Shown: piece after piece, positions 1-64,000 of the stretch | Position numbering within the stretch: the first letter of the stretch is position 1 | How the letters are laid out: each line of letters starts with the position of its first letter | DNA from: Streptomonospora mangrovi | Lineage (GTDB): Bacteria > Actinomycetota > Actinomycetes > Streptosporangiales > Streptosporangiaceae | Reading direction: 5' to 3' | Assembly: GCF_027604915.1 (NCBI RefSeq) | Contig: NZ_JAJAQC010000017.1 | Location: 1 to 64,000 of the forward strand | Length of the DNA stretch: 64,000 nucleotides | Translations under genes and position numbers: made by a program | Notes under the pieces: generated by a model | What the model was told of the DNA's origin: nothing | The model's input: the letters and a program-made list of their open reading frames with translations, nothing else | Databases searched by the model: none

Positions 1-31
1 GGCCGGGCGGCGCCTCGCGCGCCGCCCGGCC
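1..31. terminator. GC-rich terminator hairpin
   Basis: A perfect 12-bp stem (GGCCGGGCGGCG at 1-12 pairs with 20-31) encloses a 7-nt loop. It lies 48 bp past the stop of the left-reading gene at 79-420, so it can end that transcript or one arriving from the left. There is no T-run. Confidence 0.6.
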
Positions 32-78
32 GCCGGGCCGTCGCGGTGTCCCCGCCGCCACCCGCGTCGGGCCGCGCG

Positions 79-420
79 CTACACGTCGAGGGACTCGATG
101 TTGTCGGCGTTGCTCTGGGCGTCGGCCGCCATCTGGAGGTTGCCCTCAAGGTAGTAGCCGGTGGCCTTCACGCAGCCGTTGATGGCGGCGGCGGTCTTGA
201 GGACCATGCTCTCCAGGGTCCCGCCGTACTCGGTGACGAACTCCTCCAGCGCGGTGCCGATGGGTCCGCTGGCCGCGGCCGTGCCGGCCTCCTGGATGTG
301 GCCGCCGAAGGTCTCGATCTTGGCCACGAGGCCGCCTGTGCCGTCGTCGCCGCCGACATGCCCGCCGACGGTCTGCACGACCTCGTTGACCTGGGGGGCC
401 TCAATGTCCCACGTCGTCAT
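79..420 (-). CDS. DUF6507-like small ESX-associated protein
   Basis: This 113-residue protein starts MTTWDIEAPQVNEVV and ends in an Ala/Asp-rich helix. The WDI start, a central alpha-helical body and a C-terminal YYLEGNLQMAADAQSNA helix fit the actinobacterial DUF6507 family of small helical proteins found near type VII secretion genes; this assignment is from memory of the family. There is no signal peptide or membrane segment. The ATG at 420 was chosen because GAAGGGAG lies about 11 bp upstream and the longer frame above it is Arg/Pro junk. It reads away from the WXG100 genes and probably shares the divergent control region near 1.0-1.18 kb with the next gene. It may be a secreted substrate or a helper of the ESX system; the sequence does not decide. 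Confidence 0.6.
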   Translation of the reverse strand: MTTWDIEAPQVNEVVQTVGGHVGGDDGTGGLVAKIETFGGHIQEAGTAAASGPIGTALEEFVTEYGGTLESMVLKTAAAINGCVKATGYYLEGNLQMAADAQSNADNIESLDV

Positions 421-539
421 CGTCGTTCCGGCTCCCTTCTGCCCTGCTCCCGGGTCCACCCGCGCGGGCGGGCACGGGGTGCGGGACGGGTGATCGTTCG
501 GTCGGAGGGTCGGAGGTGGCGGAGTCAGGCTTCTCCACG

Positions 540-995
540 TTAGGCGCCGGCGGCGGCCGCGGGGTTCCCGTCCGGTTCCGGACGCCGCCCGGTGCTTGGG
601 GCGTCCCCGCCCGGCCGCTCGGCGGCGGGCCCGGCGGGTGCGGCCGCCGCGGCGGGTGCGGCGGCCGCCGCACCGGTGTCCGGGCCGAACCGGGCCGGGC
701 GGAAGGTGGAGGGCGCGCGGGTGGGGCGCTGGCCGGTATCGGTCACGGCCAGTTCGGCGCGCGCCACCTGCTCCATGAGCTGGGCGAGGTTCTCGCGGAT
801 GGCCGCGGCGTTGTGCCTGACCTGCTGCGACAGCCGCCGAGTGGCGATCCGCAGCCGGGCGTTGGGGTCGGCCTCGGGCGGGGCGGCGGAGGTGTCCTCG
901 GCGTCCGCCGGGGTGTCGGGGTCGTCGTGGCCGTCTTCGGCCCGCGCTCCCGCGGGCTCGGGCCACTCAGCGGGATCCACCAGTTCGAACTTCAT
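540..995 (-). CDS. hypothetical protein next to ESX genes
   Basis: The product has 151 residues. It has an acidic N-terminus (MKFELVDPAEWPEPAG...), an amphipathic helical centre at about 55-95 (RLSQQVRHNAAAIRENLAQL) and an Ala/Pro/Gly-rich low-complexity tail. The central coiled-coil-like helix recalls YbaB/EspC-type small partners of type VII substrates, but I do not recognise a family. The ATG at 995 has GGGGGA 8 bp upstream; a start ten codons earlier lacks a ribosome site. It is followed by the DUF6507-like gene on the same strand and the two may form an operon. Function unknown. Confidence 0.55.
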   Translation of the reverse strand: MKFELVDPAEWPEPAGARAEDGHDDPDTPADAEDTSAAPPEADPNARLRIATRRLSQQVRHNAAAIRENLAQLMEQVARAELAVTDTGQRPTRAPSTFRPARFGPDTGAAAAAPAAAAAPAGPAAERPGGDAPSTGRRPEPDGNPAAAAGA

Positions 996-1059
996 GCAGA
1001 GTCCCCCCAGTCGTCGTATCCACAACCGGCAACAACCAACTCCCGCCTGTCATTATGGC

Positions 1060-1100
1060 CCATATAATTGTCCTCCCCGATGAATTCTTCCGTTATATGG
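1060..1100. promoter_or_regulatory. AT-rich dyad between divergent ESX genes
   Basis: CCATATAA (1060-1067) and its exact complement TTATATGG (1093-1100) face each other 25 bp apart in the only AT-rich part of this intergenic region. Each arm includes a plausible -10 (TATAT-type) for one of the two divergent transcripts, so the dyad may be a pair of promoters or a shared operator. Only the repeat is directly seen. Confidence 0.4.
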
Positions 1101-1185
1101 TCCACACGCGGATTGCGGGAACCAGCGATACGGACTGGACGTCCTACCGCAGTAGACGGCAGGTAACCGAGGAGCAGGTGAACAG

Positions 1186-1521
1186 ATGTCACGTTGGGAC
1201 TTCGGCGATCAGACCCTTACCACCCTGAACCGCAACACCTCCACCTCCGGAGATCAATTGGCGACGCTGATCAATCAGCTCATCGACGCCGCCGAGCCCC
1301 TTTCCGGCCGGTTCAACGGCGCCGGCAAGGCCGCCTTCGACTCCTTCAAGGCGCGCTCGGAGCAGATCACCGCCGACCTCAGCGCCGGGCTGGGCTCCAT
1401 CAACCAGGGCCAGACCGGCATGCAGACCGCGTTCGCGACCGGTAACCAGACCATGGCCGACGACGCCACCCGCAACATGGGCGCGGCCAACTTCGACGCC
1501 GCCAAGTTCCGCACCGCCTGA
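1186..1521 (+). CDS. WXG100 family ESX substrate (EsxA/B-like)
   Basis: The 111-residue protein is predicted to be a helical hairpin of the ESAT-6/CFP-10 family, secreted as a heterodimer by type VII systems. The turn is FNGAGKAAFDSF at about residues 43-54, where the usual WxG is FNG, followed by the typical A-F-D-x-F helix. Its length is close to the usual 100 residues. The ATG at 1186 has GAGGAGCAGG about 9 bp upstream. The gene is followed after 26 bp by a second small helical protein, the normal paired arrangement of esx genes, and then by the TNT-like protein and eccD. The C-terminal FDAAKFRTA tail lacks a clear YxxxD/E export signal. Confidence 0.85.
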   Translation: MSRWDFGDQTLTTLNRNTSTSGDQLATLINQLIDAAEPLSGRFNGAGKAAFDSFKARSEQITADLSAGLGSINQGQTGMQTAFATGNQTMADDATRNMGAANFDAAKFRTA

Positions 1522-1547
1522 CCGCCCCCGAGCCGAGGAGACCCCCG

Positions 1548-1850
1548 ATGACCAACGGACGCAACAGCTACGACATCGGCGCCTCCCAGGAGGCGCAGAC
1601 CAACATCCACGCGGTGATGTCCCAGCTCGAAGCCATCATCGGCGAGCACGACGTCGACGTCAGCAACGCCATGGCCGACTTCCAGGCCGACGGCGTCTCC
1701 GACGAGTACAGCGCCAAGGAACTCAAGTGGCACAACGCGGGCAACGAGGTCCGCGAGATCATCCGCCTGGTGCGCGACACCCTTGAGGCCAACGACGGCA
1801 CCGCCCAGGAGGCCCTGGGCCGCGCCAACGCCGCCGTCCAGGCCATCTGA
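1548..1850 (+). CDS. WXG100-like pore-forming ESAT-6 family partner
   Basis: The 100-residue, fully helical protein pairs with the preceding WXG100 gene. The canonical WxG turn is replaced by LKWHNAGNE at about residues 61-69, with the tryptophan retained. The length and the position 26 bp downstream of an esx gene are those of EsxB/EsxA couples. A GAGGAGACCCCC ribosome site precedes the ATG. It is probably exported as a heterodimer through EccC; that gene is not in the window. There is no signal peptide. The YxxxD-like strings SYDIG and EYSAKE are at the wrong places to be a convincing export signal, so which partner carries it is open. Confidence 0.75.
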   Translation: MTNGRNSYDIGASQEAQTNIHAVMSQLEAIIGEHDVDVSNAMADFQADGVSDEYSAKELKWHNAGNEVREIIRLVRDTLEANDGTAQEALGRANAAVQAI

Positions 1851-2034
1851 CCGCTCCAGCGCGCACCCGCGGCCGTCGCGCGGCCGCCCCACGCCCCACG
1901 GGAGGGGCCCCGTAGGCTGACGGGCGCCCCTCCCGCCCCATGCGCCCCACCCTGCACGCGCCACGGCGCACCGGCCGCCCCGCGCGGCGCCCGCCCCGCC
2001 CGTCAGCCCCGGCCGCCCCCGGAAAGGAGGCCCG

Positions 2035-3153
2035 ATGGCCCGCGACTACGACAGCCAGCTCCTGGAGTCGGTCGCCGTCCGCCGCAAGCGCCTCCGCGAG
2101 GCCGTGCTGTTCGGGCCCCAGCGCACCCGCCGGCGGCTGGACGAAAACGTCGGCAAGATCCTCATCGGCCTGGCGCTGTCGGCGGTCATGTGCGCGGGCA
2201 GCATCGGCTGGTCCTTCCTCCAGAACCAGCTCGCCACCCAGGAGCAGGCCCAGCGCGAGCAGGACCAGGCCGCCTCGCCCCCGCCCGAGGTCGCCTCGGC
2301 GCCCGTGCCCGCCGACTGGGTGGGCGCCGACGTCACCATGGAGATGCTCCAGGAGGAACTCGACCTCGCCGAGGTCCCGCCCGGCCTCTACGTGCTGCCC
2401 GGCGAACCCCGGCCCGAGCCCGGCACCGTCGACAGCTACTACCTCCTCACCGAGAACGAGCGCGGATTCGCCGCCGGCATCGTGGAGTTCGAGCAGGGCC
2501 GCACCGGCGCCGAGTTCGCCACCGAGGACGAGGCCGCCCGCTGGCTCTACAGCGAACTCGTCCTGGTCGACGCCGAACCCCAGGCACTCAGCGCGGCCGA
2601 GGAGCTGGCCGCCGACCAGCGCACCGCCGAACTCACCCAGCAGATCGAGCAGCAGATCCGCGAGGGCAGCGGCGACTCCGTGCGCCAGACCCTGCGCGCC
2701 GGCACCGTGCTCGACGCCTTCGGCAACGAGAGCGGCTCCCTGCTCTTCCCCGACGGCCTGGCCTTCAGCGAGCGCGGCCTGCCCGAGATCAGCCGCGGCG
2801 GCGAACCCGCCGCCCCCACCGCCGAGCCTTCGCCCTCCGGCTCGCCCGCCGACGAACTCCGCCCCGCCGACCCGCCCGACCCCTCTCCCTCGGCCTCGGC
2901 CGGCCCCAGCCCCACCCCCTCGGGCGACCCCGACGACCAGGCCGCCGCCCAGAACTACCACCGCTACCGGGTGACCCACCCCTTCAGCGTCGAGGCGTCG
3001 CTGTCGCCCAGCAGCGACCCCCACCCCGGCGGCGGCGTCCGGTTCACCGTCGACGCCGGCGGCTTCACCCAGCCGCCCGCGCTGCCGAGCATCCGCTGGC
3101 TGCTGGCCAACGGCTACCTCGAACGCGTCGAGGTGACCGACGTCCCCGCCTGA
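2035..3153 (+). CDS. membrane-anchored TNT-like domain protein of the ESX locus
   Basis: The protein has 372 residues. Residues 1-40 are basic and cytoplasmic, 41-62 form one membrane helix, and about 65-110 are a charged linker. The C-terminus matches the tuberculosis necrotizing toxin (TNT) fold in two pieces: AGTVLDAFGNESGSLLFP...SERGLP at 222-250, and YHRYRVTHPFSVEA...PGGGVRF...LLANGYLERVEV at 308-367. Between them a Pro/Ser/Asp-rich stretch of about 57 residues is inserted. Family members usually read LDRFG and GGGxQ; here these are LDAFG and GGGVR, so NAD-glycohydrolase activity is doubtful. The single N-terminal helix with basic lead resembles the topology of Ecc[11 protein letters not shown] precedes the ATG. 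It sits between the esx pair and eccD, so it may be a structural part of the apparatus or a retained toxin relic. Confidence 0.7.
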   Translation: MARDYDSQLLESVAVRRKRLREAVLFGPQRTRRRLDENVGKILIGLALSAVMCAGSIGWSFLQNQLATQEQAQREQDQAASPPPEVASAPVPADWVGADVTMEMLQEELDLAEVPPGLYVLPGEPRPEPGTVDSYYLLTENERGFAAGIVEFEQGRTGAEFATEDEAARWLYSELVLVDAEPQALSAAEELAADQRTAELTQQIEQQIREGSGDSVRQTLRAGTVLDAFGNESGSLLFPDGLAFSERGLPEISRGGEPAAPTAEPSPSGSPADELRPADPPDPSPSASAGPSPTPSGDPDDQAAAQNYHRYRVTHPFSVEASLSPSSDPHPGGGVRFTVDAGGFTQPPALPSIRWLLANGYLERVEVTDVPA

Positions 3154-3218
3154 CTCCCGCCGCCGCGCCCGGCGGCACCGCCTCCCGCCAACCTAGACAA
3201 GCGATGGGAAAGGGCCCG

Positions 3219-4544
3219 ATGACCTCCTGGAGCCGCGTGACCCTCGTCGGCGAGAACCGCCGGGTCGACGCCGTTCTCCCCGCACAGGAGCCGGTCGGCG
3301 CGCTGATGCCCGAGGTGCTGCGCCTGCTCGGCGACCGCGTGCACAACCCCGCGCTGCCGATGCACCTGGCCACCGCCGCCGGGGTGCACCTGGACACCGA
3401 CGCCACCCTGGCCGACCGCGGCATCGCCGACGGCGACGTCCTGCGCCTGGTGCGCGTCGACGAACCCGTCCCCGCCCCGGTCGTGCACGAGGTCCCCGAC
3501 GCCGTCGGCGACGTCCTCGACGGCAACCAGGGCCGGTGGAACCCCACCGCCGCCCGCTGGAGCGCCACCGGCGCCGTCACCGCGCTGGCTTTGGCCGTGT
3601 GCCACCTGCTGTGGCAGGGCACCGGCTCCACCACCGGCGCGGCCGTGCTCGCCACCGTCGCGGTGGCCCTGCTGGGCCTGGGCTGGGCCGTCGCCGCCAC
3701 CTGGCGCGAGCCCTTCGGCACCGCGCTGGCCATCGCGGGCGGCGCCGTGGCCGCCTCCACCCTGTGGACCGCCACCGCCGCCTTCGGCTGGCCGGGGTGG
3801 GTGCTGTGGGGCGGGCTGGCCTCCGTCGTGGCCGCCCTCGCCACCGGGCTGGGCCTGACCACCGGCCTGGGGCGCGGCGGGGTCATCGGCGGAGCGGTCA
3901 TCGCCGCCTACGCCCTGGTGTGGGCGGGCGGTGCGGCCCTGGGCCTGGAGCTCCCCCGGATCGCCGCCGCCGTGGCGGTGGTGTGCGTGGTCGTACTCAG
4001 CCTGATCCTGCGGGTCGCCATGGCCATGTCGGGGCTGACCGTCCTCGACGACCGGCGCGGCTCGGGCTCTCCGGTGGCGCGCTCCGACGTCATGACCGCG
4101 CTCGCCGGCGCGCACCGCACCATGACCCTGGCCACCGTCGCCACCGCCGTGTCGGCGGCGGCCGCCGGGGTGTGGCTCACCCGCGACCTCGGCGGCTGGA
4201 CCGCCGCCCTGGCCGCGCTGCTGGCGATCGTGGTGGCCAGCCGGTCCCGGCTGTTCCCCCTCATCCTGCAAAAGGTCCCGCTGATGGCGGCGGCCCTGCT
4301 CGTCGTCGTCGCCCTGGCCACGGCCTGGGCCGACACCGGCGGCTGGACCCTGTGGGCGGCCGCGGGCGTGCTGGCGGCCTGCCTGCTCATCCCCGTCGTG
4401 GTGCTCACCGTGGACCAGCCCGAGCACACCCGCGCCCGGCTGCGGCGCATCGCCAACCGCTTCGAGGCGGTCGCGGTGGTGGTGCTCATCCCGGTGGCGA
4501 TCGGGTCGCTGGGCACCTACGAGCGGCTGATCAACACGTTCTGA
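3219..4544 (+). CDS. eccD: type VII secretion integral membrane protein EccD
   Basis: The 441-residue protein has a ubiquitin-like (YukD) N-terminal domain at about 1-80 (WSRVTLVGENRRVDAVLP...GIADGDVLRLVRV), a short linker, and then about eleven hydrophobic helices from residue 115 to the C-terminus. This is the standard EccD layout and length. EccD forms the membrane vestibule of the ESX translocon. The ATG at 3219 follows GGAAAGGG by 5 bp; an in-frame ATG at 3204 overlaps that ribosome site and is less likely. It lies 65 bp after the TNT-like gene and 19 bp before the MinD-like gene, so it is probably part of one operon. Confidence 0.92.
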   Translation: MTSWSRVTLVGENRRVDAVLPAQEPVGALMPEVLRLLGDRVHNPALPMHLATAAGVHLDTDATLADRGIADGDVLRLVRVDEPVPAPVVHEVPDAVGDVLDGNQGRWNPTAARWSATGAVTALALAVCHLLWQGTGSTTGAAVLATVAVALLGLGWAVAATWREPFGTALAIAGGAVAASTLWTATAAFGWPGWVLWGGLASVVAALATGLGLTTGLGRGGVIGGAVIAAYALVWAGGAALGLELPRIAAAVAVVCVVVLSLILRVAMAMSGLTVLDDRRGSGSPVARSDVMTALAGAHRTMTLATVATAVSAAAAGVWLTRDLGGWTAALAALLAIVVASRSRLFPLILQKVPLMAAALLVVVALATAWADTGGWTLWAAAGVLAACLLIPVVVLTVDQPEHTRARLRRIANRFEAVAVVVLIPVAIGSLGTYERLINTF

Positions 4545-4563
4545 CCGACGAAAGGGGAGGGTC

Positions 4564-5463
4564 ATGCGCGACACCGCGACGACCGCGGGGCCGGGCGGCG
4601 GACGGCGCGGCGACTCCCTGCTGCGCCGGGTGGGCCGCGGCGCGGTGTGGCCGTTCCGGCCGCCCGAGGACGTGCTGACACCCATCGCGCTGGGCCGCGA
4701 ACTCCAGCGGTCGGTCACCACCGGCCGCCGCATCGTGGTGAGCCGCCCGCGCGGCGGCCCGGCCGAGAGCACCGTCAGCGCGCTGCTGGCCACCGTCTAC
4801 GCGCACTACCGCAACGACCGCGTGCTGGCCATGGACCTCGGCCCGGGCACGGGCTCGCTGGCGGCCCGCTTCGGCACGGGCCACGGCGGGCCCGACACCG
4901 GCCTGGCGGCGCCCGGCATCGAGTCCGACTCCTTCGAGCACGTCGAGCCGTGCCTGGCGCCGGTGCGCGAGCGGCTGTGGCTGCTGCCCGGCCTCCAGGA
5001 GGTGATCGCCGAAGGCCGGCTGGACGCCCGCACCTACCAGAACAAGGTGCTGTCGCTGACCCGGTTCTTCGGGCTCACCGTCATCGACCGCGCGGCCGAC
5101 ATCTCCGACGGCCTCAACCGCGCGGCGCAGGCCAGCGCCCACGCCCACGTGCTCGTGGTGCCGGCCACCCGCGAGGGCGCGGCCGACATCGGGCGCGCCT
5201 TCGACTGGATGACCGCCAACGGCGCCGACTCCCTGCCGCGCCGCATCGTGGTGGTGTTCACCGAGCACGAGCGGGGCCAGGATCCCGCGTTCGACTACCC
5301 CGGCTCCGCCGAGATCCTGCGCCACAGCGGCGCCGAGGTGTTCCGGCTGGCCTACGACCGCCACCTGGCGGCCCCCGCCCCCATCGACCCCGCCCGGATC
5401 TCGGCCGCCACCCACGCCACCGCCACGCGCGTGGCCGTGGAGTGCCTGCGCCGGGCCATGTGA
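4564..5463 (+). CDS. MinD/EspI-like ESX protein with degenerate P-loop
   Basis: The 299-residue protein has the overall plan of the SIMIBI/ParA-MinD ATPases attached to ESX loci. Residues about 57-75 (IVVSRPRGGPAESTVSALL) fall where KGGVGKTT should be, followed by VLAMDLGP (switch region) and LTVIDRAADISDG. The catalytic and P-loop lysines are absent, so ATP hydrolysis is unlikely. The N-terminal PLLRR...WPFRPPEDVLTPI piece resembles the linker before the ATPase domain in EspI. AGGGGAGGG gives a strong ribosome site. It starts 19 bp after eccD and is followed by a separate proline-rich gene, so the usual EspI (proline-rich then ATPase) seems to be split and in reverse order. Confidence 0.7.
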   Translation: MRDTATTAGPGGGRRGDSLLRRVGRGAVWPFRPPEDVLTPIALGRELQRSVTTGRRIVVSRPRGGPAESTVSALLATVYAHYRNDRVLAMDLGPGTGSLAARFGTGHGGPDTGLAAPGIESDSFEHVEPCLAPVRERLWLLPGLQEVIAEGRLDARTYQNKVLSLTRFFGLTVIDRAADISDGLNRAAQASAHAHVLVVPATREGAADIGRAFDWMTANGADSLPRRIVVVFTEHERGQDPAFDYPGSAEILRHSGAEVFRLAYDRHLAAPAPIDPARISAATHATATRVAVECLRRAM

Positions 5464-5579
5464 CCATGGGACCGGCAGACACCGCGCCGGGCGCCGCCCC
5501 GGCACCGCACCGGACCACCGCCGGCGACCGGGTGACCGGGCCGCCCTCGCGCCGCCCCGCCCGCCAGGAGACCCCCAGC

Positions 5580-6884
5580 ATGCCGAACCGCCCGCACCCG
5601 GGAGAACCCCCGCAGCCGCCGCCCGAGCCGGCGGAGCCCGCCGCGGCGTCCCCCTTCTACCCCGAGGTCGACCCGCCGCCCCCGCCCTACAGCCGCCCAC
5701 CCGAGCCGTCGGCCGCCCCCGGCCGGCCGGGCGAGCCGGGCGCCGCCGGCATGCGGGGGGAGGCGGCCGCCGCCGGCCGGCCGGAGGAGCCGGGCACCGC
5801 CGGCTCGCCGGGAGAACCGGCCGCGCCGTCCACAGCCTGGGGACAACCCACACGGCCCGCCCCCACGCGGCGGCGTCCCGCGCCCGCACGGCGGGCGCCG
5901 GCAGCCGCCCCGTCGCCGCACCCGGCCCCGACCGATCCGACGGCGCCCACCCCGCGCACCGCACCCACGCGGCGGAAGCCGATGCCGACGGCCGAACCCG
6001 CCGCCCCGGCACCCGGTGCAGCCCACGCGCACCCGCGCCACCCCGCCGCAGGCGGAACCGGAGCCCCGCCCGCGCACCCGTCAGCCGCTGGGGCGCCGCC
6101 CACCACGCCGGCGCCCGAGCCCACCGCGCCCTCGTCCGCCTGGCGCTCCGACCCCGCCTACCGCCAGAGCACCCCGCCGCAGGGCACCGGCCCGCACGCG
6201 TCGGCAGCCTCCGGCACCGAGCCGCACTCGTCGGCCATCCCGGGCGCCGCGTCGCCTCATGCAACCGGCCCCCACGTCTCAGCCGCCCCCGGCACCACCC
6301 CGCACCAGGGCACCGGTCCCCACGCGTCGGCGGCCCCCGGCGCCGCCCCGGCCCACGGAACCGGCCCGCACGCGTCGGCAGCCGCCGCCGGCGCCACCCC
6401 GGCCCACGGCACGCCGCCGCACGGTGGTCCCGCCCCCGCTGCGGCCCCGGGTACCCCCGGCGCCCCGAGTGCCTCCACCGCGCCGCCCGCTCCGGCCGCC
6501 TACACGCGCGCCGCCGCGACCGCCCACCCCCGGTCGGCGGCGCCGGTCACGCCCGCCGCACCTGCGGACCCGGCCGCATCGCCCGCCCCGCCGTCCCACG
6601 GCGTGGCCGGTCCCGTGCCCGCCGCGCCGGATCCGGCCACCGGCCCCACCGTCTCGGCCGTGCCCGGATCGGCCACGGCCCGCGCGTTCATGCACGGCCC
6701 CACCGGGCCGCAGCCCTCGGCCCCCGCCACCGGCCACCAGCGCCGGTTCCCGCCGCGCGCCCCCACCGACTACGAGAGGCAGTTGCGCGCCCTTCCCGGC
6801 GTCCCGGTCTCCTTCCTGCCCCGCCTCCTCTACAAGGCCACCGGCGGCAGGCTCAACCTCTCCGCCGGGCGGAAGACCTCCTGA
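5580..6884 (+). CDS. proline/alanine-rich EspI-like protein with tandem repeats
   Basis: The 434-residue protein is almost all low complexity: Pro/Ala/Gly to about residue 385, then a conserved-looking end, YERQLRALPGVPVSFLPRLL and KATGGRLNLS. That end resembles the motif that in EspI-type proteins joins the proline-rich arm to the MinD ATPase, but the protein stops there. About residues 200-285 hold imperfect repeats built on TGPHASAAPG. The ATG at 5580 has GGAG 8 bp upstream; an in-frame ATG at 5466, two bases after the previous stop, is possible. It is last in the ESX run. Proline-rich arms of this kind are thought to bind other ESX components; the role here is inference. Confidence 0.6.
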   Translation: MPNRPHPGEPPQPPPEPAEPAAASPFYPEVDPPPPPYSRPPEPSAAPGRPGEPGAAGMRGEAAAAGRPEEPGTAGSPGEPAAPSTAWGQPTRPAPTRRRPAPARRAPAAAPSPHPAPTDPTAPTPRTAPTRRKPMPTAEPAAPAPGAAHAHPRHPAAGGTGAPPAHPSAAGAPPTTPAPEPTAPSSAWRSDPAYRQSTPPQGTGPHASAASGTEPHSSAIPGAASPHATGPHVSAAPGTTPHQGTGPHASAAPGAAPAHGTGPHASAAAAGATPAHGTPPHGGPAPAAAPGTPGAPSASTAPPAPAAYTRAAATAHPRSAAPVTPAAPADPAASPAPPSHGVAGPVPAAPDPATGPTVSAVPGSATARAFMHGPTGPQPSAPATGHQRRFPPRAPTDYERQLRALPGVPVSFLPRLLYKATGGRLNLSAGRKTS

Positions 6885-6975
6885 CCCCGTGCCCGTGCCC
6901 GGGCGCGTACCCGGGCGCGGCACCACGCCCGCCGGCACGGGGGCCGGCACCCCCGGAAGTGGCGTGGCAGCGCCC

Positions 6976-7015
6976 TTGAGGCGCCCCCCGCACCCGCGCG
7001 TAGGCTGCCGCAGTG
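6976..7015 (+). promoter_or_regulatory. promoter with leaderless GTG start
   Basis: TAGGCT at 7001-7006 ends 6 bp before the GTG at 7013, so the transcript would begin at or next to the start codon. TTGAGG at 6976-6981 is a weak -35 with a 19-bp spacer. No Shine-Dalgarno is present, which supports a leaderless mRNA. Confidence 0.5.
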
Positions 7016-8545
7016 CCCACACCCCGCTCCCTCCCGCTCCGCCGCGCCTTCACCACCGCGCGGGCCGGCCGCCTCGTCGCCGCGGCGTTCGCCGCCGTCC
7101 TGACCGCCGCGTCGATCGCACCCGGCGCTGCCGCCGCCGACCCCGGCGGCGGCGCGGAGGGCGCCGGCGCCACGCCCGCCGCGATCGACGCCCTCGTGCG
7201 GGAGTACCGGGCCGCGTTGGACGTCCCCGGCGTCGCGGTGACCGTCACCCGGGGCCGCGAAACCGTCCACGCCGCCGGTTACGGCACCACCCCTTCCGGC
7301 GCGGCCGTCACCGCCGACACCCCCATGGCCGTGGCCTCGGTCAGCAAGTCCTTCACCGCGACGGCGGTGCTGCAACTGGTCGAGGCCGGCGAGGTCGACC
7401 TCGACCGGCCCGTGGCCGCCTACCTCCCCGAGTTCACGATGGCCGACCCGCGCGCGGCCGACATCACCGTGCGGCAACTGCTCGACCAGACCTCGGGCAT
7501 GTCCGACACCACCTTCCCCGCCTTCACCCGCGAGCAGCCCGACACGCTGCGCGAGGCGGTCGCCGGCATGCGCACCGGGCGGCTCGCCGCCGCCCCCGGG
7601 GAACGGTACGAATACCACAACCCCAACTTCCAGGTCGCCGCGCGCCTGGTCGAGGTGGTCGCCGACCGCCCGTTCGCCGAGCAACTCCGGGCCGGCGTCT
7701 TCGCACCGCTCGGCATGGACCGCAGCACCACGCTCAACACCGACCGCGACCTGCCGCCCAGCGCGCACGGCCACCTCAGGGTCGCCGGGCAGGCCGTGGC
7801 GCTGCCCGAGCCGTGCGCGTTCGGCGCCGGCTCCGGCGGCGTGGTCAGCACCGCCTCGGACATGGCCGCCTGGCTGATCGCGCAGAACAGCGGCGGCCGG
7901 GGCCCCGGCGGCGCCCGGATCCTCTCCCCCGAGAGCACCGCGCTCGCGCACACCCCCTCACCCGACTCCGGCTCCTACGCGCTGGGCTGGTCCACCGGCG
8001 AGACCCCCTCGGGCGCGCCGGTCATCGAGCACAGCGGCGACCTGTTCACCTCCACCGCCTACCAGGCGCTGCTGCCGGAGTCCGGGCACGGTGTCGCGGT
8101 CATGGCCAACACCGGTATGGCCCACGGCGACGCGCAGGCCATCGGCGCGGCGCTGGTCGCCCTGATCGAGGAGGGCCGGGCGCCCGCCGCCCCGGCGCAG
8201 ACCGCCCTGGTGTGGCTGGACGCGGGGTTCCTCGCGCTGGCGCTGGCCGCCGCCGCGGCGGGCTGGCGCGGCGCGCGCCGCGCGGGCCGCTGGGCGCGCG
8301 CCCGCGCCGCGCGCCCGGTGTGGGCGGTCCTGCGGCTGCTGCCGCTCGCGCTGCCCCCGCTCCTGCTGGCCGAGGTCCACCGCGTCGTCGGCTTCCTGTA
8401 CCGGGGCCGAGACGTGGCCTGGATCCAGGTGGCCTACCTCTACCCCGCGTTCCTGGTCCTGCTGGCCGTCGCCGCGCTGGCCTGCGCCGTCGTGGCCGCG
8501 ATGCGCGTGGCGCACCTGGTGCGGGAGCGCCGGCGCCGCCCCTGA
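7013..8545 (+). CDS. serine hydrolase (class C beta-lactamase/PBP fold) with membrane C-terminus
   Basis: The 510-residue protein has an N-terminal signal peptide (about 1-41, cleavage after GAAAA). A beta-lactamase-related domain spans about 50-385: the nucleophile motif SVSK at 109-112, the YxN motif as YHN near 200, and the third motif HSGD near 343 in place of KTG. About 395-505 holds three to four hydrophobic helices, so the catalytic domain faces outside and is tethered. This architecture occurs in membrane esterases and D-aminopeptidase-like proteins, not in true beta-lactamases. The start is a GTG with a leaderless-type promoter. It stands alone between the ESX locus and the next small gene. 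Confidence 0.85.
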   Translation: MPTPRSLPLRRAFTTARAGRLVAAAFAAVLTAASIAPGAAAADPGGGAEGAGATPAAIDALVREYRAALDVPGVAVTVTRGRETVHAAGYGTTPSGAAVTADTPMAVASVSKSFTATAVLQLVEAGEVDLDRPVAAYLPEFTMADPRAADITVRQLLDQTSGMSDTTFPAFTREQPDTLREAVAGMRTGRLAAAPGERYEYHNPNFQVAARLVEVVADRPFAEQLRAGVFAPLGMDRSTTLNTDRDLPPSAHGHLRVAGQAVALPEPCAFGAGSGGVVSTASDMAAWLIAQNSGGRGPGGARILSPESTALAHTPSPDSGSYALGWSTGETPSGAPVIEHSGDLFTSTAYQALLPESGHGVAVMANTGMAHGDAQAIGAALVALIEEGRAPAAPAQTALVWLDAGFLALALAAAAAGWRGARRAGRWARARAARPVWAVLRLLPLALPPLLLAEVHRVVGFLYRGRDVAWIQVAYLYPAFLVLLAVAALACAVVAAMRVAHLVRERRRRP

Positions 8546-8701
8546 GGGGGCCGCGGGAACGCGGAAACGGGTATTCCCCGGCGCTGCGGGCCGGGGTATC
8601 CTCGCCCTGAACCTGCGGTCGACGGGAAAGGCGCGCGCGGAGATCGACGACCTGGTGCTCGGTGTCCTCCACCCTCTGGGTGGCCCTTAACCGTCGTCAG
8701 G

Positions 8702-9067
8702 CTGCCCGAAAAACCGCCGCCGACCGCCTTCCTCCTCAGCCCGACCCAGCTCCTCACCTACTTCGCCGCCATCGCCGCCGGACTGTTCACCTGCGTCGTG
8801 GCGGTCGGGTCGGCGCTGCTCCTGCTGCGGATCCTCAACCGCGCGGCCGAACGCCGGTGGCCCGCCCTCCGCTCCCCCGGCCCGCCGCCCGGCCCGTCCC
8901 CCCGGCCGCCGGACCCGCCGCCGGGCGACCTGCGCAACGAGGTCCACGGCGACATCTGGGGGACCGCCGTCCAGGCCGGGCGCATCGACCACCTCCACCT
9001 GCACCTGCCGCCCCCGGCGGACCGCCCGGCCGCACCCGGCCCGGCGGGCGGCGCGGACCCGGGGTAG
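8702..9067 (+). CDS. small membrane protein with C-terminal RHIM/BASS-like motif
   Basis: Counting from CTG 8702 the protein has about 121 residues: one membrane helix at about 17-42 (LLTYFAAIAAGLFTCVVAVG), a basic stop-transfer (RILNRAAERRW), a proline-rich linker, then EVHGDIWGTAVQAGRIDHL and a short Pro/Ala tail. The GxxxGxxVQAGxI pattern is the actinobacterial motif often found in NLR-linked and toxin-like proteins and grouped with RHIM-type amyloid signalling sequences. The start is uncertain. Codon use is clearly coding from about 8690, but the first in-frame ATG/GTG is GTG 8798, which would cut the membrane helix; CTG 8702 or an undetected frameshift are the alternatives. No partner gene with the same motif is adjacent. 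Confidence 0.6.
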   Translation: MPEKPPPTAFLLSPTQLLTYFAAIAAGLFTCVVAVGSALLLLRILNRAAERRWPALRSPGPPPGPSPRPPDPPPGDLRNEVHGDIWGTAVQAGRIDHLHLHLPPPADRPAAPGPAGGADPG

Positions 9068-9106
9068 CGGCGGCGGGCGCGCCCTCGCCGAGGGCGTGCG
9101 CCGTGC

Positions 9107-9517
9107 TCAGGAGTCGAGGACGGCGGCCACCGCCTCGATCTCGACCAACTGGTGGTCGTAGCCCAGGACGGTCACGCCCATCAGCGTGCTGGGGACGTCG
9201 TGGTCGCCGAACGCGTCGCGCACGACCTCCCACGCCGCCACCAGGTCCGGCTGCCGGTCCGACGCCACGAGCACGCGGGTGCTGATGACGTCCTCCAGGT
9301 CGGCGCCGGCGTCGGCCAGGGCCGTCCGCAGGTTCTCCACCGCCTTCGCCGCCTGCCCGGCGACGTCGCCCACCGCCGCCGTCGAGCCGTCGGCGTTCAG
9401 CGGGCACGCCCCGGCGAGGAAGATCAGCCGGGCCTCGGCCGGAGCCGTGGCCGCGTAGGCGTACTCGGCGACGTCGGACAGCGAGGCGGAGCGGATCAGC
9501 GTGACGGCACGCGGCAT
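9107..9517 (-). CDS. RidA/YjgF/YER057c/UK114 family protein
   Basis: The 136-residue cytoplasmic protein is of the RidA superfamily, trimeric proteins that often hydrolyse reactive enamine/imine intermediates. Visible features are LIFLAGACPLNADGS near the N-terminus, the amphipathic helix VAGQAAKAVENLRTALADAG, and VPSTLMGVTVLGYDHQLVEIEA at the C-terminus. The archetypal catalytic arginine (R in the VRVY-type motif) sits here in ISTRVLVAS. The ATG at 9517 has GAGAGGTG upstream. The gene is monocistronic and converges with the small membrane protein gene, 39 bp apart. Assignment to the general superfamily is safe; the substrate is not. Confidence 0.85.
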   Translation of the reverse strand: MPRAVTLIRSASLSDVAEYAYAATAPAEARLIFLAGACPLNADGSTAAVGDVAGQAAKAVENLRTALADAGADLEDVISTRVLVASDRQPDLVAAWEVVRDAFGDHDVPSTLMGVTVLGYDHQLVEIEAVAAVLDS

Positions 9518-9653
9518 GGGACACCTCTCACGAGCGGTGGACAGGGGCACAGGGGCACGGTCCCATGAAACGCCCCGCGATCTCGACCCGTTTTCGCCCG
9601 GCCGTCCCGACCCGCCCCGCCCGGCCACCGCCGTCGCCGCCGGCGGCGCGGCA

Positions 9654-9995
9654 TCAGCCCGGGGCGCCGAACCGCCGTGCGGCGTCGCGGTGCCGGTCCG
9701 CCGCCGCCCTCCCCTGGGCGGGGCTGACCACCGATCCGGGCATGCGCGCCAGGCGTTCGACCTGCTCCGCCAGGCGCAGGTGCTCGCGCCGCGCGTGCTC
9801 GCGGCAGGCCAGGCAGGTGACGCGGTCCGGGCGCGGAGAGGTCATCGCCACGGGCACCCGCAGCCCGCAGCCGGTGGCGACGCGGGACGGCAGGTCCCCC
9901 GCCAGTCCGAACGCGGCCGCCATCATGTCGCGGACGGCTACGCCGTCCTGGCCGAACCGCTCAGTGACGTGCACATGGGGATCACGACCGTCCAT
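9654..9995 (-). CDS. conserved hypothetical protein with CxxC
   Basis: The 113-residue protein starts MDGRDPHVHVTERFGQ. It carries DRVTCLACREHARREHLRL at about residues 57-75, where the CLAC pair and nearby histidines could bind zinc, and a basic C-terminus. Similar short proteins with a TCLACRE-type motif occur in actinomycetes, sometimes beside phage or plasmid genes, but I cannot assign a function. The ATG at 9995 has GAAGAACGGGG before it. It is divergent from the secreted protein gene at 10249 and is followed on the same strand by ridA after 136 bp. Confidence 0.5.
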   Translation of the reverse strand: MDGRDPHVHVTERFGQDGVAVRDMMAAAFGLAGDLPSRVATGCGLRVPVAMTSPRPDRVTCLACREHARREHLRLAEQVERLARMPGSVVSPAQGRAAADRHRDAARRFGAPG

Positions 9996-10248
9996 AGCCC
10001 CGTTCTTCCCGGAAACGCGGCCACGGCATGGTTTTCCGGGTCGAAAGTGGCGGACGTTCGGGACATGGGTGACGTGTGGGCAGGTCAGCGGCGTGGTACC
10101 TATCTGACGGACCACCCGCGGTAACCGACCGACCACGCCTCCCGCGCCGCCGCCCACCCCACGGGGCGGCGCCGCCTCCGCCGCTCCCTCCCGGCCGCAC
10201 GCGCGGCGCCACCGCGCGCCCCGGCCGCCTGCCCCCGAAAGGACGACC

Positions 10249-10656
10249 ATGAGGCGCCTGACCACCGCCGCCGCCCTGTCCACCGCCGCCCTCGCCGCAT
10301 CCCTCCTGGTCGCCGCCCCGGCCGAGGCCGCCGAGGGCTCGATCACCATCGAGGTGGTCGAGTACGACATCGTCGAGAACAGCGACAACTGGCTGCGGAC
10401 CGAGACCATCATCATCGAGGACCCGGCGGCGGGCGGCTGCCATCCCCTCCCCGAGCAGTGGACCGACACCCAGACCCAGATCGAGCGGGTCATCGCGAAG
10501 TTCCACAACGGCACCGACGTCACGGTCATGATCACCAAGGACCCCTGCGCCGACCTCCAGGGCGGCCTGTGGCTCGACGACTGGTTCGACCTCGGCGCGG
10601 GCAAGGAGACCGACCACATCCCCCAGCACATGCGCAGCGTCGTCGCCCTGGGCTGA
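10249..10656 (+). CDS. small secreted protein of unknown function
   Basis: The 135-residue product has a clear Sec signal peptide: MRR, a hydrophobic Ala/Leu core, and a cleavage site after AEA near residue 27. The mature part of about 108 residues is acidic with two cysteines (GGCHPLP and DPCADL) that could form one disulphide. No catalytic motif is visible. CCCGAAAGGACGACC supplies a ribosome site (AAAGGA) 6 bp before the ATG. It stands alone between a hypothetical gene and a convergent SDR gene. Confidence 0.7.
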   Translation: MRRLTTAAALSTAALAASLLVAAPAEAAEGSITIEVVEYDIVENSDNWLRTETIIIEDPAAGGCHPLPEQWTDTQTQIERVIAKFHNGTDVTVMITKDPCADLQGGLWLDDWFDLGAGKETDHIPQHMRSVVALG

Positions 10657-10697
10657 CCCCCGCACGCGCACGCGGTGCCCCCGCCCGGCCACCGTGC

Positions 10698-11642
10698 TCA
10701 CCCGATGGGAAAGGACACCCCCGTGAGCTTCTCCGACACCTCCCAGACCCGCCGCGCCTCCTCGGCGCCGCGCAGCCGCGAGTAGAGCTTCTGGCTGCCG
10801 GGAGGACCGCCCATGTGCCCGGGGCCGCGCGGCCCGTAGAACCCGCCGCGCTCGGCGTCGGGCGAGGTGGCGGCGTAGAGCGCGGGCAGTTGCGCGGTCT
10901 GCACGGTGCCCACCACGATCCCGCGCGCCGACAGCGCCCGGATCAGGCGCACGGCCATGGTGTCCCGGCCGCGCCCGACCTCGGGGCGGGCGGCGAGCAG
11001 GTTCGTCGGCGCCACCCCGGGGTGCGACAGGTTGCTCGTGATGCCCCAGCCGTGGGCCTGGCTGCGCCGGTCGAGTTCGAGCCCGAACAGCCCGAACGCG
11101 ATTTTGGACTGGCTGTAGGCGCCCATGCCGTCGTAGGAGCGTTCCCAGTTCAGGTCGTCCCAGTTGATGGCGCCCTGGTTGGCCGCGACGCTGACCTGCG
11201 AGGTCACCCGCGCGCGGCCGGCGCGCAGAAGCGGCAGCAGGTGCGCGGCCAGGGCGAAGTGGCCGAGGTGGTTGGTGCCGAACTGCAACTCGAACCCGTC
11301 GGCGGTGGTCTGCCGGTCGGGCGGGGTCATGACCCCGGCGTTGTTGATGAGGATGTGGATCGGCCGGCCCTCCTCCCGCAGGGCCTGGCCGAGAGCCTGG
11401 ACGGAGGCCAGCGAGGACAGGTCCAGTTCGCGCACCGACACCTCCGCGCGGGGGACCGACCGCCGGATCGCGGTCAGCGCGGCCTCGCCCTTGCGCGGGT
11501 TGCGCACGGGCAGGACCACCTCGGCTCCGGCGGCAGCGAGCCTCGTGGCGAGGCCGAGCCCGATGCCGTCGCTCGCCCCGGTGACGACGGCGCGCCTGCC
11601 GGACAGGTCGGGGACGGTGATGTCGATCGGTTTGCGTGGCAT
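10698..11642 (-). CDS. short-chain dehydrogenase/reductase (retinol dehydrogenase-like)
   Basis: The 314-residue NAD(P)-dependent oxidoreductase has the Rossmann motif TGASDGIG at about 21-28, NNAGV near 92, and the catalytic YSQSK. The serine before it appears as SQVSVAAN. The C-terminal region ([11 protein letters not shown]) is of the long retinol-dehydrogenase-like subgroup. The ATG at 11642 was preferred over one 33 bp upstream because the extra residues look random. It diverges from an XRE regulator gene, a common actinobacterial arrangement in which the regulator controls the reductase. Substrate unknown. Confidence 0.88.
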
Positions 11643-11964
11643 GTGCGCACTCCTGGGTCGTGTCGGTGCCTCCACCGTGGTGGAATCCGGCGCCGGTATT
11701 CAGGGCCGCCCGATCCACTGATCGGCGGGCCCAGGACCCGGCGGCGCCCGCCGCGGCGCGGCCGGGCGCGGGGCGCCCCGCCCAGGGCCGCGACCAGCGC
11801 GAGCGTCCCGCCCCCCCATGCCCGCCCGCACCCCACCCGCGCACGCCACCCCGCACGGGGGGATCGGCGGTCAGTGGATGCCCGGTCGCGCGGACGGTAG
11901 AAAGAGGGCTGAGAGGCGCTGAGGGGCGTTGACGAGGGCACACACGGCGACGGGAGCGCGCACG
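11643..11964. promoter_or_regulatory. divergent control region, SDR / XRE regulator
   Basis: This gene-free stretch of 322 bp separates two divergent genes. It holds a 9-bp sequence ATCCACTGA (11713-11721) and its exact complement TCAGTGGAT (11871-11879), each next to a GATCGGCGG-type flank. Such paired sites are what an autoregulating HTH protein would use. No strong -35/-10 pair is obvious. Confidence 0.4.
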
Positions 11965-12804
11965 GTGATCGATCGGACCGGACTGGCGGAGTTCCTCCGG
12001 CGCCGCCGTGAGGCGCTGCAACCCGAGGACGTCGGCCTCCCGCGCGGGCGCCGCCGCCGGACCAGCGGCCTGCGGCGCGAGGAGGTCGCCGCGCTCTGCC
12101 ACATGTCGACCGACTACTACGCGCGGCTGGAGCGCGGGCGCGGCCCCCAGCCCTCCGAGCAGATGATCGCCTCCATCGCGCAGGGCCTGCACCTCTCCCT
12201 CGACGAGCGCGACCACCTGTTCCGGCTCGCCGGGCACACCCCGCCCGCGCGGGGCGCCGACAGCGAGCACATCAGCCCCGGGCTGCTGCGCATCCTCGAC
12301 CGCCTGCACGACACCCCCGCGGAGATCGTCACCGAACTCGGCGAGACCCTGCGCCAGACCCCGCTCGCCGTCGCGCTCACCGGCGACCTCACCGCCTACA
12401 CCGGCCCGGACCGCAGCATCGGCTACCGCTGGTTCACCGACCCCGCCACCCGCGCGCGCTACGCCCCCGAGGACCACGCGTTCCTCACCCGCATGTTCGC
12501 CTCGGGCCTGCGCGGGGTGGCCACCCTGCGGGGCCCCGGTTCCCGCGCCGCCCACTACGCCGACCTGCTCCTCGCCCAGAGCGAGGAGTTCCGCCGCGTG
12601 TGGGACGCCCACGAGGTCGGGATCCGCCCCGGCGAGGTCAAGCACTTCATCCACCCCGAACTCGGCGCCCTGGACCTGACCTGCCAGACCCTCCTGGACC
12701 CCGACCAGTCGCACCTCCTGCTCGTCTACACCGCCGCCCCCGGCAGCGAGAGCTACGACAAGCTGCAACTGCTGTCCGTCATCGGCGCCCAGCCCCTGCA
12801 CTGA
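11965..12804 (+). CDS. XRE-family regulator with MmyB-like ligand domain
   Basis: The protein has 279 residues. A helix-turn-helix at about 5-75 contains LAEFLRRRREAL, the family signature RRTSGLRREEVA, and MSTDYYARLERGRG. A C-terminal MmyB-like domain of about 180 residues is thought to bind small, possibly lipid-like ligands. GTG 11965 has GGGAG 8 bp upstream; a TTG 36 bp earlier is in frame. In actinomycetes these regulators usually sit divergently beside an SDR gene that they control, as here. Confidence 0.9.
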   Translation: MIDRTGLAEFLRRRREALQPEDVGLPRGRRRRTSGLRREEVAALCHMSTDYYARLERGRGPQPSEQMIASIAQGLHLSLDERDHLFRLAGHTPPARGADSEHISPGLLRILDRLHDTPAEIVTELGETLRQTPLAVALTGDLTAYTGPDRSIGYRWFTDPATRARYAPEDHAFLTRMFASGLRGVATLRGPGSRAAHYADLLLAQSEEFRRVWDAHEVGIRPGEVKHFIHPELGALDLTCQTLLDPDQSHLLLVYTAAPGSESYDKLQLLSVIGAQPLH

Positions 12805-12889
12805 CCCCCTGCCCGCCGGGCGGCGGCCCCGTTGTGCGCCCGGAACCGCCAGCACCGCCACACATCTTCGATGGAGGAGACAGACGACC

Positions 12890-13201
12890 ATGCCGCCGAA
12901 GCTGGTCCGCGACCGCATCCCCGAGATCATCCGCGCCGACGGCGCAGACCCGCACATCACCGTCGCCGCCGACGACGAGTACCGGCGCGCACTCCGCGCC
13001 AAGCTCACCGAGGAGACCCAGGAGTACCTGGCGGCCGACGCCACCTCAGCCCTGGAGGAGCTGGCCGACATTTTGGAGGTCGTGCACGCCTTGGCCGCGG
13101 TGCACGGCGCCGACCCGGCCGAACTGGAGAAGACCCGCCGCACCAAGGCCACGGAGCGCGGAGCCTTCACCCAACGCCTCATCTGGCACGGAAACCGCTA
13201 G
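12890..13201 (+). CDS. MazG-like / phosphoribosyl-ATP pyrophosphohydrolase-like protein
   Basis: The 103-residue protein belongs to the small all-alpha NTP pyrophosphohydrolase group. Signs are the KLVRDRIPEII start, the EExxE-type metal motif (LTEETQEYLAA) and the second acidic motif EELADILEVVHAL. Members carry the N-terminal KLVRDKIPEI box and are annotated as house-cleaning pyrophosphatases or phosphoribosyl-ATP pyrophosphohydrolase-like. It is too short to be a full MazG and is not near his genes. ATGGAGGAGACAG provides a strong ribosome site. Confidence 0.8.
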   Translation: MPPKLVRDRIPEIIRADGADPHITVAADDEYRRALRAKLTEETQEYLAADATSALEELADILEVVHALAAVHGADPAELEKTRRTKATERGAFTQRLIWHGNR

Positions 13202-13369
13202 GCGGCCGAGCGGTCCGGCCCGCGCGGCGCCCGGCCGTCCCCTGTGCCCTACGCCTCACCGCGGAGAATGCCGCCGCATCCGGCACCGCGACGGGTAGGT
13301 GATCGTTGGAACGTGTGCCGCCGGTCTGGCCACCGCCAGGCGGTTCCGACATCAGCATGGAAGGACGCT

Positions 13370-14668
13370 ATGGAGAACTACGGGGTCCAACTCGGCCTCG
13401 TGTTGGTCCTGGTCGTTCTCAACGCCCTGTTCGCGGGCAGCGAGATCGCGCTCATCACCCTGCGCGAAGGCCAGATCAAGAAACTCGAGGCGCGGGGGGC
13501 CGGGGGACGCACCGTCGCCCGCCTGGCGCGCGAGCCCAACCGCTTCATGGCGACCATCCAGATCGGCATCACCCTGGCCGGGTTCCTCGCCTCGGCCACC
13601 GCCGCCGTGTCCCTGGCGCAGCCGCTGATCGAACCGCTCGGCTTCCTCGGCGACGCCGCCGGGCCGGTGGCCATCGTCCTGGTGACCATCGTGCTGACCT
13701 TCATCACGCTGGTGTTCGGCGAGCTGGCGCCCAAGCGGATCGCCATGCAGCGCGCCGAGGGCTGGGCGCTCCTGGTCGCCCGCCCGCTGAACCTGCTGGC
13801 CGCGCTCTCCCGTCCGGCCGTGTGGCTCCTCAGCGTCTCCACCGACCTGGTCGTGCGCCTGACCGGCGGCGACCCCAACGCCGCCCGCGAAGAGGTGTCG
13901 GAGGAGGAGCTGCGGGACATGGTCGCCACGCAGCGCGGCATGACGCGCGAGCAGCGCACCATCATCACCAGCGCCTTCGAGATCAACGACCGCCGACTGC
14001 GCGAGGTCGTGGTCCCCCGCGGCAGCGTCTTCGTCATCCCCGCCCGGACCGAGGCCGGGGAGGCCACGCGGATGCTCGCCGAGCACGGCCACTCCCGCGC
14101 GCCGGTGGTCACCGACGACGACCTGGACGACGTGATCGGCGTCGTGCACTGGTCAGACCTGGTCCAGCGCGAGGGGACCGCCCGCGACCTGGCCCGGCGC
14201 CCGCTGCTGCTGCCCGACTCCCTGGTGGTCTCCCTGGCACTCCAGCGCATGACCTCCGAGCGCCAGCAACTGGCCGTGGTCGTCAACGAGACCGGCGGCA
14301 TCGACGGCATCGTCAGCCTGGAGGACCTGCTGGAGGAGATCGTCGGCGAGATCTACGACGAGACCGACTCCGACATCCGTACGGCCGTGCGCCACGACGA
14401 CGGCTCCATCACCCTGCCGGGCACCTACCCGGTCCACGACCTGCCCGACATCGACGTCCACCTCAAGGAGCGCCCCGAAGGCGACTACGTCACCGTGGCC
14501 GGACTCGTCATCGCGCTCCTGGGCCGCATCCCCGAGCAGCCGGGCGACCTGGTCGGCCTCGGCGAGTGGACCGCCCGGGTGGCCGAGACCAACGGCCGCG
14601 TCGTCTCAGCGGTCACCCTGCGCCGCCACAGCGACCCGCCGCCCGAGGCCGCCAAGGACGCGGAGTGA
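13370..14668 (+). CDS. CNNM/CorC-family transporter with CBS pair
   Basis: The 432-residue membrane protein has a CNNM (DUF21) domain at about 1-190 with four hydrophobic segments and the conserved FAGSEIAL and FGELAPKRIAMQ boxes. Two CBS domains follow at about 215-335, and then a CorC/HlyC C-terminal domain (YPVHDLPDID...VAGLVIALLGRIP). It is often annotated as a haemolysin family protein; the family is now linked to magnesium efflux or homeostasis. GGAAGGA lies 6 bp before the ATG at 13370. No partner gene is adjacent. Confidence 0.92.
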   Translation: MENYGVQLGLVLVLVVLNALFAGSEIALITLREGQIKKLEARGAGGRTVARLAREPNRFMATIQIGITLAGFLASATAAVSLAQPLIEPLGFLGDAAGPVAIVLVTIVLTFITLVFGELAPKRIAMQRAEGWALLVARPLNLLAALSRPAVWLLSVSTDLVVRLTGGDPNAAREEVSEEELRDMVATQRGMTREQRTIITSAFEINDRRLREVVVPRGSVFVIPARTEAGEATRMLAEHGHSRAPVVTDDDLDDVIGVVHWSDLVQREGTARDLARRPLLLPDSLVVSLALQRMTSERQQLAVVVNETGGIDGIVSLEDLLEEIVGEIYDETDSDIRTAVRHDDGSITLPGTYPVHDLPDIDVHLKERPEGDYVTVAGLVIALLGRIPEQPGDLVGLGEWTARVAETNGRVVSAVTLRRHSDPPPEAAKDAE

Positions 14669-14985
14669 TCGGCGAACGCGCCCCGAGACACCCGCGGAAA
14701 CAGCCGCCTACACGATGGAGGCAGACCACAGTACGGCCGGCCCCAGACCGGTTGAGCGCCCATCCCGCTGCCAAGCGGCGTAGCCCGTCGACTGTGCGGC
14801 AAGAAGAGCGGGCGGCAGCCGGTAATCCGTCGGCCGCCGCCCGCATCGACTCAGCGTGCTTCCGTGAGGACCCTGTTGACGGCGTCGCGGATAAACGGCG
14901 GAATGGTCAGTCCCGGAAGCTGATCGGGAAACCCGCGCGGTGGTTCTGAGTTCCGCTCTGGCCTGCGCTTACGGGCAGGAAAAGA
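14669..14985. other. gene-free stretch before tRNA-Thr
   Basis: I see no complete gene. On the minus strand a short open frame runs from the tRNA 3' end down to a TGA at about 14851, ending LPGLTIPPFIRDAVNRVLTE. It looks like the tail of a protein without a start and could be a decayed gene. No att repeat of the tRNA end is visible. Confidence 0.3.
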
Positions 14986-15057
14986 GCCGACGAGGGGACT
15001 TGAACCCCTAACCTATCGCTTACAAGGCGATTGCTCTGCCAATTGAGCTACGTCGGC
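14986..15057 (-). tRNA. tRNA-Thr (anticodon TGT)
   Basis: The minus strand folds into a full cloverleaf of 72 nt. The 7-bp acceptor is GCCGACG/CGTCGGC, the D-arm GCTCAATTGGCAGAGC, the anticodon stem ATCGC/GCGAT with loop CTTGTAA (anticodon TGT), and the T-arm AGGGGTTCAAGTCCCCT. The 3' CCA is not encoded. It reads codon ACA, which is rare in this genome. Confidence 0.97.
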
Positions 15058-15104
15058 TGATGACACCCCCATGGGGTGCCCAAGGGCATGGTACCGGGTT
15101 CGGG

Positions 15105-16094
15105 CTAGTGGTCGGTGGTGCGGCGGCGGGTGACCTCGTAGAGGGCTACTCCGGCGGCCACCGAGGCGTTGAGGGACTCGGCTCCGGTGATCGGGATGGC
15201 GGCGATCTGGTCGCAGGTCTCGCGGACCAGGCGGGACAGGCCGCGGCCCTCCGAACCCACCACGATCACCAGCGGGCCCGTGGCGAGGTCGAGGTGGTCC
15301 AGGCGGGTGTCGCCGTCGCCGTCGAGGCCGACCACGAACACGGCCTCGCTCTTGTACGCCTCCAGGGTGCGGGTGAGGTTGGTGGCCTGGGCGACCGGGA
15401 GGGTGGCCAGGGTGCCGGCCGAGGTCTTCCACGCCGCCATGGTCACCCCGGCGGCGCGGCGCTCGGGGATCAGCAGGCCGTTGGCGCCGAACGCCGCCGC
15501 CGACCGGGCCACCGCGCCCAGGTTGTGCGGGTCGGTCACGCCGTCGAGCGCGACGAACAGCGGCGCGGTGCCGGTCTCCTGCTCGGTGCGCCGGGCGGCG
15601 TCGAGGAGGTCGGCGGGGTCCCAGTACCGGTAGGGGCGGGTGTGCAGGGCGATGCCCTGGTGCACCGCGCCGGGCTGGCCGTTGCTCTCGCACCGGCGGT
15701 CGAGTTCGGCGCGGGGGACCTCGCGGATCTCGACCCCGGCGGCACCGGCCAGGCGGGCGGCCTCGGTGACGCGTTCGTCCTGGTCCAGGCTGTTGGCCAG
15801 GAAAAGCCGGGTGGCGGGCACGCCCGCCCGCAGCGCCTCGACCACCGGGTTGCGCCCCACCAGGAACTCCGCGCCGCCGCCCGCCGCCGACGCCCGCGCC
15901 GAAGCGGCGCCCCGGCCCGGCCCGGCGGGCGCGCCCGCGGCGGGCTTGTCGGTGCGCTTGGTCGACCGGCGCTGCTTGTCGGCGTACCAGTGGCGCTCCT
16001 CAGCGGGAAGGGTGCCCTTGCGGCCTTCCAGAGCACGCCGCCCCTTGCCGCCGCTGCCCTTGGTCGGGCCCTTCTTGCTCTTCTTCGCGGGCAT
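15105..16094 (-). CDS. rlmB: 23S rRNA (guanosine-2'-O-)-methyltransferase RlmB
   Basis: The 329-residue SpoU-family enzyme methylates the 2'-hydroxyl of a 23S rRNA guanosine. About 75 residues of basic N-terminal tail (MPAKKSKKGPTKG...) precede the substrate-binding domain (LVGRNPVVEALRAG). The SPOUT methyltransferase domain has the three family motifs: VALDGVTDPHNLGAVARSA, IVVGSEGRGLSRLV and IPITGAESLNASVAAGVALYE. These contain the knotted S-adenosylmethionine site. It sits beside cysS on the same strand, the order known in streptomycetes, 155 bp apart. Confidence 0.96.
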   Translation of the reverse strand: MPAKKSKKGPTKGSGGKGRRALEGRKGTLPAEERHWYADKQRRSTKRTDKPAAGAPAGPGRGAASARASAAGGGAEFLVGRNPVVEALRAGVPATRLFLANSLDQDERVTEAARLAGAAGVEIREVPRAELDRRCESNGQPGAVHQGIALHTRPYRYWDPADLLDAARRTEQETGTAPLFVALDGVTDPHNLGAVARSAAAFGANGLLIPERRAAGVTMAAWKTSAGTLATLPVAQATNLTRTLEAYKSEAVFVVGLDGDGDTRLDHLDLATGPLVIVVGSEGRGLSRLVRETCDQIAAIPITGAESLNASVAAGVALYEVTRRRTTDH

Positions 16095-16249
16095 GGGTGT
16101 TCGTCCTCATCGTCTGGTGGATTGCCGTTGGCCGGGTGCCGGCACGGTCCGCGACGCGGTCGTGCCCCTCCCGCCCTTCCATGGTCGCCGATGCCGGGGA
16201 CCGCGTGCGCCGTCGGTCCACAGGCCGGCGCCGCGCCCGCGCCGCCCCC

Positions 16250-17653
16250 TCAGGAGCGGCGCAGCTCCCAGCGCGGACCGCGCGGGGTGTCCTCGACCAC
16301 CACGCCCGCCGCGAGGAGCTGGTCGCGGATGGCGTCGGCCGCGGCGTAGTCCTTGCGGGCCCGCGCCGCCTGCCGCTGCTCCAGGGCGACCGCCACCAGG
16401 GAGTCGACGACGTCGCTCAGCCCGGAGTCGGCCCCCTGCGCCCAGGTGTCGGACAGCGGGTCCAGCCCCAGGACCGCCAGCATGGCCCGCACCTGCCCCG
16501 CCAGCTCGGCGATGCGCTCCTTGCCGCCCTCGGTCAGCGCGGTGTTGCCGTCGCGCACGTGCCCGTGCAGGACCGCCAGCGCCTGGGACACCCCGAGGTC
16601 GTCGTCGAGGGCGGCGGCGAAGGGGTCGGGCACCCGGGAGGCGGGCTCGACCGCGCCCACGACCTCCACAGCGCGGGTCACGAAGCCCTCGACCCGCTGG
16701 AACGCCGCCGCGGCCTCGGCGAGCGCGTCGTCGGAGTAGTCGATGACCGAGCGGTAGTGCGCCTGGGCGAGGTAGTAGCGCAGCTCCACCGGCCGGACCT
16801 TGCGCACCATGTCGGGGATGAGCAGGGAGTTGCCCAGGGACTTGCTCATCTTCTCGCCGCCCATGGTGAGCAGGCCGTTGTGCAGCCAGTACTGGGCGAA
16901 GCCGTCGCCGGCGGCGCGGGACTGGGCGACCTCGTTCTCGTGGTGGGGGAAGACGAGGTCGAGCCCGCCGCCGTGGATGTCGAACGCGCTGCCCAGGTAC
17001 TTGGTGGACATGGCCGAGCACTCCAGGTGCCAGCCGGGCCGCCCCCGCCCCCACGGGGTCTCCCAACTGGGCTCGCCCGGCCGGGCGCCCTTCCACAGCG
17101 CGAAGTCGCGGGGGTCGCGCTTGCGCCGGTCGTCGTCGGTGTCGGCGGCGCCCCGCATCTGGTCGGGGCGCTGGTTGGACAGCGCGCCGTAGTCGGGGTA
17201 GGAGGCGACGTCGAAGTAGACGTCGCCGGAGCCGTCGGCGGCGGGGTAGGCGTGGCCGCGGTCGATGAGCCGCCGCATCAGCTCGATCATCTCGGGCACG
17301 TGGCCGGTGGCGCGGGGTTCGACCGTGGGCGGCAGGCAGCCCAGGGTGTCGTAGGCGGCGGTGAACGCCCGCTGGTTGCGCTCGGCGACCTCCCACCACG
17401 CCACGCCCTCGCCCCGGGCGACGTTGATGATCTTGTCGTCGATGTCGGTGACGTTGCGGCACAGCGTGACCCGCAGGCCGCGGTAGGTGAGCCAGCGCCG
17501 CAGGATGTCGAAATTGACGCCCGAGCGGATGTGCCCGATGTGCGGCGGCGCCTGCACCGTGGCACCGCACAGGTACAGCGACGCACACCCCTCGCGCAGG
17601 GGGGTGAAGTCGCGGACCTGCCGGGCACTGGTGTCGTAGAAGCGCAGACTCAC
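16250..17653 (-). CDS. cysS: cysteinyl-tRNA synthetase
   Basis: The 467-residue class I synthetase charges tRNA-Cys. Visible are the zinc/cysteine-binding start YLCGATVQ, the HIGH motif as [38 protein letters not shown], and the KMSKS loop at EKMSKSLGN. Its length is that of the family and it is a cysS, not the mycothiol ligase mshC (SKS(R)GN features absent). The start is GTG 17653. AGGGTA at 17660-17665 (TACCCT on the coding strand) lies 6 bp before it, so the mRNA is probably leaderless; there is no good Shine-Dalgarno. Confidence 0.96.
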
Positions 17654-18074
17654 ACCCCAAGGGTAGCCGTTTCCCCGTGTACCACGGCCGGTTCGTCCAC
17701 AGCCGACCGCCCCCCGCCGCACGGCGTCCGCGCCGCTCCCGCGACGGCGGCGCCCGCCCCCTCACCTGCGGCGAGGCCACCGCTCCGCCCCCGCCGCCCC
17801 GCCGACCGCCCCGCGTCCGAAGGCCGGTATGCGGTCCGCCGAAATGCGGTTCCCCGCTTCCCTGGAAAATGGCCGACCGCAATTCCGCGAGTTCTGTGAG
17901 CTGAATCCCGCGTGTCGCTACCGGCGGCCCGCGCACCCGTGACCCAGAGCAATACATTCGCCACCGAACTGGACAAATTCCCATTCCACCGCGGCCGCGC
18001 CGCCCCCGCCGTCCGGCCGGTTTCGGGCGCTACCTCGTGTTCGCCGGGTCCGCTGGGCTACCCTTCTGCGCACC
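17654..18074. promoter_or_regulatory. divergent promoter region cysS / DUF2637-like gene
   Basis: These 421 bp have no gene. Each side ends in a TACCCT -10: 17660-17665 on the minus strand for cysS and 18059-18064 on the plus strand for the gene at 18075. The centre, about 17840-17990, is AT-richer than the surroundings (for example AATACATTC and ACAAATTCCC). No dyad or RNA gene is visible. Confidence 0.45.
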
Positions 18075-20126
18075 ATGGCCGGTACACCCTCCTCCAAAAG
18101 CCCAGGTGCACGCGATGCGGGCGGCCCACACGCGCCGTCCCGGTCCGGTCCGCGCCTCGCCCCCGTCGCCGTGGCGGCGCTGGGCGTCCTCGTGATCGCC
18201 GCCTGCGCCGTCCTGCTCTCCTACAACGGCATCTACCAGATCGCCGTGCAGGGCAACATCGACCGCCGCTACGCCCACCTCTACCCCGGCGCGTTCACCC
18301 TGCTGATGCTGATGGCGTTCTGGGGCAGCTACGTGCTGCGCACCGCCCGGCGCTCCCGGCGGCTGTGGGTCGACGCGCTCATCCTGCTGCTGATCGCCCT
18401 GGCCGCGGGCGCCAGCGCGCTGCGCGCCTACGGCATGGTGCTGCTGCCCGACGTCGCCGTGGTGGTGGCCGCCGTCGCGCCGTGGGTGGCGCTGCTCGCG
18501 GCCTTCCGCATCTTCCTCTCGGTCGTCATGCACGTGCGCGGCGAGGTCCCCGGCACCCGGCCCCGGTCCGCCCGCCGCCGCGGCGGCCCCGACCCCGAGG
18601 ACACCGAGCCGCCGGCCGAACCGGTCACCGCCCTCACCGAGCCCATCGCCCTGCCCGAGGAGGCCGCGCCCGCGCGGCGCCCCCGCCCGGCCGACGAGGC
18701 GCCCCGGCTGCTGCGCGACGACGACCCCACCCACCGCCTGGACTACCCCGGCCCGCCCGGCGACCCCGCGCCCGACCTCCCCGACCCCCGGTACGAGGGC
18801 CGGCCCGTGGGGGTCGACACCGGCGCCGCCGGCGGGCGCGAGGAGCTGTTCGACCGCGAGGGCGCCGACGACCACGGGCTGGCCGGGGTCGCCGCCGCGG
18901 CCCAGCCCGCGCCCCCGGCGGCCGGGCGCCTCCCCGAGGAGCGCGCGGCCCGCCCCGAGCCCGGCCCCGCCGGCACCGCTCCCCCGGCCGACCGCGCCGC
19001 GGCCGAGGACGCCGCCGACACGGCCCCGCTGTGGCCCGAGGCGCCCGAGCGCGCCCGCCCCGACTCCCCGCCGGCCGACGGCGCCGCCGCCCCTCCGGCC
19101 GACGGCGCCGAGCCCGCCGCCGCCTCCGGGGCCGTGCGGACCCACCCGCTGGCCCTGCGCCACGCGCGGCGCACCGAGGAGGAGCACGCGGACCGCCCGG
19201 ACGTCCCGGACCGCCCGGACGTCCCGGACCGGCCGTACCGCGACGAGGACGAGGACCCCGGGGACGCGGCGGCCGCCCAGGACAGCCCCGACGACACCGG
19301 TGCCGCTCCGGTCGGCGCCGGAACCGGCCCCGCCGCCTTCGCCGCGAGCGGCGCGGCGGCACCCGCGCGCGGGGGCGACGGCGCCGACGACTCCGCCCAC
19401 CCCGACGACGCCGACGACGTCTACGCGGCCTGGGGCGCGGTGCCGCGCACCCGCGCCGCCGACGACGACCGCGACCCGCCCGAGCCGGCGCGGCCCGGAC
19501 CTCCCGGCCCCCGCGACGGCCGTGCCGACGACACCGGCACCGCCGAGGACGGCGGCGAGGCCCGCGCGGGTGCGGCCGGCGGGCTGCCCAAGCGCACGCC
19601 CACCGGTGAGAACCCCATCAAGCGGGCGGCCGAGGCGCCGCCGACCGCTCCCGAGGCCCGCCGCGACGGCCGCGCGGACCGCGCCGAGGACCCCGGCGCC
19701 GCCGAGGGCGGTATCGACGGCACCACCGGCGCCGGCGGCCCCGCCGACGCCCTCGGCGAGGACGGGTTCGTGGACGACCTGCCGCCGGGTGATCCGACCA
19801 ATGACGAGGGCGAGCCGCTGCCGGCCGCCGCCGAGGCCGCCCCCGGAGAGCCCGAGCCCGGACCCGCACCCGCGCCGCCCTCCGACGACGAGGAGCCCGG
19901 GGCCGAGGAGCCCGGGGCCGAGGAGCCCGAGCGGGCCGAGGCCGCCGAGCCCGGACCGCCGGCACCCCCGGAGGGCCCGGCGCACCCGGCGGCGCCGCCC
20001 ATCGAGAAGCGCCCGATGGTCCTCAAGCCCCGGCGCTCGCCCCGGCGGCAGGGGACCTCGCCGTTCCCGCCGGAGCCGCCCTCCAACCGGGTGCGCAGCC
20101 AGCCCACACCCCCCGACGAGGACTGA
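18075..20126 (+). CDS. DUF2637-like membrane protein with long acidic tail
   Basis: The protein has 683 residues. Residues about 28-155 hold four membrane helices (LAPVAVAALGVLVIAACAVL, YPGAFTLLMLMAFWGSYVL, VDALILLLIALAAGASALRA, VAVVVAAVAPWVALLAAFRI), the layout of the DUF2637/SpdA-like family. About 165-683 is an intrinsically disordered Asp/Glu/Ala/Pro-rich tail with short tandem repeats (RPDVPDRPDVPD near 376; three copies of EEPGAEEP near 600) and a basic end. In the family the helices are known from plasmid-spread proteins and from chromosomal genes; function unclear. The ATG at 18075 follows TACCCT by 10 bp, so it is likely near-leaderless. Confidence 0.6.
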   Translation: MAGTPSSKSPGARDAGGPHAPSRSGPRLAPVAVAALGVLVIAACAVLLSYNGIYQIAVQGNIDRRYAHLYPGAFTLLMLMAFWGSYVLRTARRSRRLWVDALILLLIALAAGASALRAYGMVLLPDVAVVVAAVAPWVALLAAFRIFLSVVMHVRGEVPGTRPRSARRRGGPDPEDTEPPAEPVTALTEPIALPEEAAPARRPRPADEAPRLLRDDDPTHRLDYPGPPGDPAPDLPDPRYEGRPVGVDTGAAGGREELFDREGADDHGLAGVAAAAQPAPPAAGRLPEERAARPEPGPAGTAPPADRAAAEDAADTAPLWPEAPERARPDSPPADGAAAPPADGAEPAAASGAVRTHPLALRHARRTEEEHADRPDVPDRPDVPDRPYRDEDEDPGDAAAAQDSPDDTGAAPVGAGTGPAAFAASGAAAPARGGDGADDSAHPDDADDVYAAWGAVPRTRAADDDRDPPEPARPGPPGPRDGRADDTGTAEDGGEARAGAAGGLPKRTPTGENPIKRAAEAPPTAPEARRDGRADRAEDPGAAEGGIDGTTGAGGPADALGEDGFVDDLPPGDPTNDEGEPLPAAAEAAPGEPEPGPAPAPPSDDEEPGAEEPGAEEPERAEAAEPGPPAPPEGPAHPAAPPIEKRPMVLKPRRSPRRQGTSPFPPEPPSNRVRSQPTPPDED

Positions 20127-20181
20127 GCGCCCTGCTGCGGCTCAGCGGGGCCGCCCGGCCCCCGGAACCGCACAGCGCAGC

Positions 20182-20226
20182 GCGAAGCGCCCTGCCGGTC
20201 CCTCACGGGCGGGCAGGGCGCTTCGC
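20182..20226. terminator. bidirectional terminator between convergent genes
   Basis: A perfect 15-bp stem (GCGAAGCGCCCTGCC at 20182-20196 with 20212-20226) and 15-nt loop lie between the stops of the gene ending at 20126 and ispF ending at 20300. There is no T-run, as is common at this GC content. It can serve both convergent transcripts. Confidence 0.75.
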
Positions 20227-20299
20227 GTGTCGGCGGGTGGACCCGGCCTGGTCGGCGGCGGTCTGTGCGTGTGAGCCGCCGCCCCGCGCCTCCCGGCGG

Positions 20300-20782
20300 C
20301 TAGTCGCCGCCCGGCACGCACAGGGCCGTGGCGATCGCGGCGATCCCCTCGCCCCGGCCGGTCAGCCCCAGGCCGTCGGTGGTGGTGGCCGACACGGTCA
20401 CCGGCGCGCCCGCGGCCGCCGACAGCACCTTCTCGGCCTCGGCGCGCCGGGGCGCGAACTTCGGCCGGTTGCCGACGACCTGCACCGCGACGTTGCCGAT
20501 CTCGAAGCCGGCCGCCCGCACCCGCGCCGCCGCCTCGGTGAGCAGCGCGACACCCGACGCGCCCTTCCAGCGGGGGTCGTCGGTGCCGAACTGCGCGCCG
20601 AGGTCGCCCAGCCCGCAGGCGGAGAACAGCGCGTCGCAGGCGGCGTGGGCGGCGACGTCGCCGTCGGAGTGCCCGCTCACACCGTCCTCGCCCGGCCATT
20701 CCAAACCGGCCAGGAAAAGAGTTCTTCCGGACATGAAAGGGTGGACGTCGGTCCCGACGCCCACCCTCGGCATTTTCACCAT
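20300..20782 (-). CDS. ispF: 2-C-methyl-D-erythritol 2,4-cyclodiphosphate synthase
   Basis: The 160-residue enzyme belongs to the MEP isoprenoid pathway. It converts CDP-methylerythritol 2-phosphate to the cyclodiphosphate with release of CMP. Metal ligands and signature are visible: [10 protein letters not shown] (Asp and His), [16 protein letters not shown] (His), [16 protein letters not shown], and the C-terminal [19 protein letters not shown]. The length is typical. ATG 20782 or 20773 are both possible. It lies 28 bp after carD and is probably co-transcribed. The usual partner ispD is not in the window. Confidence 0.95.
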
Positions 20783-20810
20783 CAAATGAATTGTTCTGCG
20801 TCGCTGAATA

Positions 20811-21293
20811 TCAGTTCGTGAGAACTTCGTCGAGAAGTGCCTCGGCCTTGTCCTCGTTCGTCTTCTCGGCGAGGGCGAGCTCACTTACCAGAATCTGCCG
20901 CGCCTTGGCCAGCATGCGCTTCTCGCCGGCCGAGAGCCCGCGCTCCTTGTCGCGGCGCCAGAGGTCGCGGACGACCTCGGCCACCTTGTTCACGTCGCCG
21001 GAGGCGAGCTTCTCCAGGTTCGCCTTGTAGCGCCGCGACCAGTTCGTGGGCTCCTCGGTGTGCGGCGCCCGCAGCACCTCGAAGACGCGGTCGAGGCCAT
21101 CCTGCCCGACCACGTCACGAACGCCGACATCCTGGGCGTTGTCCGCCGGTACGCGTACTGTGAGATCACCCTTGTCGACCCTCAGAACGAGGTAGGTCTT
21201 ATCCTGGCCCTTTATGGTGCGAGTCTCGATCGCCTCAATGCGGGCAGCCCCATGGTGGGGATAGACAACGGTGTCGCCGACCTTGAAAGTCAT
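20811..21293 (-). CDS. carD: CarD family transcriptional regulator
   Basis: The 160-residue RNA-polymerase-binding protein stabilises open complexes at rRNA and housekeeping promoters. The N-terminal Tudor-like RNAP-interaction domain is [19 protein letters not shown]. The C-terminal helical DNA-binding domain carries the [13 protein letters not shown] box, with the tryptophan that inserts at the -10 upstream edge. It is followed by ispF, the order also found in mycobacteria and streptomycetes. Confidence 0.97.
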
Positions 21294-21716
21294 GTGACAA
21301 GTACCCCTTCCGCTACCACCAGGATACCACGAATCTGTGACTTAACGTACCTATTCGGTTTACGTACGCGCAGGTCAATGCCGCTTTCGGGGTCTTGACA
21401 AAGCTCACCCGAGGTGCTTCGGACCTGGTGGAATACGCTCCGGCCGCCCTGGCGCGCGGGGCGCTCCCGGCACCGCCGGCCAGGCTCCGCGGCCGCCCGG
21501 CGAGCACGCAGGGTGAAGGTGAAGACCTCCCCCCATGATCTCACCACCGCGCGGTGGCCCGACCTTTGCCCCCTCGCTCCGCGCGCCGCGCCCCCAACGA
21601 CCGCGCCGCGGCGCCCCGGGGGTATTGGCACCCCGGGCCGCGGGGCGCCCCGCACGCTGTTTGCGGGCCCGGGGGGGGGGGCGGCGCGCCGTCTCGCGGA
21701 TCGGATGGGGGCGGGG
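21294..21716. promoter_or_regulatory. carD upstream region
   Basis: This 423-bp stretch has no gene. Minus-strand TATCCT (21321-21326) is a good -10 for carD with about 20 nt of leader and a GGAAGGGG ribosome site. No convincing -35 is seen. Further right the sequence becomes very GC-rich with a G-run near 21670-21682. Nothing else is recognised. Confidence 0.45.
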
Positions 21717-22379
21717 TCAGTTCTCGGTTTCCATGTCCTTGGGCCGCTGGCCGGTCACCATGTAGACCAGGTTGTCGGCGACGTGCACGGCGTGGTCACC
21801 GAACCGCTCGTAGAACCGCCCGGCCAGGGTGACGTCCATGGTGGCCTCCACGCCGTGGCTCCACCCCGGGTCCAGGATCCGGGTGAGCAGCCGGCGGCGC
21901 AGCCGGTCCATGCGGTCGTCGTCCTTGTCCAGCTCCAGCGCGGTGTCGGCGTCGCGCTGGGCCACGACCTCTCCGGCCTTGATGACGAGCAGCTCGGCCT
22001 GGTGGCCCATCTCCAGCACCGTGGAGCGCAGCTCCGCGGGGATCGCGGAGTCGGGGTGGCGGCGGCGCGCGATCTTGGCGATGTGCACCGCGTGGTCGCC
22101 CATCCGCTCCAGGTCGCCCGACATGTGCAGCGCCGTGATGATGACCCGCAGGTCCGAGGCGACCGGCTGCTGGCGCGCCATCAGGTCGAAGGCGCTGGCC
22201 TCGATCTCCTCGTCGAGCCGGTTCAGCTCCACGTCGCCGGAGATCACCTCCTGCGCGGCGTTGAGGTCCGCGTCGAGCAGCGCCGTGGTGGCGCGTGCGA
22301 TGGCGTGCCGGGCAAGCCGCGTCATCTCGACGAGGCGCTCACCGAGGGCGTCAAGCTCCTCATGATACGTATCGCGCAT
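21717..22379 (-). CDS. phoU: phosphate signalling protein PhoU
   Basis: The 220-residue protein is made of two PhoU repeats, each a three-helix bundle with metal-binding E/DxxxD motifs: ALHMSGDLERMGDHAVHIAKIA in repeat one and YERFGDHAVHVADNLVYM in repeat two. PhoU links the Pst phosphate transporter to the sensor kinase and normally represses the response at high phosphate. It is divergent from senX3, which fits its function; the pst genes are not in the window. Confidence 0.96.
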   Translation of the reverse strand: MRDTYHEELDALGERLVEMTRLARHAIARATTALLDADLNAAQEVISGDVELNRLDEEIEASAFDLMARQQPVASDLRVIITALHMSGDLERMGDHAVHIAKIARRRHPDSAIPAELRSTVLEMGHQAELLVIKAGEVVAQRDADTALELDKDDDRMDRLRRRLLTRILDPGWSHGVEATMDVTLAGRFYERFGDHAVHVADNLVYMVTGQRPKDMETEN

Positions 22380-22502
22380 GGTTCACATCGTCCCAGGTCG
22401 TAGCTGAATCATTTCGGAATCATCGGTGAATAGTGCCGAAACCTCGGTTGTAACCCGTGGTCAGAAGGGTAAAGCAGGCCAGCCGCCGCTTACGATCGGA
22501 CT
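22380..22502. promoter_or_regulatory. phoU / senX3 divergent promoter region
   Basis: TACGAT at 22491-22496 ends 6 bp before the GTG of senX3, giving a leaderless promoter. One GTTCACATCG (22381-22390) resembles a half of an actinobacterial PHO box but no second in-phase 11-bp unit follows, so I do not call a PHO box. Confidence 0.45.
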
Positions 22503-23681
22503 GTGCAAGGAGAACTGCTCGCCGCTATAGCGGGACTCGTCGGCCTCGTGACAGGCGTCGCGGCGGGTCTGGCGTTCCGCATCAGCGAGTCGGGCGGCCC
22601 TCGCCCCCACGAGCCGCAGCGCCGGACCGAACTGCCCGCCGGCATCGCCGAGGTGCTCGCCGCGCTGCCCTCCTCGGCGGTCGTCCTCGACTCCGCCGAC
22701 CGGGTGCTGCGCGCCAGCTCCGCCGCCCGCGCCTACGGCATCGTGCGCGGCGACGAACTCGTCATCAGCGACCTGCTGGCCCTGGCCCGCCAGGTGCGCC
22801 GCGACGGCGTGATCCGCGAGACCGAGATCGAGGTCGCCGTCCACAAGTTCGGCCCCGACTCCACCTCCTTCGCGGTGCGCGTGGCCCCCCTGGGCGGCAC
22901 CGGGCTGGTGCTGGTGCTGGCCGAGGACCAGACCGAGCGCCGCCGCGTCGAGGCCGTGCGCCGCGACTTCGTCGCCAACATCAGCCACGAGCTCAAAACC
23001 CCGGTCGGCGCGCTGTCGCTGCTGGCCGAGACCGTGGCCGACGCCAGCGACGACCCCGAGGCGGTGCGCCGCTTCACCGGCCGCATGCAGCAGGAGGCCG
23101 CCCGGCTGACCAGCGTCATCCAGGACCTCATCACCCTGTCGCGCATCCAGGGCGCCGAGCCGATGGCCGAACCCGACCGCATCTCCGTCGAGAGCGTCGT
23201 CGACGAGGCGCTGGACGCCGTGCGCATGGCCGCCGACTCCAAGGAGATCGAGCTGGTGGCCAGCGGCACCGAGGACGCCACCGTGCTGGGCGACGAAGGG
23301 CTGCTGGTGACCGCCATGCGCAACCTGGTGGCCAACGCCGTGGCCTACAGCCCCGAGCGCACCCGGGTCTCGGTCACCGCCGAGGCGGTCGACGACATGG
23401 TCGAGATCAGCGTCGCCGACCAGGGGATCGGCATCCCCGCCCAGGACCTGGAACGCATCTTCGAGCGGTTCTACCGTGTGGACGCCGCTCGGAGCCGGGC
23501 CACCGGAGGCACCGGCCTCGGCCTGGCGATCGTCAAGCACATCATGACCCACCACCGCGGGGAAGTGACCGTGTGGAGCAAGGAGGGATCGGGGTCGACG
23601 TTCACCTTGCGTCTGCCCCGCGCCCAGACCCGGGAGCCGCTCAGCCCCGGTGAGAACACCAATCAGGAGGCAGCACAGTGA
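22503..23681 (+). CDS. senX3: phosphate-regulon sensor histidine kinase SenX3/PhoR
   Basis: The 392-residue membrane kinase has an N-terminal membrane helix (about 3-26), a PAS-like sensor at about 48-145, and HisKA with the phospho-acceptor H-box FVANISHELKTPVGAL at about 157-172. The ATP-binding HATPase domain shows the N-box (NLVANAVAYSP), the G1 box (DQGIGIP), the F box (IFERFYRVD) and the G2 box (GGTGLGLAIVKHI). It phosphorylates RegX3/PhoP under phosphate limitation. Start GTG 22503 is leaderless-type. The stop overlaps the regX3 start (GTGA), so translation is coupled. Confidence 0.95.
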   Translation: MQGELLAAIAGLVGLVTGVAAGLAFRISESGGPRPHEPQRRTELPAGIAEVLAALPSSAVVLDSADRVLRASSAARAYGIVRGDELVISDLLALARQVRRDGVIRETEIEVAVHKFGPDSTSFAVRVAPLGGTGLVLVLAEDQTERRRVEAVRRDFVANISHELKTPVGALSLLAETVADASDDPEAVRRFTGRMQQEAARLTSVIQDLITLSRIQGAEPMAEPDRISVESVVDEALDAVRMAADSKEIELVASGTEDATVLGDEGLLVTAMRNLVANAVAYSPERTRVSVTAEAVDDMVEISVADQGIGIPAQDLERIFERFYRVDAARSRATGGTGLGLAIVKHIMTHHRGEVTVWSKEGSGSTFTLRLPRAQTREPLSPGENTNQEAAQ

Positions 23682-24370
23682 CGCGTGTACTCGTCGTTGA
23701 GGACGAGGAATCCTACAGCGATGCCCTCTCGTACATGCTGCGCAAGGAAGGGTTCGAGGTCGCGGTCGCACCGACCGGAACGGTGGCGTTGGAGACGTTC
23801 GACCGCACCGGGGCCGACCTGGTGCTGCTCGATCTGATGCTGCCCGGCCTGCCCGGCACCGAGGTGTGCCGGACCCTGCGGCAGAAGTCCAACGTCCCGG
23901 TCATCATGCTCACCGCCAAGGACTCCGAGATCGACAAGGTCGTCGGTCTGGAACTGGGCGCCGACGACTACGTCACCAAGCCGTTCTCCTCCCGCGAACT
24001 CGTGGCCCGCATCCGCGCGGTGCTGCGCCGCCGCGGCGAGGACGAGGCGCTGCTGCCCACCGCCCTGGAGGCCGGCCCCGTCCGCATGGACGTGGAGCGG
24101 CACGTGGTCACGGTGCGCGGCGAGAACATCCAGTTGCCGCTCAAGGAGTTCGAGCTGCTGGAGGTCCTGCTGCGCAACGCCGGCCGGGTGCTGACCCGCA
24201 TGCAGCTCATCGACCGCGTGTGGGGCGCCGACTACGTGGGCGACACCAAGACCCTCGACGTCCACGTCAAGCGGCTGCGCGCCAAGATCGAGACCGACCC
24301 CGGCAACCCCGAGTTCATCGTCACGGTGCGCGGCCTGGGCTACAAGTTCGAGCCGGTGGCCGCGGAGTAG
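23678..24370 (+). CDS. regX3: response regulator RegX3/PhoP (OmpR family)
   Basis: The 230-residue regulator has an N-terminal receiver domain: VVEDEESY acid pocket, phospho-Asp in LVLLDLMLPGLPG near residue 52, T in IMLTAKD, and K in YVTKPFSSRE. The C-terminal winged helix is of OmpR type (LPLKEFELLEVLLRNAG, DVHVKRLRAKIE, VRGLGYKFEP). It activates phosphate-starvation genes by binding PHO boxes. It starts at GTG 23678 inside the senX3 stop. Confidence 0.96.
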   Translation: MTRVLVVEDEESYSDALSYMLRKEGFEVAVAPTGTVALETFDRTGADLVLLDLMLPGLPGTEVCRTLRQKSNVPVIMLTAKDSEIDKVVGLELGADDYVTKPFSSRELVARIRAVLRRRGEDEALLPTALEAGPVRMDVERHVVTVRGENIQLPLKEFELLEVLLRNAGRVLTRMQLIDRVWGADYVGDTKTLDVHVKRLRAKIETDPGNPEFIVTVRGLGYKFEPVAAE

Positions 24371-24483
24371 CCCCCGCGCCCGCGACGGCGCCCCACCAGC
24401 GCGCACCGGCCCTCACCGGCGCGCACCCACCGCCCGGCCCGGTGCCGGGTACACCCAGCGGCAGCGTCGCCGCCGGCCGCCGT

Positions 24484-24909
24484 TCACACCTCGACGACGA
24501 CGGTGAACGGCCCCTCGTTCGTCAGCGCAACCGACATCATCGCGCCGAACTCCCCCGTCTCGACGTGGGCTCCCAGGTCGCGCAGCTCAGTGACAACGGC
24601 GTCGACCAGCGGCTCGGCCACGGGACCGGGGGCCGCCGCCTGCCAGGTGGGCCGGCGGCCCTTCCGGGCGTCCCCGTACAGCGTGAACTGGCTGACCACC
24701 AGCACCGGCGCGCCGGCGTCGGAGCACGACCGCTCGCCCTCCAGGATCCGCAGGCCCCAGATCTTGGCCGCCATGCGGCGCGCCTCGGCGGCGGTGTCGG
24801 TGTGGGTCACCCCCACCAGGGCCAGCAGGCCCGGGCCGGTGATCTCGCCGGTGACGGCGCCCGCCACCGTGACCCGGGCGTGCGACACCCGTTGCAGGAC
24901 CGCCCGCAT
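24484..24909 (-). CDS. dtd: D-aminoacyl-tRNA deacylase
   Basis: The 141-residue Dtd removes D-amino acids from mischarged tRNAs. Recognisable are [15 protein letters not shown] at the N-terminus, the conserved [15 protein letters not shown] motif, and the Gly-cisPro-like pair of the active site as [13 protein letters not shown] at the C-terminus. Its length is the family norm. It converges with regX3, separated by 113 bp of GC-rich sequence, and is followed by the DUF2207 gene upstream on the same strand. Confidence 0.95.
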
Positions 24910-24970
24910 GCGGATCCCCCTTCCAGGACGGCGGCGGCGCCGGGCCGCCGGGTGTGCCGCGCGCGGCGCC

Positions 24971-26749
24971 TCAGCGCAGCGTGCGGAACTGGCGCGTGTT
25001 GGAGATGACCCCGGTCAGGGTCAGCGCGAAGGACCGGATGGAGTCGGCGAAGTCCTGGAGCTGCCAGTCGTCGGGGCCGACGTACCACGGCAGCCCGTCG
25101 GCGGGGTCCTCGCTGGTGGCCGAGGCCAGGATCGCCGCCCACCGGTCGACGTTGTCGAAGATGATCGCGTAGGGCAGGTAGCGCGAGAACAGCGCCACGC
25201 GGTGGCGGGGCGGCACGTCCTCGGCCTCGGCGCTGAGCAGGTAGTCGCGGAAGCCCAGGGTGTGGGCGAACACCACGCTGCCCTGCCGGGTCTTGGCCGG
25301 CATGAACTGGGCGCCCACCGTCACCGCGGCGCCGGCGATCACCACGGCCAGCCCGGTGAACGCCGCCTGGGTGAACACCGCCAGCAGCACGGTCAGCGCC
25401 ACCCCCACCACCGTGATGGCGATGCCCACGGTGGCCCACCGGTTGCGCTCCACGTTGGGCCGGTTGGCGAACCACTTCAGCCGCACCATGTCGCGGTACA
25501 GCTCGTCGCGGACCTCCGACAGCCGCGCCGGGAACTCGCTGCGGCCCAGCTCCGACAGCTTGACCTGGTGCCACTGGTGGAACAGCGCGTCCAGCAGCAT
25601 CCGCTCATAGGGCAGCAGGTCGTCGTCCACGGGGCCGGGCCGCTTGTCCAGCCGCCAGTCGGTCGCCGAGTACTGGGCGTGGGGCAGTTCGCGGATGGTG
25701 AGGTGGCCGCGCACCGCCAGGTCCACCACGGTGGCGGTGATGTCGACCACGTCGGCCTGCTCGTCGATGAGCGTGCCGATCTGGCCGGGGTGGACGTTGT
25801 CGGGCGGGCGGAACCGCACCGCGTCGGGCTCGCCGCTGCCGCCGCCGTCGGCGGCCACCGGCGCCCGCCCGGCCGCCGCCTCGCTGCGCAGGGCGCGCTC
25901 GTCGCGCCCGCGGATGCGGATCAGCGCGACGAGCCCGCCCACCGGCACCAGCAGCAGCAGCCCGAAGACGGTGGCGGTGGCCGGGGTGATGGCGAACGCC
26001 GACTGGAGGGTCCAGTTGCGCGCCAGGATCGCCTCGCCGCCGATCGAGCCGGCCGGGTAGCCCACCACGATGTAGAGGGAGTCGCCCGGCTCCATGTCGG
26101 TCTGGAGGAACCGCGCCAGCAGCGCCTGGTGGCCGCCCATGTCGGAGGAGGTGCAGTAGATGGAGCTGCGCGGGGCGCCGGCGGTGCACGACAGCGCGCT
26201 GGGCGGCACGGCGGCGTCCACCACCACCGTGGTCTCGGCGACGGGCGCGCTGTAACCGCCCACGGCGGTCCACTCCAGCTCGGTGCCGGTGCCCACCGGG
26301 TCCACGGCGCCGCGCACGGTGTAGCGCAGCACCACCTCCGAGCGGCCCTCGGTGTCCATGCGCAGGTCCAGGGTGCCGTCGCGCTCGGCGCGCTCCACCT
26401 CGACCGCGCCGCCGGAGACGTCCACGGCTGAGACGTCGCTCACCTCGAACAGGCGGTCGTGGTCGGCGTCGTAGGGCTCGCGCACCACCAGCGTGCGCAC
26501 GAACTCCTCGGGCACCTCGGCGCCGAAGGAGATGGCCTCCTCGGCGTGCAGGACGCCGTTCTCGCCCAGTTCCAGTCGGATGGCGTTGCTGGTCTGGCGG
26601 CGCTCGTCGTCACCGGGCAGCGCCGCGGGCAGCGACTCCGCGGGGGAGGGCTCGGCGGGGGCGGCCGGCTCGGCCAGCGCCGGGCCGGAGGCGGACACGG
26701 CCAGCACGACGGCCGCGGCCGCCGCACGCGCAAGTCCTGTCCCGCCCAT
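24971..26749 (-). CDS. DUF2207 domain membrane protein
   Basis: The 592-residue protein has a signal peptide (about 1-27), an extracellular beta-rich DUF2207 domain (about 55-240; for example [17 protein letters not shown]), a membrane helix near 270-290 ([20 protein letters not shown]), and a cytoplasmic part with two further helices at about 445-490. The family is widespread and functionally unknown. The ATG at 26749 is preceded by minus-strand TAGGCT (26758-26763) 8 bp away, so a leaderless transcript is likely. It diverges from the zinc protease genes. Confidence 0.85.
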
Positions 26750-26906
26750 GTCGTGAGAGCCTATCGGTCGACGTCGGGCGGCCGGTACGCGAGCGCCGCC
26801 GCCGACGCGGCACCCGAACTTGTCGCCGCCTACCGCCATAATCGGTGTGGTGCGGTCGCGCTGCCGCACACACGGACGTATACCGAACGGGGAGGGGGAC
26901 CAGCGC

Positions 26907-27878
26907 GTGGCAGAACGCTTCGGAGGGTTCGGCACGGCGGCCACCGGCCGGCGCGCCCCGCTGCCCCGCTACGCCCGCCGGCCCCCGCGCCAGCGGCTGG
27001 GCACCGGCGTCAGCATCGTGCTGTGCACCGGGCTGGCCGCCATCGGCCTGGCGGCGTTCCTCAGCGTCTCGGCCATGTTCGGCCCGCCCGCCCACGCCGG
27101 CCCCGCCACCGGCCTGCCCGCCGGCACCGCGCCCGCCGCCGACGACACCCCCGCCGGCGACGACACCGGCTCCGACGTCCTCACCCAGAACCCCCTCTAC
27201 GCCACCGGCGCCATGGCCGAGGTCGAGTGCGAGGCGCCCCCGCTCGACGCCCACGACCCCACCTCCATGGAGAACTTCCTCCACGACATCACCGACTGCC
27301 TCGACCGCGCCTGGGCCGACCAGTTCGCCGGCACCGGCGCCGACTTCGAGCCCCCCAGCCGCATCTACTGGTACACCGCCGGGCAGAGCCCCTGCGGCAA
27401 CTTCCCCACGGCCGGCACCGCCGCGTTCTACTGCCAGGCCAACAAGGGCCTCTACCTCGGCATCTCCGACATCGTCGACAGCTCCAACGACAGCACCCGC
27501 CGCGAGACCTACACCTTCCTGCTCAGCCACGAGTACGCCCACCACGTCCAGGGCGAGGCCGGCGTCCTCCAGTACTTCCACCACACCCGCGCCGCCGAGG
27601 ACGACCCCGCCGCCCAGGACCTCCTCACCCGGCGCAGCGAACTCCAGGCCAACTGCCTGGGCGGGGTGTTCCTCGGCGCCGCCGCCGGCTCCTACCCCCT
27701 CGGCGCCGCCGAACACGACGCCGTCCTCGACGACGCCGAGCGCCGGGGCGACTACAATTCCGGCGACCGCACCCACGGCTCACCCGAGAACGGCCGCCTG
27801 TGGACGGCGCACGGCATGGACCGGGTCGACCCGGCGGCGTGCAACACCTGGGAGGCGCGGGAGGAACTGGTCGATTGA
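26907..27878 (+). CDS. YpfJ-like neutral zinc metallopeptidase, copy 1
   Basis: The 323-residue protein has an N-terminal membrane anchor or uncleaved signal (about 32-57, TGVSIVLCTGLAAIGLAAFL) and a metallopeptidase domain from about 95. The zinc motif HEYAHHVQGEAG (HExxH) lies near residue 212, and a downstream ELQANCLGG supplies the third ligand region. Four cysteines in the domain (ECEAPP, DCLDRA, PCGNF, YCQAN) suggest disulphides. Members are annotated as neutral zinc metallopeptidase without known substrate. GTG 26907 follows GGGGAGGGGGA. The next gene is a close paralogue. Confidence 0.88.
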   Translation: MAERFGGFGTAATGRRAPLPRYARRPPRQRLGTGVSIVLCTGLAAIGLAAFLSVSAMFGPPAHAGPATGLPAGTAPAADDTPAGDDTGSDVLTQNPLYATGAMAEVECEAPPLDAHDPTSMENFLHDITDCLDRAWADQFAGTGADFEPPSRIYWYTAGQSPCGNFPTAGTAAFYCQANKGLYLGISDIVDSSNDSTRRETYTFLLSHEYAHHVQGEAGVLQYFHHTRAAEDDPAAQDLLTRRSELQANCLGGVFLGAAAGSYPLGAAEHDAVLDDAERRGDYNSGDRTHGSPENGRLWTAHGMDRVDPAACNTWEAREELVD

Positions 27879-27949
27879 ACACCACGCGCCCGCTGACCGC
27901 CCCACGCGCCGCCGCCCGGCCGCACGGCGGCTGACCCGCCCCGCCCGCC

Positions 27950-28879
27950 ATGGCGACCCTCCCCGGCCCCGCCGGCGGCACCGCCGCGCCCGCGCGCCGC
28001 CGCGGCGCGCTCTACGCCGCCCTGGCCGCGCTGCTGGCCGCCTTCACCGCCCTCACCGGGATCGCCGTGGTCGGCGACACCCCCGGCGCCGGGCCGGGTG
28101 CCGCCGCCCCGCCCCAGGCCGGTGCCTCCCCCGACCAGGGCGACACCCAGCGCCCCTCGGGCCAGAGCGCCCTGGTGGCCAACCCCCTCTACAACACCGG
28201 CCGGCTGATGCCGCTGCCCTGCCCCGCCCCCGACCTCCACGTGCGCGACCCCGCGTCCATGGAGCGCTTCCTCAACACCGTCGCCGACTGCCTGGACGAC
28301 GCCTGGGCGCGCCAGTTCCGCGAGGCCGGGGTCCCCTTCGAACCGCCCCGCCGGGTGTTCTGGAGCGAACCCGGCACCAGCCCCTGCCGCGCCTACCCCT
28401 CGGCGGCCGGCGCGTTCTACTGCCGCGCCGTCAAGAGCATCTACATCGGCACCTCCGACGTGGTCGACAAGTGGGGCGGCAACGACACCAGCGCCGTCTA
28501 CGCCTCGCTCCTGGCCCACGAGTACGGTCACCACGTCCAGGGCGAGGCCGGGCTGCTGGAGTACTACCACCACCAGCGCAGCCTGGAGACCACCCGCATC
28601 GACCAGAACGTGTGGACCCGCAAGAGCGAACTCCAGGCCAACTGCCTGGCCGGGGTCTTCCTCGGCGCCGTGCGGGTCACCTACCCCCTCACCGACGCCG
28701 ACGTCGACGCCGTGCTGGAGGACGCCGCCGCCACCGCCGACCGCGAGAACGGCCCCGAGGAGGACCGCACCCACGGCTCGGCCGAGAACAGCGTCCTGTG
28801 GCTGGAGCACGGCATGGCCGACCAGTCGCCGGGGGCCTGCAACACCTGGGCCGTTGAGGACGACGCCCTCGTGCAGTAG
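27950..28879 (+). CDS. YpfJ-like neutral zinc metallopeptidase, copy 2
   Basis: The 309-residue paralogue of the preceding gene has the same plan: one N-terminal hydrophobic helix (about 20-42), a Pro/Ala-rich linker, and a metallopeptidase domain with HEYGHHVQGEAG and ELQANCLAG. The two share long identical blocks (for example NPLYxTG, DRTHGSxEN, ACNTW near the end). It starts 71 bp after copy 1 and was probably born by tandem duplication. Retained catalytic residues in both copies argue that both are active. Confidence 0.88.
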   Translation: MATLPGPAGGTAAPARRRGALYAALAALLAAFTALTGIAVVGDTPGAGPGAAAPPQAGASPDQGDTQRPSGQSALVANPLYNTGRLMPLPCPAPDLHVRDPASMERFLNTVADCLDDAWARQFREAGVPFEPPRRVFWSEPGTSPCRAYPSAAGAFYCRAVKSIYIGTSDVVDKWGGNDTSAVYASLLAHEYGHHVQGEAGLLEYYHHQRSLETTRIDQNVWTRKSELQANCLAGVFLGAVRVTYPLTDADVDAVLEDAAATADRENGPEEDRTHGSAENSVLWLEHGMADQSPGACNTWAVEDDALVQ

Positions 28880-29089
28880 CGGCCCCGCCGCGCCCGCCCG
28901 CCGCACCGCCTCGGCGGCGAACGACCTGGTCACCCGGCCTGCGGCGCCGCCCGCACCCCGCACCGGCGCACCCCCGCGCACCCGAAACGCGCGGGCGCAC
29001 CGGTTTCCGGCCCCGCGCCGCCCCGCCACGGGCAAATCCGGACCGCCCTATCCCGCCTACGCCCCGGCGCCGCGTGCGAAAATCGCGGC

Positions 29090-31624
29090 ATGCAGCTACG
29101 CGCGGTGGAGTTGCGGGTCCACGGGGTAAGCGGGGGCGAGGCCGAGGAACTGCTGGACGTCGAACCCGCCGTGCGGGTCTCCGGCGACCGCCTGGCCGGT
29201 TTCTTCCGCTGGCGGCGCAAACCCGACACCGAGACCGTGCCCGACGTCCCCCGCGAGATCTTCACCTGGGGCACCCTCACCTCCGGTCGCTCCTCCCGCG
29301 CGCTGTGGCTGCTGCTCCTACCGTTCATGCTGGTCAACATCGCCTACTGGATGCGGCCCGGCCGGTTCGACGACCCCCGCTCCCAACTCGGCGCCGCCGC
29401 CGACGCCGTGTTCGGCTCGGCCGTGCGGCTGCTGGCGCTCAGCCTCACCGCCCTGCTCATCCTGGCCGCCGCCGGCATCGGCATGGACCTCATCGGCTGG
29501 CAGTGCGCCGGCCACGGCGCCGCCTGCGCCGAACTCCGCCCGCTGCTGGGCCCCCTGTCGGCCCCCGGCGCGGCGATGGCCGAGCCGGCGCGCGCCCTGG
29601 CCGTCGGCGCGCTGCTGCCGCTGCTGGTGGTGGCGGTGCTGTGGCGGCTGTCGCGGCGCACCGCCGCCTACACCGTCACCGGCGCCCTGCCCGACCCCGA
29701 CCCCGCCGGCGAGGCGCCGCTGAGCACCCCCGGGTTCTGGCGCCGCGAACCCACCACCGCCCGGCTGCGCTCCGCCCACATCGCCACGGCGGTCGCCGTC
29801 GTCACCGCGCTGCTGCTGGCCCCGCCCCTGACCGCCGACGGCCTCAGCGGACCCGGACCCCTCGGCGCCGCCCTCGCCGTCCTCACCGCCGCCGTGGTCC
29901 TGCTCAGCGCCGCCGGCGTGGTGCTGCCCGACGACACCCCGCGCCGCCACCGGCTGGCCGACCTCGTCTGCCGCGTCGCCCGCGACCTGTCGCTGGGGCT
30001 GCTCGTCGCGGCCCTGGCCTACGCGCTGTGGCCCCGCCCCGGGTGGAGCGCCCACGGCGCCCTCCCCTGGTACAGCACCATCCTCAACACCCTGTTCGCG
30101 GTGCAGTGCGTGCTGGGCGCGGTGCTGCTGGCCGCCGCCATCGTCCTGCACCTGCGGCGCGGCACCCGCGCCAGCACCCCCCTCAGCGGCACCGCCGGAC
30201 CCGCCGCCGCGATCCTGGGCACCCTGCTGGGCGGCGCGCTGTCGGCCGCCACCGTCTACCAGGCCGCCGGCTGGCTGGGCGGCTGCTACTACCCCGGCGC
30301 CGAGGACGACGGCTGCATCAGCCTGCAACCCGCCGGCGCCTACTCCTGGCTGCAACTGGCCTTCACCATGGAGGGCGCCATCGCGCTGGCGTGCGCGGCG
30401 GCCCTCCTGGTGGTGCTGCGCCGCCGCGCACCCGAGGAGGAGCGCACCGTACGGGTCATGTACCCCGGGGCCGACGACCCCGCCCGCACCCGCGAGATCG
30501 CCCGCGCCCGCGCCTTCGGCGACGTCACCGAACTCCTGCCCGCCTGCGTGGCCGCGCTGCTGGTGCCGGTGGGCCTGCTGGTGGCGCTCGTGCTGTACTC
30601 GGCGATCACCGGCCACCTCACCGCCGTGCCCGAAGGCGGCGGCACCCGCACCACCGGCGGCCCCGAGTCGGTCACCGCCGGCGCGCTCCAGTCCGCCGTC
30701 ACCGTGATGGTCACCGTGGGCTCGTTCCTGGGCGGCGCGTTCCTGCTGGCCCTGATGTGGCTGGGCGGAACCGCCTACCGCAACCAGCCCACCCGCCAGG
30801 CCGTGGGCGTGCTCTGGGACGTCGGCACGTTCTGGCCCCGCCTGGCCCACCCCCTGGCCCCGCCCAGCTACGGCGAGCGCGCCGTGCCCCAACTGGCGGC
30901 GCGGGTGGCGCACATGGCCGAGGAGGGCACCGGGGTGGTGCTCTCGGGCCACTCCCAGGGGTCGGTCCTGGCGGCGGCCACCCTGTGGCAGCTCCCCCGC
31001 CGGCTCGGCGGCCGGATCGTCCTGCTCACCCACGGCTCGCCGCTGTCGCGGCTCTACGCCCGCTACTTCCCCGCCTACTTCGGCCCGGCGTCACTGGGCG
31101 ACCTGGGCTCCCGGGCGCTGTGCTGGCGCAACCTGTGGCGGGCCACCGACCCCATCGGCGGGCCGGTGTGCGTGGCGCGGGAGGGTGGCCCCCACCCCGT
31201 GGAGTTCGCCGAGCCGCTGCCCGACCCCCGCGACTACGGGGTGCGGCCCGGCGAGGCGCTGTGCCCGGAGGTGCTGGGCCACTCGCTCTACACCAGCGAC
31301 CCGGTGTACGCGATGGTGATGGCGGAGGCGGTGGAGCTGCTGGCCGAACGCGCGCACCCGCGCGCCCAGGAGGACGCCGGCGCGCTCGCGGCGCCGACCG
31401 CGCGCCCGGGGGCCGCCCGGGCCGCTGTGGAGGGGGGAGCCGGCGGCCGTGCGCAGGGCGCGGACCCCGGCCCGCCGGCCGAGGGCGTCGCCGCCCAGGC
31501 GCACCCGGTGCTACCAGGGGCCGTAGGGCCCGTCCTTGCGGCCGATACCGCGCACGGCCGGGCGGACGTCGAGCAGGTAGATCAGCGCGACGATCAGCGC
31601 GATGAAGACGAAGAACCGTACTGA
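29090..31624 (+). CDS. large multi-pass membrane protein with alpha/beta-hydrolase C-terminus
   Basis: The 844-residue protein starts with LRAVELRVHGVSGGEAEELL, a hydrolase-type oxyanion strand. About ten hydrophobic helices spread over residues 70-565 follow, then a cytoplasmic domain with GVVLSGHSQGSVLAAATLW, which contains the serine nucleophile elbow G-H-S-Q-G near residue 624. The pairing of an early VHG motif and a late GHSQG elbow suggests that one alpha/beta-hydrolase fold is interrupted by the membrane part, as in lipase-like integral membrane proteins of actinomycetes. Substrate unknown. The last 38 codons are antisense to the DUF2516 gene; no earlier stop exists, so the convergent genes overlap by 114 bp. 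Confidence 0.75.
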   Translation: MQLRAVELRVHGVSGGEAEELLDVEPAVRVSGDRLAGFFRWRRKPDTETVPDVPREIFTWGTLTSGRSSRALWLLLLPFMLVNIAYWMRPGRFDDPRSQLGAAADAVFGSAVRLLALSLTALLILAAAGIGMDLIGWQCAGHGAACAELRPLLGPLSAPGAAMAEPARALAVGALLPLLVVAVLWRLSRRTAAYTVTGALPDPDPAGEAPLSTPGFWRREPTTARLRSAHIATAVAVVTALLLAPPLTADGLSGPGPLGAALAVLTAAVVLLSAAGVVLPDDTPRRHRLADLVCRVARDLSLGLLVAALAYALWPRPGWSAHGALPWYSTILNTLFAVQCVLGAVLLAAAIVLHLRRGTRASTPLSGTAGPAAAILGTLLGGALSAATVYQAAGWLGGCYYPGAEDDGCISLQPAGAYSWLQLAFTMEGAIALACAAALLVVLRRRAPEEERTVRVMYPGADDPARTREIARARAFGDVTELLPACVAALLVPVGLLVALVLYSAITGHLTAVPEGGGTRTTGGPESVTAGALQSAVTVMVTVGSFLGGAFLLALMWLGGTAYRNQPTRQAVGVLWDVGTFWPRLAHPLAPPSYGERAVPQLAARVAHMAEEGTGVVLSGHSQGSVLAAATLWQLPRRLGGRIVLLTHGSPLSRLYARYFPAYFGPASLGDLGSRALCWRNLWRATDPIGGPVCVAREGGPHPVEFAEPLPDPRDYGVRPGEALCPEVLGHSLYTSDPVYAMVMAEAVELLAERAHPRAQEDAGALAAPTARPGAARAAVEGGAGGRAQGADPGPPAEGVAAQAHPVLPGAVGPVLAADTAHGRADVEQVDQRDDQRDEDEEPY

Positions 31625-31813
31625 GGTGAACACCGCGCTGAACGACACGAACGTGGAGACCCCCAGCAGGATCAGCCACATCTTCTTGGTCTGCTTGTCC
31701 ATGGCGGGGAACGCCTGGGAGGGCGTGCGCGCGGCGTCGACCAGGGCGAACAGGCTGGTCACGAAGATCGCGACGTAGATGAGCCACCACACCAAACTCA
31801 GCGTGCCGAGCAC
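31511..31813 (-). CDS. DUF2516 family membrane protein
   Basis: The 100-residue protein has two membrane helices (about 6-26 and 52-84) joined by a basic loop with the conserved FPAMDKQTKKMWLILLG. It ends YLLDVRPAVRGIGRKDGPYGPW, the family's typical tail. DUF2516 is specific to actinobacteria and of unknown function. The GTG at 31813 (VLGTLSLVWW) was chosen; upstream codons are proline-rich noise. Its 3' end overlaps the convergent hydrolase gene. Confidence 0.85.
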   Translation of the reverse strand: MLGTLSLVWWLIYVAIFVTSLFALVDAARTPSQAFPAMDKQTKKMWLILLGVSTFVSFSAVFTSVRFFVFIALIVALIYLLDVRPAVRGIGRKDGPYGPW

Positions 31814-32016
31814 AGGACCCCTCCGAACCTCAGACGGCGGCTGACGGGCCGGCGGCGGGCCGCCGGCCTCTCCCACACTAAACGGCCCGCACCCCGCGAT
31901 GGTGCCCGCTCAGCGCCGCCCCGACGGGGCGCCGCCCCGCACCCGCCCGCGCGGCCGCAGCGGCACGCCGACCGGCGGCGAAGGAGCCGCCGTCGTGCCC
32001 CACCTCGCCCGCGCGG

Positions 32017-32958
32017 CTACAGCGGCACGTGCCACAGGGTCAGGATCGCCGCCATCAGCAGCACGGCCGCGCCCAGCACGCCCGCGCTCTGCGACGGCGT
32101 CAGCGCCTTGGCCGGGTTCAGCAGCCGCGACACCCGGGTCAGCACCTCGGGCTCGTCGGTGGTGACCGCCAGCGCCCCCGCCGGGACCGGCGAGGCCCCC
32201 GAGGCGCCGAACCGCAGCAGCGCCATCGCCAGCTCGCGCGGCGACCGCTCCCGCCGCGCCTGGTCGTCGGCGCACATCTCGATCAGCAGCGCCACCGCGC
32301 GGTAGCAGGTCTCGACCACCTTCACGTGCGGAAACGCCCGCTTCAGCGACGAGAACGGCAGCAGCACCAGGTCGTGGCGCTGGCGCAGGTGGGCGTGCTC
32401 GTGGGCGATGACGGCGGCCAGCTCGCTGGGGTCGAGCACCTTGAGCGCGCCCGCGCTGATCACCACCTCCGAGCGCAGCACGCCCGGCAGGCAGTAGGCG
32501 GCGGCGGTGGGGTGGTCCAGGATGCGCGCGCCGGGGACCTCGGGGTCGTCGTGGGCGACCAGCCGCAGCAGGTCGTGGTGGCGGCGGCGCACCCGCAGCA
32601 CCTGCACGAACGACGCCGTCAACCCGCTGAACAGCAGCAGGGTCAGGCTGAAGGCGAGCACCACCGCGCCCACCTGGCTGGCGCCCAGCGTGGTGCCCGA
32701 GATCCGCGACAGGTAGAGGTCGTGCGCCCAGGCGTCCTCGGTCAGCGCGAACAACCCGCCGATGACGCCGCGGCCGTAGGGCGCCAGACCGAAGGCCAGC
32801 AGCGCGCCGATGGTGGAGAAGCCCCAGGCCAGGCCCAGCACCTGCCAGGCGATCACGGCGACGTAGGGTCCGCGCGCGGGCCAGGAGGCCCGCCGGAGTC
32901 GTGCCGCGGCCACGAAGCAGCCAACCGCGATGGTGGTGAGCAGTGCGGCACTGACCAT
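32017..32958 (-). CDS. M56 family membrane metallopeptidase (BlaR1-like)
   Basis: The 313-residue protein has about five membrane helices and a cytoplasmic zinc protease motif HEHAHLRQRHD near residue 187. It is preceded by AYCLPGVLRSEVVISAGAL, the typical M56 approach strand. There is no penicillin-binding sensor domain. In actinobacteria such short M56 proteins are paired with a BlaI-type repressor, here four bases upstream, and probably cleave or inactivate it on a signal. A 23-bp near-copy of its 3' end (CCCGCGCGGC..CAGCGGCACG) lies about 50 bp downstream, near 31955-31977. Confidence 0.9.
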   Translation of the reverse strand: MVSAALLTTIAVGCFVAAARLRRASWPARGPYVAVIAWQVLGLAWGFSTIGALLAFGLAPYGRGVIGGLFALTEDAWAHDLYLSRISGTTLGASQVGAVVLAFSLTLLLFSGLTASFVQVLRVRRRHHDLLRLVAHDDPEVPGARILDHPTAAAYCLPGVLRSEVVISAGALKVLDPSELAAVIAHEHAHLRQRHDLVLLPFSSLKRAFPHVKVVETCYRAVALLIEMCADDQARRERSPRELAMALLRFGASGASPVPAGALAVTTDEPEVLTRVSRLLNPAKALTPSQSAGVLGAAVLLMAAILTLWHVPL

Positions 32959-32962
32959 TCGG

Positions 32963-33325
32963 CTACGTCCTCGGCTCGTCGATTTCCGCGAGCGCGCGGC
33001 GCAGCGCCTCGGCCTCGGGACCGCTCATCGAGCGGACGAACGCGGCCAGGGCGGCATCGCGGTCGCCCGTCTGGCCGAGCGCGTCGAACATCAGCTCCGA
33101 GACGTAGTTCTCCCGGCTGGCCGCCGGGCGGTAGCGCCACGCGCGTCCTTCGCGAGCCCGTGCGACGACCCCCTTCTTGGCGAGCCGGTCGAGCACGGTC
33201 ATGACAGTCGTGTGCGCGAGGTCGCGGTCCGCCAGAGCACGGCCCACCTCACGGACCGTCAAAGGCTCGTTCCGCTGCCACAGTACATCCATCACCGCGC
33301 GTTCGAGGTCGCCGAGCCGATTCAT
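32963..33325 (-). CDS. BlaI/MecI/CopY family repressor
   Basis: The 120-residue winged-helix repressor reads MNRLGDLERAVMDVLWQ, then the recognition helix in LAHTTVMTVLDRLAKKGVV and the dimerisation helices at about 85-120. It likely represses its own operon with the M56 protease and may control other targets such as respiration or ATP synthase genes, as mycobacterial BlaI does; that is analogy. The ATG at 33325 has minus-strand TAGACT (33333-33338) 7 bp before it, a leaderless promoter, and a palindromic operator immediately upstream. Confidence 0.93.
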   Translation of the reverse strand: MNRLGDLERAVMDVLWQRNEPLTVREVGRALADRDLAHTTVMTVLDRLAKKGVVARAREGRAWRYRPAASRENYVSELMFDALGQTGDRDAALAAFVRSMSGPEAEALRRALAEIDEPRT

Positions 33326-33332
33326 GAACCGG

Positions 33333-33354
33333 AGTCTACCCCGGGTAGTACTAC
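33333..33354 (-). promoter_or_regulatory. blaI promoter and operator
   Basis: The palindrome GTAGTACTAC at 33345-33354 contains the TACTAC/GTAGTA half-sites known for BlaI-type repressors. It is next to the -10 TAGACT (minus strand, 33333-33338). A repressor bound here would block RNA polymerase, consistent with autoregulation. Confidence 0.6.
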
Positions 33355-33482
33355 ACGCTGTCGCGGGGCGCGTTTCCGATTCGTGAACTCCCAGACCCCC
33401 TGCCACACCGGGCTTTGCGCACCTCACCGGCCCCATCCCCCGGGCGGGCGGGCACCGCCGCAGCCGCCCCCCGGAGGGCCGT

Positions 33483-33522
33483 CGCAACCCTCCGCGCGGA
33501 GGCGCAACCCCCGCGCGGAGGG
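33483..33522. repeat. 20-bp tandem direct repeat before macrodomain gene
   Basis: CGCAACCCTCCGCGCGGAGG (33483-33502) is followed at once by CGCAACCCCCGCGCGGAGGG (33503-33522). Each unit contains its own CCGCGCGG palindrome. They lie about 100 bp before the macrodomain gene and look like paired protein-binding sites. Confidence 0.5.
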
Positions 33523-33624
33523 TAGTGGAACGCCTTCGGCGCGAGCACGCGAAAGCGGCGGCGGCCCTCGCGGGGAACGGCCCACACTGGAGGCGCACCC
33601 GGATACGGCCGAGAGAGGAACGCG

Positions 33625-34146
33625 ATGGACATCACCCTGGTCGAGGGCGACATCACCGAGCAGCGCGTGGACGCGGTCGTCAACGCCGCCAACTCCACCC
33701 TGCTGGGCGGGGGCGGCGTGGACGGCGCCATCCACCGCCGGGGCGGCCCCAGCGTCCTGGCCGCCTGCCGGGAACTGCGGGCCACCACCCTGCCCGAGGG
33801 CCTGCCGGCCGGGGAGGCGGTGGCGACACCCGCCGGGGACCTGCCGGCCACCTGGATCATCCACACCGTGGGACCCGTCCACAGCCTCCGCGAGGACCGG
33901 TCGGCCACCCTGGCCGCCTGCCACCGCGGCAGCCTGCGGGTGGCCGCCGGACTGGGCGCGCGCACGGTGGCGTTCCCCGCGATATCGACCGGGGTCTACG
34001 GCTGGCCGCTGGAGGACGCCGCCCGCATCGCGGTGCGCACCGTCCGGGCGGTCGCCACCCAGGATGCGTCGACTACAGTGGGTGAGGTCCGGTTCGTGCT
34101 GTTCGGCAGGGAAGCGTATCAAGCCTTCGCACGCGCGCTCGGCTGA
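33625..34146 (+). CDS. macrodomain protein, O-acetyl-ADP-ribose deacetylase-like
   Basis: The 173-residue single macrodomain of the MacroD/YmdB type removes ADP-ribose or acetyl-ADP-ribose esters. Motifs are VEGDITEQRVDAVVNAANSTL (ADP-ribose binding Asp and Asn), GGGGVDGAIHRRGG (catalytic loop), and AFPAISTGVYGWPLEDAA (distal ribose loop). GAGAGGAACGCG before the ATG is the ribosome site. It is followed after 41 bp by an esterase gene, perhaps co-transcribed. Confidence 0.94.
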   Translation: MDITLVEGDITEQRVDAVVNAANSTLLGGGGVDGAIHRRGGPSVLAACRELRATTLPEGLPAGEAVATPAGDLPATWIIHTVGPVHSLREDRSATLAACHRGSLRVAAGLGARTVAFPAISTGVYGWPLEDAARIAVRTVRAVATQDASTTVGEVRFVLFGREAYQAFARALG

Positions 34147-34187
34147 CCCCGGACCATTCCCTTGACCTTGACCCTTAGGACCTCGGT

Positions 34188-35174
34188 GTGTTCACGACGC
34201 TCTCACGCAGAACCGCGGTGCTCGTGGCTTCCTCACTCGTGGTAGCCACCGCGGGCACGCTCGCCTCGCTGCGGGCCGACGAGGACCCGCCCGGCGCCAG
34301 CGCCCCGGTGGCCGGCGCCGCGTTCCTGCCCGGCGCCGCGCAGGACGCCCCGGCCGTGCACCCGCGCCCCGGCGAGGTCGCCTCGTGCGAGCGGGCCGGA
34401 ACCGACGAGATCATCACCGTCCCCGACAAGGGCGCCCCCGACGGCGAGCGCCCCATCTGGGTGCGCCGCCCGCCCGGCCCCGACAGCGCCGACCTGCCCG
34501 TGCTGTACCTCCTGCACGGCTCCACCACCACCCACTTCGACGTCCGCGACGCCGGCGTGGGCAAGGCCATGGACGAGCAGATGTGCCGCACCGGCGTGGA
34601 GTTCGTGATCGCCGCGCCCTTCGGCCAGGAGGTCGGCGGGCGCGACACCGAATGGGGCGACGACGCCGACGGCGAGTTCCACATCGAGACCTTCGTCACC
34701 GAGAAGGCGATCGAGGCCGTCGAGGGCGACCACACCCGCCCCCGCCAGCTACGCGCCATCGGCGGGTTCTCCATGGGCGGCTACGGCGCCGCCGCGCTGC
34801 CGCTGCGCCACCCCGACACCTACTCCCAGGCGGTGAGCTGGGCCGGCTACTTCAAGGTGGACGACCCCAGCGACACCTTCGGCGACAACCCCGACGCCCA
34901 CGCGCCCGACCAGCTCCTCGACGACCCCGGCGTCCGCGACATCAGGTTCATGCTGATCGAGGGCAAGGACGACCACACCCCGTTGCAGGAGGGCAGCATC
35001 CACGGCGAGGCCGAACGCTTCGCCGGCCTGCTGCGCGAGCGCGACATGACCGTCGAGACGCTGTTCCCCAAGGGCGGCCACGACTTCGAGACCTGGGTGC
35101 CGACCTTCCCGCAGGCGGTCGACTTCCTGGTGGAGGGCTGGACCGCGCCGATGGCGGCACCGGGCGGCAACTGA
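34188..35174 (+). CDS. secreted/anchored esterase (alpha/beta hydrolase)
   Basis: The 328-residue protein has an N-terminal signal or anchor (RRTAVLVASSLVVATAGTLA) and an esterase-D/antigen-85-like fold. The oxyanion strand is LPVLYLLHGS, the nucleophile elbow GGFSMGGYGAAAL near residue 191, the acid region LIEGKDDHTP, and the histidine in PKGGHDFETW. Antigen 85 activity is unlikely because the mycolyl-transferase signature is absent. GTG 34188 has AGGA 6 bp upstream. Confidence 0.88.
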   Translation: MFTTLSRRTAVLVASSLVVATAGTLASLRADEDPPGASAPVAGAAFLPGAAQDAPAVHPRPGEVASCERAGTDEIITVPDKGAPDGERPIWVRRPPGPDSADLPVLYLLHGSTTTHFDVRDAGVGKAMDEQMCRTGVEFVIAAPFGQEVGGRDTEWGDDADGEFHIETFVTEKAIEAVEGDHTRPRQLRAIGGFSMGGYGAAALPLRHPDTYSQAVSWAGYFKVDDPSDTFGDNPDAHAPDQLLDDPGVRDIRFMLIEGKDDHTPLQEGSIHGEAERFAGLLRERDMTVETLFPKGGHDFETWVPTFPQAVDFLVEGWTAPMAAPGGN

Positions 35175-35503
35175 GCCGCGCCCGGGCGGGCGCGGCCGGG
35201 CGCGAACGCGGGCGGGGCCGACGCGGCGCCCGCCCCGGAGGGTCCTCTGGGCCTCTCAGAAGCCTTTCGTAGCCTTTGGGTGCATTTCGGACCCCCTGGG
35301 ACCCCTTGGGGCCACCCCGGGTGAACCCTTCCCGACACTGCGCGTCCATCATGGAACACCGTGCGGCCCGGCCCTGTTGTGTGAACGAGACGTAAAACCC
35401 GCGTTCGGCCGCCCCGTGCCGGGCGCGGTGGGAGCGCGCGCTCCGGCAGCGCGGCCGGACCGGGCAGACAGGCCGATGAGCACCGGGAAGGGGACGACTG
35501 CAA
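35175..35503. other. gene-free stretch before mshA
   Basis: The 329 bp begin with a GC-rich hairpin-forming part (about 35176-35240) that may end the esterase transcript. Then comes a segment with CCCCTTGGGG-type palindromes (35300-35320) and a small AT-richer piece GAACGAGACGTAAAACC (35384-35400) that may hold the mshA promoter. No RNA gene is recognised. Confidence 0.35.
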
Positions 35504-36949
35504 GTGGTGCCGGACAGTCCTGACGCGCCCAAGACCCAACCCGCCGCCCCCGGGAGCAGACCCCGGCCGGGCGGCGCCCCGCCCGGCGCACCCGCCGGCG
35601 CCCCGCCCAGCGCATCCGTCGGCCCCTCCACCCCCCCGGCCGCCGCGCCGCCCCTCGCGGACCCCGCCGCGCCCCACGCCGCCGACCCGCCCCGCCGGAT
35701 CGCGTCGGTCAGCATGCACACCTCTCCCCTGGAGCAGCCCGGCAGCGGCGACGCCGGCGGGCTCAACGTCTACACCGTCGAGGTCGCCAAGCGGCTCGCC
35801 CGGCGCGGCATCGCCACCGACGTGTTCACCCGGGCCACCGCCCCCGACCAGCCGCCCGTCGTGGAGATGCTGCCCGGCGTCACCGTCCACCACATCCCCG
35901 CCGGCCCCTACGGCTCCCTCGACAAGCACGCCCTGGCGCACTACCTGTGCCCGTTCATCTTCGGGGTCCTCCAGGCCGAGGCGGGCAACGAACCCGGCCA
36001 CTACGACCTCGTCCACGGCCACTACTGGCTGTCGGGCCGCGCCGGCCTGGCCGCCGCGCACCGCTGGGGCGTGCCGCTCGTGCAGTCCATGCACACCCTG
36101 GCCCGGGTGAAGAACCTCGCGCTGGCCGAGGGCGACACCGCCGAGCCCGAGCACCGGGTGCGCGGCGAGGACCAACTCGTGCGCCAGGCCGACCACCTGG
36201 TCGCCAACACCGCCGTGGAGCGCGGCCAGCTCATCGACCACTACGGCGCCGACCCCGGCCGCGTCAGCACCGTGGCGCCGGGCGTGGACCTGGAGCTGTT
36301 CACCCCGGGCTCCCGCAGGGAGGCGCTGCGCGCGGTGGGGCTGCCCGCCGACGCCGAACTGCTCCTCTTCGTGGGCCGGGTGCAGCGCCTCAAGGCCCCC
36401 GACGTGCTGCTGCGGGCCGCCGCCGCGCTGCTGGAGCGCGACCCCGCGCTGCGCGACCGCCTCGTGGTGGCGATCGTCGGCGGGCTGTCGGGCGGCGACC
36501 TGTCCCAGCCGCGCATGCTCGCCGAACTGGCGCGCTCGCTGGGCGTGGCCGACATCGTCCGCTGGGAGCCGCCGCGCTCGCGCGCCGAACTCGTCTCCTA
36601 CTACCGGGCCGCCACCGCCACGGTGGTGCCCTCCTACTCGGAGTCGTTCGGGCTGGTGGCCGTGGAGTCCCAGGCGTGCGGCACCCCGGTCGTGGCCTCG
36701 CGGGTGGGCGGGCTGCCCACGGCGGTGCGCGACGGGGCGTCGGGCGTGCTCATCGACGGCCACTCTCCCCAGGACTACGCGCGGGTGCTGCACCGCATGG
36801 TCCGCGAGCCCGCCTGGCGGGCGCGCCTGGGCGCCGAGGGGGTGCGCCACGCGGCCGGGCTGGGGTGGGACGCCACGGTCGACGGTCTCCTCGGGATCTA
36901 CCGTGAGACCCTGGTCGGCGGGCGCCTCCCGCTCGCCGCGGGGCAGTAG
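35504..36949 (+). CDS. mshA: D-inositol-3-phosphate glycosyltransferase MshA
   Basis: The 481-residue GT4 enzyme makes the first step of mycothiol synthesis, joining GlcNAc from UDP-GlcNAc to inositol 3-phosphate. A Pro/Ala-rich N-terminal tail of about 62 residues precedes IASVSMHTSPLEQPGSGDAG, the acceptor-binding start. HGHYWLSG and MHTLARVKN are family marks. The C-terminal GT-B half shows LLLFVGRVQRLKAPDVLL and the E-x7-E nucleotide-binding motif in YSESFGLVAVESQACG. GTG 35504 is preceded by GGGAAGGGGA; the next in-frame GTG follows at 35507. Confidence 0.95.
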   Translation: MVPDSPDAPKTQPAAPGSRPRPGGAPPGAPAGAPPSASVGPSTPPAAAPPLADPAAPHAADPPRRIASVSMHTSPLEQPGSGDAGGLNVYTVEVAKRLARRGIATDVFTRATAPDQPPVVEMLPGVTVHHIPAGPYGSLDKHALAHYLCPFIFGVLQAEAGNEPGHYDLVHGHYWLSGRAGLAAAHRWGVPLVQSMHTLARVKNLALAEGDTAEPEHRVRGEDQLVRQADHLVANTAVERGQLIDHYGADPGRVSTVAPGVDLELFTPGSRREALRAVGLPADAELLLFVGRVQRLKAPDVLLRAAAALLERDPALRDRLVVAIVGGLSGGDLSQPRMLAELARSLGVADIVRWEPPRSRAELVSYYRAATATVVPSYSESFGLVAVESQACGTPVVASRVGGLPTAVRDGASGVLIDGHSPQDYARVLHRMVREPAWRARLGAEGVRHAAGLGWDATVDGLLGIYRETLVGGRLPLAAGQ

Positions 36950-37111
36950 AGGCCGCCGCGAAAGCATGAGGGAGCGCGCCGCGGGAGCGGCGGCGACCGC
37001 GGCGGAAGGGAAAGACGGCAGAGGACGCCGGCGGGAGGCGAACCGGATCGCGGCGGGGACAGCCGGGATGGGCGCCCGCCCGCCGGCCAGGGTCGACAGT
37101 TTCGAGGACGC

Positions 37112-37660
37112 ATGTCAGAGCAAGTCAGGGCGGCCGCCATCGCCGCCGTCGAGGCCGCCGTCAAGGAGGCCGAACTCGAGGTCGAGCGGTCCTCCCCCGA
37201 GTCGTTCGTCGTGGCGCTGCCCGGCCGGCGCAAGCTCAAGACGATGGTCGTCATCAGCGTGGGCGAGCACAGCCTGCTGGTGAAGACGTTCTTCTGCCGC
37301 CGCCCCGACGAGAACGACGCCGAGTTCTACCGGTGGCTGCTGCAAAAGAACGATGCCATGTACGGCATGGCGTTCACCGCCGACGAGGTCGGCGACGTCT
37401 ACATCGCCGGCCGCCTCCCGCTGGCGGGCATCACCCCCGAGGAGGTCGACCGGCTGCTGGGCTGCGTGCTCAGCTACTCCGACGACAACTTCAACGGCGC
37501 CCTGGAGCGCGGGTTCGCCACCTCCATCCGCAAGGAGTGGGACTGGCGCCACCGGCGCGGCCACAGCCTGCGCAACCTGGAGGCGTTCCGCCACCTGGTG
37601 GAGGAGGACACCGAGGCGGCCGCGGCGGAGGACCGGGAGGCCCCGCCCGCGCGCGGCTAG
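37112..37660 (+). CDS. YbjN domain-containing protein
   Basis: The 182-residue protein belongs to the YbjN/type III chaperone-like fold. It starts with an amphipathic helix AAIAAVEAAVKEAELEVE; the core strands include VVALPGRRKLKTMVVISVGE and LLVKTFFCRRPDENDAEFYRWLL. The order mshA - ybjN-like - gpm is conserved in mycobacteria and streptomycetes, so this is the orthologue of the gene between them. Function unknown; a chaperone-like role is proposed for the fold. Confidence 0.9.
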   Translation: MSEQVRAAAIAAVEAAVKEAELEVERSSPESFVVALPGRRKLKTMVVISVGEHSLLVKTFFCRRPDENDAEFYRWLLQKNDAMYGMAFTADEVGDVYIAGRLPLAGITPEEVDRLLGCVLSYSDDNFNGALERGFATSIRKEWDWRHRRGHSLRNLEAFRHLVEEDTEAAAAEDREAPPARG

Positions 37661-37691
37661 GAGTTCGCCCGCAGCGGGATGGAAGGGGGTC

Positions 37692-37707
37692 AATGGTCTG
37701 GACCATT
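37692..37707. promoter_or_regulatory. DasR (dre)-like operator before gpmA
   Basis: AATGGTCTGGACCATT is a perfect 7-bp inverted repeat around TG. The DasR-type GntR regulators of actinomycetes recognise TGGTCTAGACCA; this site differs by one central base. It lies 72 bp upstream of the gpmA start and before its -10 (TAGGCT, 37766-37771), so it could affect glycolytic expression in response to amino sugars. Confidence 0.5.
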
Positions 37708-37765
37708 CACGCCCCCGTATCCCCCCGTAGGGCCGCCGTTGGACCGCCGTCGGCGCGCCAGTCGC

Positions 37766-37771
37766 TAGGCT
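37766..37771 (+). promoter_or_regulatory. gpmA -10 box
   Basis: TAGGCT ends 7 bp before the ATG of gpmA. No Shine-Dalgarno separates them, so the start is probably leaderless or nearly so. Confidence 0.5.
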
Positions 37772-37778
37772 GGCCACC

Positions 37779-38525
37779 ATGGCGACTCTCGTTCTACTGC
37801 GACACGGCGAAAGTGTCTGGAACGCCGAAGGGCTGTTCACCGGCTGGGTGGACGTCGACCTGTCGGCCACCGGCGAGGAGGAGGCGCGCAGGGGCGGGGA
37901 GCTGCTGCGCGACGCCGACCTCCGGCCCGGCATCGTGCACACCTCGGTGCTCAAGCGCGCGATCCGCACGGCCAACATCGCGCTCGAAGCGGCCGACCTG
38001 CACTGGCTGCCCGTGCGCCGCTCCTGGCGCCTCAACGAGCGCCACTACGGCGCCTTGCAGGGCAAGAACAAGGCTCAGACCCGTGAGGAGTACGGCGAAG
38101 AGCAGTTCATGGTCTGGCGCCGCTCCTACGACACCCCGCCGCCGCCGATCGCCGACGACGACCCCTACTCGCAGGCCAACGACCGCCGCTACGGCCAACT
38201 CCCGCCCGAGCTGATGCCCCGCACGGAGTGCCTGGCCGACGTGGTCGACCGCATGCTGCCCTACTGGTACGACGTCATCGTCCCCGACCTCGCCGCCGGC
38301 CGCACCGTCCTGGTCGCCGCCCACGGCAACTCGTTGCGCGCGCTGGTCAAGCACCTCGACAAGATCGACGACGAGACCATCGCCGGCCTCAACATCCCCA
38401 CCGGCATCCCGCTCGTCTACGACCTCAACGACGACTTCACCCCGCGCAAGCAGGGCGGAGAGTACCTAGACCCTGAGGCAGCCAAGGCCGCCATCGAGGC
38501 CGTCAAGAACCAGGGCAAGAAGTAG
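37779..38525 (+). CDS. gpmA: 2,3-bisphosphoglycerate-dependent phosphoglycerate mutase
   Basis: The 248-residue glycolytic enzyme interconverts 3- and 2-phosphoglycerate. The phosphohistidine motif [10 protein letters not shown] contains His-9, [15 protein letters not shown] follows, then [16 protein letters not shown] and the second catalytic histidine in [13 protein letters not shown]. The length and the C-terminal tail are typical of dPGM. It is followed by a strong intrinsic terminator. Confidence 0.97.
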
Positions 38526-38539
38526 CAAGCCCACAAACG

Positions 38540-38579
38540 AGCCCCCTGCCTGCGGTTCCGCCGCTGGAAGGGGGCTTTT
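38540..38579 (+). terminator. intrinsic terminator after gpmA
   Basis: AGCCCCCT (38540-38547) pairs with AGGGGGCT (38569-38576), an inner GCGG/CCGC stem tops it, and TTTT follows. It is 15 bp after the gpmA stop. Confidence 0.85.
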
Positions 38580-38699
38580 CGCTGTGCGGTCGCTTCCGGG
38601 AAACCGTGTGGCGCTTCGGCCCGCCGGTTCTGCCGAGGAGACCTTGTTGACGGGACCGCGTGTGCGGGGTCGGCCACCGATAGCGCGCCGGGTGCGCGG

Positions 38700-39155
38700 T
38701 CAGGGTTGGGCGTCCTTGTCTGCGGCCGGAGGGCTGGGCGGTGGGGGGACGATCCTTTTGCCCGAGGCGTCGCGTTCGGTGAGGGCTAGGGAGTCGAAGA
38801 AGCCCACGAGTCCGAACATGGTGCAGATGGCGACCGGGATGGACAGGAGCCACCACCAGCCGCCTTGCAGCATGGGGAACGCCAGGGCCGCCGCCACCGC
38901 CAGGAGGAAGGACGCGAACGAGATCCCCGTCCAGTCGCGGGACTTTCTGGAGCGGTTGGCGATCAGGTCGGCCAGGGAGCTTTCGATGCGGGACTGCAAC
39001 GGGCCGCGCATCTCGCTGTTTTCCGGGAGGAGGGACAGCAGTTCCAACTCATGCTTGATCTCGTCGTAGGCGTGCTCCTTGCGCCGGCTCTGGAGGTAGA
39101 CGCCCGCCAGGCCCAGCGCGGCCACCGCCACCGCCGACAGCGGTTCGAGGTTCAT
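38700..39155 (-). CDS. hypothetical membrane protein
   Basis: The 151-residue protein has a short N-terminal hydrophobic segment (about 4-21), a charged helical region with ENSEMRGPLQSRIESSLADLI, then two membrane helices at about 75-93 and 98-118, and a Pro-rich C-terminus. No family is recognised. Similar small proteins occur near prophage or abortive-infection loci, but nothing here supports that role. It converges with gpmA. Confidence 0.6.
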   Translation of the reverse strand: MNLEPLSAVAVAALGLAGVYLQSRRKEHAYDEIKHELELLSLLPENSEMRGPLQSRIESSLADLIANRSRKSRDWTGISFASFLLAVAAALAFPMLQGGWWWLLSIPVAICTMFGLVGFFDSLALTERDASGKRIVPPPPSPPAADKDAQP

Positions 39156-39309
39156 GACGGGATGGTGCCAGAGCCCGCGCGCGGGCGTAAGGCGACGGGG
39201 ATGGGCTGTTGGTGCCCGTCCCTGACTGGTCGCTTCCGCTGTGGTGGATGTGGACCCACGTCCCCGCCTGGCCCTGGACGCCGGACTCCCTCCCCGACGG
39301 GCGGCCGGG

Positions 39310-39672
39310 TCAGTACACCAGCGCCTGGGCGCCCTGGCGGGTGATTTCCTCTACGAAGGTGGGGGCTCCGGCGATGCGGACGCCCTCCATGAGGTCGGCC
39401 TGGGTGAGTTCGCGGCGGGCGGCGCACTGGGTGCAGACCGTGAGGGTGCCCGCCAGCAGTACCGACTCCAGCAGGTCGGGCAGGGGGGCCGCGTGCGGCA
39501 GGGTGAACTCGGCGGCGCGGCCGGGGACCGCGAACCACGATGCCTCACCGGTCAGCCACAGCGACACCTGCACGCCGCTGGCCACCGCGGCCGCCGCGAC
39601 CGTGAACGCCTGGTTGCAGCGTTCGGGGTCGTCGTGGCCTGCCGTGGCCTTGATCACGAGTGTGCGGTCCAT
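39310..39672 (-). CDS. DsrE family protein
   Basis: The 120-residue DsrE/F-like protein reads TLVIKATAGHDDPERCNQAF at the N-terminus, a helix AVASGVQVSLWLTG, and the cysteine pair in LTVCTQCAARRELTQ, where the family's sulphur-carrying cysteine lies. It may take part in sulphur transfer or be a small redox protein. The ATG at 39672 was chosen; upstream codons are Arg-rich noise. Confidence 0.85.
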   Translation of the reverse strand: MDRTLVIKATAGHDDPERCNQAFTVAAAAVASGVQVSLWLTGEASWFAVPGRAAEFTLPHAAPLPDLLESVLLAGTLTVCTQCAARRELTQADLMEGVRIAGAPTFVEEITRQGAQALVY

Positions 39673-39829
39673 GGGGGAAGCGTAGCGGCGCCCGGTGACG
39701 CTTCCGACACGCCCCGGTGCCCGTTCCCGCACCCGGGCCGGTCCTCGCACATCCCCGCCTGGGCGGGCTTCAGCACCTCGGCGCCCGGCTCCTCATGACC
39801 CCGGGCGGGCTTCCGCGGGCCTCGGGCGG

Positions 39830-40606
39830 TCAGGCTCCCGCCAGGGTCAGCAGCAGGCCCGCGCAGGCCGATACCAGCGCTCCGCCGCACAGCAGCAGGG
39901 CGTTGGCGCGGTCCGCCGCCGGCGGCTCCTCCGCCGGGTGGCCGTGTTCGATGCGTAGGCGGCCGTCCTGCGGGGCCGTGATCACCGGGTGGCCCTCACG
40001 CAGTTCCAGGCGGCCCGTCACCACCACCGGCTCCCCCGGGCGGATGATCCACTCGCGGTACTCGAACTCGATCGTCTCGCCGCGGAACAGCCCCGAGATG
40101 CGGCCCTTCACCCGCGGCAGCAGGTCGTCGGCCGGCGCCGGGACCCCCCGCTGCGGGCGGCCCACCACCCGCTGGAGGCACAGGTCCGCGCCCTTGAGGG
40201 CGGCGTCCTCGGGCTCCACCAGCAGCGGCATCGGGTCGCGGGGGCGCTCGGGGTCGGCGACGATCCCGAACCGCTCCGTGGACGCGTAGTCGGCGATGGA
40301 GTCGCAGTCGCGCACCCGCACCCGCTCGCCCGTGGCCGCGTCCTGCGTCAGCGACCAGTAGTGCCGCAGCACCTCGTGGCCGTGCCACACGCAGTCGTGG
40401 CGCGCCAGCCGCGACTCGATCGGCCCGGCCGGCCCCGGCACCGCCACACCCGACACGGTCACCAGGCCGCCCACCCGGCGCGCGAAGGCGCGCGGCCGCA
40501 CCTGCTCCAGGTCGCGCTGGTGCGACCACCGGCGCAGCGCCCGCACCGCCAGCGGTGCCAGCACCAGCGCGCCGAGCAGGAGGGCCACCCCGATGATCAC
40601 CAGCAT
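39830..40606 (-). CDS. GIDE-like (E3 ubiquitin ligase fold) membrane protein
   Basis: The 258-residue protein has an N-terminal membrane helix (LVIIGVALLLGALVLAPLAV), a central domain that begins GLVTVSGVAVPGPAGPIESRL and includes FGIVADPERPRDPMPLLVEP and WIIRPGEPVVVTGRLELREG, and a C-terminal membrane helix (LLLCGGALVSACAGLLLTLAG). The order matches the GIDE/MULAN intermembrane domain, which in bacteria has no RING finger and no known ligase role. Function unknown. Confidence 0.7.
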   Translation of the reverse strand: MLVIIGVALLLGALVLAPLAVRALRRWSHQRDLEQVRPRAFARRVGGLVTVSGVAVPGPAGPIESRLARHDCVWHGHEVLRHYWSLTQDAATGERVRVRDCDSIADYASTERFGIVADPERPRDPMPLLVEPEDAALKGADLCLQRVVGRPQRGVPAPADDLLPRVKGRISGLFRGETIEFEYREWIIRPGEPVVVTGRLELREGHPVITAPQDGRLRIEHGHPAEEPPAADRANALLLCGGALVSACAGLLLTLAGA

Positions 40607-40908
40607 TGAAGGCCGCCTCTCTGGGTCGCGAGTGGGATGTCTGCGTACGCGCCGCCCCGCCGCGCCGCGGATTGCATCCTCTTTACCAGGTGCCGCGGGG
40701 ACCCCGGGCACGGCGCGGCGCCGCGTCCCGACCGGCGAGCGCCCGCGCGTGTTCGAGTGAACACCGTAATACCTGAGAGGAGAGACCGGACCGTGAATAA
40801 CAGTTGGATTACGCACCCCGCGCGGCGAACACGAAGTGTCACCCCGGCTCCGGCCCGGCGGCGCGCTGCGTACGGCCCACCCGGCCGCGCCCGTTACGCT
40901 CGGGGACT
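40607..40908. promoter_or_regulatory. divergent region GIDE-like / nitrobindin-like genes
   Basis: These 302 bp have no gene. TACGCT at 40895-40900 is a -10 placed 8 bp before the ATG at 40909. A moderately AT-rich piece (GTGAATAACAGTTGGATTACG near 40792) is the only other feature. No dyad is evident. Confidence 0.4.
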
Positions 40909-41439
40909 ATGCAGCCCGAGGTGCACCCCGATCTGGAGAAGCTGTCGTTTTTGATCGGTCGCTGGGAAGGCGTCGGCGTCGCCGGCTACGCGGACATGGA
41001 CGAGTTCCAGTTCGGCCAGGAGATCGAGTTCACCAACGACGGCGGCCCCCACCTGACCTACCGCAGCCGCGTGTGGCGGCTGACGTCCGACGGCTCGCTG
41101 GCCGACCTGTGGACGTCGGAGTCCGGCTACTGGCGCTGCCGCCCCGCCGAGGCCGCGGCGCCCGCCGAGCCCGACGCCGCGCCGGTGCACGTCGAGACGC
41201 TGATCTCCCACCCCGAGGGCTACACCGAGGTCTACCTGGGCACCGTCTTCGCCAGCCGCGTGGAACTGGTGACCGACGCGGTTCTGCGCACCGAGACCGG
41301 CGACCAGGTCACCGCCGGCCGCCGCCTCTACGGCCTGTTCGGCGACCAGCGCGAGACCCTGGGCTACGCCTGGGACATGGCCGCGCGCGGCCACGAGGTG
41401 CGGTCCTTCATGTCGGCTCAGCTCAAGCAGGTCACCTGA
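40909..41439 (+). CDS. nitrobindin-like (FABP-family, DUF1794) heme-binding protein
   Basis: The 176-residue ten-stranded beta-barrel protein shows the nitrobindin signature IGRWEGVGVAGY near residue 16, the DEFQFGQEIEF strand, and the late YAWDMAARGH region with the histidine that would bind ferric heme (AARGHEVRSFM). Nitrobindins bind and isomerise peroxynitrite or carry NO. The start ATG follows TACGCT by 8 bp with no ribosome site. Confidence 0.88.
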   Translation: MQPEVHPDLEKLSFLIGRWEGVGVAGYADMDEFQFGQEIEFTNDGGPHLTYRSRVWRLTSDGSLADLWTSESGYWRCRPAEAAAPAEPDAAPVHVETLISHPEGYTEVYLGTVFASRVELVTDAVLRTETGDQVTAGRRLYGLFGDQRETLGYAWDMAARGHEVRSFMSAQLKQVT

Positions 41440-41593
41440 CGCTCGGAGACGCTCGGATGAGGGCGGCCTCCCGCCGCCCCGGACCCCCTCCGCTGGATCT
41501 CGCGCCCCGGAATCCCCTTCGCCGGAATCCTCCTCGCCGGATCCCTCTCGCCGGGGGTCGGCCCGCCGCCGGCCTGGCCACCCGGTTCGGCGC

Positions 41594-42349
41594 TCAGGGC
41601 GCCCCCAGCAGGCCGGAGATCTCACGGGCCGCCGCCGCGACCTGCTCGCCCCGCCAGGCGGCGGTGCCCTCCGTGGGCAGGTGGACCAGCGCCGCCGCGC
41701 TCACCCCCGCCACCACCTCGCCGGTGTAGTCGGTGATGGCGGCGCCCACCGCGTGGACGCCCAGTTCGTTCTCCTCGCGGTCCTCGGCGTAGCCCCGGGC
41801 GCGCACCGCCTCCAGTTCCGCGCGCAGGCGCTCCTCGTCGGTGATGGTGTTCGGCGTCCGCGGCGGCATCCCCGTGCGCGCCAGCAGCGCGCGCACCCGG
41901 TCCTCGGGCAGCCGCGCCAGCATCGCCTTGCCCACCGAGGTGCAGTGCAGCGCCAACTGCATCCCCACCCGCGATGCCAGGTGGTAGGGCTTGGAGCCCT
42001 CCAGCTTGGCGGCGTAGACCGCCTCGTCGCCGGTGAGCACCGCCAGGTGCACCGTCCACTCCGTGCTCTGCTGGAGCCGGTTCAGCACCGGGTAGGAGCG
42101 CTGCGGCAGGTCGAGCTGGCGCATGTAGCGCCCCGCCAGCGACAGCACGCGCGGGCCGCCGGTGTAGTGGCCCTGCCCGTCGGTGCGGACGAAGTCGCGC
42201 GCCACCATCCGTTGCAGGATGCGGTGCACCGTCGGCTTGGGCAGGTCCGTGGCCGCCGCGATGTCGGCCAGCCGCGAGGTGTGCGCCAGAGCTTCCAGGA
42301 CGTCCAGCGTCCGATCCGTCACCGTCTCCTTCTCACGCCCAGCAGCCAT
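41594..42349 (-). CDS. IclR family transcriptional regulator
   Basis: The 251-residue regulator has an N-terminal winged helix (TDRTLDVLEALAHTSRLADIAAATDLPKPTVHRIL, about 10-45) and a C-terminal GAF-like IclR effector domain with GMQLALHCTSVGKAMLA and the conserved EENELGVHAVGAAITD. It lies alone between the nitrobindin-like gene and a PadR gene; the target is not evident. ATG 42349 has no strong ribosome site. Confidence 0.92.
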   Translation of the reverse strand: MAAGREKETVTDRTLDVLEALAHTSRLADIAAATDLPKPTVHRILQRMVARDFVRTDGQGHYTGGPRVLSLAGRYMRQLDLPQRSYPVLNRLQQSTEWTVHLAVLTGDEAVYAAKLEGSKPYHLASRVGMQLALHCTSVGKAMLARLPEDRVRALLARTGMPPRTPNTITDEERLRAELEAVRARGYAEDREENELGVHAVGAAITDYTGEVVAGVSAAALVHLPTEGTAAWRGEQVAAAAREISGLLGAP

Positions 42350-42468
42350 GCCTCGATTATCCGCGTTGGCCGCCGCGCGGCGGGGGCCGGGTGCGGCGGC
42401 GCGCCGCCGAGGCGGCGAGGCCCCGGCCGGGGTCGACGACCCGGCCGAGGGCAGGGGCGGGGGCGGGG

Positions 42469-43230
42469 TCAGGACGTCGGCTCCTCGTCCTCGTGCGGCG
42501 GGGCGCCGCCGGAGCCCGCAGCCGTGCCACCGGAGCCCTCCGGCGTGCGGTGGGCCCGGCCCGCCGCGCGCCCGCCGCCGTCCCCGGCCGCGCGCCCGTG
42601 TCCGCCGGGCTTCCCGCCAGCGTCCCCGCCGGGGACCCCGCCCGAGGGGGCGGCGGCGGCGGAGGGGTCGGCGGGAGGGCCGGCGGCGGCGCCGAACCCC
42701 TCGTCGGACATCACGTCGGCCTCCTCCGCCCACCGCGCCCAGTCCGCCAGCGCCTCGTTCACCCTGATCCCGGCCTCGATCGCCACCCGCATCGCGCGCG
42801 TCGGCGGCGCGGTGCCCCACTCGCCGCGGTCCTTGGCCTGCGCGTAGCCGCGCAGCGTCGCCGCCATCGCCGTGAAGTGCGCGCGCTCCCGCTCCAGGTA
42901 CGCCTTGCGCTCGGCCGGCTCCATCAGCCAGCAGAAGTAGGCCCGCTGCACGGTCTCCATCCGCAGCGTGTGGTCGGTGTCCTCGGCCGTGAGCCACTGC
43001 CGCACCTCCGCCACCCCGGCGTCGGTGATGCGGTACGCCTTGCGCCCGCGCGGCCCGTGGCTCTCGACCTCGGCCAGCCCTTCCTTGGCCAGCCGGGTCA
43101 GCTCGACGTAGATCCGCGGGTGCTGCGCGGGCCACACCAGCCCCAGGGACTCCTGGAATCGACGCGCGAGGTCGTAGCCGCTCGCGGGGCCCTCCGCGAG
43201 CAGACCCAGCAGTCCGTGGCGCAACGACAT
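42469..43230 (-). CDS. PadR family transcriptional regulator
   Basis: The 253-residue protein has a PadR winged helix at about 1-80 (MSLRHGLLGLLAEGPASGYDLAR, YVELTRLAKEGLAEVES) and the Vir-like C-terminal dimerisation domain at about 95-175. The last 75 residues are Gly/Ala/Pro low complexity, unusual for the family. It diverges from an SDR gene across a region with a perfect 16-bp palindrome, its likely operator. Confidence 0.92.
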   Translation of the reverse strand: MSLRHGLLGLLAEGPASGYDLARRFQESLGLVWPAQHPRIYVELTRLAKEGLAEVESHGPRGRKAYRITDAGVAEVRQWLTAEDTDHTLRMETVQRAYFCWLMEPAERKAYLERERAHFTAMAATLRGYAQAKDRGEWGTAPPTRAMRVAIEAGIRVNEALADWARWAEEADVMSDEGFGAAAGPPADPSAAAAPSGGVPGGDAGGKPGGHGRAAGDGGGRAAGRAHRTPEGSGGTAAGSGGAPPHEDEEPTS

Positions 43231-43265
43231 GTCCTGGCTCCTTCGTGATCAGCACTAACACCATC

Positions 43266-43321
43266 TTGACATGCCCCGAACCACGGCTACCCTCTGAGAT
43301 GTACATACCGACATGTCGGTA
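43266..43321 (+). promoter_or_regulatory. SDR promoter with palindromic operator
   Basis: TTGACA (43266-43271) and TACCCT (43288-43293) are spaced by 16 bp, the best promoter in the window. The expected start near 43300 runs into the perfect palindrome TACCGACATGTCGGTA (43306-43321). It lies between padR and the SDR gene and is the probable binding site of PadR. Confidence 0.65.
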
Positions 43322-43358
43322 CACACGTGTCGATTGACTGGAGAGAGAGGGCCTTCCC

Positions 43359-44309
43359 ATGGCGGACGCCACCACGTCTGCGGCCGTGCTGATCACCGGG
43401 GCCACCGGCGGAGTCGGCACCGAGGCCGTCCGCGCGCTGACCGCGAAGGGCTTCCGCGTCTACGCTGCGGCCCGCAACCCCGACGCGGTCCAGCGCGGCA
43501 CCGGCGTGCACCCGGTGCGGCTCGACGTCACCGACCCCGCGAGCGTCGCCGCGGCAGCCGCCGAGCTTCGCGCCCAGGGCGTCACGTCACTGCGCGCCGT
43601 CGTCAACAACGCGGGCGTCATCGTCCAGGGGCCGCTGGAGGTCGTGCCCGACGACGAACTGCACCGCCAGTTCGACGTCAACGTCTACGGCCCCGCCCGC
43701 GTCATCCGCGCGTTCCTGCCCCTGCTGCGGGCCGGGCGCGGCCGCGTCGTCAACGTCACCGCCGGAACCGCCCGCCTGGCCGCCCCCTTCCTCGCCCCCA
43801 TCTCGGCGAGCAAGGCCGCGCTCCAGTCCATCTCCGACGCGCTGCGGGTGGAGCTGGCGCACCTGGGCGTGGACGTGGTCGTCGTGGAACCCGGCACGAT
43901 GGACACCCCCATCTTCGCCACCGCCGCCGCGGCCGCCGCCAAGGCGCAGGCCGGGGCCGACCCCGCCGTGCTGGCGCTCTACCGCGACCAGGTCGCCGCC
44001 GTGGAGCGCATGCAGGCCAACGCCAAGCCCGGCCCGCCCCGGCTGGTCGCCGACGCGATCACCACCGCCGTCACCGCGTCCCGGCCCCGCGCCCGCTACA
44101 GCGTGGGCGGCGACACCCGCGTCCTGGGGCTGCTGGGATCGCTGCCCCTGCGCACCCGCGACCGCCTGGTCCGCCAGGTCATGGGCTTGGACCGGGCCGG
44201 TGCGACTGGAGCGGGGCACGCGGCCGGCGGGGCCGGGGCCAAGGGCGCCAGCGGTGTCAACGGCGCCAACGGTGTCAACGGCGCCGCCGACAGCGGCGCG
44301 GCCAGGTAG
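43359..44309 (+). CDS. short-chain dehydrogenase/reductase
   Basis: The 316-residue classical SDR has the cofactor motif TGATGGVG at about 14-21, NNAG at about 85, and a catalytic region where ISASKAALQSI takes the place of YxxxK. The tyrosine is replaced, since the sequence before S-K-A is APISAS. The missing Tyr makes normal oxidoreductase activity doubtful. The C-terminus ends in Gly/Asn repeats (GVNGANGVNGAA). It is under the operator described and is followed 16 bp later by a second SDR. Confidence 0.85.
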   Translation: MADATTSAAVLITGATGGVGTEAVRALTAKGFRVYAAARNPDAVQRGTGVHPVRLDVTDPASVAAAAAELRAQGVTSLRAVVNNAGVIVQGPLEVVPDDELHRQFDVNVYGPARVIRAFLPLLRAGRGRVVNVTAGTARLAAPFLAPISASKAALQSISDALRVELAHLGVDVVVVEPGTMDTPIFATAAAAAAKAQAGADPAVLALYRDQVAAVERMQANAKPGPPRLVADAITTAVTASRPRARYSVGGDTRVLGLLGSLPLRTRDRLVRQVMGLDRAGATGAGHAAGGAGAKGASGVNGANGVNGAADSGAAR

Positions 44310-44325
44310 CCGGAGGTCCGCCGCC

Positions 44326-45246
44326 ATGAGCCCGTCATCGGCCGCCTCGGCCGCCCCCGAGATCCGCCCGCGCACGATCGTGCTCGTCGGCGCCTCCTCG
44401 GGGATCGGCCGCCACGCCGCCCTGCGGCTCGGCCGCCAGGGACACCGCCTCATCCTCGTCGGGCGCGACACCCGGCGCGGGGAGTCCGTGGCCGCCGCCG
44501 TCAACGCCCGCGCGGGCGGCGCCCGCCCCGCCGTGTTCATCACCGGCGACGTCGCCACGCACGCCGGGATCGAGACGGTGGCCCGGCGGGTCGCCGACCT
44601 CACCGACCGGGTGGACACCCTCGTCAACAACGCCGGGGGCATGCTGCCCACCCGCCAGGTCACCGCCGAGGGCCACGAGATGAACTTCGCGGTGCACCAC
44701 CTGGCGCCCTACACCATGACCGGGCTGCTGCTGCCGCTGCTGGAGCGCGGCGAGGGGCGCGTCGTCAACACCAACTCCGAGGGGCACCACACGACGCTGA
44801 CCGGCATGCGGGTCACCCTGGACTTCGACGACCTGGAGAGCCGCCGTTACTCGATGTTCCAGGCGTACAGCCGGACCAAGCTGGCCAACCTGCTCTTCAC
44901 CTACGAGTTCCACCGCCGCTTTCCCCGCTTCACGGTCGCGGCCCTGCACCCCGGGATGGTCAGCACCCGGCTGATCCGGGGAACGGGGCTGCGCAACCCG
45001 CCGCTGTGGCTGCTGTACCAGGCGATGCGGCCGACGCTGCTGCACCCCTCCCAGGGCGGCAGGCCGCTGGCGCACCTGGCCACCGCGCCCGGCATCGCCA
45101 ACGGCCGCTACTACGACCGGTTCACCCCGCGCGCGTCGTCGGCCGCGTCGATGAACGAGGCCGACGCCCGGCGGCTCTGGGAGATCACCGAGTCCCTGCG
45201 GGGACCGCTGGACCCCCGCCGTCCGGCTCCGGGCGGAGGCGACTGA
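44326..45246 (+). CDS. short-chain dehydrogenase, retinol dehydrogenase-like
   Basis: The 306-residue SDR has GASSGIGRHAALRLG at about 24-38, NNAGG near 99, NTNSEGHH with the catalytic serine, and YSRTKLANLLF with the Tyr-Lys pair. It is of the WWOX/retinol-dehydrogenase-like subgroup. It starts 16 bp after the first SDR with CGGAGG upstream and is therefore co-transcribed and probably PadR-controlled. Catalytic residues are complete here, unlike in its neighbour. Confidence 0.9.
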   Translation: MSPSSAASAAPEIRPRTIVLVGASSGIGRHAALRLGRQGHRLILVGRDTRRGESVAAAVNARAGGARPAVFITGDVATHAGIETVARRVADLTDRVDTLVNNAGGMLPTRQVTAEGHEMNFAVHHLAPYTMTGLLLPLLERGEGRVVNTNSEGHHTTLTGMRVTLDFDDLESRRYSMFQAYSRTKLANLLFTYEFHRRFPRFTVAALHPGMVSTRLIRGTGLRNPPLWLLYQAMRPTLLHPSQGGRPLAHLATAPGIANGRYYDRFTPRASSAASMNEADARRLWEITESLRGPLDPRRPAPGGGD

Positions 45247-46253
45247 GGACGGCCGGGGGTGGGTGGGGGCGTGGGGGCGGGGGTTCGGGGGCGGCGCTCG
45301 CGGCCTCCAACTCCGGCCGCCCTCCCCTCTCCCGTCCCCGGTGGGACCCACCGCCGGGGACGGGGGGACGGGGACGGGGGCGGGGGCGGCAGGCGAGGTG
45401 AGGCGGTGGGCCGGGCGCGCGGCCATCGGCCAGCAGGGCGGATGGCCGAGGTTGGCTGAGGTGGCGTCGAGGCGCCGAGGGGAAGCGCCGACCCGAGCCC
45501 GTGAACACCGGTCCTCGGACGCTTGACCGAGGCAGCGACGCGGCGCCAAGGCGAGGCGCGGGGCCGGGCGCGCGGTCATCGTCCGCCGGGGCGGATGGTC
45601 GGGGAGGCGCCGGGCGCAGCGGGGTCCGTGGCCTCATCCGGGCGCGCAGTAGTCCTGCGGAGGGCCAGAGGGAGTCGAATCCGCATCTCGTCGGCGCGCG
45701 GCGCAGCGTTTCCTCATTTTTTGCCCCTTTTACCCCTAGCCAAGGCGGCCGCAGTGGCACTGGGGAAGCCTTTGGGAGGCTTCGGTGTCCACATTGCGAG
45801 ACAACCCAGGGATGCGCGGCGCCCTTTTGTCTGTTATGCCCGCTTTCATGAGCGGCGAGATGCGCCTTTCGTTCGAGACGGCGACTCGTAGCCGCACCTC
45901 GTCGCAAATGAGGCCGTTTCTGTCTCACCGCGTGAGATTCCAGAGGGTTCGTGACGCATTCGTCCCGGTTTGGGAATGGGGTGGCCAACGGGAATCGCCG
46001 ACAGGCCGAACCGGTCCCGCCCACCCGGGCCGCCCGCCGCCCTCGGCGCCCCGTCGGGCACCTCAACCACGGGCGCGCGACCCGATGACCGCCCGCCCCG
46101 AGCGTCCGCCGCCGTCGCTGCCGCCGTCGCCCGCGCCGACCACCGGTGCGGGAGCCGTTGAACGCCTGCCGGGGCCACCGGCTGCCGTCGCCGCTCCGTC
46201 GCCAACCCCGACCACTGGCGCGCGGGCCGATGACCGCCCGCCCCGAGCCAGCC
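45247..46253. repeat. 1-kb non-coding region with GC-rich imperfect repeats
   Basis: No credible gene lies here. At 45405-45450 and 45555-45600 two direct copies share GGGCCGGGCGCGCGG and GGGCGGATGG. At about 46060-46253 three tandem units of about 65-70 bp share CGCGCG..CCGATGACC and CGCCCGCCCCGAGC, which is the same family in opposite orientation. The middle part (45640-46010) is AT-richer with T-runs (45715-45735) and is unlike flanking genes. It may be a decayed mobile element or integration scar. Confidence 0.5.
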
Positions 46254-47039
46254 CTAGCGCCCGTCCTCCTCCACCCACCCCGCGTCGTGGACCAGCAGGG
46301 CTACCTGCACGCGGTTGGACAGGCCCAGCTTGGCGAGGATCCGCGAGACGTGCGTCTTCACCGTCGGCACGCTCAGGTGCAGTGACGCGCTGATCTCCGC
46401 GTTGGACGCGCCCGCGCCGACCGCCGTCGCCACGTCCCGCTCCCGGTCGTTCAGTTGCGCCAGCCGCTCCCGCGCCCGCGCGCGGCGGCGGTCCTCCTCC
46501 GCCGCCGGTCCCGCCGCGCGGGCGATCAGGCGGCGGATCACCGGCGGCGACAGCACCGGCTCGCCGCGCGCCACCCGCCGCACCGCCTCCACGATCTCCG
46601 CCGGAGGCGTGTCCTTCAGCACGAACCCCGCCGCACCGGCGCGCAGGGCGCGCAGCACGTGCTCGTCGGCGTCGAAGGTCGTCAGCACCACCACCTCGGG
46701 CGCGCTCCCCCGCGCCCGCAGCGCCTCCGTGGCCGCCAGTCCGTCCACCACCGGCATCCGGATGTCCATCAGCACGACGTCGGGCCGGTGCCGCTCCACC
46801 AGCGCGGGCACCTCCGAGCCGTCGCCCGCCTCACCCACCACCGCCAGGTCGGGGGCGCCGCCCAGCATCATCGCCAGCCCCGCGCGCAGCAGCGGGTCGT
46901 CGTCCACGATGGCGACGCGGACGGGCTCGCCGGGCGGCGGCGCGGGCGTCGCCCCGGACGGCGCTCCGCCCCCGGCCCCGGTGCCGGAGCCCGACTCGGA
47001 ATCGGATGCGGGGGAAGAGGCGGCGGAGGAGTCGGTCAT
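46254..47039 (-). CDS. NarL/LuxR-family response regulator
   Basis: The 261-residue protein has an extra disordered N-terminus (about 1-38), a receiver domain with VAIVDDDPLLRAGLAMML, phospho-Asp in VVLMDIRMPVVDG, and KDTPPAEI. The LuxR helix-turn-helix is LNDRERDVATAVGAGASNAEISASL then VKTHVSRILAKLGL. Its start overlaps the kinase stop by 4 bp, so it is co-translated. Targets unknown. Confidence 0.93.
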   Translation of the reverse strand: MTDSSAASSPASDSESGSGTGAGGGAPSGATPAPPPGEPVRVAIVDDDPLLRAGLAMMLGGAPDLAVVGEAGDGSEVPALVERHRPDVVLMDIRMPVVDGLAATEALRARGSAPEVVVLTTFDADEHVLRALRAGAAGFVLKDTPPAEIVEAVRRVARGEPVLSPPVIRRLIARAAGPAAEEDRRRARARERLAQLNDRERDVATAVGAGASNAEISASLHLSVPTVKTHVSRILAKLGLSNRVQVALLVHDAGWVEEDGR

Positions 47040-48499
47040 GCGGGCCAGGGTAGCCAGGCCGCCAGCTCGAACCCGCCCTCTCCGTCGGGTCCGTGGGAAA
47101 GGCGCCCGCCCGCCAGCGACACCCGCTCCGCCAACCCGATGAGGCCCTGGCCCCCGCCGGGGACACCGGAACCCCCGGCGGGCGGCGCCGACACCCCCGA
47201 GCCCCGGCCCGGCTCTGGATCCGCCCTCCGACCCGGCCCTCCGCCCGGCACGCCGACCGCCCTCATCCCGTCCGGCCCCCCGGCCGGAGCCGCCGCGTTG
47301 CGGACCTCCACCTCCAGCCCCTCACCGGCCGCGCCGCGCAGCGACACCCGCACCGGCGCGCCGGGCGCGTGCCGACGGGCGTTGGTCAGCCCCTCCTGCA
47401 CGATCCGGTACGCCGTGCGCCCCACCGTGTCGGGCGCGCGCCCCGCCACCTCCTCCACCAGCGTCACCGGTGTCCCCGCCTCCACCGACTCCGCCACCAG
47501 GCTCCGCACGTCGGCCAGCGTCGGCTGCGGCAGCTCGCCCACCGGCGCCCGCAGCACCCCGATGACCTCCCGCAGGTCCTGCAACGCCTGGTGCGCGCTG
47601 CCCCGGATCACCGCCGCCGCCCGCGCGACCTCCTCGGCGGGCGCGTCGGGGCGGTACTCCAGCGCCCCCGCGTGCACGCTCAGCAGCGACAACCGGTGCC
47701 CCAGGACGTCGTGCATCTCCCGGGCGATCTGCTCGCGCGCCCGCATCTGCGCCTGCTCGGCCCGCAACTGCGCCTCGGCCTCGGCGCGCACCGCCCGCTC
47801 GCGCAGCGACACCACCAACTGCCTGCGGTGGCGGACCATCATCCCCCAGCCGAGCACCGCCAGCACCGTGATCGCGGTGAACCCCACGATCCACAGCATG
47901 TCGCTTTCGGGCGCGCGGACATCGCTCCGCAGCAGCAGGTACAGCCCGAAGTACAGCGCCTGGGCGACGATGACGGCGACGCCCACGGGCGCGGCGACCT
48001 TGGCGGGCCGGTGCACCGCCAGCGTGAACAGCGCCACGAACTGGGCGCCGTCGGCGAGCGTGGCGTAGGACGACAGCGGGATGAGCCCCAGCGCCAGCCC
48101 CACCGGCCAGCGGCGGCGCAGCCACAGCGCGGCGCACGCGAGCACGCACACGGTCTGCTCGCGAACCAGCGCCACGTCGGAGACCTGGGGGTCCTCCTCC
48201 AGCGCGATCGCCCACGCCAGGCCGTAGAGCACCGCGACCGCGAACAGGGCGATGTCCACGACCCACTCGCGCGGGCCGCGCCGCCGCCGCGCCCCCGAGG
48301 GGGAGGCGGGGGTGGTGAGGGGGCCGTTCGCGGTCGTGCCCGTTGTCGCCGACGTGGGCGTGGTGGCGGTCGGGTCCGTGGTCGCGGTGGCGCCCATGGC
48401 ACTCGTGGCGCTCGCGGCGCTCGCGGCGCTCGCGGCGGCGGCCCGGCCGCCGGGCCGGTGGTCCGGGGAGGGCGAGGAAGAGGGCGCGGAGCCGTCCAT
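47036..48499 (-). CDS. NarL-type sensor histidine kinase (HisKA_3)
   Basis: The 487-residue kinase has a Ser/Ala/Thr-rich N-terminal tail (about 1-75, from 9-bp microrepeats near 48405-48440), about five membrane helices at 80-230, the HisKA_3 H-box QIAREMHDVLGHRLSLLS near 266, and an HATPase domain with TAYRIVQEGLTNARRHAPG (N-box) and GLIGLAERVSLAGGRL. A glycine-rich insert in the ATP domain (PAGGPDGMRAVGVPGGGPG) is unusual. No external sensor domain is seen. Confidence 0.92.
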   Translation of the reverse strand: MDGSAPSSSPSPDHRPGGRAAAASAASAASATSAMGATATTDPTATTPTSATTGTTANGPLTTPASPSGARRRRGPREWVVDIALFAVAVLYGLAWAIALEEDPQVSDVALVREQTVCVLACAALWLRRRWPVGLALGLIPLSSYATLADGAQFVALFTLAVHRPAKVAAPVGVAVIVAQALYFGLYLLLRSDVRAPESDMLWIVGFTAITVLAVLGWGMMVRHRRQLVVSLRERAVRAEAEAQLRAEQAQMRAREQIAREMHDVLGHRLSLLSVHAGALEYRPDAPAEEVARAAAVIRGSAHQALQDLREVIGVLRAPVGELPQPTLADVRSLVAESVEAGTPVTLVEEVAGRAPDTVGRTAYRIVQEGLTNARRHAPGAPVRVSLRGAAGEGLEVEVRNAAAPAGGPDGMRAVGVPGGGPGRRADPEPGRGSGVSAPPAGGSGVPGGGQGLIGLAERVSLAGGRLSHGPDGEGGFELAAWLPWPA

Positions 48500-48664
48500 A
48501 CCAGCGAACCTACTCGCCGAGCGGGCGGATGCGGCGCCTCCGGGCCCGATCGACGACCGAAGTCGCGGCCCGGGGCGACCTTCGTCGCACGGCGGCGCGC
48601 GAGGTCGATGCCGTCGTCGCGAAGCCCGATACCGGCGGCCGACGCGCCGGAGGCGGGGCGGCGC

Positions 48665-48670
48665 CTAGCG
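48665..48670 (+). promoter_or_regulatory. -10 box of leaderless gene
   Basis: TAGCGT ends 7 bp before the ATG at 48678, the same spacing as other leaderless starts in the window. Confidence 0.4.
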
Positions 48671-48677
48671 TCGAGGC

Positions 48678-49736
48678 ATGGCACGAGTCGTGCAGGTCAT
48701 CGGCCTGGTGGTCTTCCTGCTCGGCGCGGGCGGGCTGGCCGACCACCTCGGTCCGCGCGCGTGGGAGGGCGTGTTCCTCCTCAACCGGGTGCCGCTGCTG
48801 GCCGGATACGAGGTCTTCGCCAACGCGTCGGTGGCGATCGCCGGAGCCGCCGTGGTCGTCGCCGTCGACCGGCTGAGGGCGGCGGCGCGCGAGGAGGAGG
48901 GCGCGGGGGCGCGGGCCGCAGCCAAGGCCGGAGCGGATGCCGAAGCGGCGGGCGGCGGGGCGGGCGCCGGGAGGCGAACCAATGGATCGGATGGCCCGGA
49001 CGGGCCGGACGGAGGGGCACGGGAGATGAGTCCGCGAGCGAGGTCGGCGCCGAACGCCACGGTGGTCGGCGCGCCTGTCGGTGAACGGCTGCTGATGTGG
49101 GGCGGGCTCCCGCTGGTGGGAGGCGTGCTCGGTGCACTGCTCAACCCACTGGCCGAATGGGCGCTGACCCTGCCGTGGGCGCCGTTTGAAGGCCCGATAC
49201 GCCTGATCACCTCGATCCCCGACCTGCCCGCCACGATCGGCGGCGCGGTGGTGGGGGTGGTGGCGGGGCTGGTGCTCGCCATGATCGGCGAGAGCGAGGC
49301 CGGAACGGTCACCGTCACGGACCACGAGGCGTCCGTGACGGCCAACGGCCGCACACGGACCGCGCCGCGCGGGCAGGTCCGCGCGGTGTTCAAGGACGGC
49401 AAGCGGCTGGTCCTGCTGGGCGCGCGAGGTGAAGAAGTGGCGGGCGGCGTCGTCGCCCTGAAGCCGCACCGGCTGGCGAAGGCGTTCCGGGCCCACGCCT
49501 ACCCGTGGCGCGACGACGGCGACCCCCACGCCGAGGACTTCCGCCGCTGGGTCCCCGGCCTGCCGGAACTGTCGGTGGGAGCCCACGCGCTCTTCGCCGC
49601 CCGAGCCAAGGCTCTGGAAAAGGACCAGTCCTCGGACGCGGAGGATTTGCGCGAGGAAATCAACGCCTTGGGAATCGTGGTGCGCGACATGAACAAGCGC
49701 CAGTACTTCCGCCGGGTGGCTGATACCGGTGAGTAG
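48678..49736 (+). CDS. YqeB-like membrane protein
   Basis: The 352-residue protein has two N-terminal membrane helices (about 5-22 and 40-66), a charged Ala/Gly-rich linker at 70-130, and two more helices at 138-157 and 185-205. A cytoplasmic domain follows with VTVTDHEASVTANGRTRTAPRG and a C-terminal helix ending RQYFRRVADTGE. This resembles the YqeB family; function unknown. It diverges from the kinase gene and precedes the CRISPR array. Confidence 0.7.
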   Translation: MARVVQVIGLVVFLLGAGGLADHLGPRAWEGVFLLNRVPLLAGYEVFANASVAIAGAAVVVAVDRLRAAAREEEGAGARAAAKAGADAEAAGGGAGAGRRTNGSDGPDGPDGGAREMSPRARSAPNATVVGAPVGERLLMWGGLPLVGGVLGALLNPLAEWALTLPWAPFEGPIRLITSIPDLPATIGGAVVGVVAGLVLAMIGESEAGTVTVTDHEASVTANGRTRTAPRGQVRAVFKDGKRLVLLGARGEEVAGGVVALKPHRLAKAFRAHAYPWRDDGDPHAEDFRRWVPGLPELSVGAHALFAARAKALEKDQSSDAEDLREEINALGIVVRDMNKRQYFRRVADTGE

Positions 49737-49885
49737 GACGCCATGGGGGGAACGGCGTCACCGTGGGAATGTACGGTGTGGCAAGCGATGTGAGAGGAAG
49801 TCAGTTCCTGGCCGCGACAGGCGTATATGACCTCCCATTCGGTCTCAAACGCATAACGCCGCACTGTTCCCCCACGTCACGAAGA
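49737..49885 (+). promoter_or_regulatory. probable CRISPR leader
   Basis: The 149 bp directly upstream of the first intact repeat are less GC-rich than the flanks (CGTATATGACC, CGCATAACG). Repeats are intact on this side and decayed on the other, which places the leader here. The exact promoter is not evident. Confidence 0.45.
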
Positions 49886-50157
49886 GTGCGCCCCGCACCT
49901 GCGGGGATGGTCCCGCCAAGTAACCGGCCCCGGAGGTCACCCATGGGTGCGCCCCGCACCTGCGGGGATGGTCCCGTGGATTCCAGCGGAGAAACTACGC
50001 CCGGGCCGTGCGCCCCGCACCTGCGGGGATGGCCCCGCGCGGGACATCATCATTGAGGCGTCGGACGAGTGCTCCCCGCACCTGCAGGGATGGTCCGCTG
50101 CTGGACTCCTGGGACGGTCTGGTACAGAGGTGCTCCCCGCACTGCGGGGATGGCCCA
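49886..50157 (+). CRISPR. type I-E-like CRISPR array, 5 repeats and 4 spacers
   Basis: Repeats of 29 bp start at 49886, 49947, 50008, 50069 and 50130 with four spacers of exactly 32 bp, so the period is 61 bp. The repeat begins GTGCGCCCCGCACC and ends GGGGATGGTCCC, the dyad of subtype I-E repeats in the transcribed direction. Repeats 1 and 2 are identical; repeat 3 has one change near the end. Repeats 4 and 5 read GTGCTCCCC and carry more changes; repeat 5 also has a 1-bp deletion. Decay at the right end marks it as leader-distal. No cas gene is in the window. Spacers 3 and 4 have open frames (RDIIIEASDE and LLDSWDGLVQ), as expected for phage coding sequence. Confidence 0.95.
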
Positions 50158-50183
50158 CGGCACCTCCGCCTCGTGCGCCCCCG

Positions 50184-50822
50184 CTACGCGTCCAGGTACG
50201 TCAGCACCGCCCTGACTCGGCGGTGGCCCGAATCTCCCGGGTCCAGGTCCAGCTTGGCGAAGATGTTGCCGATGTGCTTGTGCACGGCTCGTTCCGTCAC
50301 CACCAGTTTTGCGGCGATCTCGGCGTTGCTCAGCCCTTGGGCCATCTGCTCCAGGACCTCCCGCTCCCTCGCCGTCAGGCGGGTGAGGGGGCTGTCCCGA
50401 CGCACCAGCAATTGGCCGATCACGTCCGGGTCGATCGCCGTTCCTCCGGCCGCCACCCGCTTCAGCGCGTCGATGAAGTCGCCCACCCGGCTTACCCGGT
50501 CCTTGAGGAGGTAGCCCACCCCGCCCCGGCCGTCCGACAGCAGTTCTCGGGCGTAGACCTGCTCCACGTACTGCGAGAACACCAGCACCGGCAGCCCCGG
50601 CACCAGGCGGCGGGCGGCCAGGGCCGCCTGCACCCCCTCGTCGCGGAACGTCGGCGGCAGCCGGATGTCGACCACCGCAGCGTCCGTGCCGCCCTCCTCC
50701 ACGATCTTCAGGAACGGCGCGGCCTGGTCCACCGTCGCCACCACCTCGAACCCCGAGGTACTCAGCAGCAGGTTCAGGCCCTCGGCCAGCACCGCGCTGT
50801 CCTCCACGATCACGACCCGCAC
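50184..50822 (-). CDS. LuxR/NarL-family response regulator
   Basis: The 212-residue regulator has a receiver with VVIVEDSAVLAEGLNLLL, phospho-Asp in AAVVDIRLPPTFRDEG, and KDRVSRVGDF. The LuxR helix-turn-helix is LTAREREVLEQMAQGLSNAE followed by VHKHIGNIFAKLDL. GTG 50822 lies inside the 3' end of the kinase gene, a 13-bp overlap. It ends 27 bp from the CRISPR array. Confidence 0.93.
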   Translation of the reverse strand: MRVVIVEDSAVLAEGLNLLLSTSGFEVVATVDQAAPFLKIVEEGGTDAAVVDIRLPPTFRDEGVQAALAARRLVPGLPVLVFSQYVEQVYARELLSDGRGGVGYLLKDRVSRVGDFIDALKRVAAGGTAIDPDVIGQLLVRRDSPLTRLTAREREVLEQMAQGLSNAEIAAKLVVTERAVHKHIGNIFAKLDLDPGDSGHRRVRAVLTYLDA

Positions 50823-52075
50823 GGCAGCAACGCCTCCACTCTCGTCGGTCCCCCCGCAGGGCTGACCACGGTGAACTCCCCGTCCAGCGCCGCCACGCGG
50901 CGCCGCATCCCGCCCACTCCCGTGCCGCTGCCCTCCTCCACCCCGCCGCGCCCGTCGTCGGTGACCGCGATCCGCAGCCACCCCCCGATCCGCGACAGGC
51001 TGATCTCCGCCCGCGACGCCTCCGCGTGCTTGGCGACGTTGGTCAGCGCCTCCGCCACCAGGTGGTAGGCGGTGGCCTCCACCGACGCGGGCACCGCGCC
51101 CAGGTCGTCCACCGACACCGTCGCGGGCACGACGCTGCGCGCCGCCAGCGCCTCCACCGCCCCCACCAGCCCCCGGTCCGACAGGACCGGCGGGTAGATC
51201 GTGCGGATGACCTGCCGCAGCTCCGTCATCGCCTCCTCGGCGCCCGACTGCGCCTCGGCGAGCAGCCGCGCCGCCTGCTCGGGGTCCTCGTCGATGCGGC
51301 TGCGCGCCAGTCCCAGGCGCATCGCCAGCGCCACCAGCCGCGCCTGGGTGCCGTCGTGCAGGTCGCGCTCGATCCGCCGCAGCTCGGCGGCGTGGGCGTC
51401 CAGCGCCCCCGCGCGGGTGTGGCTCAGCGTCTCCACCCGCTCGGCCAACCGGTCCACCCGGGACCGCCCCAGCAGGGCCGCCGCGACGGTCGCGTGCAGC
51501 CGCGCCAGCGGCCTCGCCCCCCACAGCAGCAGCGCCGACAGCACCGTGAACTGCACCGCCCCCAGGAGCAGCGCCGACGGCCAGTCGGAGACCGGCCGCA
51601 GCGCCAGCGTCGCCGGCTCGCCGTCGGGCGCCATCCACCACAGCGCCGTCTGGAGCAGCGTGCTGGGCACACCCACCAGCGCCACCATGCCGATGAGGCC
51701 CAGCGCCACGCCGGCGACCGCCTGCCAGACCAGCCAGGCCACCTCCCGCAGGGTGACCGTGTCCAGCAGCGTGGCCCGCAGCCGCGCGCCGAACCCGGCG
51801 GGCAGCGGCCGGTGGCGGGGCGGGATCACCCGCCCCAGGAAGCTGCCGGTGCGGCGCCGCTCCGCGTCGGCCCACCGGCGCACCAGCGACAGGTGCACCG
51901 GCAGCACGATGAGGCCCGCGCCCGCCACGGCGACGAGCGCCACCGACACCAGGAGCGTCGCCAGGATCAGCAGCGACACCAGGCCGGTGCCCAGGCCGAC
52001 GCTCAGGTAGAGCGCCGCCCGCGTGCCCTTCTCGGCACGCTCGGTGAGGCGGAGGAACGGCAACATGTCAGGCAT
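50810..52075 (-). CDS. sensor histidine kinase (HisKA_3, DUF1707-free)
   Basis: The 421-residue kinase has two paired membrane segments at about 22-58 and two at about 120-205 (a putative sensor of the PspC/YdfH type), the H-box RRIERDLHDGTQARLVALAM near 235, and an HATPase domain with YHLVAEALTNVAKHA and VTDDGRGG, GTGVGGMRRRV. ATG 52075 is one start; ATG 52066 is preceded by GATAAT (minus strand, about 52074-52079) and would be leaderless. The neighbouring regulator is its partner. Confidence 0.92.
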   Translation of the reverse strand: MPDMLPFLRLTERAEKGTRAALYLSVGLGTGLVSLLILATLLVSVALVAVAGAGLIVLPVHLSLVRRWADAERRRTGSFLGRVIPPRHRPLPAGFGARLRATLLDTVTLREVAWLVWQAVAGVALGLIGMVALVGVPSTLLQTALWWMAPDGEPATLALRPVSDWPSALLLGAVQFTVLSALLLWGARPLARLHATVAAALLGRSRVDRLAERVETLSHTRAGALDAHAAELRRIERDLHDGTQARLVALAMRLGLARSRIDEDPEQAARLLAEAQSGAEEAMTELRQVIRTIYPPVLSDRGLVGAVEALAARSVVPATVSVDDLGAVPASVEATAYHLVAEALTNVAKHAEASRAEISLSRIGGWLRIAVTDDGRGGVEEGSGTGVGGMRRRVAALDGEFTVVSPAGGPTRVEALLPCGS

Positions 52076-52317
52076 TATCTCGGCCTGCGGCGCCCGCCGC
52101 AGTGCAGCAGGCTCCACCATCGGCGCGGGTACCTGGGACCGGTCACCCGGGAGGACCGGAATGAACCGGGGGGAAGGCGGATGCGTCGGCGCCTGAGGGG
52201 CGATGCTCGGCGCTGGATGCCGGTTGCCGGATACCGCTCCTCGTCGGCTCTCCCATCGGCCTTCCGCCTGCGGACCGGTGCGGGGACGGCCGAGTCCGCT
52301 GACGGGGACCCCTCAGG

Positions 52318-52353
52318 CCGGTGAGGAAGGGGCGCCGCGTGGCTCCTCACCGG
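52318..52353 (-). terminator. terminator at the end of the MFS gene
   Basis: CCGGTGAGGA (52318-52327) is complementary to TCCTCACCGG (52344-52353), a 10-bp stem with a 16-nt loop. It overlaps the MFS stop codon and separates the gene from the kinase. Confidence 0.55.
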
Positions 52354-53807
52354 TCGGCCCTCTCCCCTCGACTCTCCGCTGCCGGGCCGGGGCCGCCGCG
52401 CCGCAGTGCGGCGGCGGTGAGCGCGGCCAGCAGTGCGACCGCCGTCAGCGCCGCGAACCCGATCGCGTACCCCTGCGGGCCGCCGCCGCCCGCGACCACC
52501 ACCAGCACCACGCCCGCCGAGCCGAGCGCCCCGCCCACCCGCTGGGAGATGGTGACCAGGGTCGCGGCGTCGCCCACCCGCTCCGGCGGGGCCGCGCCGT
52601 AGGCGGCGGTGACCGCCGGCATCTGCGCCAGCGCCATCCCCACGCCCCGCACCACCAGCACCGCCGCCAGCGCGGCGGTCGGCAGCGCGCCCGCCGGTCC
52701 CGGCACCAGGACGGCGGCGGTGGCGGCGGCCAGCAGCACGGCGCCCACGACGCTGACCGCGCGCGGCCCCCGGCGGTCCGTCAGCGCCCCGCCCGCGTAC
52801 AGGGCGGCGGCGCTGCCCAGCCCCATCGCCAGGAGCAGCAGCCCCGCCTCGGTTCCGCCGCGCCCCGTCTGGGGCAGGTAGACCGCGAGCAGCAGCAGGC
52901 CGCCGTACATCGCCGCCCCCGTGAGGGTGGTGGTCGCCGTCGCGGCGGCGAACGCCGGGCGCCGCAGCAGCCGCAGGTCCAGCAGCGGGGACGCGGTGCG
53001 CACCGACGTCACCGCGAACACCGCCGTCAGCACCGCGCCCGACGCGGCGGCGAGCAGCGGCACGGGCGCGGCGCCGCCCGCGCCGACCTCGGTGGCGCCG
53101 TAGAGCAGCAGCGGCAGCCCGCAGCCGAGCAGCAGCAGGCCCGGCCAGTCCAGGCGGCGGGAGCGGTCCGCCCGGCCGGCCGGCACAAGCGCGCGGGCCG
53201 CCGCCAGCGCCGCGATCCCCACCGGCACGTTGATCGCGAACACCCACCGCCACGACACCGCCTCCACCAGCAGGCCGCCCACTGCGGGCCCCACCGCCGG
53301 GCCGAGGCTGACCACCACGCCCAGCGCCCCCATCAGCCGCCCCAGGCGCTCGGCCCCCGCCTCGGAGGCGATCACCGCCTGCCCGGCGGGCACCATGGCC
53401 CCGGCCGCCAGGCCCTGGACCGCGCGGGCGGCGATGAGCGCCGCCGGGCCGGTCGCCAGCGCGCACAGCGCCGAGGCGGCCGTGAATACGGCCAGCGACA
53501 CCGCCCACACCCGCCCGTGGCCGAACCGGTCCCCCAGCCAGCCGGCGGCCGGAAGCGAGACCGCGCCCGCGACCAGGTACCCGGTCGCCACCCACTGCAC
53601 CAGCGCGAGGGTGCTCCCGAACTCCGCGCGGACCGGCTCCAGGGCCAGGTTGGCGACCGTGGAGTCGAGCATGGCCATGAACGCGCCCGAACCGGTGACG
53701 GCGGCCGTCCACCAGATGCGCGCGGGGATGGGAGCGGCGCCGGACCGGCCGGGACGGGAACCGGAACCGGAGGTGCTGCCGGGGCGGCGCGGTGATCGGG
53801 ATGCCAT
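52347..53807 (-). CDS. MFS drug-efflux transporter (EmrB/QacA, DHA2 type)
   Basis: The 486-residue protein has 14 hydrophobic helices. Motif C-like FMAMLDSTVANLALEPV lies in helix 1, the antiporter motif A GWLGDRFGHGRVW in loop 2-3, and VVSLGPAVGPAVGGLLVEAVSWRWVFAINVPVG in helix 5, the DHA2 signature. It probably exports drugs or a metabolite by proton antiport. Control by the divergent TetR gene through the palindrome at 53851-53876 is likely, since that site overlaps its -10. Confidence 0.93.
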   Translation of the reverse strand: MASRSPRRPGSTSGSGSRPGRSGAAPIPARIWWTAAVTGSGAFMAMLDSTVANLALEPVRAEFGSTLALVQWVATGYLVAGAVSLPAAGWLGDRFGHGRVWAVSLAVFTAASALCALATGPAALIAARAVQGLAAGAMVPAGQAVIASEAGAERLGRLMGALGVVVSLGPAVGPAVGGLLVEAVSWRWVFAINVPVGIAALAAARALVPAGRADRSRRLDWPGLLLLGCGLPLLLYGATEVGAGGAAPVPLLAAASGAVLTAVFAVTSVRTASPLLDLRLLRRPAFAAATATTTLTGAAMYGGLLLLAVYLPQTGRGGTEAGLLLLAMGLGSAAALYAGGALTDRRGPRAVSVVGAVLLAAATAAVLVPGPAGALPTAALAAVLVVRGVGMALAQMPAVTAAYGAAPPERVGDAATLVTISQRVGGALGSAGVVLVVVAGGGGPQGYAIGFAALTAVALLAALTAAALRRGGPGPAAESRGERADR

Positions 53808-54293
53808 GGCGCGGCGGGTCCTTCCGTGGTCGGGCGTCGGTGCGGGGACTCTTTATGATACGTGCGTATCATAAAGCCGTCGCGGCATCTCCGGCTTGCG
53901 CCGCACGCTCTCCCGAGCGCAGAGACGCAGGTCAGAGAGCCTTGGGCCGTGTGGACGCCTTCCGCCAGCCCGATGGCTGGAGCGTGCGGGCGCAGGCGCG
54001 AGGTCGACGGACCGGAGGGACTCGACGGCACGGCGGCGCGGGATCACCCGTTCGGCGAGCCGCCGGTTCACTGCGGCGGCCGGGCGTTGGAGAAGGCCGA
54101 TCAGCAGGCCGCGCTCCGCCGGGGAGGACCGGTGACCGGGTGAACGCCCCGACGCGGCAGGACCAAGACCGCGCACCCGGCGCGGAAGGACGGCACGCCC
54201 CCGACCGCTGAGGCGCGGGGTGGGCATCCTCACGGGCGCGGACCTGGCCGCCAAGATCGGGAGCCGGTCCGGGGGATGGGGGACAATCGGAGG
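53808..54293. other. MFS / TetR intergenic region
   Basis: The 486 bp contain the operator at 53851-53876 and the tetR -10 (GACAAT, 54282-54287, 6 bp before ATG 54294). The middle part (53880-54200) has open frames in several phases but none with coding bias or a recognisable product; I leave it unannotated. Confidence 0.4.
53851..53876. promoter_or_regulatory. 26-bp palindromic TetR-type operator
   Basis: CTTTATGATACG and its exact complement CGTATCATAAAG flank a TG centre. TATGAT on the minus strand inside it is a good -10 for the MFS gene starting at 53807. Such long perfect dyads are typical of TetR-family dimers-of-dimers or dimers, and a TetR gene lies 420 bp away. Confidence 0.75.
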
Positions 54294-54926
54294 ATGCCCC
54301 GGACCGCCGACCACGCGCAGCGCCGCACCCAGATCATCGAGGGGCTGCTGCGCGTCGCGGGACGCGACGGGCTGCACGCCGTCACCATGCGCTCGGTGGC
54401 CGCCGAGGCCGGGGTCTCACTGCGGCTGGTGCAGTACTACTTCCACAGCAAGGGCCGCCTGGTGAACGCCGCCCTCACCCACCTCGAGGAGCAGAGCAAC
54501 CGGCGCTGGGCCGAGCGCGTGGCGCGTGACCCCGAGGGGTCCGTTCGGGCCGCCGTCGAGGGGTTCCTCGCCGAGGCGCTGCCCACCGACGAGCACACCC
54601 GCGTGTTCCATCTCGTCTTCACCTCGTTCGCCGTGCTCGCCATGACCGACCCCGGCCTCGCCGACCAGCCGTTCGTCGCCGGCACCGACCGGCTGGAGCG
54701 CCGCCTCGCCGACCTCATGGCCCGCGCCCGCGACGGCGGCGAACTCGCCACCGGGCTGGACCCCGGCACCGAGGCCGCCCGCCTGCTCGCCCTCACCCAC
54801 GGCCTGGGCACCGACCTCCTCACCGGCAGGCGCACCCCCCAAGACGCCTCGGCGGTGCTCGCCTACCACCTGGACCGGGTGTTCACCGGCGCCTCCCCCG
54901 CCGGGCGCACCGGCCCCCACGACTAG
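54294..54926 (+). CDS. TetR family transcriptional regulator
   Basis: The 210-residue repressor has an N-terminal helix-turn-helix at about 10-55: HAQRRTQIIEGLLRVAGRDGLHAV, then MRSVAAEAGVSLRLVQYYFHSKGRL. The all-helical ligand domain has a TetR_C_6-like layout (LDPGTEAARLLALTHGLGTDLL). ATG 54294 follows GACAAT, a leaderless start; ATG 54276 is in frame. It probably represses the divergent MFS gene. Confidence 0.93.
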   Translation: MPRTADHAQRRTQIIEGLLRVAGRDGLHAVTMRSVAAEAGVSLRLVQYYFHSKGRLVNAALTHLEEQSNRRWAERVARDPEGSVRAAVEGFLAEALPTDEHTRVFHLVFTSFAVLAMTDPGLADQPFVAGTDRLERRLADLMARARDGGELATGLDPGTEAARLLALTHGLGTDLLTGRRTPQDASAVLAYHLDRVFTGASPAGRTGPHD

Positions 54927-54927
54927 C

Positions 54928-54957
54928 GGGGCCGGGGGCGGCCCCGCCCCCGGCCCC
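54928..54957. terminator. bidirectional terminator tetR / vanZ-like
   Basis: A 12-bp perfect stem GGGGCCGGGGGC (54928-54939) with 54946-54957 lies right after the tetR stop and before the convergent VanZ stop. Confidence 0.65.
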
Positions 54958-54987
54958 GCCTCCGCTCGGCGGCGCGGTGCCGCCGCG

Positions 54988-55821
54988 CTAGTCCTTGCCC
55001 AGGTCGTGGATGGCGCGCGACATGCGGCGACCGAGGAAGAGGTAGCCCAGCAGCGCGCCGGTGGTGTTGAGGATGACGTCGTCGATGTCGAACGCGCGGC
55101 CGGTGATGAGCGACCCCTGCACCACCTCGACCAGCAGCATCGCCACCGCCGCCATCAGCACGGTCCGCAGCACGCTGCGCGAACCCGGGAACAGCGTCGG
55201 CAGCAGCACCCCGAACGGCACCCCCAGCGCGATGTTCCCGCCGACCTGCTGGAGCGCCTCCCGCGCGGGCGCGTCCAGGTAGTGGCGCAGGGACCAGCCG
55301 GGTTGGAGGTTGGTGTGGGTCTGCTCGACCGCTCCGGGCATCGGGGTCAGCGTGAGCTGCCCCAGCACCACCGCGAACGCGACCATCGCCGCGAACGCCG
55401 CCATCACCGCCACCGCGCGCAGCAGGAAGTAGCCGAACCGCCGCAGGACCTCCCCCGCCGAGCGGCCACCGCCCGCCGGCTCCACCGGACCCGCCTGGGC
55501 CTTCGCGCTCCCCCCGGCCGCCGGCCGCGCCGATGCGCCGCGCGCCTTGCCCGCCGCGCCCGTGCGGGAGCCCGCCCTGGTCGTCGAACCGGCGCCGCGC
55601 GACCGGGTGCGGGTCGCCGTGCCCGGCCGCGCCTTGTCCCCGGACTTCCGGCCGACCGGCCCCTGGGCCATGGCCGTCTCCACCCGCTGCCCCGACTCGG
55701 TGGCCGTCGGACTTCCCGCCCGCTTCGGCACCGGGTCCGGTGCACCCCTGGCGGTCTCGGTGCTCCCGGCGTCCTCGGCGGAGCCGGCGGTGTCCTCGCT
55801 CTGTCCCTGGAAGCCCTTCAC
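54988..55821 (-). CDS. VanZ-like family protein
   Basis: The protein has about 277 residues. About 125 are a disordered basic Ala/Arg/Gly-rich N-terminal tail; the VanZ-like domain follows. The first helix is LLRAVAVMAAFAAMVAFAVV, then LTLTPMPG and GGNIALGVPFGVLLPTLFPGSRS, and the family motif GRAFDIDDVILNTTGALLGYL. VanZ proteins have been tied to low-level teicoplanin resistance, but most have unknown roles. GTG 55821 is used; a GTG 15 bp upstream is also open. The long basic tail is unusual. Confidence 0.88.
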   Translation of the reverse strand: MKGFQGQSEDTAGSAEDAGSTETARGAPDPVPKRAGSPTATESGQRVETAMAQGPVGRKSGDKARPGTATRTRSRGAGSTTRAGSRTGAAGKARGASARPAAGGSAKAQAGPVEPAGGGRSAGEVLRRFGYFLLRAVAVMAAFAAMVAFAVVLGQLTLTPMPGAVEQTHTNLQPGWSLRHYLDAPAREALQQVGGNIALGVPFGVLLPTLFPGSRSVLRTVLMAAVAMLLVEVVQGSLITGRAFDIDDVILNTTGALLGYLFLGRRMSRAIHDLGKD

Positions 55822-56007
55822 GACATCACACCCCACGGGTCTCGGTCGGCGCGTCGACGGGGGTGGCCGACGCGTAGCCAGTACCTACCGCGTGGGAACT
55901 CCCTCTAACTCCCGGGCGCGGGCGCCGGACCTCCCGCGACCGCCCCGGCGCCGCCCTCATGCCTGGTGAGGGCGGCCCCGGCACGGCCCCGGGGCGGGCC
56001 GGCCGGA

Positions 56008-56445
56008 CTACGCCTTCGCGAGGTAGTCGGCGCAGGACTGCATCAGGAACTCGCTGCCCATCCGCGACATCTCGCACGCCTCGGCCGTGGCGCAGACCTG
56101 GTGGATCGTCAGCTCGGTCCGGCCGTCACCCAGGTCGCGGAAGTCCTCGTACATCAGCTCCGGCTCCTCGACCATGGGCACCTTGGTCGCCGTCACGATC
56201 CGGCGGTGCTCCTCGACCTCCGGGAACGTGCCGCTGATGGGGTGCACCTCACCGGTCGGCGTGACGATCTCCGCGCTGAACGAGCCGCCGGGCCGCACGT
56301 CCAGCTCCAGCGTCTCGCGCCGGGCGCCGAACACCGCGCAGAAGGGCTCCGGCGTGGACCAGACCTCCCACAGCTTCTCGACGGGGGCGTCGTAGACGCG
56401 GGTGAGGGTGTAGCTGTGCTCCCGGCCCTGAGTGCTCTCGGTCAT
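56008..56445 (-). CDS. SRPBCC / AHSA1-like domain protein
   Basis: The 145-residue protein has the START-like fold of the activator-of-Hsp90-homologue family: YTLTRVYDAPVEKLWEVWSTPE, RPGGSFSAEIVTPTGEVHPISGTF, and ELTIHQVC near the C-terminus. It is cytoplasmic, probably a small-ligand binder. GGGAGCACACC precedes the ATG. It marks the last ordinary gene before the mobilisation module. Confidence 0.9.
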   Translation of the reverse strand: MTESTQGREHSYTLTRVYDAPVEKLWEVWSTPEPFCAVFGARRETLELDVRPGGSFSAEIVTPTGEVHPISGTFPEVEEHRRIVTATKVPMVEEPELMYEDFRDLGDGRTELTIHQVCATAEACEMSRMGSEFLMQSCADYLAKA

Positions 56446-56794
56446 GGTGTGCTCCCTCGCTGCCGTGCTCGTGCTGCTTTCACAGGGGTAGACGCGCGGG
56501 CGCTCCGAAACTCATCGCGCGCGCCGGACCTTATCTCCCACGGCCGGGCGGGGCGGGCCAGAGTCACACCGTGGCCGGATCCCGCCACCGCGTGGCCGGG
56601 GCCGGCTGGACCCGCTGGGCGTCCTGGACCGGCTCGCCGGACGGGCCGAGGCGCAACGCATCGAGGCCCGCGAGGGCAGGTAGCCGCCGTGAGGCGATGA
56701 CCGCTGGGTTTTCCACAGGCGCGCGGGCGAAGCGGACGCGCGCCTCAAGATCCGTTTAAGGTTCCCTTACCGTGATTTGAGGGGGCGGGGAACC
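56446..56794. other. boundary region before mobC; candidate oriT
   Basis: The 349 bp hold no complete gene. A short frame at about 56620-56684 ending LGVLDRLAGRAEAQRIEA before a TAG may be a gene remnant. Near the right end the sequence becomes AT-rich: TAAGGTTCCCTTA at 56757-56769 is a 5-bp inverted repeat with TTC loop, 25 bp before mobC. It resembles nic-region hairpins and is a candidate transfer origin. No integrase or att repeat is seen. Confidence 0.4.
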
Positions 56795-57220
56795 ATGGCA
56801 CAACGCAGGCGCGGCAACCGGCAGATCGGTGTCCGGCGCGACAAGAACGTCAAGCTCAGCCTGAGCGAGGACGAACACGCCCTGCTGGCCAAGGCCGCCC
56901 TCGCCAAGGACATGACCCTCAGCTCCTACTGCGCCTACGCCGCCCTGGCCGTCGCCCGCGACGAGGTCGACCCCACCCCCGACGTCCGCGAGACCATGGT
57001 CGCCCTCAACGACCAGATCACCCGGCTGTGCGACGCCGGTGTCCGGCTCGGAGGGCTCGCCACCGCCGATGTGACCGACGCCGCCGCCGGTTCCGGCGGC
57101 GGTGCGGTGGAAGGCGCGGACGGCGCGCCCGCTCCCGGGCTCCTGCTGCGCCGCATCGCCCGGCTCGTGGACGAACTCGAGGACACCGCCTACGAGCTGA
57201 AGCGGAGCGTGCGGCAGTGA
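56795..57220 (+). CDS. mobC: MobC-like mobilisation accessory protein
   Basis: The 141-residue protein has a ribbon-helix-helix-like N-terminus (VRRDKNVKLSLSEDEHALLAKAALAKDMTLSSYC) at about 13-50 and a helical C-terminus. This matches plasmid MobC proteins that bind oriT beside the relaxase and help open the DNA. The region at about 90-115 is Ala/Gly-rich. GGGGGCGGGG precedes the ATG. The stop overlaps the relaxase GTG (GTGA), typical of mobC-mobA translational coupling. Confidence 0.85.
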   Translation: MAQRRRGNRQIGVRRDKNVKLSLSEDEHALLAKAALAKDMTLSSYCAYAALAVARDEVDPTPDVRETMVALNDQITRLCDAGVRLGGLATADVTDAAAGSGGGAVEGADGAPAPGLLLRRIARLVDELEDTAYELKRSVRQ

Positions 57221-58524
57221 TCGCCAAAGTCATGCGCGGCAGCGACACCCACGGCCTGCTCCGCTACCTCTACGGCCCCGGCCGCGCCAACGAGCACATC
57301 GACCCCCACCTCGTCGGCGCCTGGCGCCCCCTCGGCGTCCCCGACCCCGGCCGCTCCCCCGACGCCGCCCTCGCCACCCTCGCCCGCCGCCTCGACCAGT
57401 TCGTCTCCCCCGGCAGCCGCGCCCGCCACGTCTGGCACTGCGCCATCCGCGTCGCCCACGGCGACCGCCCCCTCACCGACCCCGAATGGCACACCGTCGC
57501 CCGGCGCATCGCCGCCGCGGGCGGCGTCGCCCCCCACGGCGACCCCCGCGGCTGCCGCTGGGTCGCCGTCCGCCACGACGGCGCCGAAAGCCACCACATC
57601 CACCTCGTCGCCACCCTCAAACGCCAGGACGACACCCGCCCCGACATCCACAACGACGCCCTGCGGCTCCGCGACGAGTGCCGCGCCATCGAACACCACC
57701 TCGGCCTGCGCGCCACCGGCCCCTCCAACGGCACCTCCGACCGCCTCCCCAAACGCGGCGAGGTCGAGAAGGCCCTGCGGCGCGGCCGCACCGAACCCGC
57801 CCGCGTCCTCCTCGCGCGCGAGGTCCGCACCGCCGCCGTCACCGCACGCGACGAGGACGAGTTCTTTTCCCTCCTCGAAGGCGAGGGCGTGCTCCTGCAC
57901 CGGCGCACCGACGGCGCCGAACTCCTCGGCTACGCCGTGGCCCTGCCCGACGACCGCAACCCCACCGGCGAACCCGTCTGGCTCAGCGGCTCCACCCTCG
58001 CCCCCGAACTCTCCCTGCCCCGGCTGCGCCGCCGCTTCGCCGCCGCCGCACCCCCCGAACCCGGCGTCGGCGCCGCCCGCGCCTGGGCGCGGCTGCGCCG
58101 CTGCCTGGACGAAGCCCACCAGCGCACCCCCGGCGACACCATGGGCCGCCGCGCCGAAACCGCCTCCGCCCTCAGCGACGCCTTCACCGCCATCGCCGCC
58201 GCCGCACCCCCGCCCATGCGCCCCGCCCTGCGCGCCGCCGCCGACACCTGGCAGCAGGCCGGCCGCCTGCCCTGCCCCACCCAGCAGCACCCCCAGGCCG
58301 CCCGCCTGCGCGACGCCGCCCGCACCCTCGTCCGCGCCGCCGGCACCCCCGGCACCGAGGACGTGCGGGCGGTCCTCGCCCTCCTCGACACCCTCGCCGC
58401 CGACCTCGCCGAGTGGTACACCGCCCAGCGGTGGGTCCCTCAGCGCCACCGCGCCGACCTCACCCGCACCCATCTCGCCGGAGTCGACGTCGAGGAGCCC
58501 TGGGCTGAAGGCACGGGTCCTTAG
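57217..58524 (+). CDS. relaxase / mobilisation nuclease (VirD2/MobA type)
   Basis: The 435-residue DNA relaxase nicks oriT and leads strand transfer. The N-terminus has IAKVMRGSDTHGLLRYLYGPG, with candidate catalytic tyrosines at 17 and 19. The HUH-type metal site is WHCAIRVAHGD near 73 and HDGAESHHIHLVATL at about 120-134. After residue 250 is an Ala/Arg/Pro-rich helical region. The family is the actinobacterial Relaxase PF03432 group. It ends 50 bp before the convergent hypothetical gene. Confidence 0.88.
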   Translation: MIAKVMRGSDTHGLLRYLYGPGRANEHIDPHLVGAWRPLGVPDPGRSPDAALATLARRLDQFVSPGSRARHVWHCAIRVAHGDRPLTDPEWHTVARRIAAAGGVAPHGDPRGCRWVAVRHDGAESHHIHLVATLKRQDDTRPDIHNDALRLRDECRAIEHHLGLRATGPSNGTSDRLPKRGEVEKALRRGRTEPARVLLAREVRTAAVTARDEDEFFSLLEGEGVLLHRRTDGAELLGYAVALPDDRNPTGEPVWLSGSTLAPELSLPRLRRRFAAAAPPEPGVGAARAWARLRRCLDEAHQRTPGDTMGRRAETASALSDAFTAIAAAAPPPMRPALRAAADTWQQAGRLPCPTQQHPQAARLRDAARTLVRAAGTPGTEDVRAVLALLDTLAADLAEWYTAQRWVPQRHRADLTRTHLAGVDVEEPWAEGTGP

Positions 58525-58573
58525 GCCGCGAAGCGCCGCGGGGGTGGTGATGGGTGCGGTTGCCGGGGGACGG

Positions 58574-59053
58574 CTACTCCCGCTGCCACGGCAGGGGCAC
58601 CCGGCGCTTGTCCGAACCACGGCCCTGGCCCGGCCGCGAGTTCCACATCAGCAGCAGGTCCCGCACGTAGTAGCGCGCCCGCGGGTACCACCGGCGGCCG
58701 TCCACCGTGTCCGGCAGCGAGTCCGGGCGGTCGTCCTTGATCTGGGTCACGCTCTTGCCGTCCACCCCGATCAGCGCCGCGAAACCGCCCAGCGTCACCT
58801 CGCGGTCCAGGTCCTCGGGCGCCACCTCCACCGGATCCGGACGCCGCGGCCGGAACCGCTCCAGCTTCGCCGGGTCGTACAGGTTGCTGCCGCCCCCGCC
58901 CCCCTTCTCCGTGGCCCCCTTCCGGCGGACCTCCGGCTCGGGGAAGTCGGGGTAGTAGCGCGGCATCACGTGCACCGCATAGGCGTGGCTGTAGCCGTTG
59001 CGCTCCGCCCACTCGCGCAGCGTCACCAGCCCCCGCTCGTCCTCCGCGGCCAT
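58574..59053 (-). CDS. putative DNA-binding protein of the mobilisation module
   Basis: The 159-residue protein begins ERGLVTLREWAERNGYSHAY, an excisionase/MerR-like start. A second segment LGGFAALIGVDGKSVTQIKDDR looks like a helix-turn-helix, followed by GRRWYPRARYYVRDLLLMW and a basic tail. Two HTH-like parts suggest an accessory DNA-binding or terminase-like protein. Its start overlaps the MobF stop by 31 bp, so the two are co-translated; it may help MobF at its oriT. Confidence 0.65.
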   Translation of the reverse strand: MAAEDERGLVTLREWAERNGYSHAYAVHVMPRYYPDFPEPEVRRKGATEKGGGGGSNLYDPAKLERFRPRRPDPVEVAPEDLDREVTLGGFAALIGVDGKSVTQIKDDRPDSLPDTVDGRRWYPRARYYVRDLLLMWNSRPGQGRGSDKRRVPLPWQRE

Positions 59054-62000
59054 GCCCCCTCCTTCGCAGCCCCCCGCGGCGCACCGCGCCAGGCGCCGCC
59101 CGCCCGGCCCCGCGCCGCGCGCTCCACCGCCGTCTTCAGCGACGCCCGCCGCGGCGGCACCAGCTCGTCACTCACCATCGTGTCGTCCTGGTCCGTCAGC
59201 GTACGGGCGTAGCCGTCGATCAGCCGCCGCACCAGCTCCCCGTCGTTGCGCACCCCCCGCACGTCCACCGACTCCAGCCCCTGCGCCGCCAGGTACAGGT
59301 CGGCCCGCCCCCGCGCCCGGCTCATCGCCGGATACAGCGAGTGCGCCTCGGCGCCGATCCCGTACACGTGCGCCCGCTCGCAGGTCAGCCCCTGCGCGGC
59401 CGCGATCGTCATCGCGTACCCGTGGCTCAGGTCCCCCCGCGCGATCGCCTCCGGCGACACCCACGCGCTGTGCGTCTCCCCCTCGCGGCGCCACTCCACC
59501 CGCACCCCGCGCCGACCGTCGACCTCGGCCACCACGCCCCGGAAGCCGTTCAGCACGTCCGGCCCCTCGCCCCGCCGCGACCGGTAGTCGTTGCGCCGCA
59601 CCCGGACGGTGTCGCCCGAGGCCAGCGCCAGCCGACCGCCGCCGCGCAGCGCGAACGCCACCTCGTCGTCCGCCAGATGGCCGCCCGCCCACGCCAGCGC
59701 CCGCATCCGCAGGTTCAACTCGTCCACGTCGCTGTTGCGCGCCGCCAGCACCAGCAGGTCGCCCACCGCCTGGTGCGGGTCCGACAGCTCCTGCCGGTCC
59801 TTCCACCAGCCCTGCGCCACCAGGTCCAGCGCGTCGTGCGCCCGCTCCGCCGCGTGCACCCGGCCCGCGTTGCCCCACACGTGCAGCGCGCTCGCCCGGC
59901 CGCCCTCCAGCCACGCCGCCAGCGCCTCCCGGTCCACCGCGTCGCGCTGCCTGCGGTTCTCCGACAGCGTCTCGCCCTCGACGATCCCGTGGACCGCCTT
60001 GAACCCGCCGCCCACACCGACCGCGCGCAACTGCGCCGGGTCGCCGATCCCCACGATCTTCGTGCCGCTGGCGTCCGCCGCCTTCACCAGCGCGGCCATC
60101 GAGCGGTCGTCCACCATGGCGGCCTCGTCGACCACCAGCACGTCGACCCCCGCCAGGCCCTCACCCGACTCGACCCGCCGCAGCCACGACGCCACCGTGC
60201 GCGACGCGATCCCCGACTCCGCCGCCAGGTTCGCCGCCGCCACCGCCGCCGTCGCCGCGCCCTCCACGCGCAGCCCCGCCGCCGACCACCCCGCCAGCGC
60301 GGCACTCATCAGCGTCGTCTTGCCCGACCCCGCCACGCCCCGGACCATGTCCAGGCCGTGCCCCGCGCACATCAGCCGCTCGGCCGTGCGCCGCTGCTCC
60401 GCCGACAGGCGGAAACCGCGCTCCGCCTCGAACCGGCGCAGCGCCTGCGCTGCGGCCGCCGCCGGGACCACCGCCGCGCCCTCGCCCAGTCGGCGCTCCG
60501 CGGCCGAGACGATCGCCTGCTCGGCCTCCACGATGTCGGCCGAGGTCCACCGGTCGGCGTTGGACAAATGCCGCGGTCCCCCGGACGGCAACCGGACCGC
60601 GTGCCCCGTCGACAGCACCGCCTCGGTCAGCACCTCCAGGTGGGACGCGCTCACCACCCCGCCCGGACACGCCGCCGCCACCGCCGCCATGATCTGCGGG
60701 CGGCTCACCGCTTTGCGCTGCGCCGTGACACCCGTCTCCGGATCCCACACGATCGCCGCCAGCGCGTCGACGTCGGGCGGCGGCTGCCGGGCCGCTGTCC
60801 CCCGGCTCAGCGCGCCGTCCAGCAGCGTCTCGACGTTGAACCCCGCCGTCTCGGCCACCCGCCGCCACCACCGGCGGGCGTGCCCCTGGCGCACCGACGA
60901 CTTCGACTGCGCCAACTCGCGCGCGGCCGCCCGCGCCTGCGCCGCCGAGGCGTCCCGGCCCACGTGGTCGGCGATCTGCCGCGACCGGGAGCTGAACGTG
61001 TCGCGGACGTCGCGGTCGAATCCCGCGATCTCCCACTCGCCCGTGCGCTCGTCGCGGACCCACACCACGCCGAAGCGGCGGCTCAGCCGCTCCCGCATCC
61101 GCGCCTTGGCCAGCTCGCCCGCCACCGCGACGTGGCGGTGCAGGTCCCGGCCGCCCGCGCCCAGCGCCCGCCACTTGCCGTCCTCGCCCAGGACCATGTT
61201 CGCGATCATGATGTGGGCGTGCAGATGGGGGTCGCCCATCCGGCCGTCGACCGGCCGCGCCGAGCGGTGCAGCGTGATCGATGCGATGAGCCCGGAGGTC
61301 GCCAGCCGGGCCGCGCTCTGGCCGTCGCCGTGGTGCCCCGCGACGGCGTAGCCCGCCCACTCTTCGAGGGAGTCGACCGTCTCGCGCACGCAGTCGAGGT
61401 AGATCTCCTCGATCTCGGCCGCCGTGCGGTCCTCGACCAGACCGTAGAGCACCGACATCGACTTGGGCATGTTCAGCACCATGTCGAAGCCGCGGTTGCC
61501 CACCCGGACCCGGGATTCGGCGTGCTCGCGGGCCGTCGCCAACTCCTCGGCGCCCCACAGCATCGCGGGGTCCACCCCGGCCTGCTCGGCGATCACCTCC
61601 AGGTCGCGGACGGCCGCGTGGTGCGCCTCGCCGTCGCGCAGCAGGCCCCGCTCCAGGCGGGCGAACCGCTCGGCCGCGCTGGCGGAGGTGAACAGGTCGG
61701 CCGCGGGCATGTGCGCGGCGTCGGCGATCGCGTAGACGGCGTCCACGAGCGGGCGCGCCGCCAGCTTCGCCCGGGGGTCGACGGCCTCCTTGGGCGCGAC
61801 GAGCACCTCGCCGGTGACGGGGTGGCACCCGGCCATGACGAGGCGCATGGCCTCCAGGTCGGCCTCGCCCGCGAACTCGCTGCCCGGCGCCTGCCCGAAC
61901 TCGCGCCATCCGCTGCCCACCCGCTGGAGGGGGCGGTCGGCGTCCTTGATCCGGTACTCGACCTGGAGGTCGTCGGCGTCGCCGTGGCTGTGGGCGTGCG

Positions 62001-62082
62001 CGTGGGCGTCGCAGCCGCACTGGCCGGTGAGGCGGTACTCGACCTGGGTGGGGTCCGGGCCGAGGGTGGTGACCCATGCCAA
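59023..62082 (-). CDS. MobF family relaxase-helicase (TraI/TrwC-like)
   Basis: The 1019-residue protein has an N-terminal relaxase of about 480 residues with the three-His metal motif in GDPHLHAHIMIANMV (His near 286-290), then an SF1 (RecD-like/AAA_30) helicase. Walker A is GVAGSGKTT near 582, Walker B VLVVDEAAMVDD near 645, GIGDPAQLRAVG follows, and late motifs include HGYAMTIAAAQGLT and AMSRARGRADLYLA. The N-terminus has VEYRL and VEYRI around a His/Asp-rich loop (HAHAHSHGDADD). TTG 62082 is chosen because GGAG lies 6 bp upstream and AWVTTLGPDPTQVEYRL is where family sequence begins; ATG 62166 or 62154 would add unrelated residues. It nicks and unwinds DNA for conjugative transfer. Confidence 0.92.
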   Translation of the reverse strand: MAWVTTLGPDPTQVEYRLTGQCGCDAHAHAHSHGDADDLQVEYRIKDADRPLQRVGSGWREFGQAPGSEFAGEADLEAMRLVMAGCHPVTGEVLVAPKEAVDPRAKLAARPLVDAVYAIADAAHMPAADLFTSASAAERFARLERGLLRDGEAHHAAVRDLEVIAEQAGVDPAMLWGAEELATAREHAESRVRVGNRGFDMVLNMPKSMSVLYGLVEDRTAAEIEEIYLDCVRETVDSLEEWAGYAVAGHHGDGQSAARLATSGLIASITLHRSARPVDGRMGDPHLHAHIMIANMVLGEDGKWRALGAGGRDLHRHVAVAGELAKARMRERLSRRFGVVWVRDERTGEWEIAGFDRDVRDTFSSRSRQIADHVGRDASAAQARAAARELAQSKSSVRQGHARRWWRRVAETAGFNVETLLDGALSRGTAARQPPPDVDALAAIVWDPETGVTAQRKAVSRPQIMAAVAAACPGGVVSASHLEVLTEAVLSTGHAVRLPSGGPRHLSNADRWTSADIVEAEQAIVSAAERRLGEGAAVVPAAAAAQALRRFEAERGFRLSAEQRRTAERLMCAGHGLDMVRGVAGSGKTTLMSAALAGWSAAGLRVEGAATAAVAAANLAAESGIASRTVASWLRRVESGEGLAGVDVLVVDEAAMVDDRSMAALVKAADASGTKIVGIGDPAQLRAVGVGGGFKAVHGIVEGETLSENRRQRDAVDREALAAWLEGGRASALHVWGNAGRVHAAERAHDALDLVAQGWWKDRQELSDPHQAVGDLLVLAARNSDVDELNLRMRALAWAGGHLADDEVAFALRGGGRLALASGDTVRVRRNDYRSRRGEGPDVLNGFRGVVAEVDGRRGVRVEWRREGETHSAWVSPEAIARGDLSHGYAMTIAAAQGLTCERAHVYGIGAEAHSLYPAMSRARGRADLYLAAQGLESVDVRGVRNDGELVRRLIDGYARTLTDQDDTMVSDELVPPRRASLKTAVERAARGRAGGAWRGAPRGAAKEGAWPRRTSGGW

Positions 62083-62219
62083 TGGTTTCTCCGCTGGCGG
62101 ACCGGGGGTGGGAGGCGGACAGGAGAGGGTGAGTGGTGATGGATTTTGACGCATCCGCGTGGACATGTCCAGTACGACACGCCCGGATGCTGAGATGCCG
62201 GATACCTGCGCGCTTCCCG

Positions 62220-62256
62220 CTTCTTCGGGCGGGGGCGCGGGTCCGGCGGGGGTCAC
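62220..62256. repeat. inverted repeat 1, left arm (IR1-L)
   Basis: This 37-bp sequence, starting CTTCTTCGGGCGGGGGC, is the perfect reverse complement of 62870-62906. Three more bases pair on the inner side. It adjoins the palindrome at 62256-62283. Confidence 0.9.
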
Positions 62257-62283
62257 CCACCGGGGGCCGCGGCCCCCGGTGGG
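62256..62283 (-). terminator. hairpin after 47-residue ORF
   Basis: A 28-bp perfect palindrome (first half CCCACCGGGGGCCG) lies 8 bp past the stop of the ORF at 62291. It has the form of a GC-rich factor-independent terminator. Confidence 0.65.
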
Positions 62284-62290
62284 TGGGGGC

Positions 62291-62434
62291 TCACCTGCCG
62301 CGCGCCTCCCTCTCGGCCTCGGCGGTGGACGCCTTGGCGTCGGCCACGTCCTTCTCGCTGGACTCGCGGGCCTGCTGGACCTGGCGGGCGGTGTCCTCCT
62401 GGATCTTCTTCACGAAGTCCTCGTCCTTGCCCAT
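62291..62434 (-). CDS. 47-residue charged coiled-coil protein
   Basis: This tiny protein (MGKDEDFVKKIQEDTARQVQ...) is almost all Glu/Lys/Ala/Arg and predicted as one long helix. AGAGGAGGTGA 5 bp before the ATG is a near-perfect Shine-Dalgarno, the main reason to call it. It lies upstream of mobF on the same strand and is followed by a palindromic terminator. No family recognised. Confidence 0.6.
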   Translation of the reverse strand: MGKDEDFVKKIQEDTARQVQQARESSEKDVADAKASTAEAEREARGR

Positions 62435-62486
62435 CTCTGTCACCTCCTCTCGGGGCTCGGTCGGGGCGGGTTCCCTTCGGCTCGCC

Positions 62487-62573
62487 CTAGTCGGGCGTGG
62501 GGCCGGGGGGCCGCTGCGGCTCCGAGTTCGGGCCGCCCGGCCGGGGCAGGGGTGCGGGCTTCTCCTTGGGCAT
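62487..62573 (-). CDS. 28-residue proline-rich peptide
   Basis: MPKEKPAPLPRPGGPNSEPQ... is a basic proline-rich peptide of 28 residues with a strong GGGAGGTGA ribosome site. The leader in front of it is a near-copy of that before the ORF at 63048. It begins 3 bp after the stop of a 15-codon leaderless frame and may be coupled to it. Function unknown. Confidence 0.5.
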   Translation of the reverse strand: MPKEKPAPLPRPGGPNSEPQRPPGPTPD

Positions 62574-62576
62574 CGT

Positions 62577-62624
62577 TCACCTCCCTTGGCGCTCTGTGGA
62601 GTTGTCAAGGAACTGGCCGTTCAC
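62577..62624 (-). CDS. 15-residue possible leaderless leader peptide
   Basis: GTG 62624 lies 5 bp after TAATAT (minus strand 62630-62635), so it would be translated from the 5' end of the mRNA: VNGQFLDNSTERQGR, then TGA. The stop lies within the ribosome site of the next ORF, a layout typical of coupling or attenuation peptides. Detection rests on position only. Confidence 0.35.
   Translation of the reverse strand: MNGQFLDNSTERQGR
62578..62610 (-). repeat. duplicated leader, copy 1
   Basis: Minus strand reads CCTTGACAACTCCACAGAGC, a short variable part, then AAGGGAGGTG. The same sequence recurs at 63116-63149 with two to three changes. In both cases it precedes a tiny ORF by a few bases. 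Confidence 0.85.
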
Positions 62625-62642
62625 TGTAGATATTACCCTTTC
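62622..62642 (-). promoter_or_regulatory. duplicated -10/leaderless start, copy 1
   Basis: A 21-bp sequence containing TAATAT followed by CTACA and GTG (minus strand) is identical at 63245-63265. TAATAT is the best -10 hexamer in this region and the GTG follows by 5 bp. Confidence 0.6.
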
Positions 62643-62663
62643 CAGTGGCGGCCAAACCTCCGG

Positions 62664-62810
62664 TTACGGGTGGCTGCCGGTGGACTGGTCGCCGCCCTCG
62701 TCGCCGCTCGGCTCCTCGGCCGGGGGCATCTCCTCCCTGATCTCCTGGTTGGCCTTCGCCGCCCAGGCGGTGTAGTCCTTGCCCTCCTGGTACGCCTTCG
62801 AGTCGCCCAT
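62664..62810 (-). CDS. 48-residue acidic protein
   Basis: MGDSKAYQEGKDYTAWAAKA... is an acidic small protein with a Gly/Ser/Asp-rich tail. AGAGAGGAAG before the ATG is a usable ribosome site. The upstream leader contains the GGATC-GAA-GATCC hairpin and the inverted repeat arm IR1-R. No family recognised. Confidence 0.55.
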   Translation of the reverse strand: MGDSKAYQEGKDYTAWAAKANQEIREEMPPAEEPSGDEGGDQSTGSHP

Positions 62811-62845
62811 GATGCGCTTCCTCTCTGTTCCTTGTGTCGTGGGAT

Positions 62846-62906
62846 GGATCGAAGATCCCTGCGCGCTGGGTGACCCCCGCCGGACCCGCGCCCCCGCCCG
62901 AAGAAG
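62846..62906. repeat. inverted repeat 1, right arm with hairpin
   Basis: 62870-62906 is the perfect 37-bp reverse complement of 62220-62256. Just left is GGATC-GAA-GATCC (62846-62858) and CCTGCGCGCTGGGTG. This whole block of about 50 bp is repeated directly at 63285-63334. Confidence 0.9.
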
Positions 62907-62975
62907 TGAAGGGCGAGCAAGGCGACAACGGCGACACGCCCGAGATCGCAAGGCGGCGATACCTGCGCTCTTCCC

Positions 62976-63015
62976 TTTCGGGGGCGCGGGGCGCGGGTCC
63001 GGCGGGGGCCACCCA
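62976..63015. repeat. inverted repeat 2, left arm (IR2-L)
   Basis: A 40-bp sequence beginning TTTCGGGGGCGCGGGG is the perfect reverse complement of 63306-63345. It is related to IR1-L (shared GCGCGGGTCCGGCGGGGG) and is preceded, like IR1-L, by GATACCTGCGC. Confidence 0.9.
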
Positions 63016-63039
63016 CCGGGGGCCGCAACCCCCGGCGGG
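63012..63039 (-). terminator. hairpin after 20-residue ORF
   Basis: CCCACCGGGGG...CCCCCGGCGGG forms a stem with one G-A mismatch around CCGCAA. It stands 8 bp after the ORF stop at 63048, the same position as the palindrome in the first cassette. Confidence 0.6.
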
Positions 63040-63047
63040 CGGGGGGC

Positions 63048-63110
63048 TCACTTGCCGCCCTTCGGCTTGCCGAGGTTCTTGGTGGGGGTGTCCTCCTCGT
63101 CGCTGCGCAT
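63048..63110 (-). CDS. 20-residue peptide
   Basis: MRSDEEDTPTKNLGKPKGGK is a 20-residue charged peptide. AAGGGAGGTGACGAC before the ATG is a strong ribosome site, and the leader is the second copy of that at 62578-62610. The small size makes the call tentative. Confidence 0.45.
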   Translation of the reverse strand: MRSDEEDTPTKNLGKPKGGK

Positions 63111-63115
63111 GTCGT

Positions 63116-63149
63116 CACCTCCCTTCGTCGCTCTGTGGAGTTGTCAAGG
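63116..63149 (-). repeat. duplicated leader, copy 2
   Basis: Near-copy of 62578-62610, upstream of the 20-residue ORF. Confidence 0.85.
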
Positions 63150-63166
63150 ATCACTGCGGGCTCCGG

Positions 63167-63247
63167 CTACTTCGGCTGGGGCAGACCGCAGTTTGCGCAG
63201 TCCGCTCCTCCCGGCGGGTAGGGGGTTCCACAGTTGGGGCAATCCAC
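63167..63247 (-). CDS. 26-residue zinc-ribbon peptide, leaderless start
   Basis: GTG 63247 opens a 26-residue frame with two CxxC pairs, DCPNCGTPYPPGGADCANCG, the knuckles of a zinc ribbon. TAATAT (63253-63258, minus strand) ends 5 bp before the GTG, so translation would be leaderless. The Cys pattern makes real coding likely. A free-standing zinc ribbon of this size could be a DNA- or RNA-binding peptide. Confidence 0.55.
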   Translation of the reverse strand: MDCPNCGTPYPPGGADCANCGLPQPK

Positions 63248-63265
63248 TGTAGATATTACCCTTTC
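63245..63265 (-). promoter_or_regulatory. duplicated -10/leaderless start, copy 2
   Basis: Identical over 21 bp to 62622-62642. It serves the zinc-ribbon peptide. Confidence 0.6.
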
Positions 63266-63679
63266 TGTGCGGTTTGAAACCTGGGGATCGAAGATCCCTG
63301 CGCGCTGGGTGGCCCCCGCCGGACCCGCGCCCCGCGCCCCCGAAAAGGGGTGTTGACGGGGGGAAATGCGGACATCAGCCTCAAACACACACCCTTCAAT
63401 ATAACTTGCTCTCCTTTCTCTCTTTTTTCTTCTTTCGCCTTCGGGGTGGGGCGGGACAGGTGGAGCCGGAGGGTGGGGCGGGACAGGTGGAGCCGGGCGG
63501 TGGAACTGTTCGGGTGGCGGTGGGCGAGGGAGGGGGTGCGGGTGCGGGGGAACGAGAAGCGGGGGGGGGGGGGGGGGGGCGGGGGCGGGGGGGGGGGGGG
63601 GGGGGGGGGCGAGGCGCGCGGGGGGGGGGGGGGCCGGCCCCCCGGCCGCTTGGGGGGGGGGGCGGTTGTGGGAGGAGGG
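63248..63679. other. gene-free stretch with repeats and G-homopolymers
   Basis: It contains IR2-R, a pyrimidine-rich tract (63400-63440), two 27-bp tandem repeats of GGGTGGGGCGGGACAGGTGG type (63444-63497), and 63560-63660, which is nearly all G with single C or A interruptions. The last part has doubtful base accuracy. No gene is supported. Confidence 0.6.
63285..63345. repeat. inverted repeat 2, right arm with hairpin
   Basis: 63306-63345 is the perfect 40-bp reverse complement of 62976-63015. The hairpin GGATC-GAA-GATCC (63285-63297) lies beside it, as in IR1. Confidence 0.9.
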
Positions 63680-64000
63680 TCAGGGGGTTTGCGGTTTCTT
63701 GCGGGCGACGAGGGCGATCGTGGTGGTGATCGCGGCGAAGAAGAGGAACAGGGCGAGCCAGACCATGCCCTGGGTGACGTTCATTTCGGCGCCCTCCACG
63801 CCGCGGGTGCGGCCGCCGTCGCGGCCGGTGATCGCGACCGCGAGGACGGTGAGGATCGCCGCGGCCGTGCCGATGCGGGCCGTCCAGCCCAGGGCGCGGA
63901 CCGTCCGGCCGCGGGTGTGCAGGCGTTCGTTGCGGCGGGCCGGGGCGAGGAGGCGGGTCAGGAGCAGGGCGGCCACCGGGAGCTGGAGCAGCCAGACGGT
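63680..64000 (-). CDS. membrane protein, 5' end beyond the window
   Basis: The frame is open to position 64000 (TVWLLQLPVAALLL...), so only the C-terminal 106 residues are seen. An internal GTG at 63976 is a possible but unneeded start. Two further membrane helices are visible: IGTAAAILTVLAVAI and MVWLALFLFFAAITTTIALV. It ends RKKPQTP. Conjugation-linked membrane proteins look like this, but no family is recognised. Confidence 0.5.
   Translation of the reverse strand, partial: TVWLLQLPVAALLLTRLLAPARRNERLHTRGRTVRALGWTARIGTAAAILTVLAVAITGRDGGRTRGVEGAEMNVTQGMVWLALFLFFAAITTTIALVARKKPQTP

What the first reader, a model, noticed from the sequence alone, without database searches (positions are those of the whole stretch)
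62200..63350. Two cassettes of tiny ORFs, each bounded by about 40-bp perfect inverted repeats, behind a MobF relaxase
Seen directly: 62220-62256 is the exact reverse complement of 62870-62906 (37 bp), and 62976-63015 of 63306-63345 (40 bp). The two pairs share a core. On the outside left each has GATACCTGCGC; on the right each has GGATC-GAA-GATCC. Inside, all ORFs (47, 28, 15, 48 residues; 20, 26 residues) read towards mobF. I do not know an element with this plan. It could be a pair of non-autonomous mobile cassettes, gene-capture units, insulator/terminator pairs or a regulatory RNA region for the conjugative operon.
Basis: partly seen in the sequence, partly recalled or inferred. Interest (0 to 1): 0.8.

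Follow-up and report, generated by a model that had tools for sequence, protein, structure and literature searches.

The report
Tiny-gene cassettes between oriT-like relaxase sites
Next to a DNA-transfer enzyme gene in a soil-type actinobacterium, tiny genes sit in repeated cassettes framed by long mirror repeats and by copies of what looks like the enzyme's own DNA target, and they carry a ribosomal-RNA type anti-stop signal; the same plan recurs on plasmids of related bacteria.

Summary
In detail: two 40-bp perfect inverted-repeat (IR) pairs frame tiny ORFs that read toward mobF. Cassettes of the same plan lie upstream of mobF on Nocardiopsis and Streptomonospora plasmids and in a same-genus chromosome, and one sits on a 14.7-kb plasmid contig without MobF. 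Arm sequence differs between cassettes, yet in 9 of 13 the two arms pair perfectly over 27-41 bp. (1) Each cassette lies between two same-direction copies of a short site (13 of 13). The site resembles a hairpin element found upstream of mobF in many actinobacterial plasmids, whose stem sequence changes while pairing is kept and whose geometry fits a MobF nic site. (2) Twelve of 13 cassettes carry the rRNA-leader antitermination box. Best reading: tandem leading-region cassettes of a MobF element, framed by oriT-like sites, usually one full and one minimal, with rrn-type antitermination carrying transcription toward mobF. Nicking, antitermination and the arms' role are inferred. Transposon and invertible-switch readings fit poorly.

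The parts
62220..62259 (+). IR arm of cassette 1 (mobF-proximal)
   Evidence: perfect 40-bp reverse complement of 62867-62906
62867..62906 (+). IR arm of cassette 1 (mobF-distal)
62976..63015 (+). IR arm of cassette 2 (mobF-proximal)
   Evidence: perfect 40-bp reverse complement of 63306-63345
63306..63345 (+). IR arm of cassette 2 (mobF-distal)
62846..62864 (-). site 1 of cassette 1: GCGCAGG + GGATC-TTC-GATCC hairpin, full oriT-like site
   Evidence: in 345 genomes of the order the pattern GCGCAGGGATCTNCGATCC gave 8 sites, all in cassettes
62201..62211 (-). site 2 of cassette 1: GCGCAGGTATC, minimal oriT-like site (core + one hairpin arm)
63285..63303 (-). site 1 of cassette 2: GCGCAGG + GGATC-TTC-GATCC hairpin
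62958..62968 (-). site 2 of cassette 2: GCGCAGGTATC
62594..62608 (-). rrn-leader-type antitermination box, cassette 1 (TTGACAACTCCACAG)
   Evidence: 2 mismatches to the box upstream of 16S rRNA in the same genome
63133..63147 (-). rrn-leader-type antitermination box, cassette 2
   Evidence: 2 mismatches
62622..62638 (-). promoter-like element P2 with GTG start (GGGTAATATCTACAGTG), cassette 1
   Evidence: like elements in 10 of 13 cassettes; promoter role inferred
63245..63261 (-). promoter-like element P2, cassette 2
   Evidence: role inferred
62664..62810 (-). 48-aa ORF MGDSKAY...
   Evidence: similar ORF in G107 cassette Gb
62577..62624 (-). 15-aa ORF VNGQFLDNSTERQGR; overlaps the rrn box, may be no real gene
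62487..62573 (-). 28-aa ORF MPKEKPA...
62291..62434 (-). 47-aa ORF MGKDEDF...
63167..63247 (-). 26-aa zinc-ribbon ORF VDCPNCGTPYPPGGADCANCGLPQPK
   Evidence: sub-threshold Zn_Ribbon_1 match (21.6 bits, cut-off 25); codon-position differences 2/1/10 against its G107 homologue
63048..63110 (-). 20-aa ORF MRSDEEDTPTKNLGKPKGGK
62254..62285 (-). GC-rich palindrome, terminator-like, overlapping the inner end of the mobF-proximal arm of cassette 1
63009..63042 (-). GC-rich hairpin, terminator-like, overlapping the inner end of the mobF-proximal arm of cassette 2
63400..63411 (-). conserved element GAGCAAGTTATA upstream of the array
   Evidence: GCAAGTTATA in 9 of 13 cassette units; function unknown
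59023..62139 (-). mobF relaxase-helicase (TrwC and AAA_30 domains); first codon uncertain, near the right end given

Best explanation
This is a modular leading-region / oriT block of a MobF conjugative element. SHOWN: each cassette is framed by two directly repeated sites of the type GCGCAGG-KATC. Site 1 (far from mobF) has a 5-bp hairpin; site 2 (near mobF) in most cassettes keeps only the core and one hairpin arm (YM and NE have hairpins there too). Between them are one to four tiny ORFs, often with a zinc ribbon, and mostly a promoter-like element and an rrn-type antitermination box. In one lineage a 27-41 bp IR adds one arm beside each site, perfect within a cassette while its sequence differs between cassettes. 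INFERRED: on the window + strand each site reads hairpin, then CTGCGC, in the order of a MobF nic site, so nicking would start transfer of that strand away from mobF. The cassettes are then at the leading end, mobF enters last, and the tiny genes are templated by the transferred strand. RNA polymerase passing the box picks up the host rRNA antitermination complex and can cross the structured, poorly translated DNA to express the tiny genes and, in the window, mobF. One full plus one minimal oriT-like site in direct repeat also resembles a substrate that TrwC recombines, which could let the relaxase delete or exchange a cassette. The arms would pair in single-stranded DNA or in RNA; which of the two is open.
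For: Whole plan conserved in related elements. Sites in the same direction in 13 of 13 cassettes, none on the other strand of the units. Site specificity: GCGCAGGGATCTNCGATCC occurs 8 times in 4 of 345 genomes of the order, all 8 in cassettes (it misses the p12A09, NP and YM forms); 6 of 7 GCGCAGGKATC in the whole 35.2-kb p12A09 record are cassette boundaries. oriT-like motif upstream of mobF: relaxed test 16 of 24 first-set loci against 0.85 expected from shuffles, 8 of 10 loci fetched later against 0.48; stems of different sequence keep pairing. R388 nic geometry (5-nt arms, 4-nt loop, nucleotides 17-25 before the cut, distal arm tolerant of change) from passages of PMC4176350; oriT x minimal-oriT recombination from passages of PMC3264647. 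rrn box: 5 exact sites in the own genome, 4 of them directly upstream of 16S; 2 of the 5 further sites (2 mismatches each) are the two cassettes, reversed control 0; 0-3 mismatches in 12 of 12 mobF-linked cassettes, reached by 0-1 of 300 shuffles each. Arms: perfect in 9 of 13 cassettes with seven different sequences. Coding: zinc-ribbon differences by codon position 2/1/10.
Against: No nicking, transfer or transcript data. The strict hairpin test passed in only 3 of 10 later loci (0.18 expected); the 8 of 10 comes from a relaxation made after that result. The motif was devised on the first set. The window's flank (GCGCAGG) differs from the class-wide flank (GTACCAAGG / GGACAAAGG), so homology rests on intermediates (GAGTACGCAGG in L049, L090). 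The outer arm lies outside the site-to-site interval yet matches its partner, which argues against free site-to-site cassette exchange. Site 2 mostly lacks a hairpin, and in NE it has another hairpin. A cassette sits on a plasmid contig with no MobF, and its rrn box is not recognisable above chance (5 mismatches). Two relatives with mobF 63-67% identical (L035, L038) show no such site. Cassette Ga has imperfect arms; NP has 9 bp, YM and NE none. The reversed-pattern control contains CTAG, which is rare in bacterial DNA (recalled), so its zero means little.
Confidence: 0.5

Rival explanations
1. RNA-level reading: the block is a structured leader of the mobF operon, built like a pre-rRNA. The arms form a leader-trailer helix cut by RNase III, the rrn-type box recruits the Nus complex, and the GCGCAGG-KATC hairpins are RNA regulatory sites (for instance for MobF autoregulation), not DNA nick sites.
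For: rrn box on the transcribed strand; in RNA minimum-energy folds of 7 long-arm cassettes the region of the outer arm forms 43-52 long-range pairs; paired arms with changing sequence; the motif lies in the mobF 5' region in many genera; some wobble pairs continue the helix just outside the perfect run. For PMC10250234 (leader-trailer helix plus antitermination in 16S biogenesis) only the start of the abstract was seen.
Against: The hairpin with its conserved one-sided flank fits a nic site without further assumptions; the defects of Ga are not wobble pairs; cassettes YM and NE lack arms but keep sites and box; the G107 plasmid contig has no MobF gene.
Confidence: 0.27
2. Arms are terminal inverted repeats of small non-autonomous transposable elements (MITE-like).
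For: Perfect terminal-type IRs with different cargo; several copies in tandem.
Against: Conserved sequence continues outside the mobF-proximal arm (GCGCAGG-KATC) in the 10 cassettes with long arms; the own-genome search with the region found no further copy, only two weak matches without sites or IRs of this kind where looked at (40 of 334 candidates scored); arm sequences differ between neighbours.
Confidence: 0.07
3. Arms are sites of a DNA inversion switch that flips the cargo.
For: Inverted repeats kept identical within a cassette.
Against: Sites of 13 of 13 cassettes and the rrn box of 12 of 12 tested lie in one orientation. A recombinase was not searched for.
Confidence: 0.04
4. Ordinary bidirectional terminators or insulators around unimportant short ORFs.
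For: GC-rich hairpins overlap the mobF-proximal arms.
Against: Arms are 286-770 bp apart; the site and box are specific and conserved; the zinc-ribbon ORF shows coding constraint.
Confidence: 0.1

Closest known systems
MobF oriT / nic site (R388 TrwC type; PMC4176350 and PMC3264647, passages)
   Same: short hairpin followed by a conserved single-strand part of about 8-9 nt, next to a TrwC-domain relaxase gene; minimal form with proximal arm only
   Different: two to six copies in direct repeat framing tiny genes; different sequence; nicking not shown
Plasmid leading region with early-expressed genes (F, ColIb-P9 type; PMC11541004, passages)
   Same: small genes beside the presumed oriT, templated by the presumed transferred strand
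   Different: genes are tiny and of unknown function, in repeated cassettes; Frpo-like promoters were not searched for
rRNA leader antitermination element (boxB-boxA-boxC)
   Same: near-identical box on the transcribed strand, in several cassettes after a hairpin (by eye)
   Different: sits inside mobile-element cassettes with tiny ORFs, not upstream of rRNA
conAn processive antitermination of pLS20-type conjugation operons (PMC8955417, passages)
   Same: antitermination at the head of conjugation genes
   Different: conAn uses a plasmid protein plus an RNA; here a copy of the host rrn box
Integron gene cassettes (recalled)
   Same: small genes in tandem units framed by recombination-type sites with folded DNA
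   Different: the frame is a relaxase-type site; integrase and attC were not searched for; exchange not shown

Membership tests
MobF oriT | hairpin with conserved one-sided flank beside the relaxase gene in relatives | tested here: met
   relaxed test 16 of 24 and 8 of 10 later loci; the strict test gave 13 of 24 and only 3 of 10
MobF oriT | same motif in the window cassettes | tested here: inconclusive
   full hairpin at both site 1 copies, core only at both site 2 copies; flank differs but intermediates exist
MobF oriT | nicked by the relaxase and supports transfer | not testable with these tools
   needs protein and mating assays
rrn-type antitermination element | match to the rrn leader box of the same genome, on the transcribed strand | tested here: met
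   not met in the G107 plasmid cassette (5 mismatches)
rrn-type antitermination element | binds the Nus complex and suppresses termination | not testable with these tools
   needs biochemistry or RNA-seq
MITE / transposon with terminal IRs | element ends at the arms; flanks unrelated between copies | tested here: not met
   a GCGCAGGTATC site lies just outside the mobF-proximal arm in all 10 cassettes with long arms
MITE / transposon with terminal IRs | target-site duplications and empty sites | not tested
   no allelic empty site was at hand
Invertible DNA switch | both orientations occur among relatives | tested here: not met
   13 of 13 cassettes have their sites in one orientation; 12 of 12 mobF-linked ones have the box on the strand toward mobF
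Known RNA family (Rfam) | match to a curated model | tested here: not met
   none up to E = 5 in 61500-64000
Integron cassette array | integrase and attC sites | not tested
   no attC or integrase search was run

The most novel reading that the evidence does not exclude
A relaxase-operated gene-cassette system: tiny establishment genes are carried in units between one full and one minimal oriT copy, so that the conjugative relaxase itself can excise, circularise or exchange them during transfer, while the long arms snap together in the transferred strand to position its ends, and a borrowed rRNA antitermination signal gets them expressed at once.
Probability: 0.15. Interest if true: 0.92.

Novelty: new variant of a known kind. 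Interest (0 to 1): 0.7.

Why it matters
If right, it gives a concrete oriT candidate for a group of actinobacterial MobF plasmids, shows a conjugative element borrowing the host's ribosomal antitermination signal, and points to a set of unstudied tiny proteins (several with zinc ribbons) placed where other plasmids keep establishment and anti-defence genes. The perfect arms pose a clear question: what selects for exact pairing across hundreds of bases?

Tried and rejected
Rfam on the region: nothing up to E = 5. Phage collection: no match. PADLOC on three tiny ORFs: best E 0.85. Pfam: none for four of the five tiny window ORFs given to it; only sub-threshold zinc-ribbon type matches for the fifth (26 aa). 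The 41-aa zinc protein of the G107 plasmid cassette passes one curated cut-off (Zn_Ribbon_Prim, 25.3 bits against 23) without a stretch that passes alone, and has sub-threshold matches such as Anti-TRAP. A repressor-operator reading of GGATC-TTC-GATCC was set aside because the space between half-sites varies (2, 3, 4 nt) and stems of other sequence occur. A TTGACA promoter reading of the TTGACAACTCCACAG motif was dropped once the rrn leader match was seen. A terminator/antiterminator switch between arms and local hairpin was weakened: in W1 both form in one RNA fold. No site was found in L035 and L038. The pattern CGCAGGGATC-N2-4-GATCC in 297 genomes was too loose (39 rows, 28 of them outside the cassettes known to me) and was replaced by a tighter one. 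A weak arm-like match on contig C5 has no site, box or IR around it, and the fetched G203 stretch has no site or box. Literature: no paper describing these cassettes or an oriT for these MobF plasmids showed up in the listings of keyword searches (open-licence papers only); published pFP1/pFP11 conjugation work is recalled, not seen.
Full report
What is there. On the minus strand of 62200-63411 two cassettes read toward mobF. Coordinates of arms, sites, boxes and ORFs are in the parts list. The 40-bp arms are perfect. The window scan for perfect IRs of 18 bp or more (spacer 60-1600 bp) lists 5, these two and three cross-matches between the cassettes.

Where else. DNA searches found cassettes of the same plan upstream of mobF on Nocardiopsis flavescens plasmid unnamed2 (1), N. 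changdeensis plasmid unnamed3 (1; the record of Nocardiopsis sp. MT53 matched equally and was not counted apart) and Streptomonospora nanhaiensis p12A09 (3 in tandem). In 297 family genomes 6 had a match at E <= 1e-6: the own genome, G107, G204 and G290 carry cassettes; G174 and G203 had one short match each. The G203 stretch shows no site, box or long IR; G174 was not followed. Looser forms lie upstream of mobF in N. potens, Nocardiopsaceae bacterium YIM 96095 and N. eucommiae. A 14.7-kb plasmid contig of G107, same genus as the window's host, has one cassette but no MobF; the only MobF match of that genome at E <= 1e-20 is on the chromosome contig. I count 13 cassettes: W1, W2 (window), Ga, Gb (G107 chromosome), P (G107 plasmid), NF, NC, S1-S3, NP, YM, NE. 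No site was recognised near mobF in N. trehalosi (L035) or Marinitenerispora (L038), and Thermobifida halotolerans (L090) has one only.

The arms. Nine cassettes have perfect arms (27, 33, 33, 34, 40, 40, 40, 41, 41 bp). Ga has imperfect ones (local alignment score 30; one gap and three mismatches, none a wobble pair), NP 9 bp, YM and NE none. Compared with W1, the arms of Gb, W2, NF, S1 and S2 differ by 1, 1, 1, 5 and 1 substitutions and 0, 3, 3, 2 and 3 gap events; P differs further. Since only perfect runs were compared, the same changes in the partner arm follow by construction; the finding is that runs of 27-41 bp are perfect in nine cassettes although their sequences differ. Minimum-energy folds give the outer-arm region 43-52 long-range pairs in the 7 long-arm cassettes folded with RNA parameters and 37-53 in 6 with DNA parameters (the W2 DNA value is unusable); NP has 17 and 23, YM none. 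Just outside the perfect runs some wobble pairs occur, so DNA against RNA pairing stays open.

The framing sites. In 13 of 13 units a site-1 core ([GA]CGC[AT]GGGATC) opens the cassette in reading direction and a second core closes it ([GA]CGC[AT]GGTATC in 12, a second GCGCAGGGATC in NE); none lies on the other strand of the units. The site-1 hairpin is perfect in 12 of 13 (one mismatch in S3); at the second site YM and NE have full hairpins. Upstream of mobF in Streptomyces, Salinispora, Actinoplanes, Nonomuraea, Glycomyces, Kitasatospora and others a related element occurs: a flank like GTACCAAGG or GGACAAAGG followed by a hairpin whose stem varies (GTATC, GTATGGC, GGGGTTCCCC, GTACGTCC, GTCTC) while pairing is kept. 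I devised the motif on 24 loci (Nocardiopsaceae left out apart from L094) and applied it to 10 plasmid loci fetched afterwards; among the hits not yet fetched I chose these ten and passed over two potato-associated strains. Strict, perfect stems: 13 of 24 and 3 of 10, against 0.29 and 0.18 expected from shuffles. Relaxed after seeing that result, with one mismatch allowed in longer stems: 16 of 24 and 8 of 10, against 0.85 and 0.48. On the window + strand the order is hairpin, then core, as in the R388 nic site, which has 5-nt arms, a 4-nt loop and nucleotides 17-25 before the cut, with a distal arm that tolerates changes (passages of PMC4176350). Counting 9 nt from the hairpin puts the expected cut of site 1 in cassette 1 at the start of its arm; this is inference. 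TrwC recombines an oriT with a copy reduced to proximal arm plus nic (passages of PMC3264647), which resembles the pair site 1 / site 2.

The antitermination box. TTGAGAACTCAACAG occurs exactly five times in the own genome; four copies lie about 120 nt upstream of 16S rRNA by Rfam and the fifth has the same leader sequence at a contig end. Five more sites have 2 mismatches and two of these are in the two cassettes; the reversed control has none. All 12 mobF-linked cassettes have the box with 0-3 mismatches on the strand toward mobF, reached by at most 1 of 300 shuffles each. The G107 plasmid cassette does not clearly have it (5 mismatches). The rRNA box is known to bring Nus factors against Rho termination (start of abstract of PMC4807359); the naming of the actinobacterial box is recalled. 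Several cassettes have a strong hairpin before the box (by eye). A promoter-like GGGTA...TAYAGTG element is in 10 of 13 units and GCAAGTTATA in 9 of 13.

Cargo. The 26-aa zinc ribbon differs from its G107 homologue at 2, 1 and 10 first, second and third codon positions in 26 codons, which speaks for protein-level constraint. The other six ORF pairs compared show no such bias or are too alike to tell. MRSDEEDTPTKNLGKPKGGK is the last ORF of W2 in the window, and its near-copy is the last ORF of Gb in G107, so cargo seems to have moved between cassettes. Functions are unknown; PADLOC gave nothing for the three tiny ORFs tried.

Mechanism. The reading I commit to is in Best explanation, at 0.5. 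My estimates for its parts: conserved module 0.97, rrn-type antitermination 0.8, sites are relaxase nic sites 0.6, arms work by pairing 0.75, leading-region expression 0.5, cassette recombination by relaxase 0.15-0.2. A point against the last: the outer arm lies outside the site-to-site interval yet matches its partner.

Known context. Leading regions hold early-expressed establishment and anti-defence genes (passages of PMC11541004), and conjugation operons of Gram-positive bacteria can start with antitermination systems such as conAn (passages of PMC8955417). The pWTY27 paper (passages of PMC3583192) concerns an FtsK-type tra with clt, a different system. The combination found here did not appear in the listings of searches.

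Noticed in passing
63561-63662: Four poly-G tracts of 11-23 G just beyond the array; the G107 stretch printed upstream of its cassettes shows no such tract, so sequencing or assembly error is possible there.
   Followed up: partly
56777-58524 (+): A second, MobA/VirD2-like relaxase with a NikA-like ORF (sub-threshold) lies convergent with mobF, so the region has two relaxases.
   Followed up: no
L131 552-575: The G107 plasmid contig has a third, complete oriT-like hairpin (GAAGTGCGAAGGTATCTGCGATAC) on the opposite strand beside its cassette, and no MobF gene.
   Followed up: partly
L092, L093, L095, L097, L098, L100 upstream of mobF: Streptomyces plasmids pFP1, pFP11, pSLUN2, pSTS1 and others share a hairpin element with conserved flank, not annotated in the tables shown, a ready oriT candidate.
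   Followed up: partly
L042 8376-8410 / 9860-9894: A different 35-bp perfect inverted repeat (spacer 1449) upstream of mobF in Streptomyces atratus.
   Followed up: no
window 19888-19967: Weak 74% DNA match to the cassette region elsewhere in the window (E 9.6e-4); the printed stretch has a repetitive, codon-like look.
   Followed up: partly
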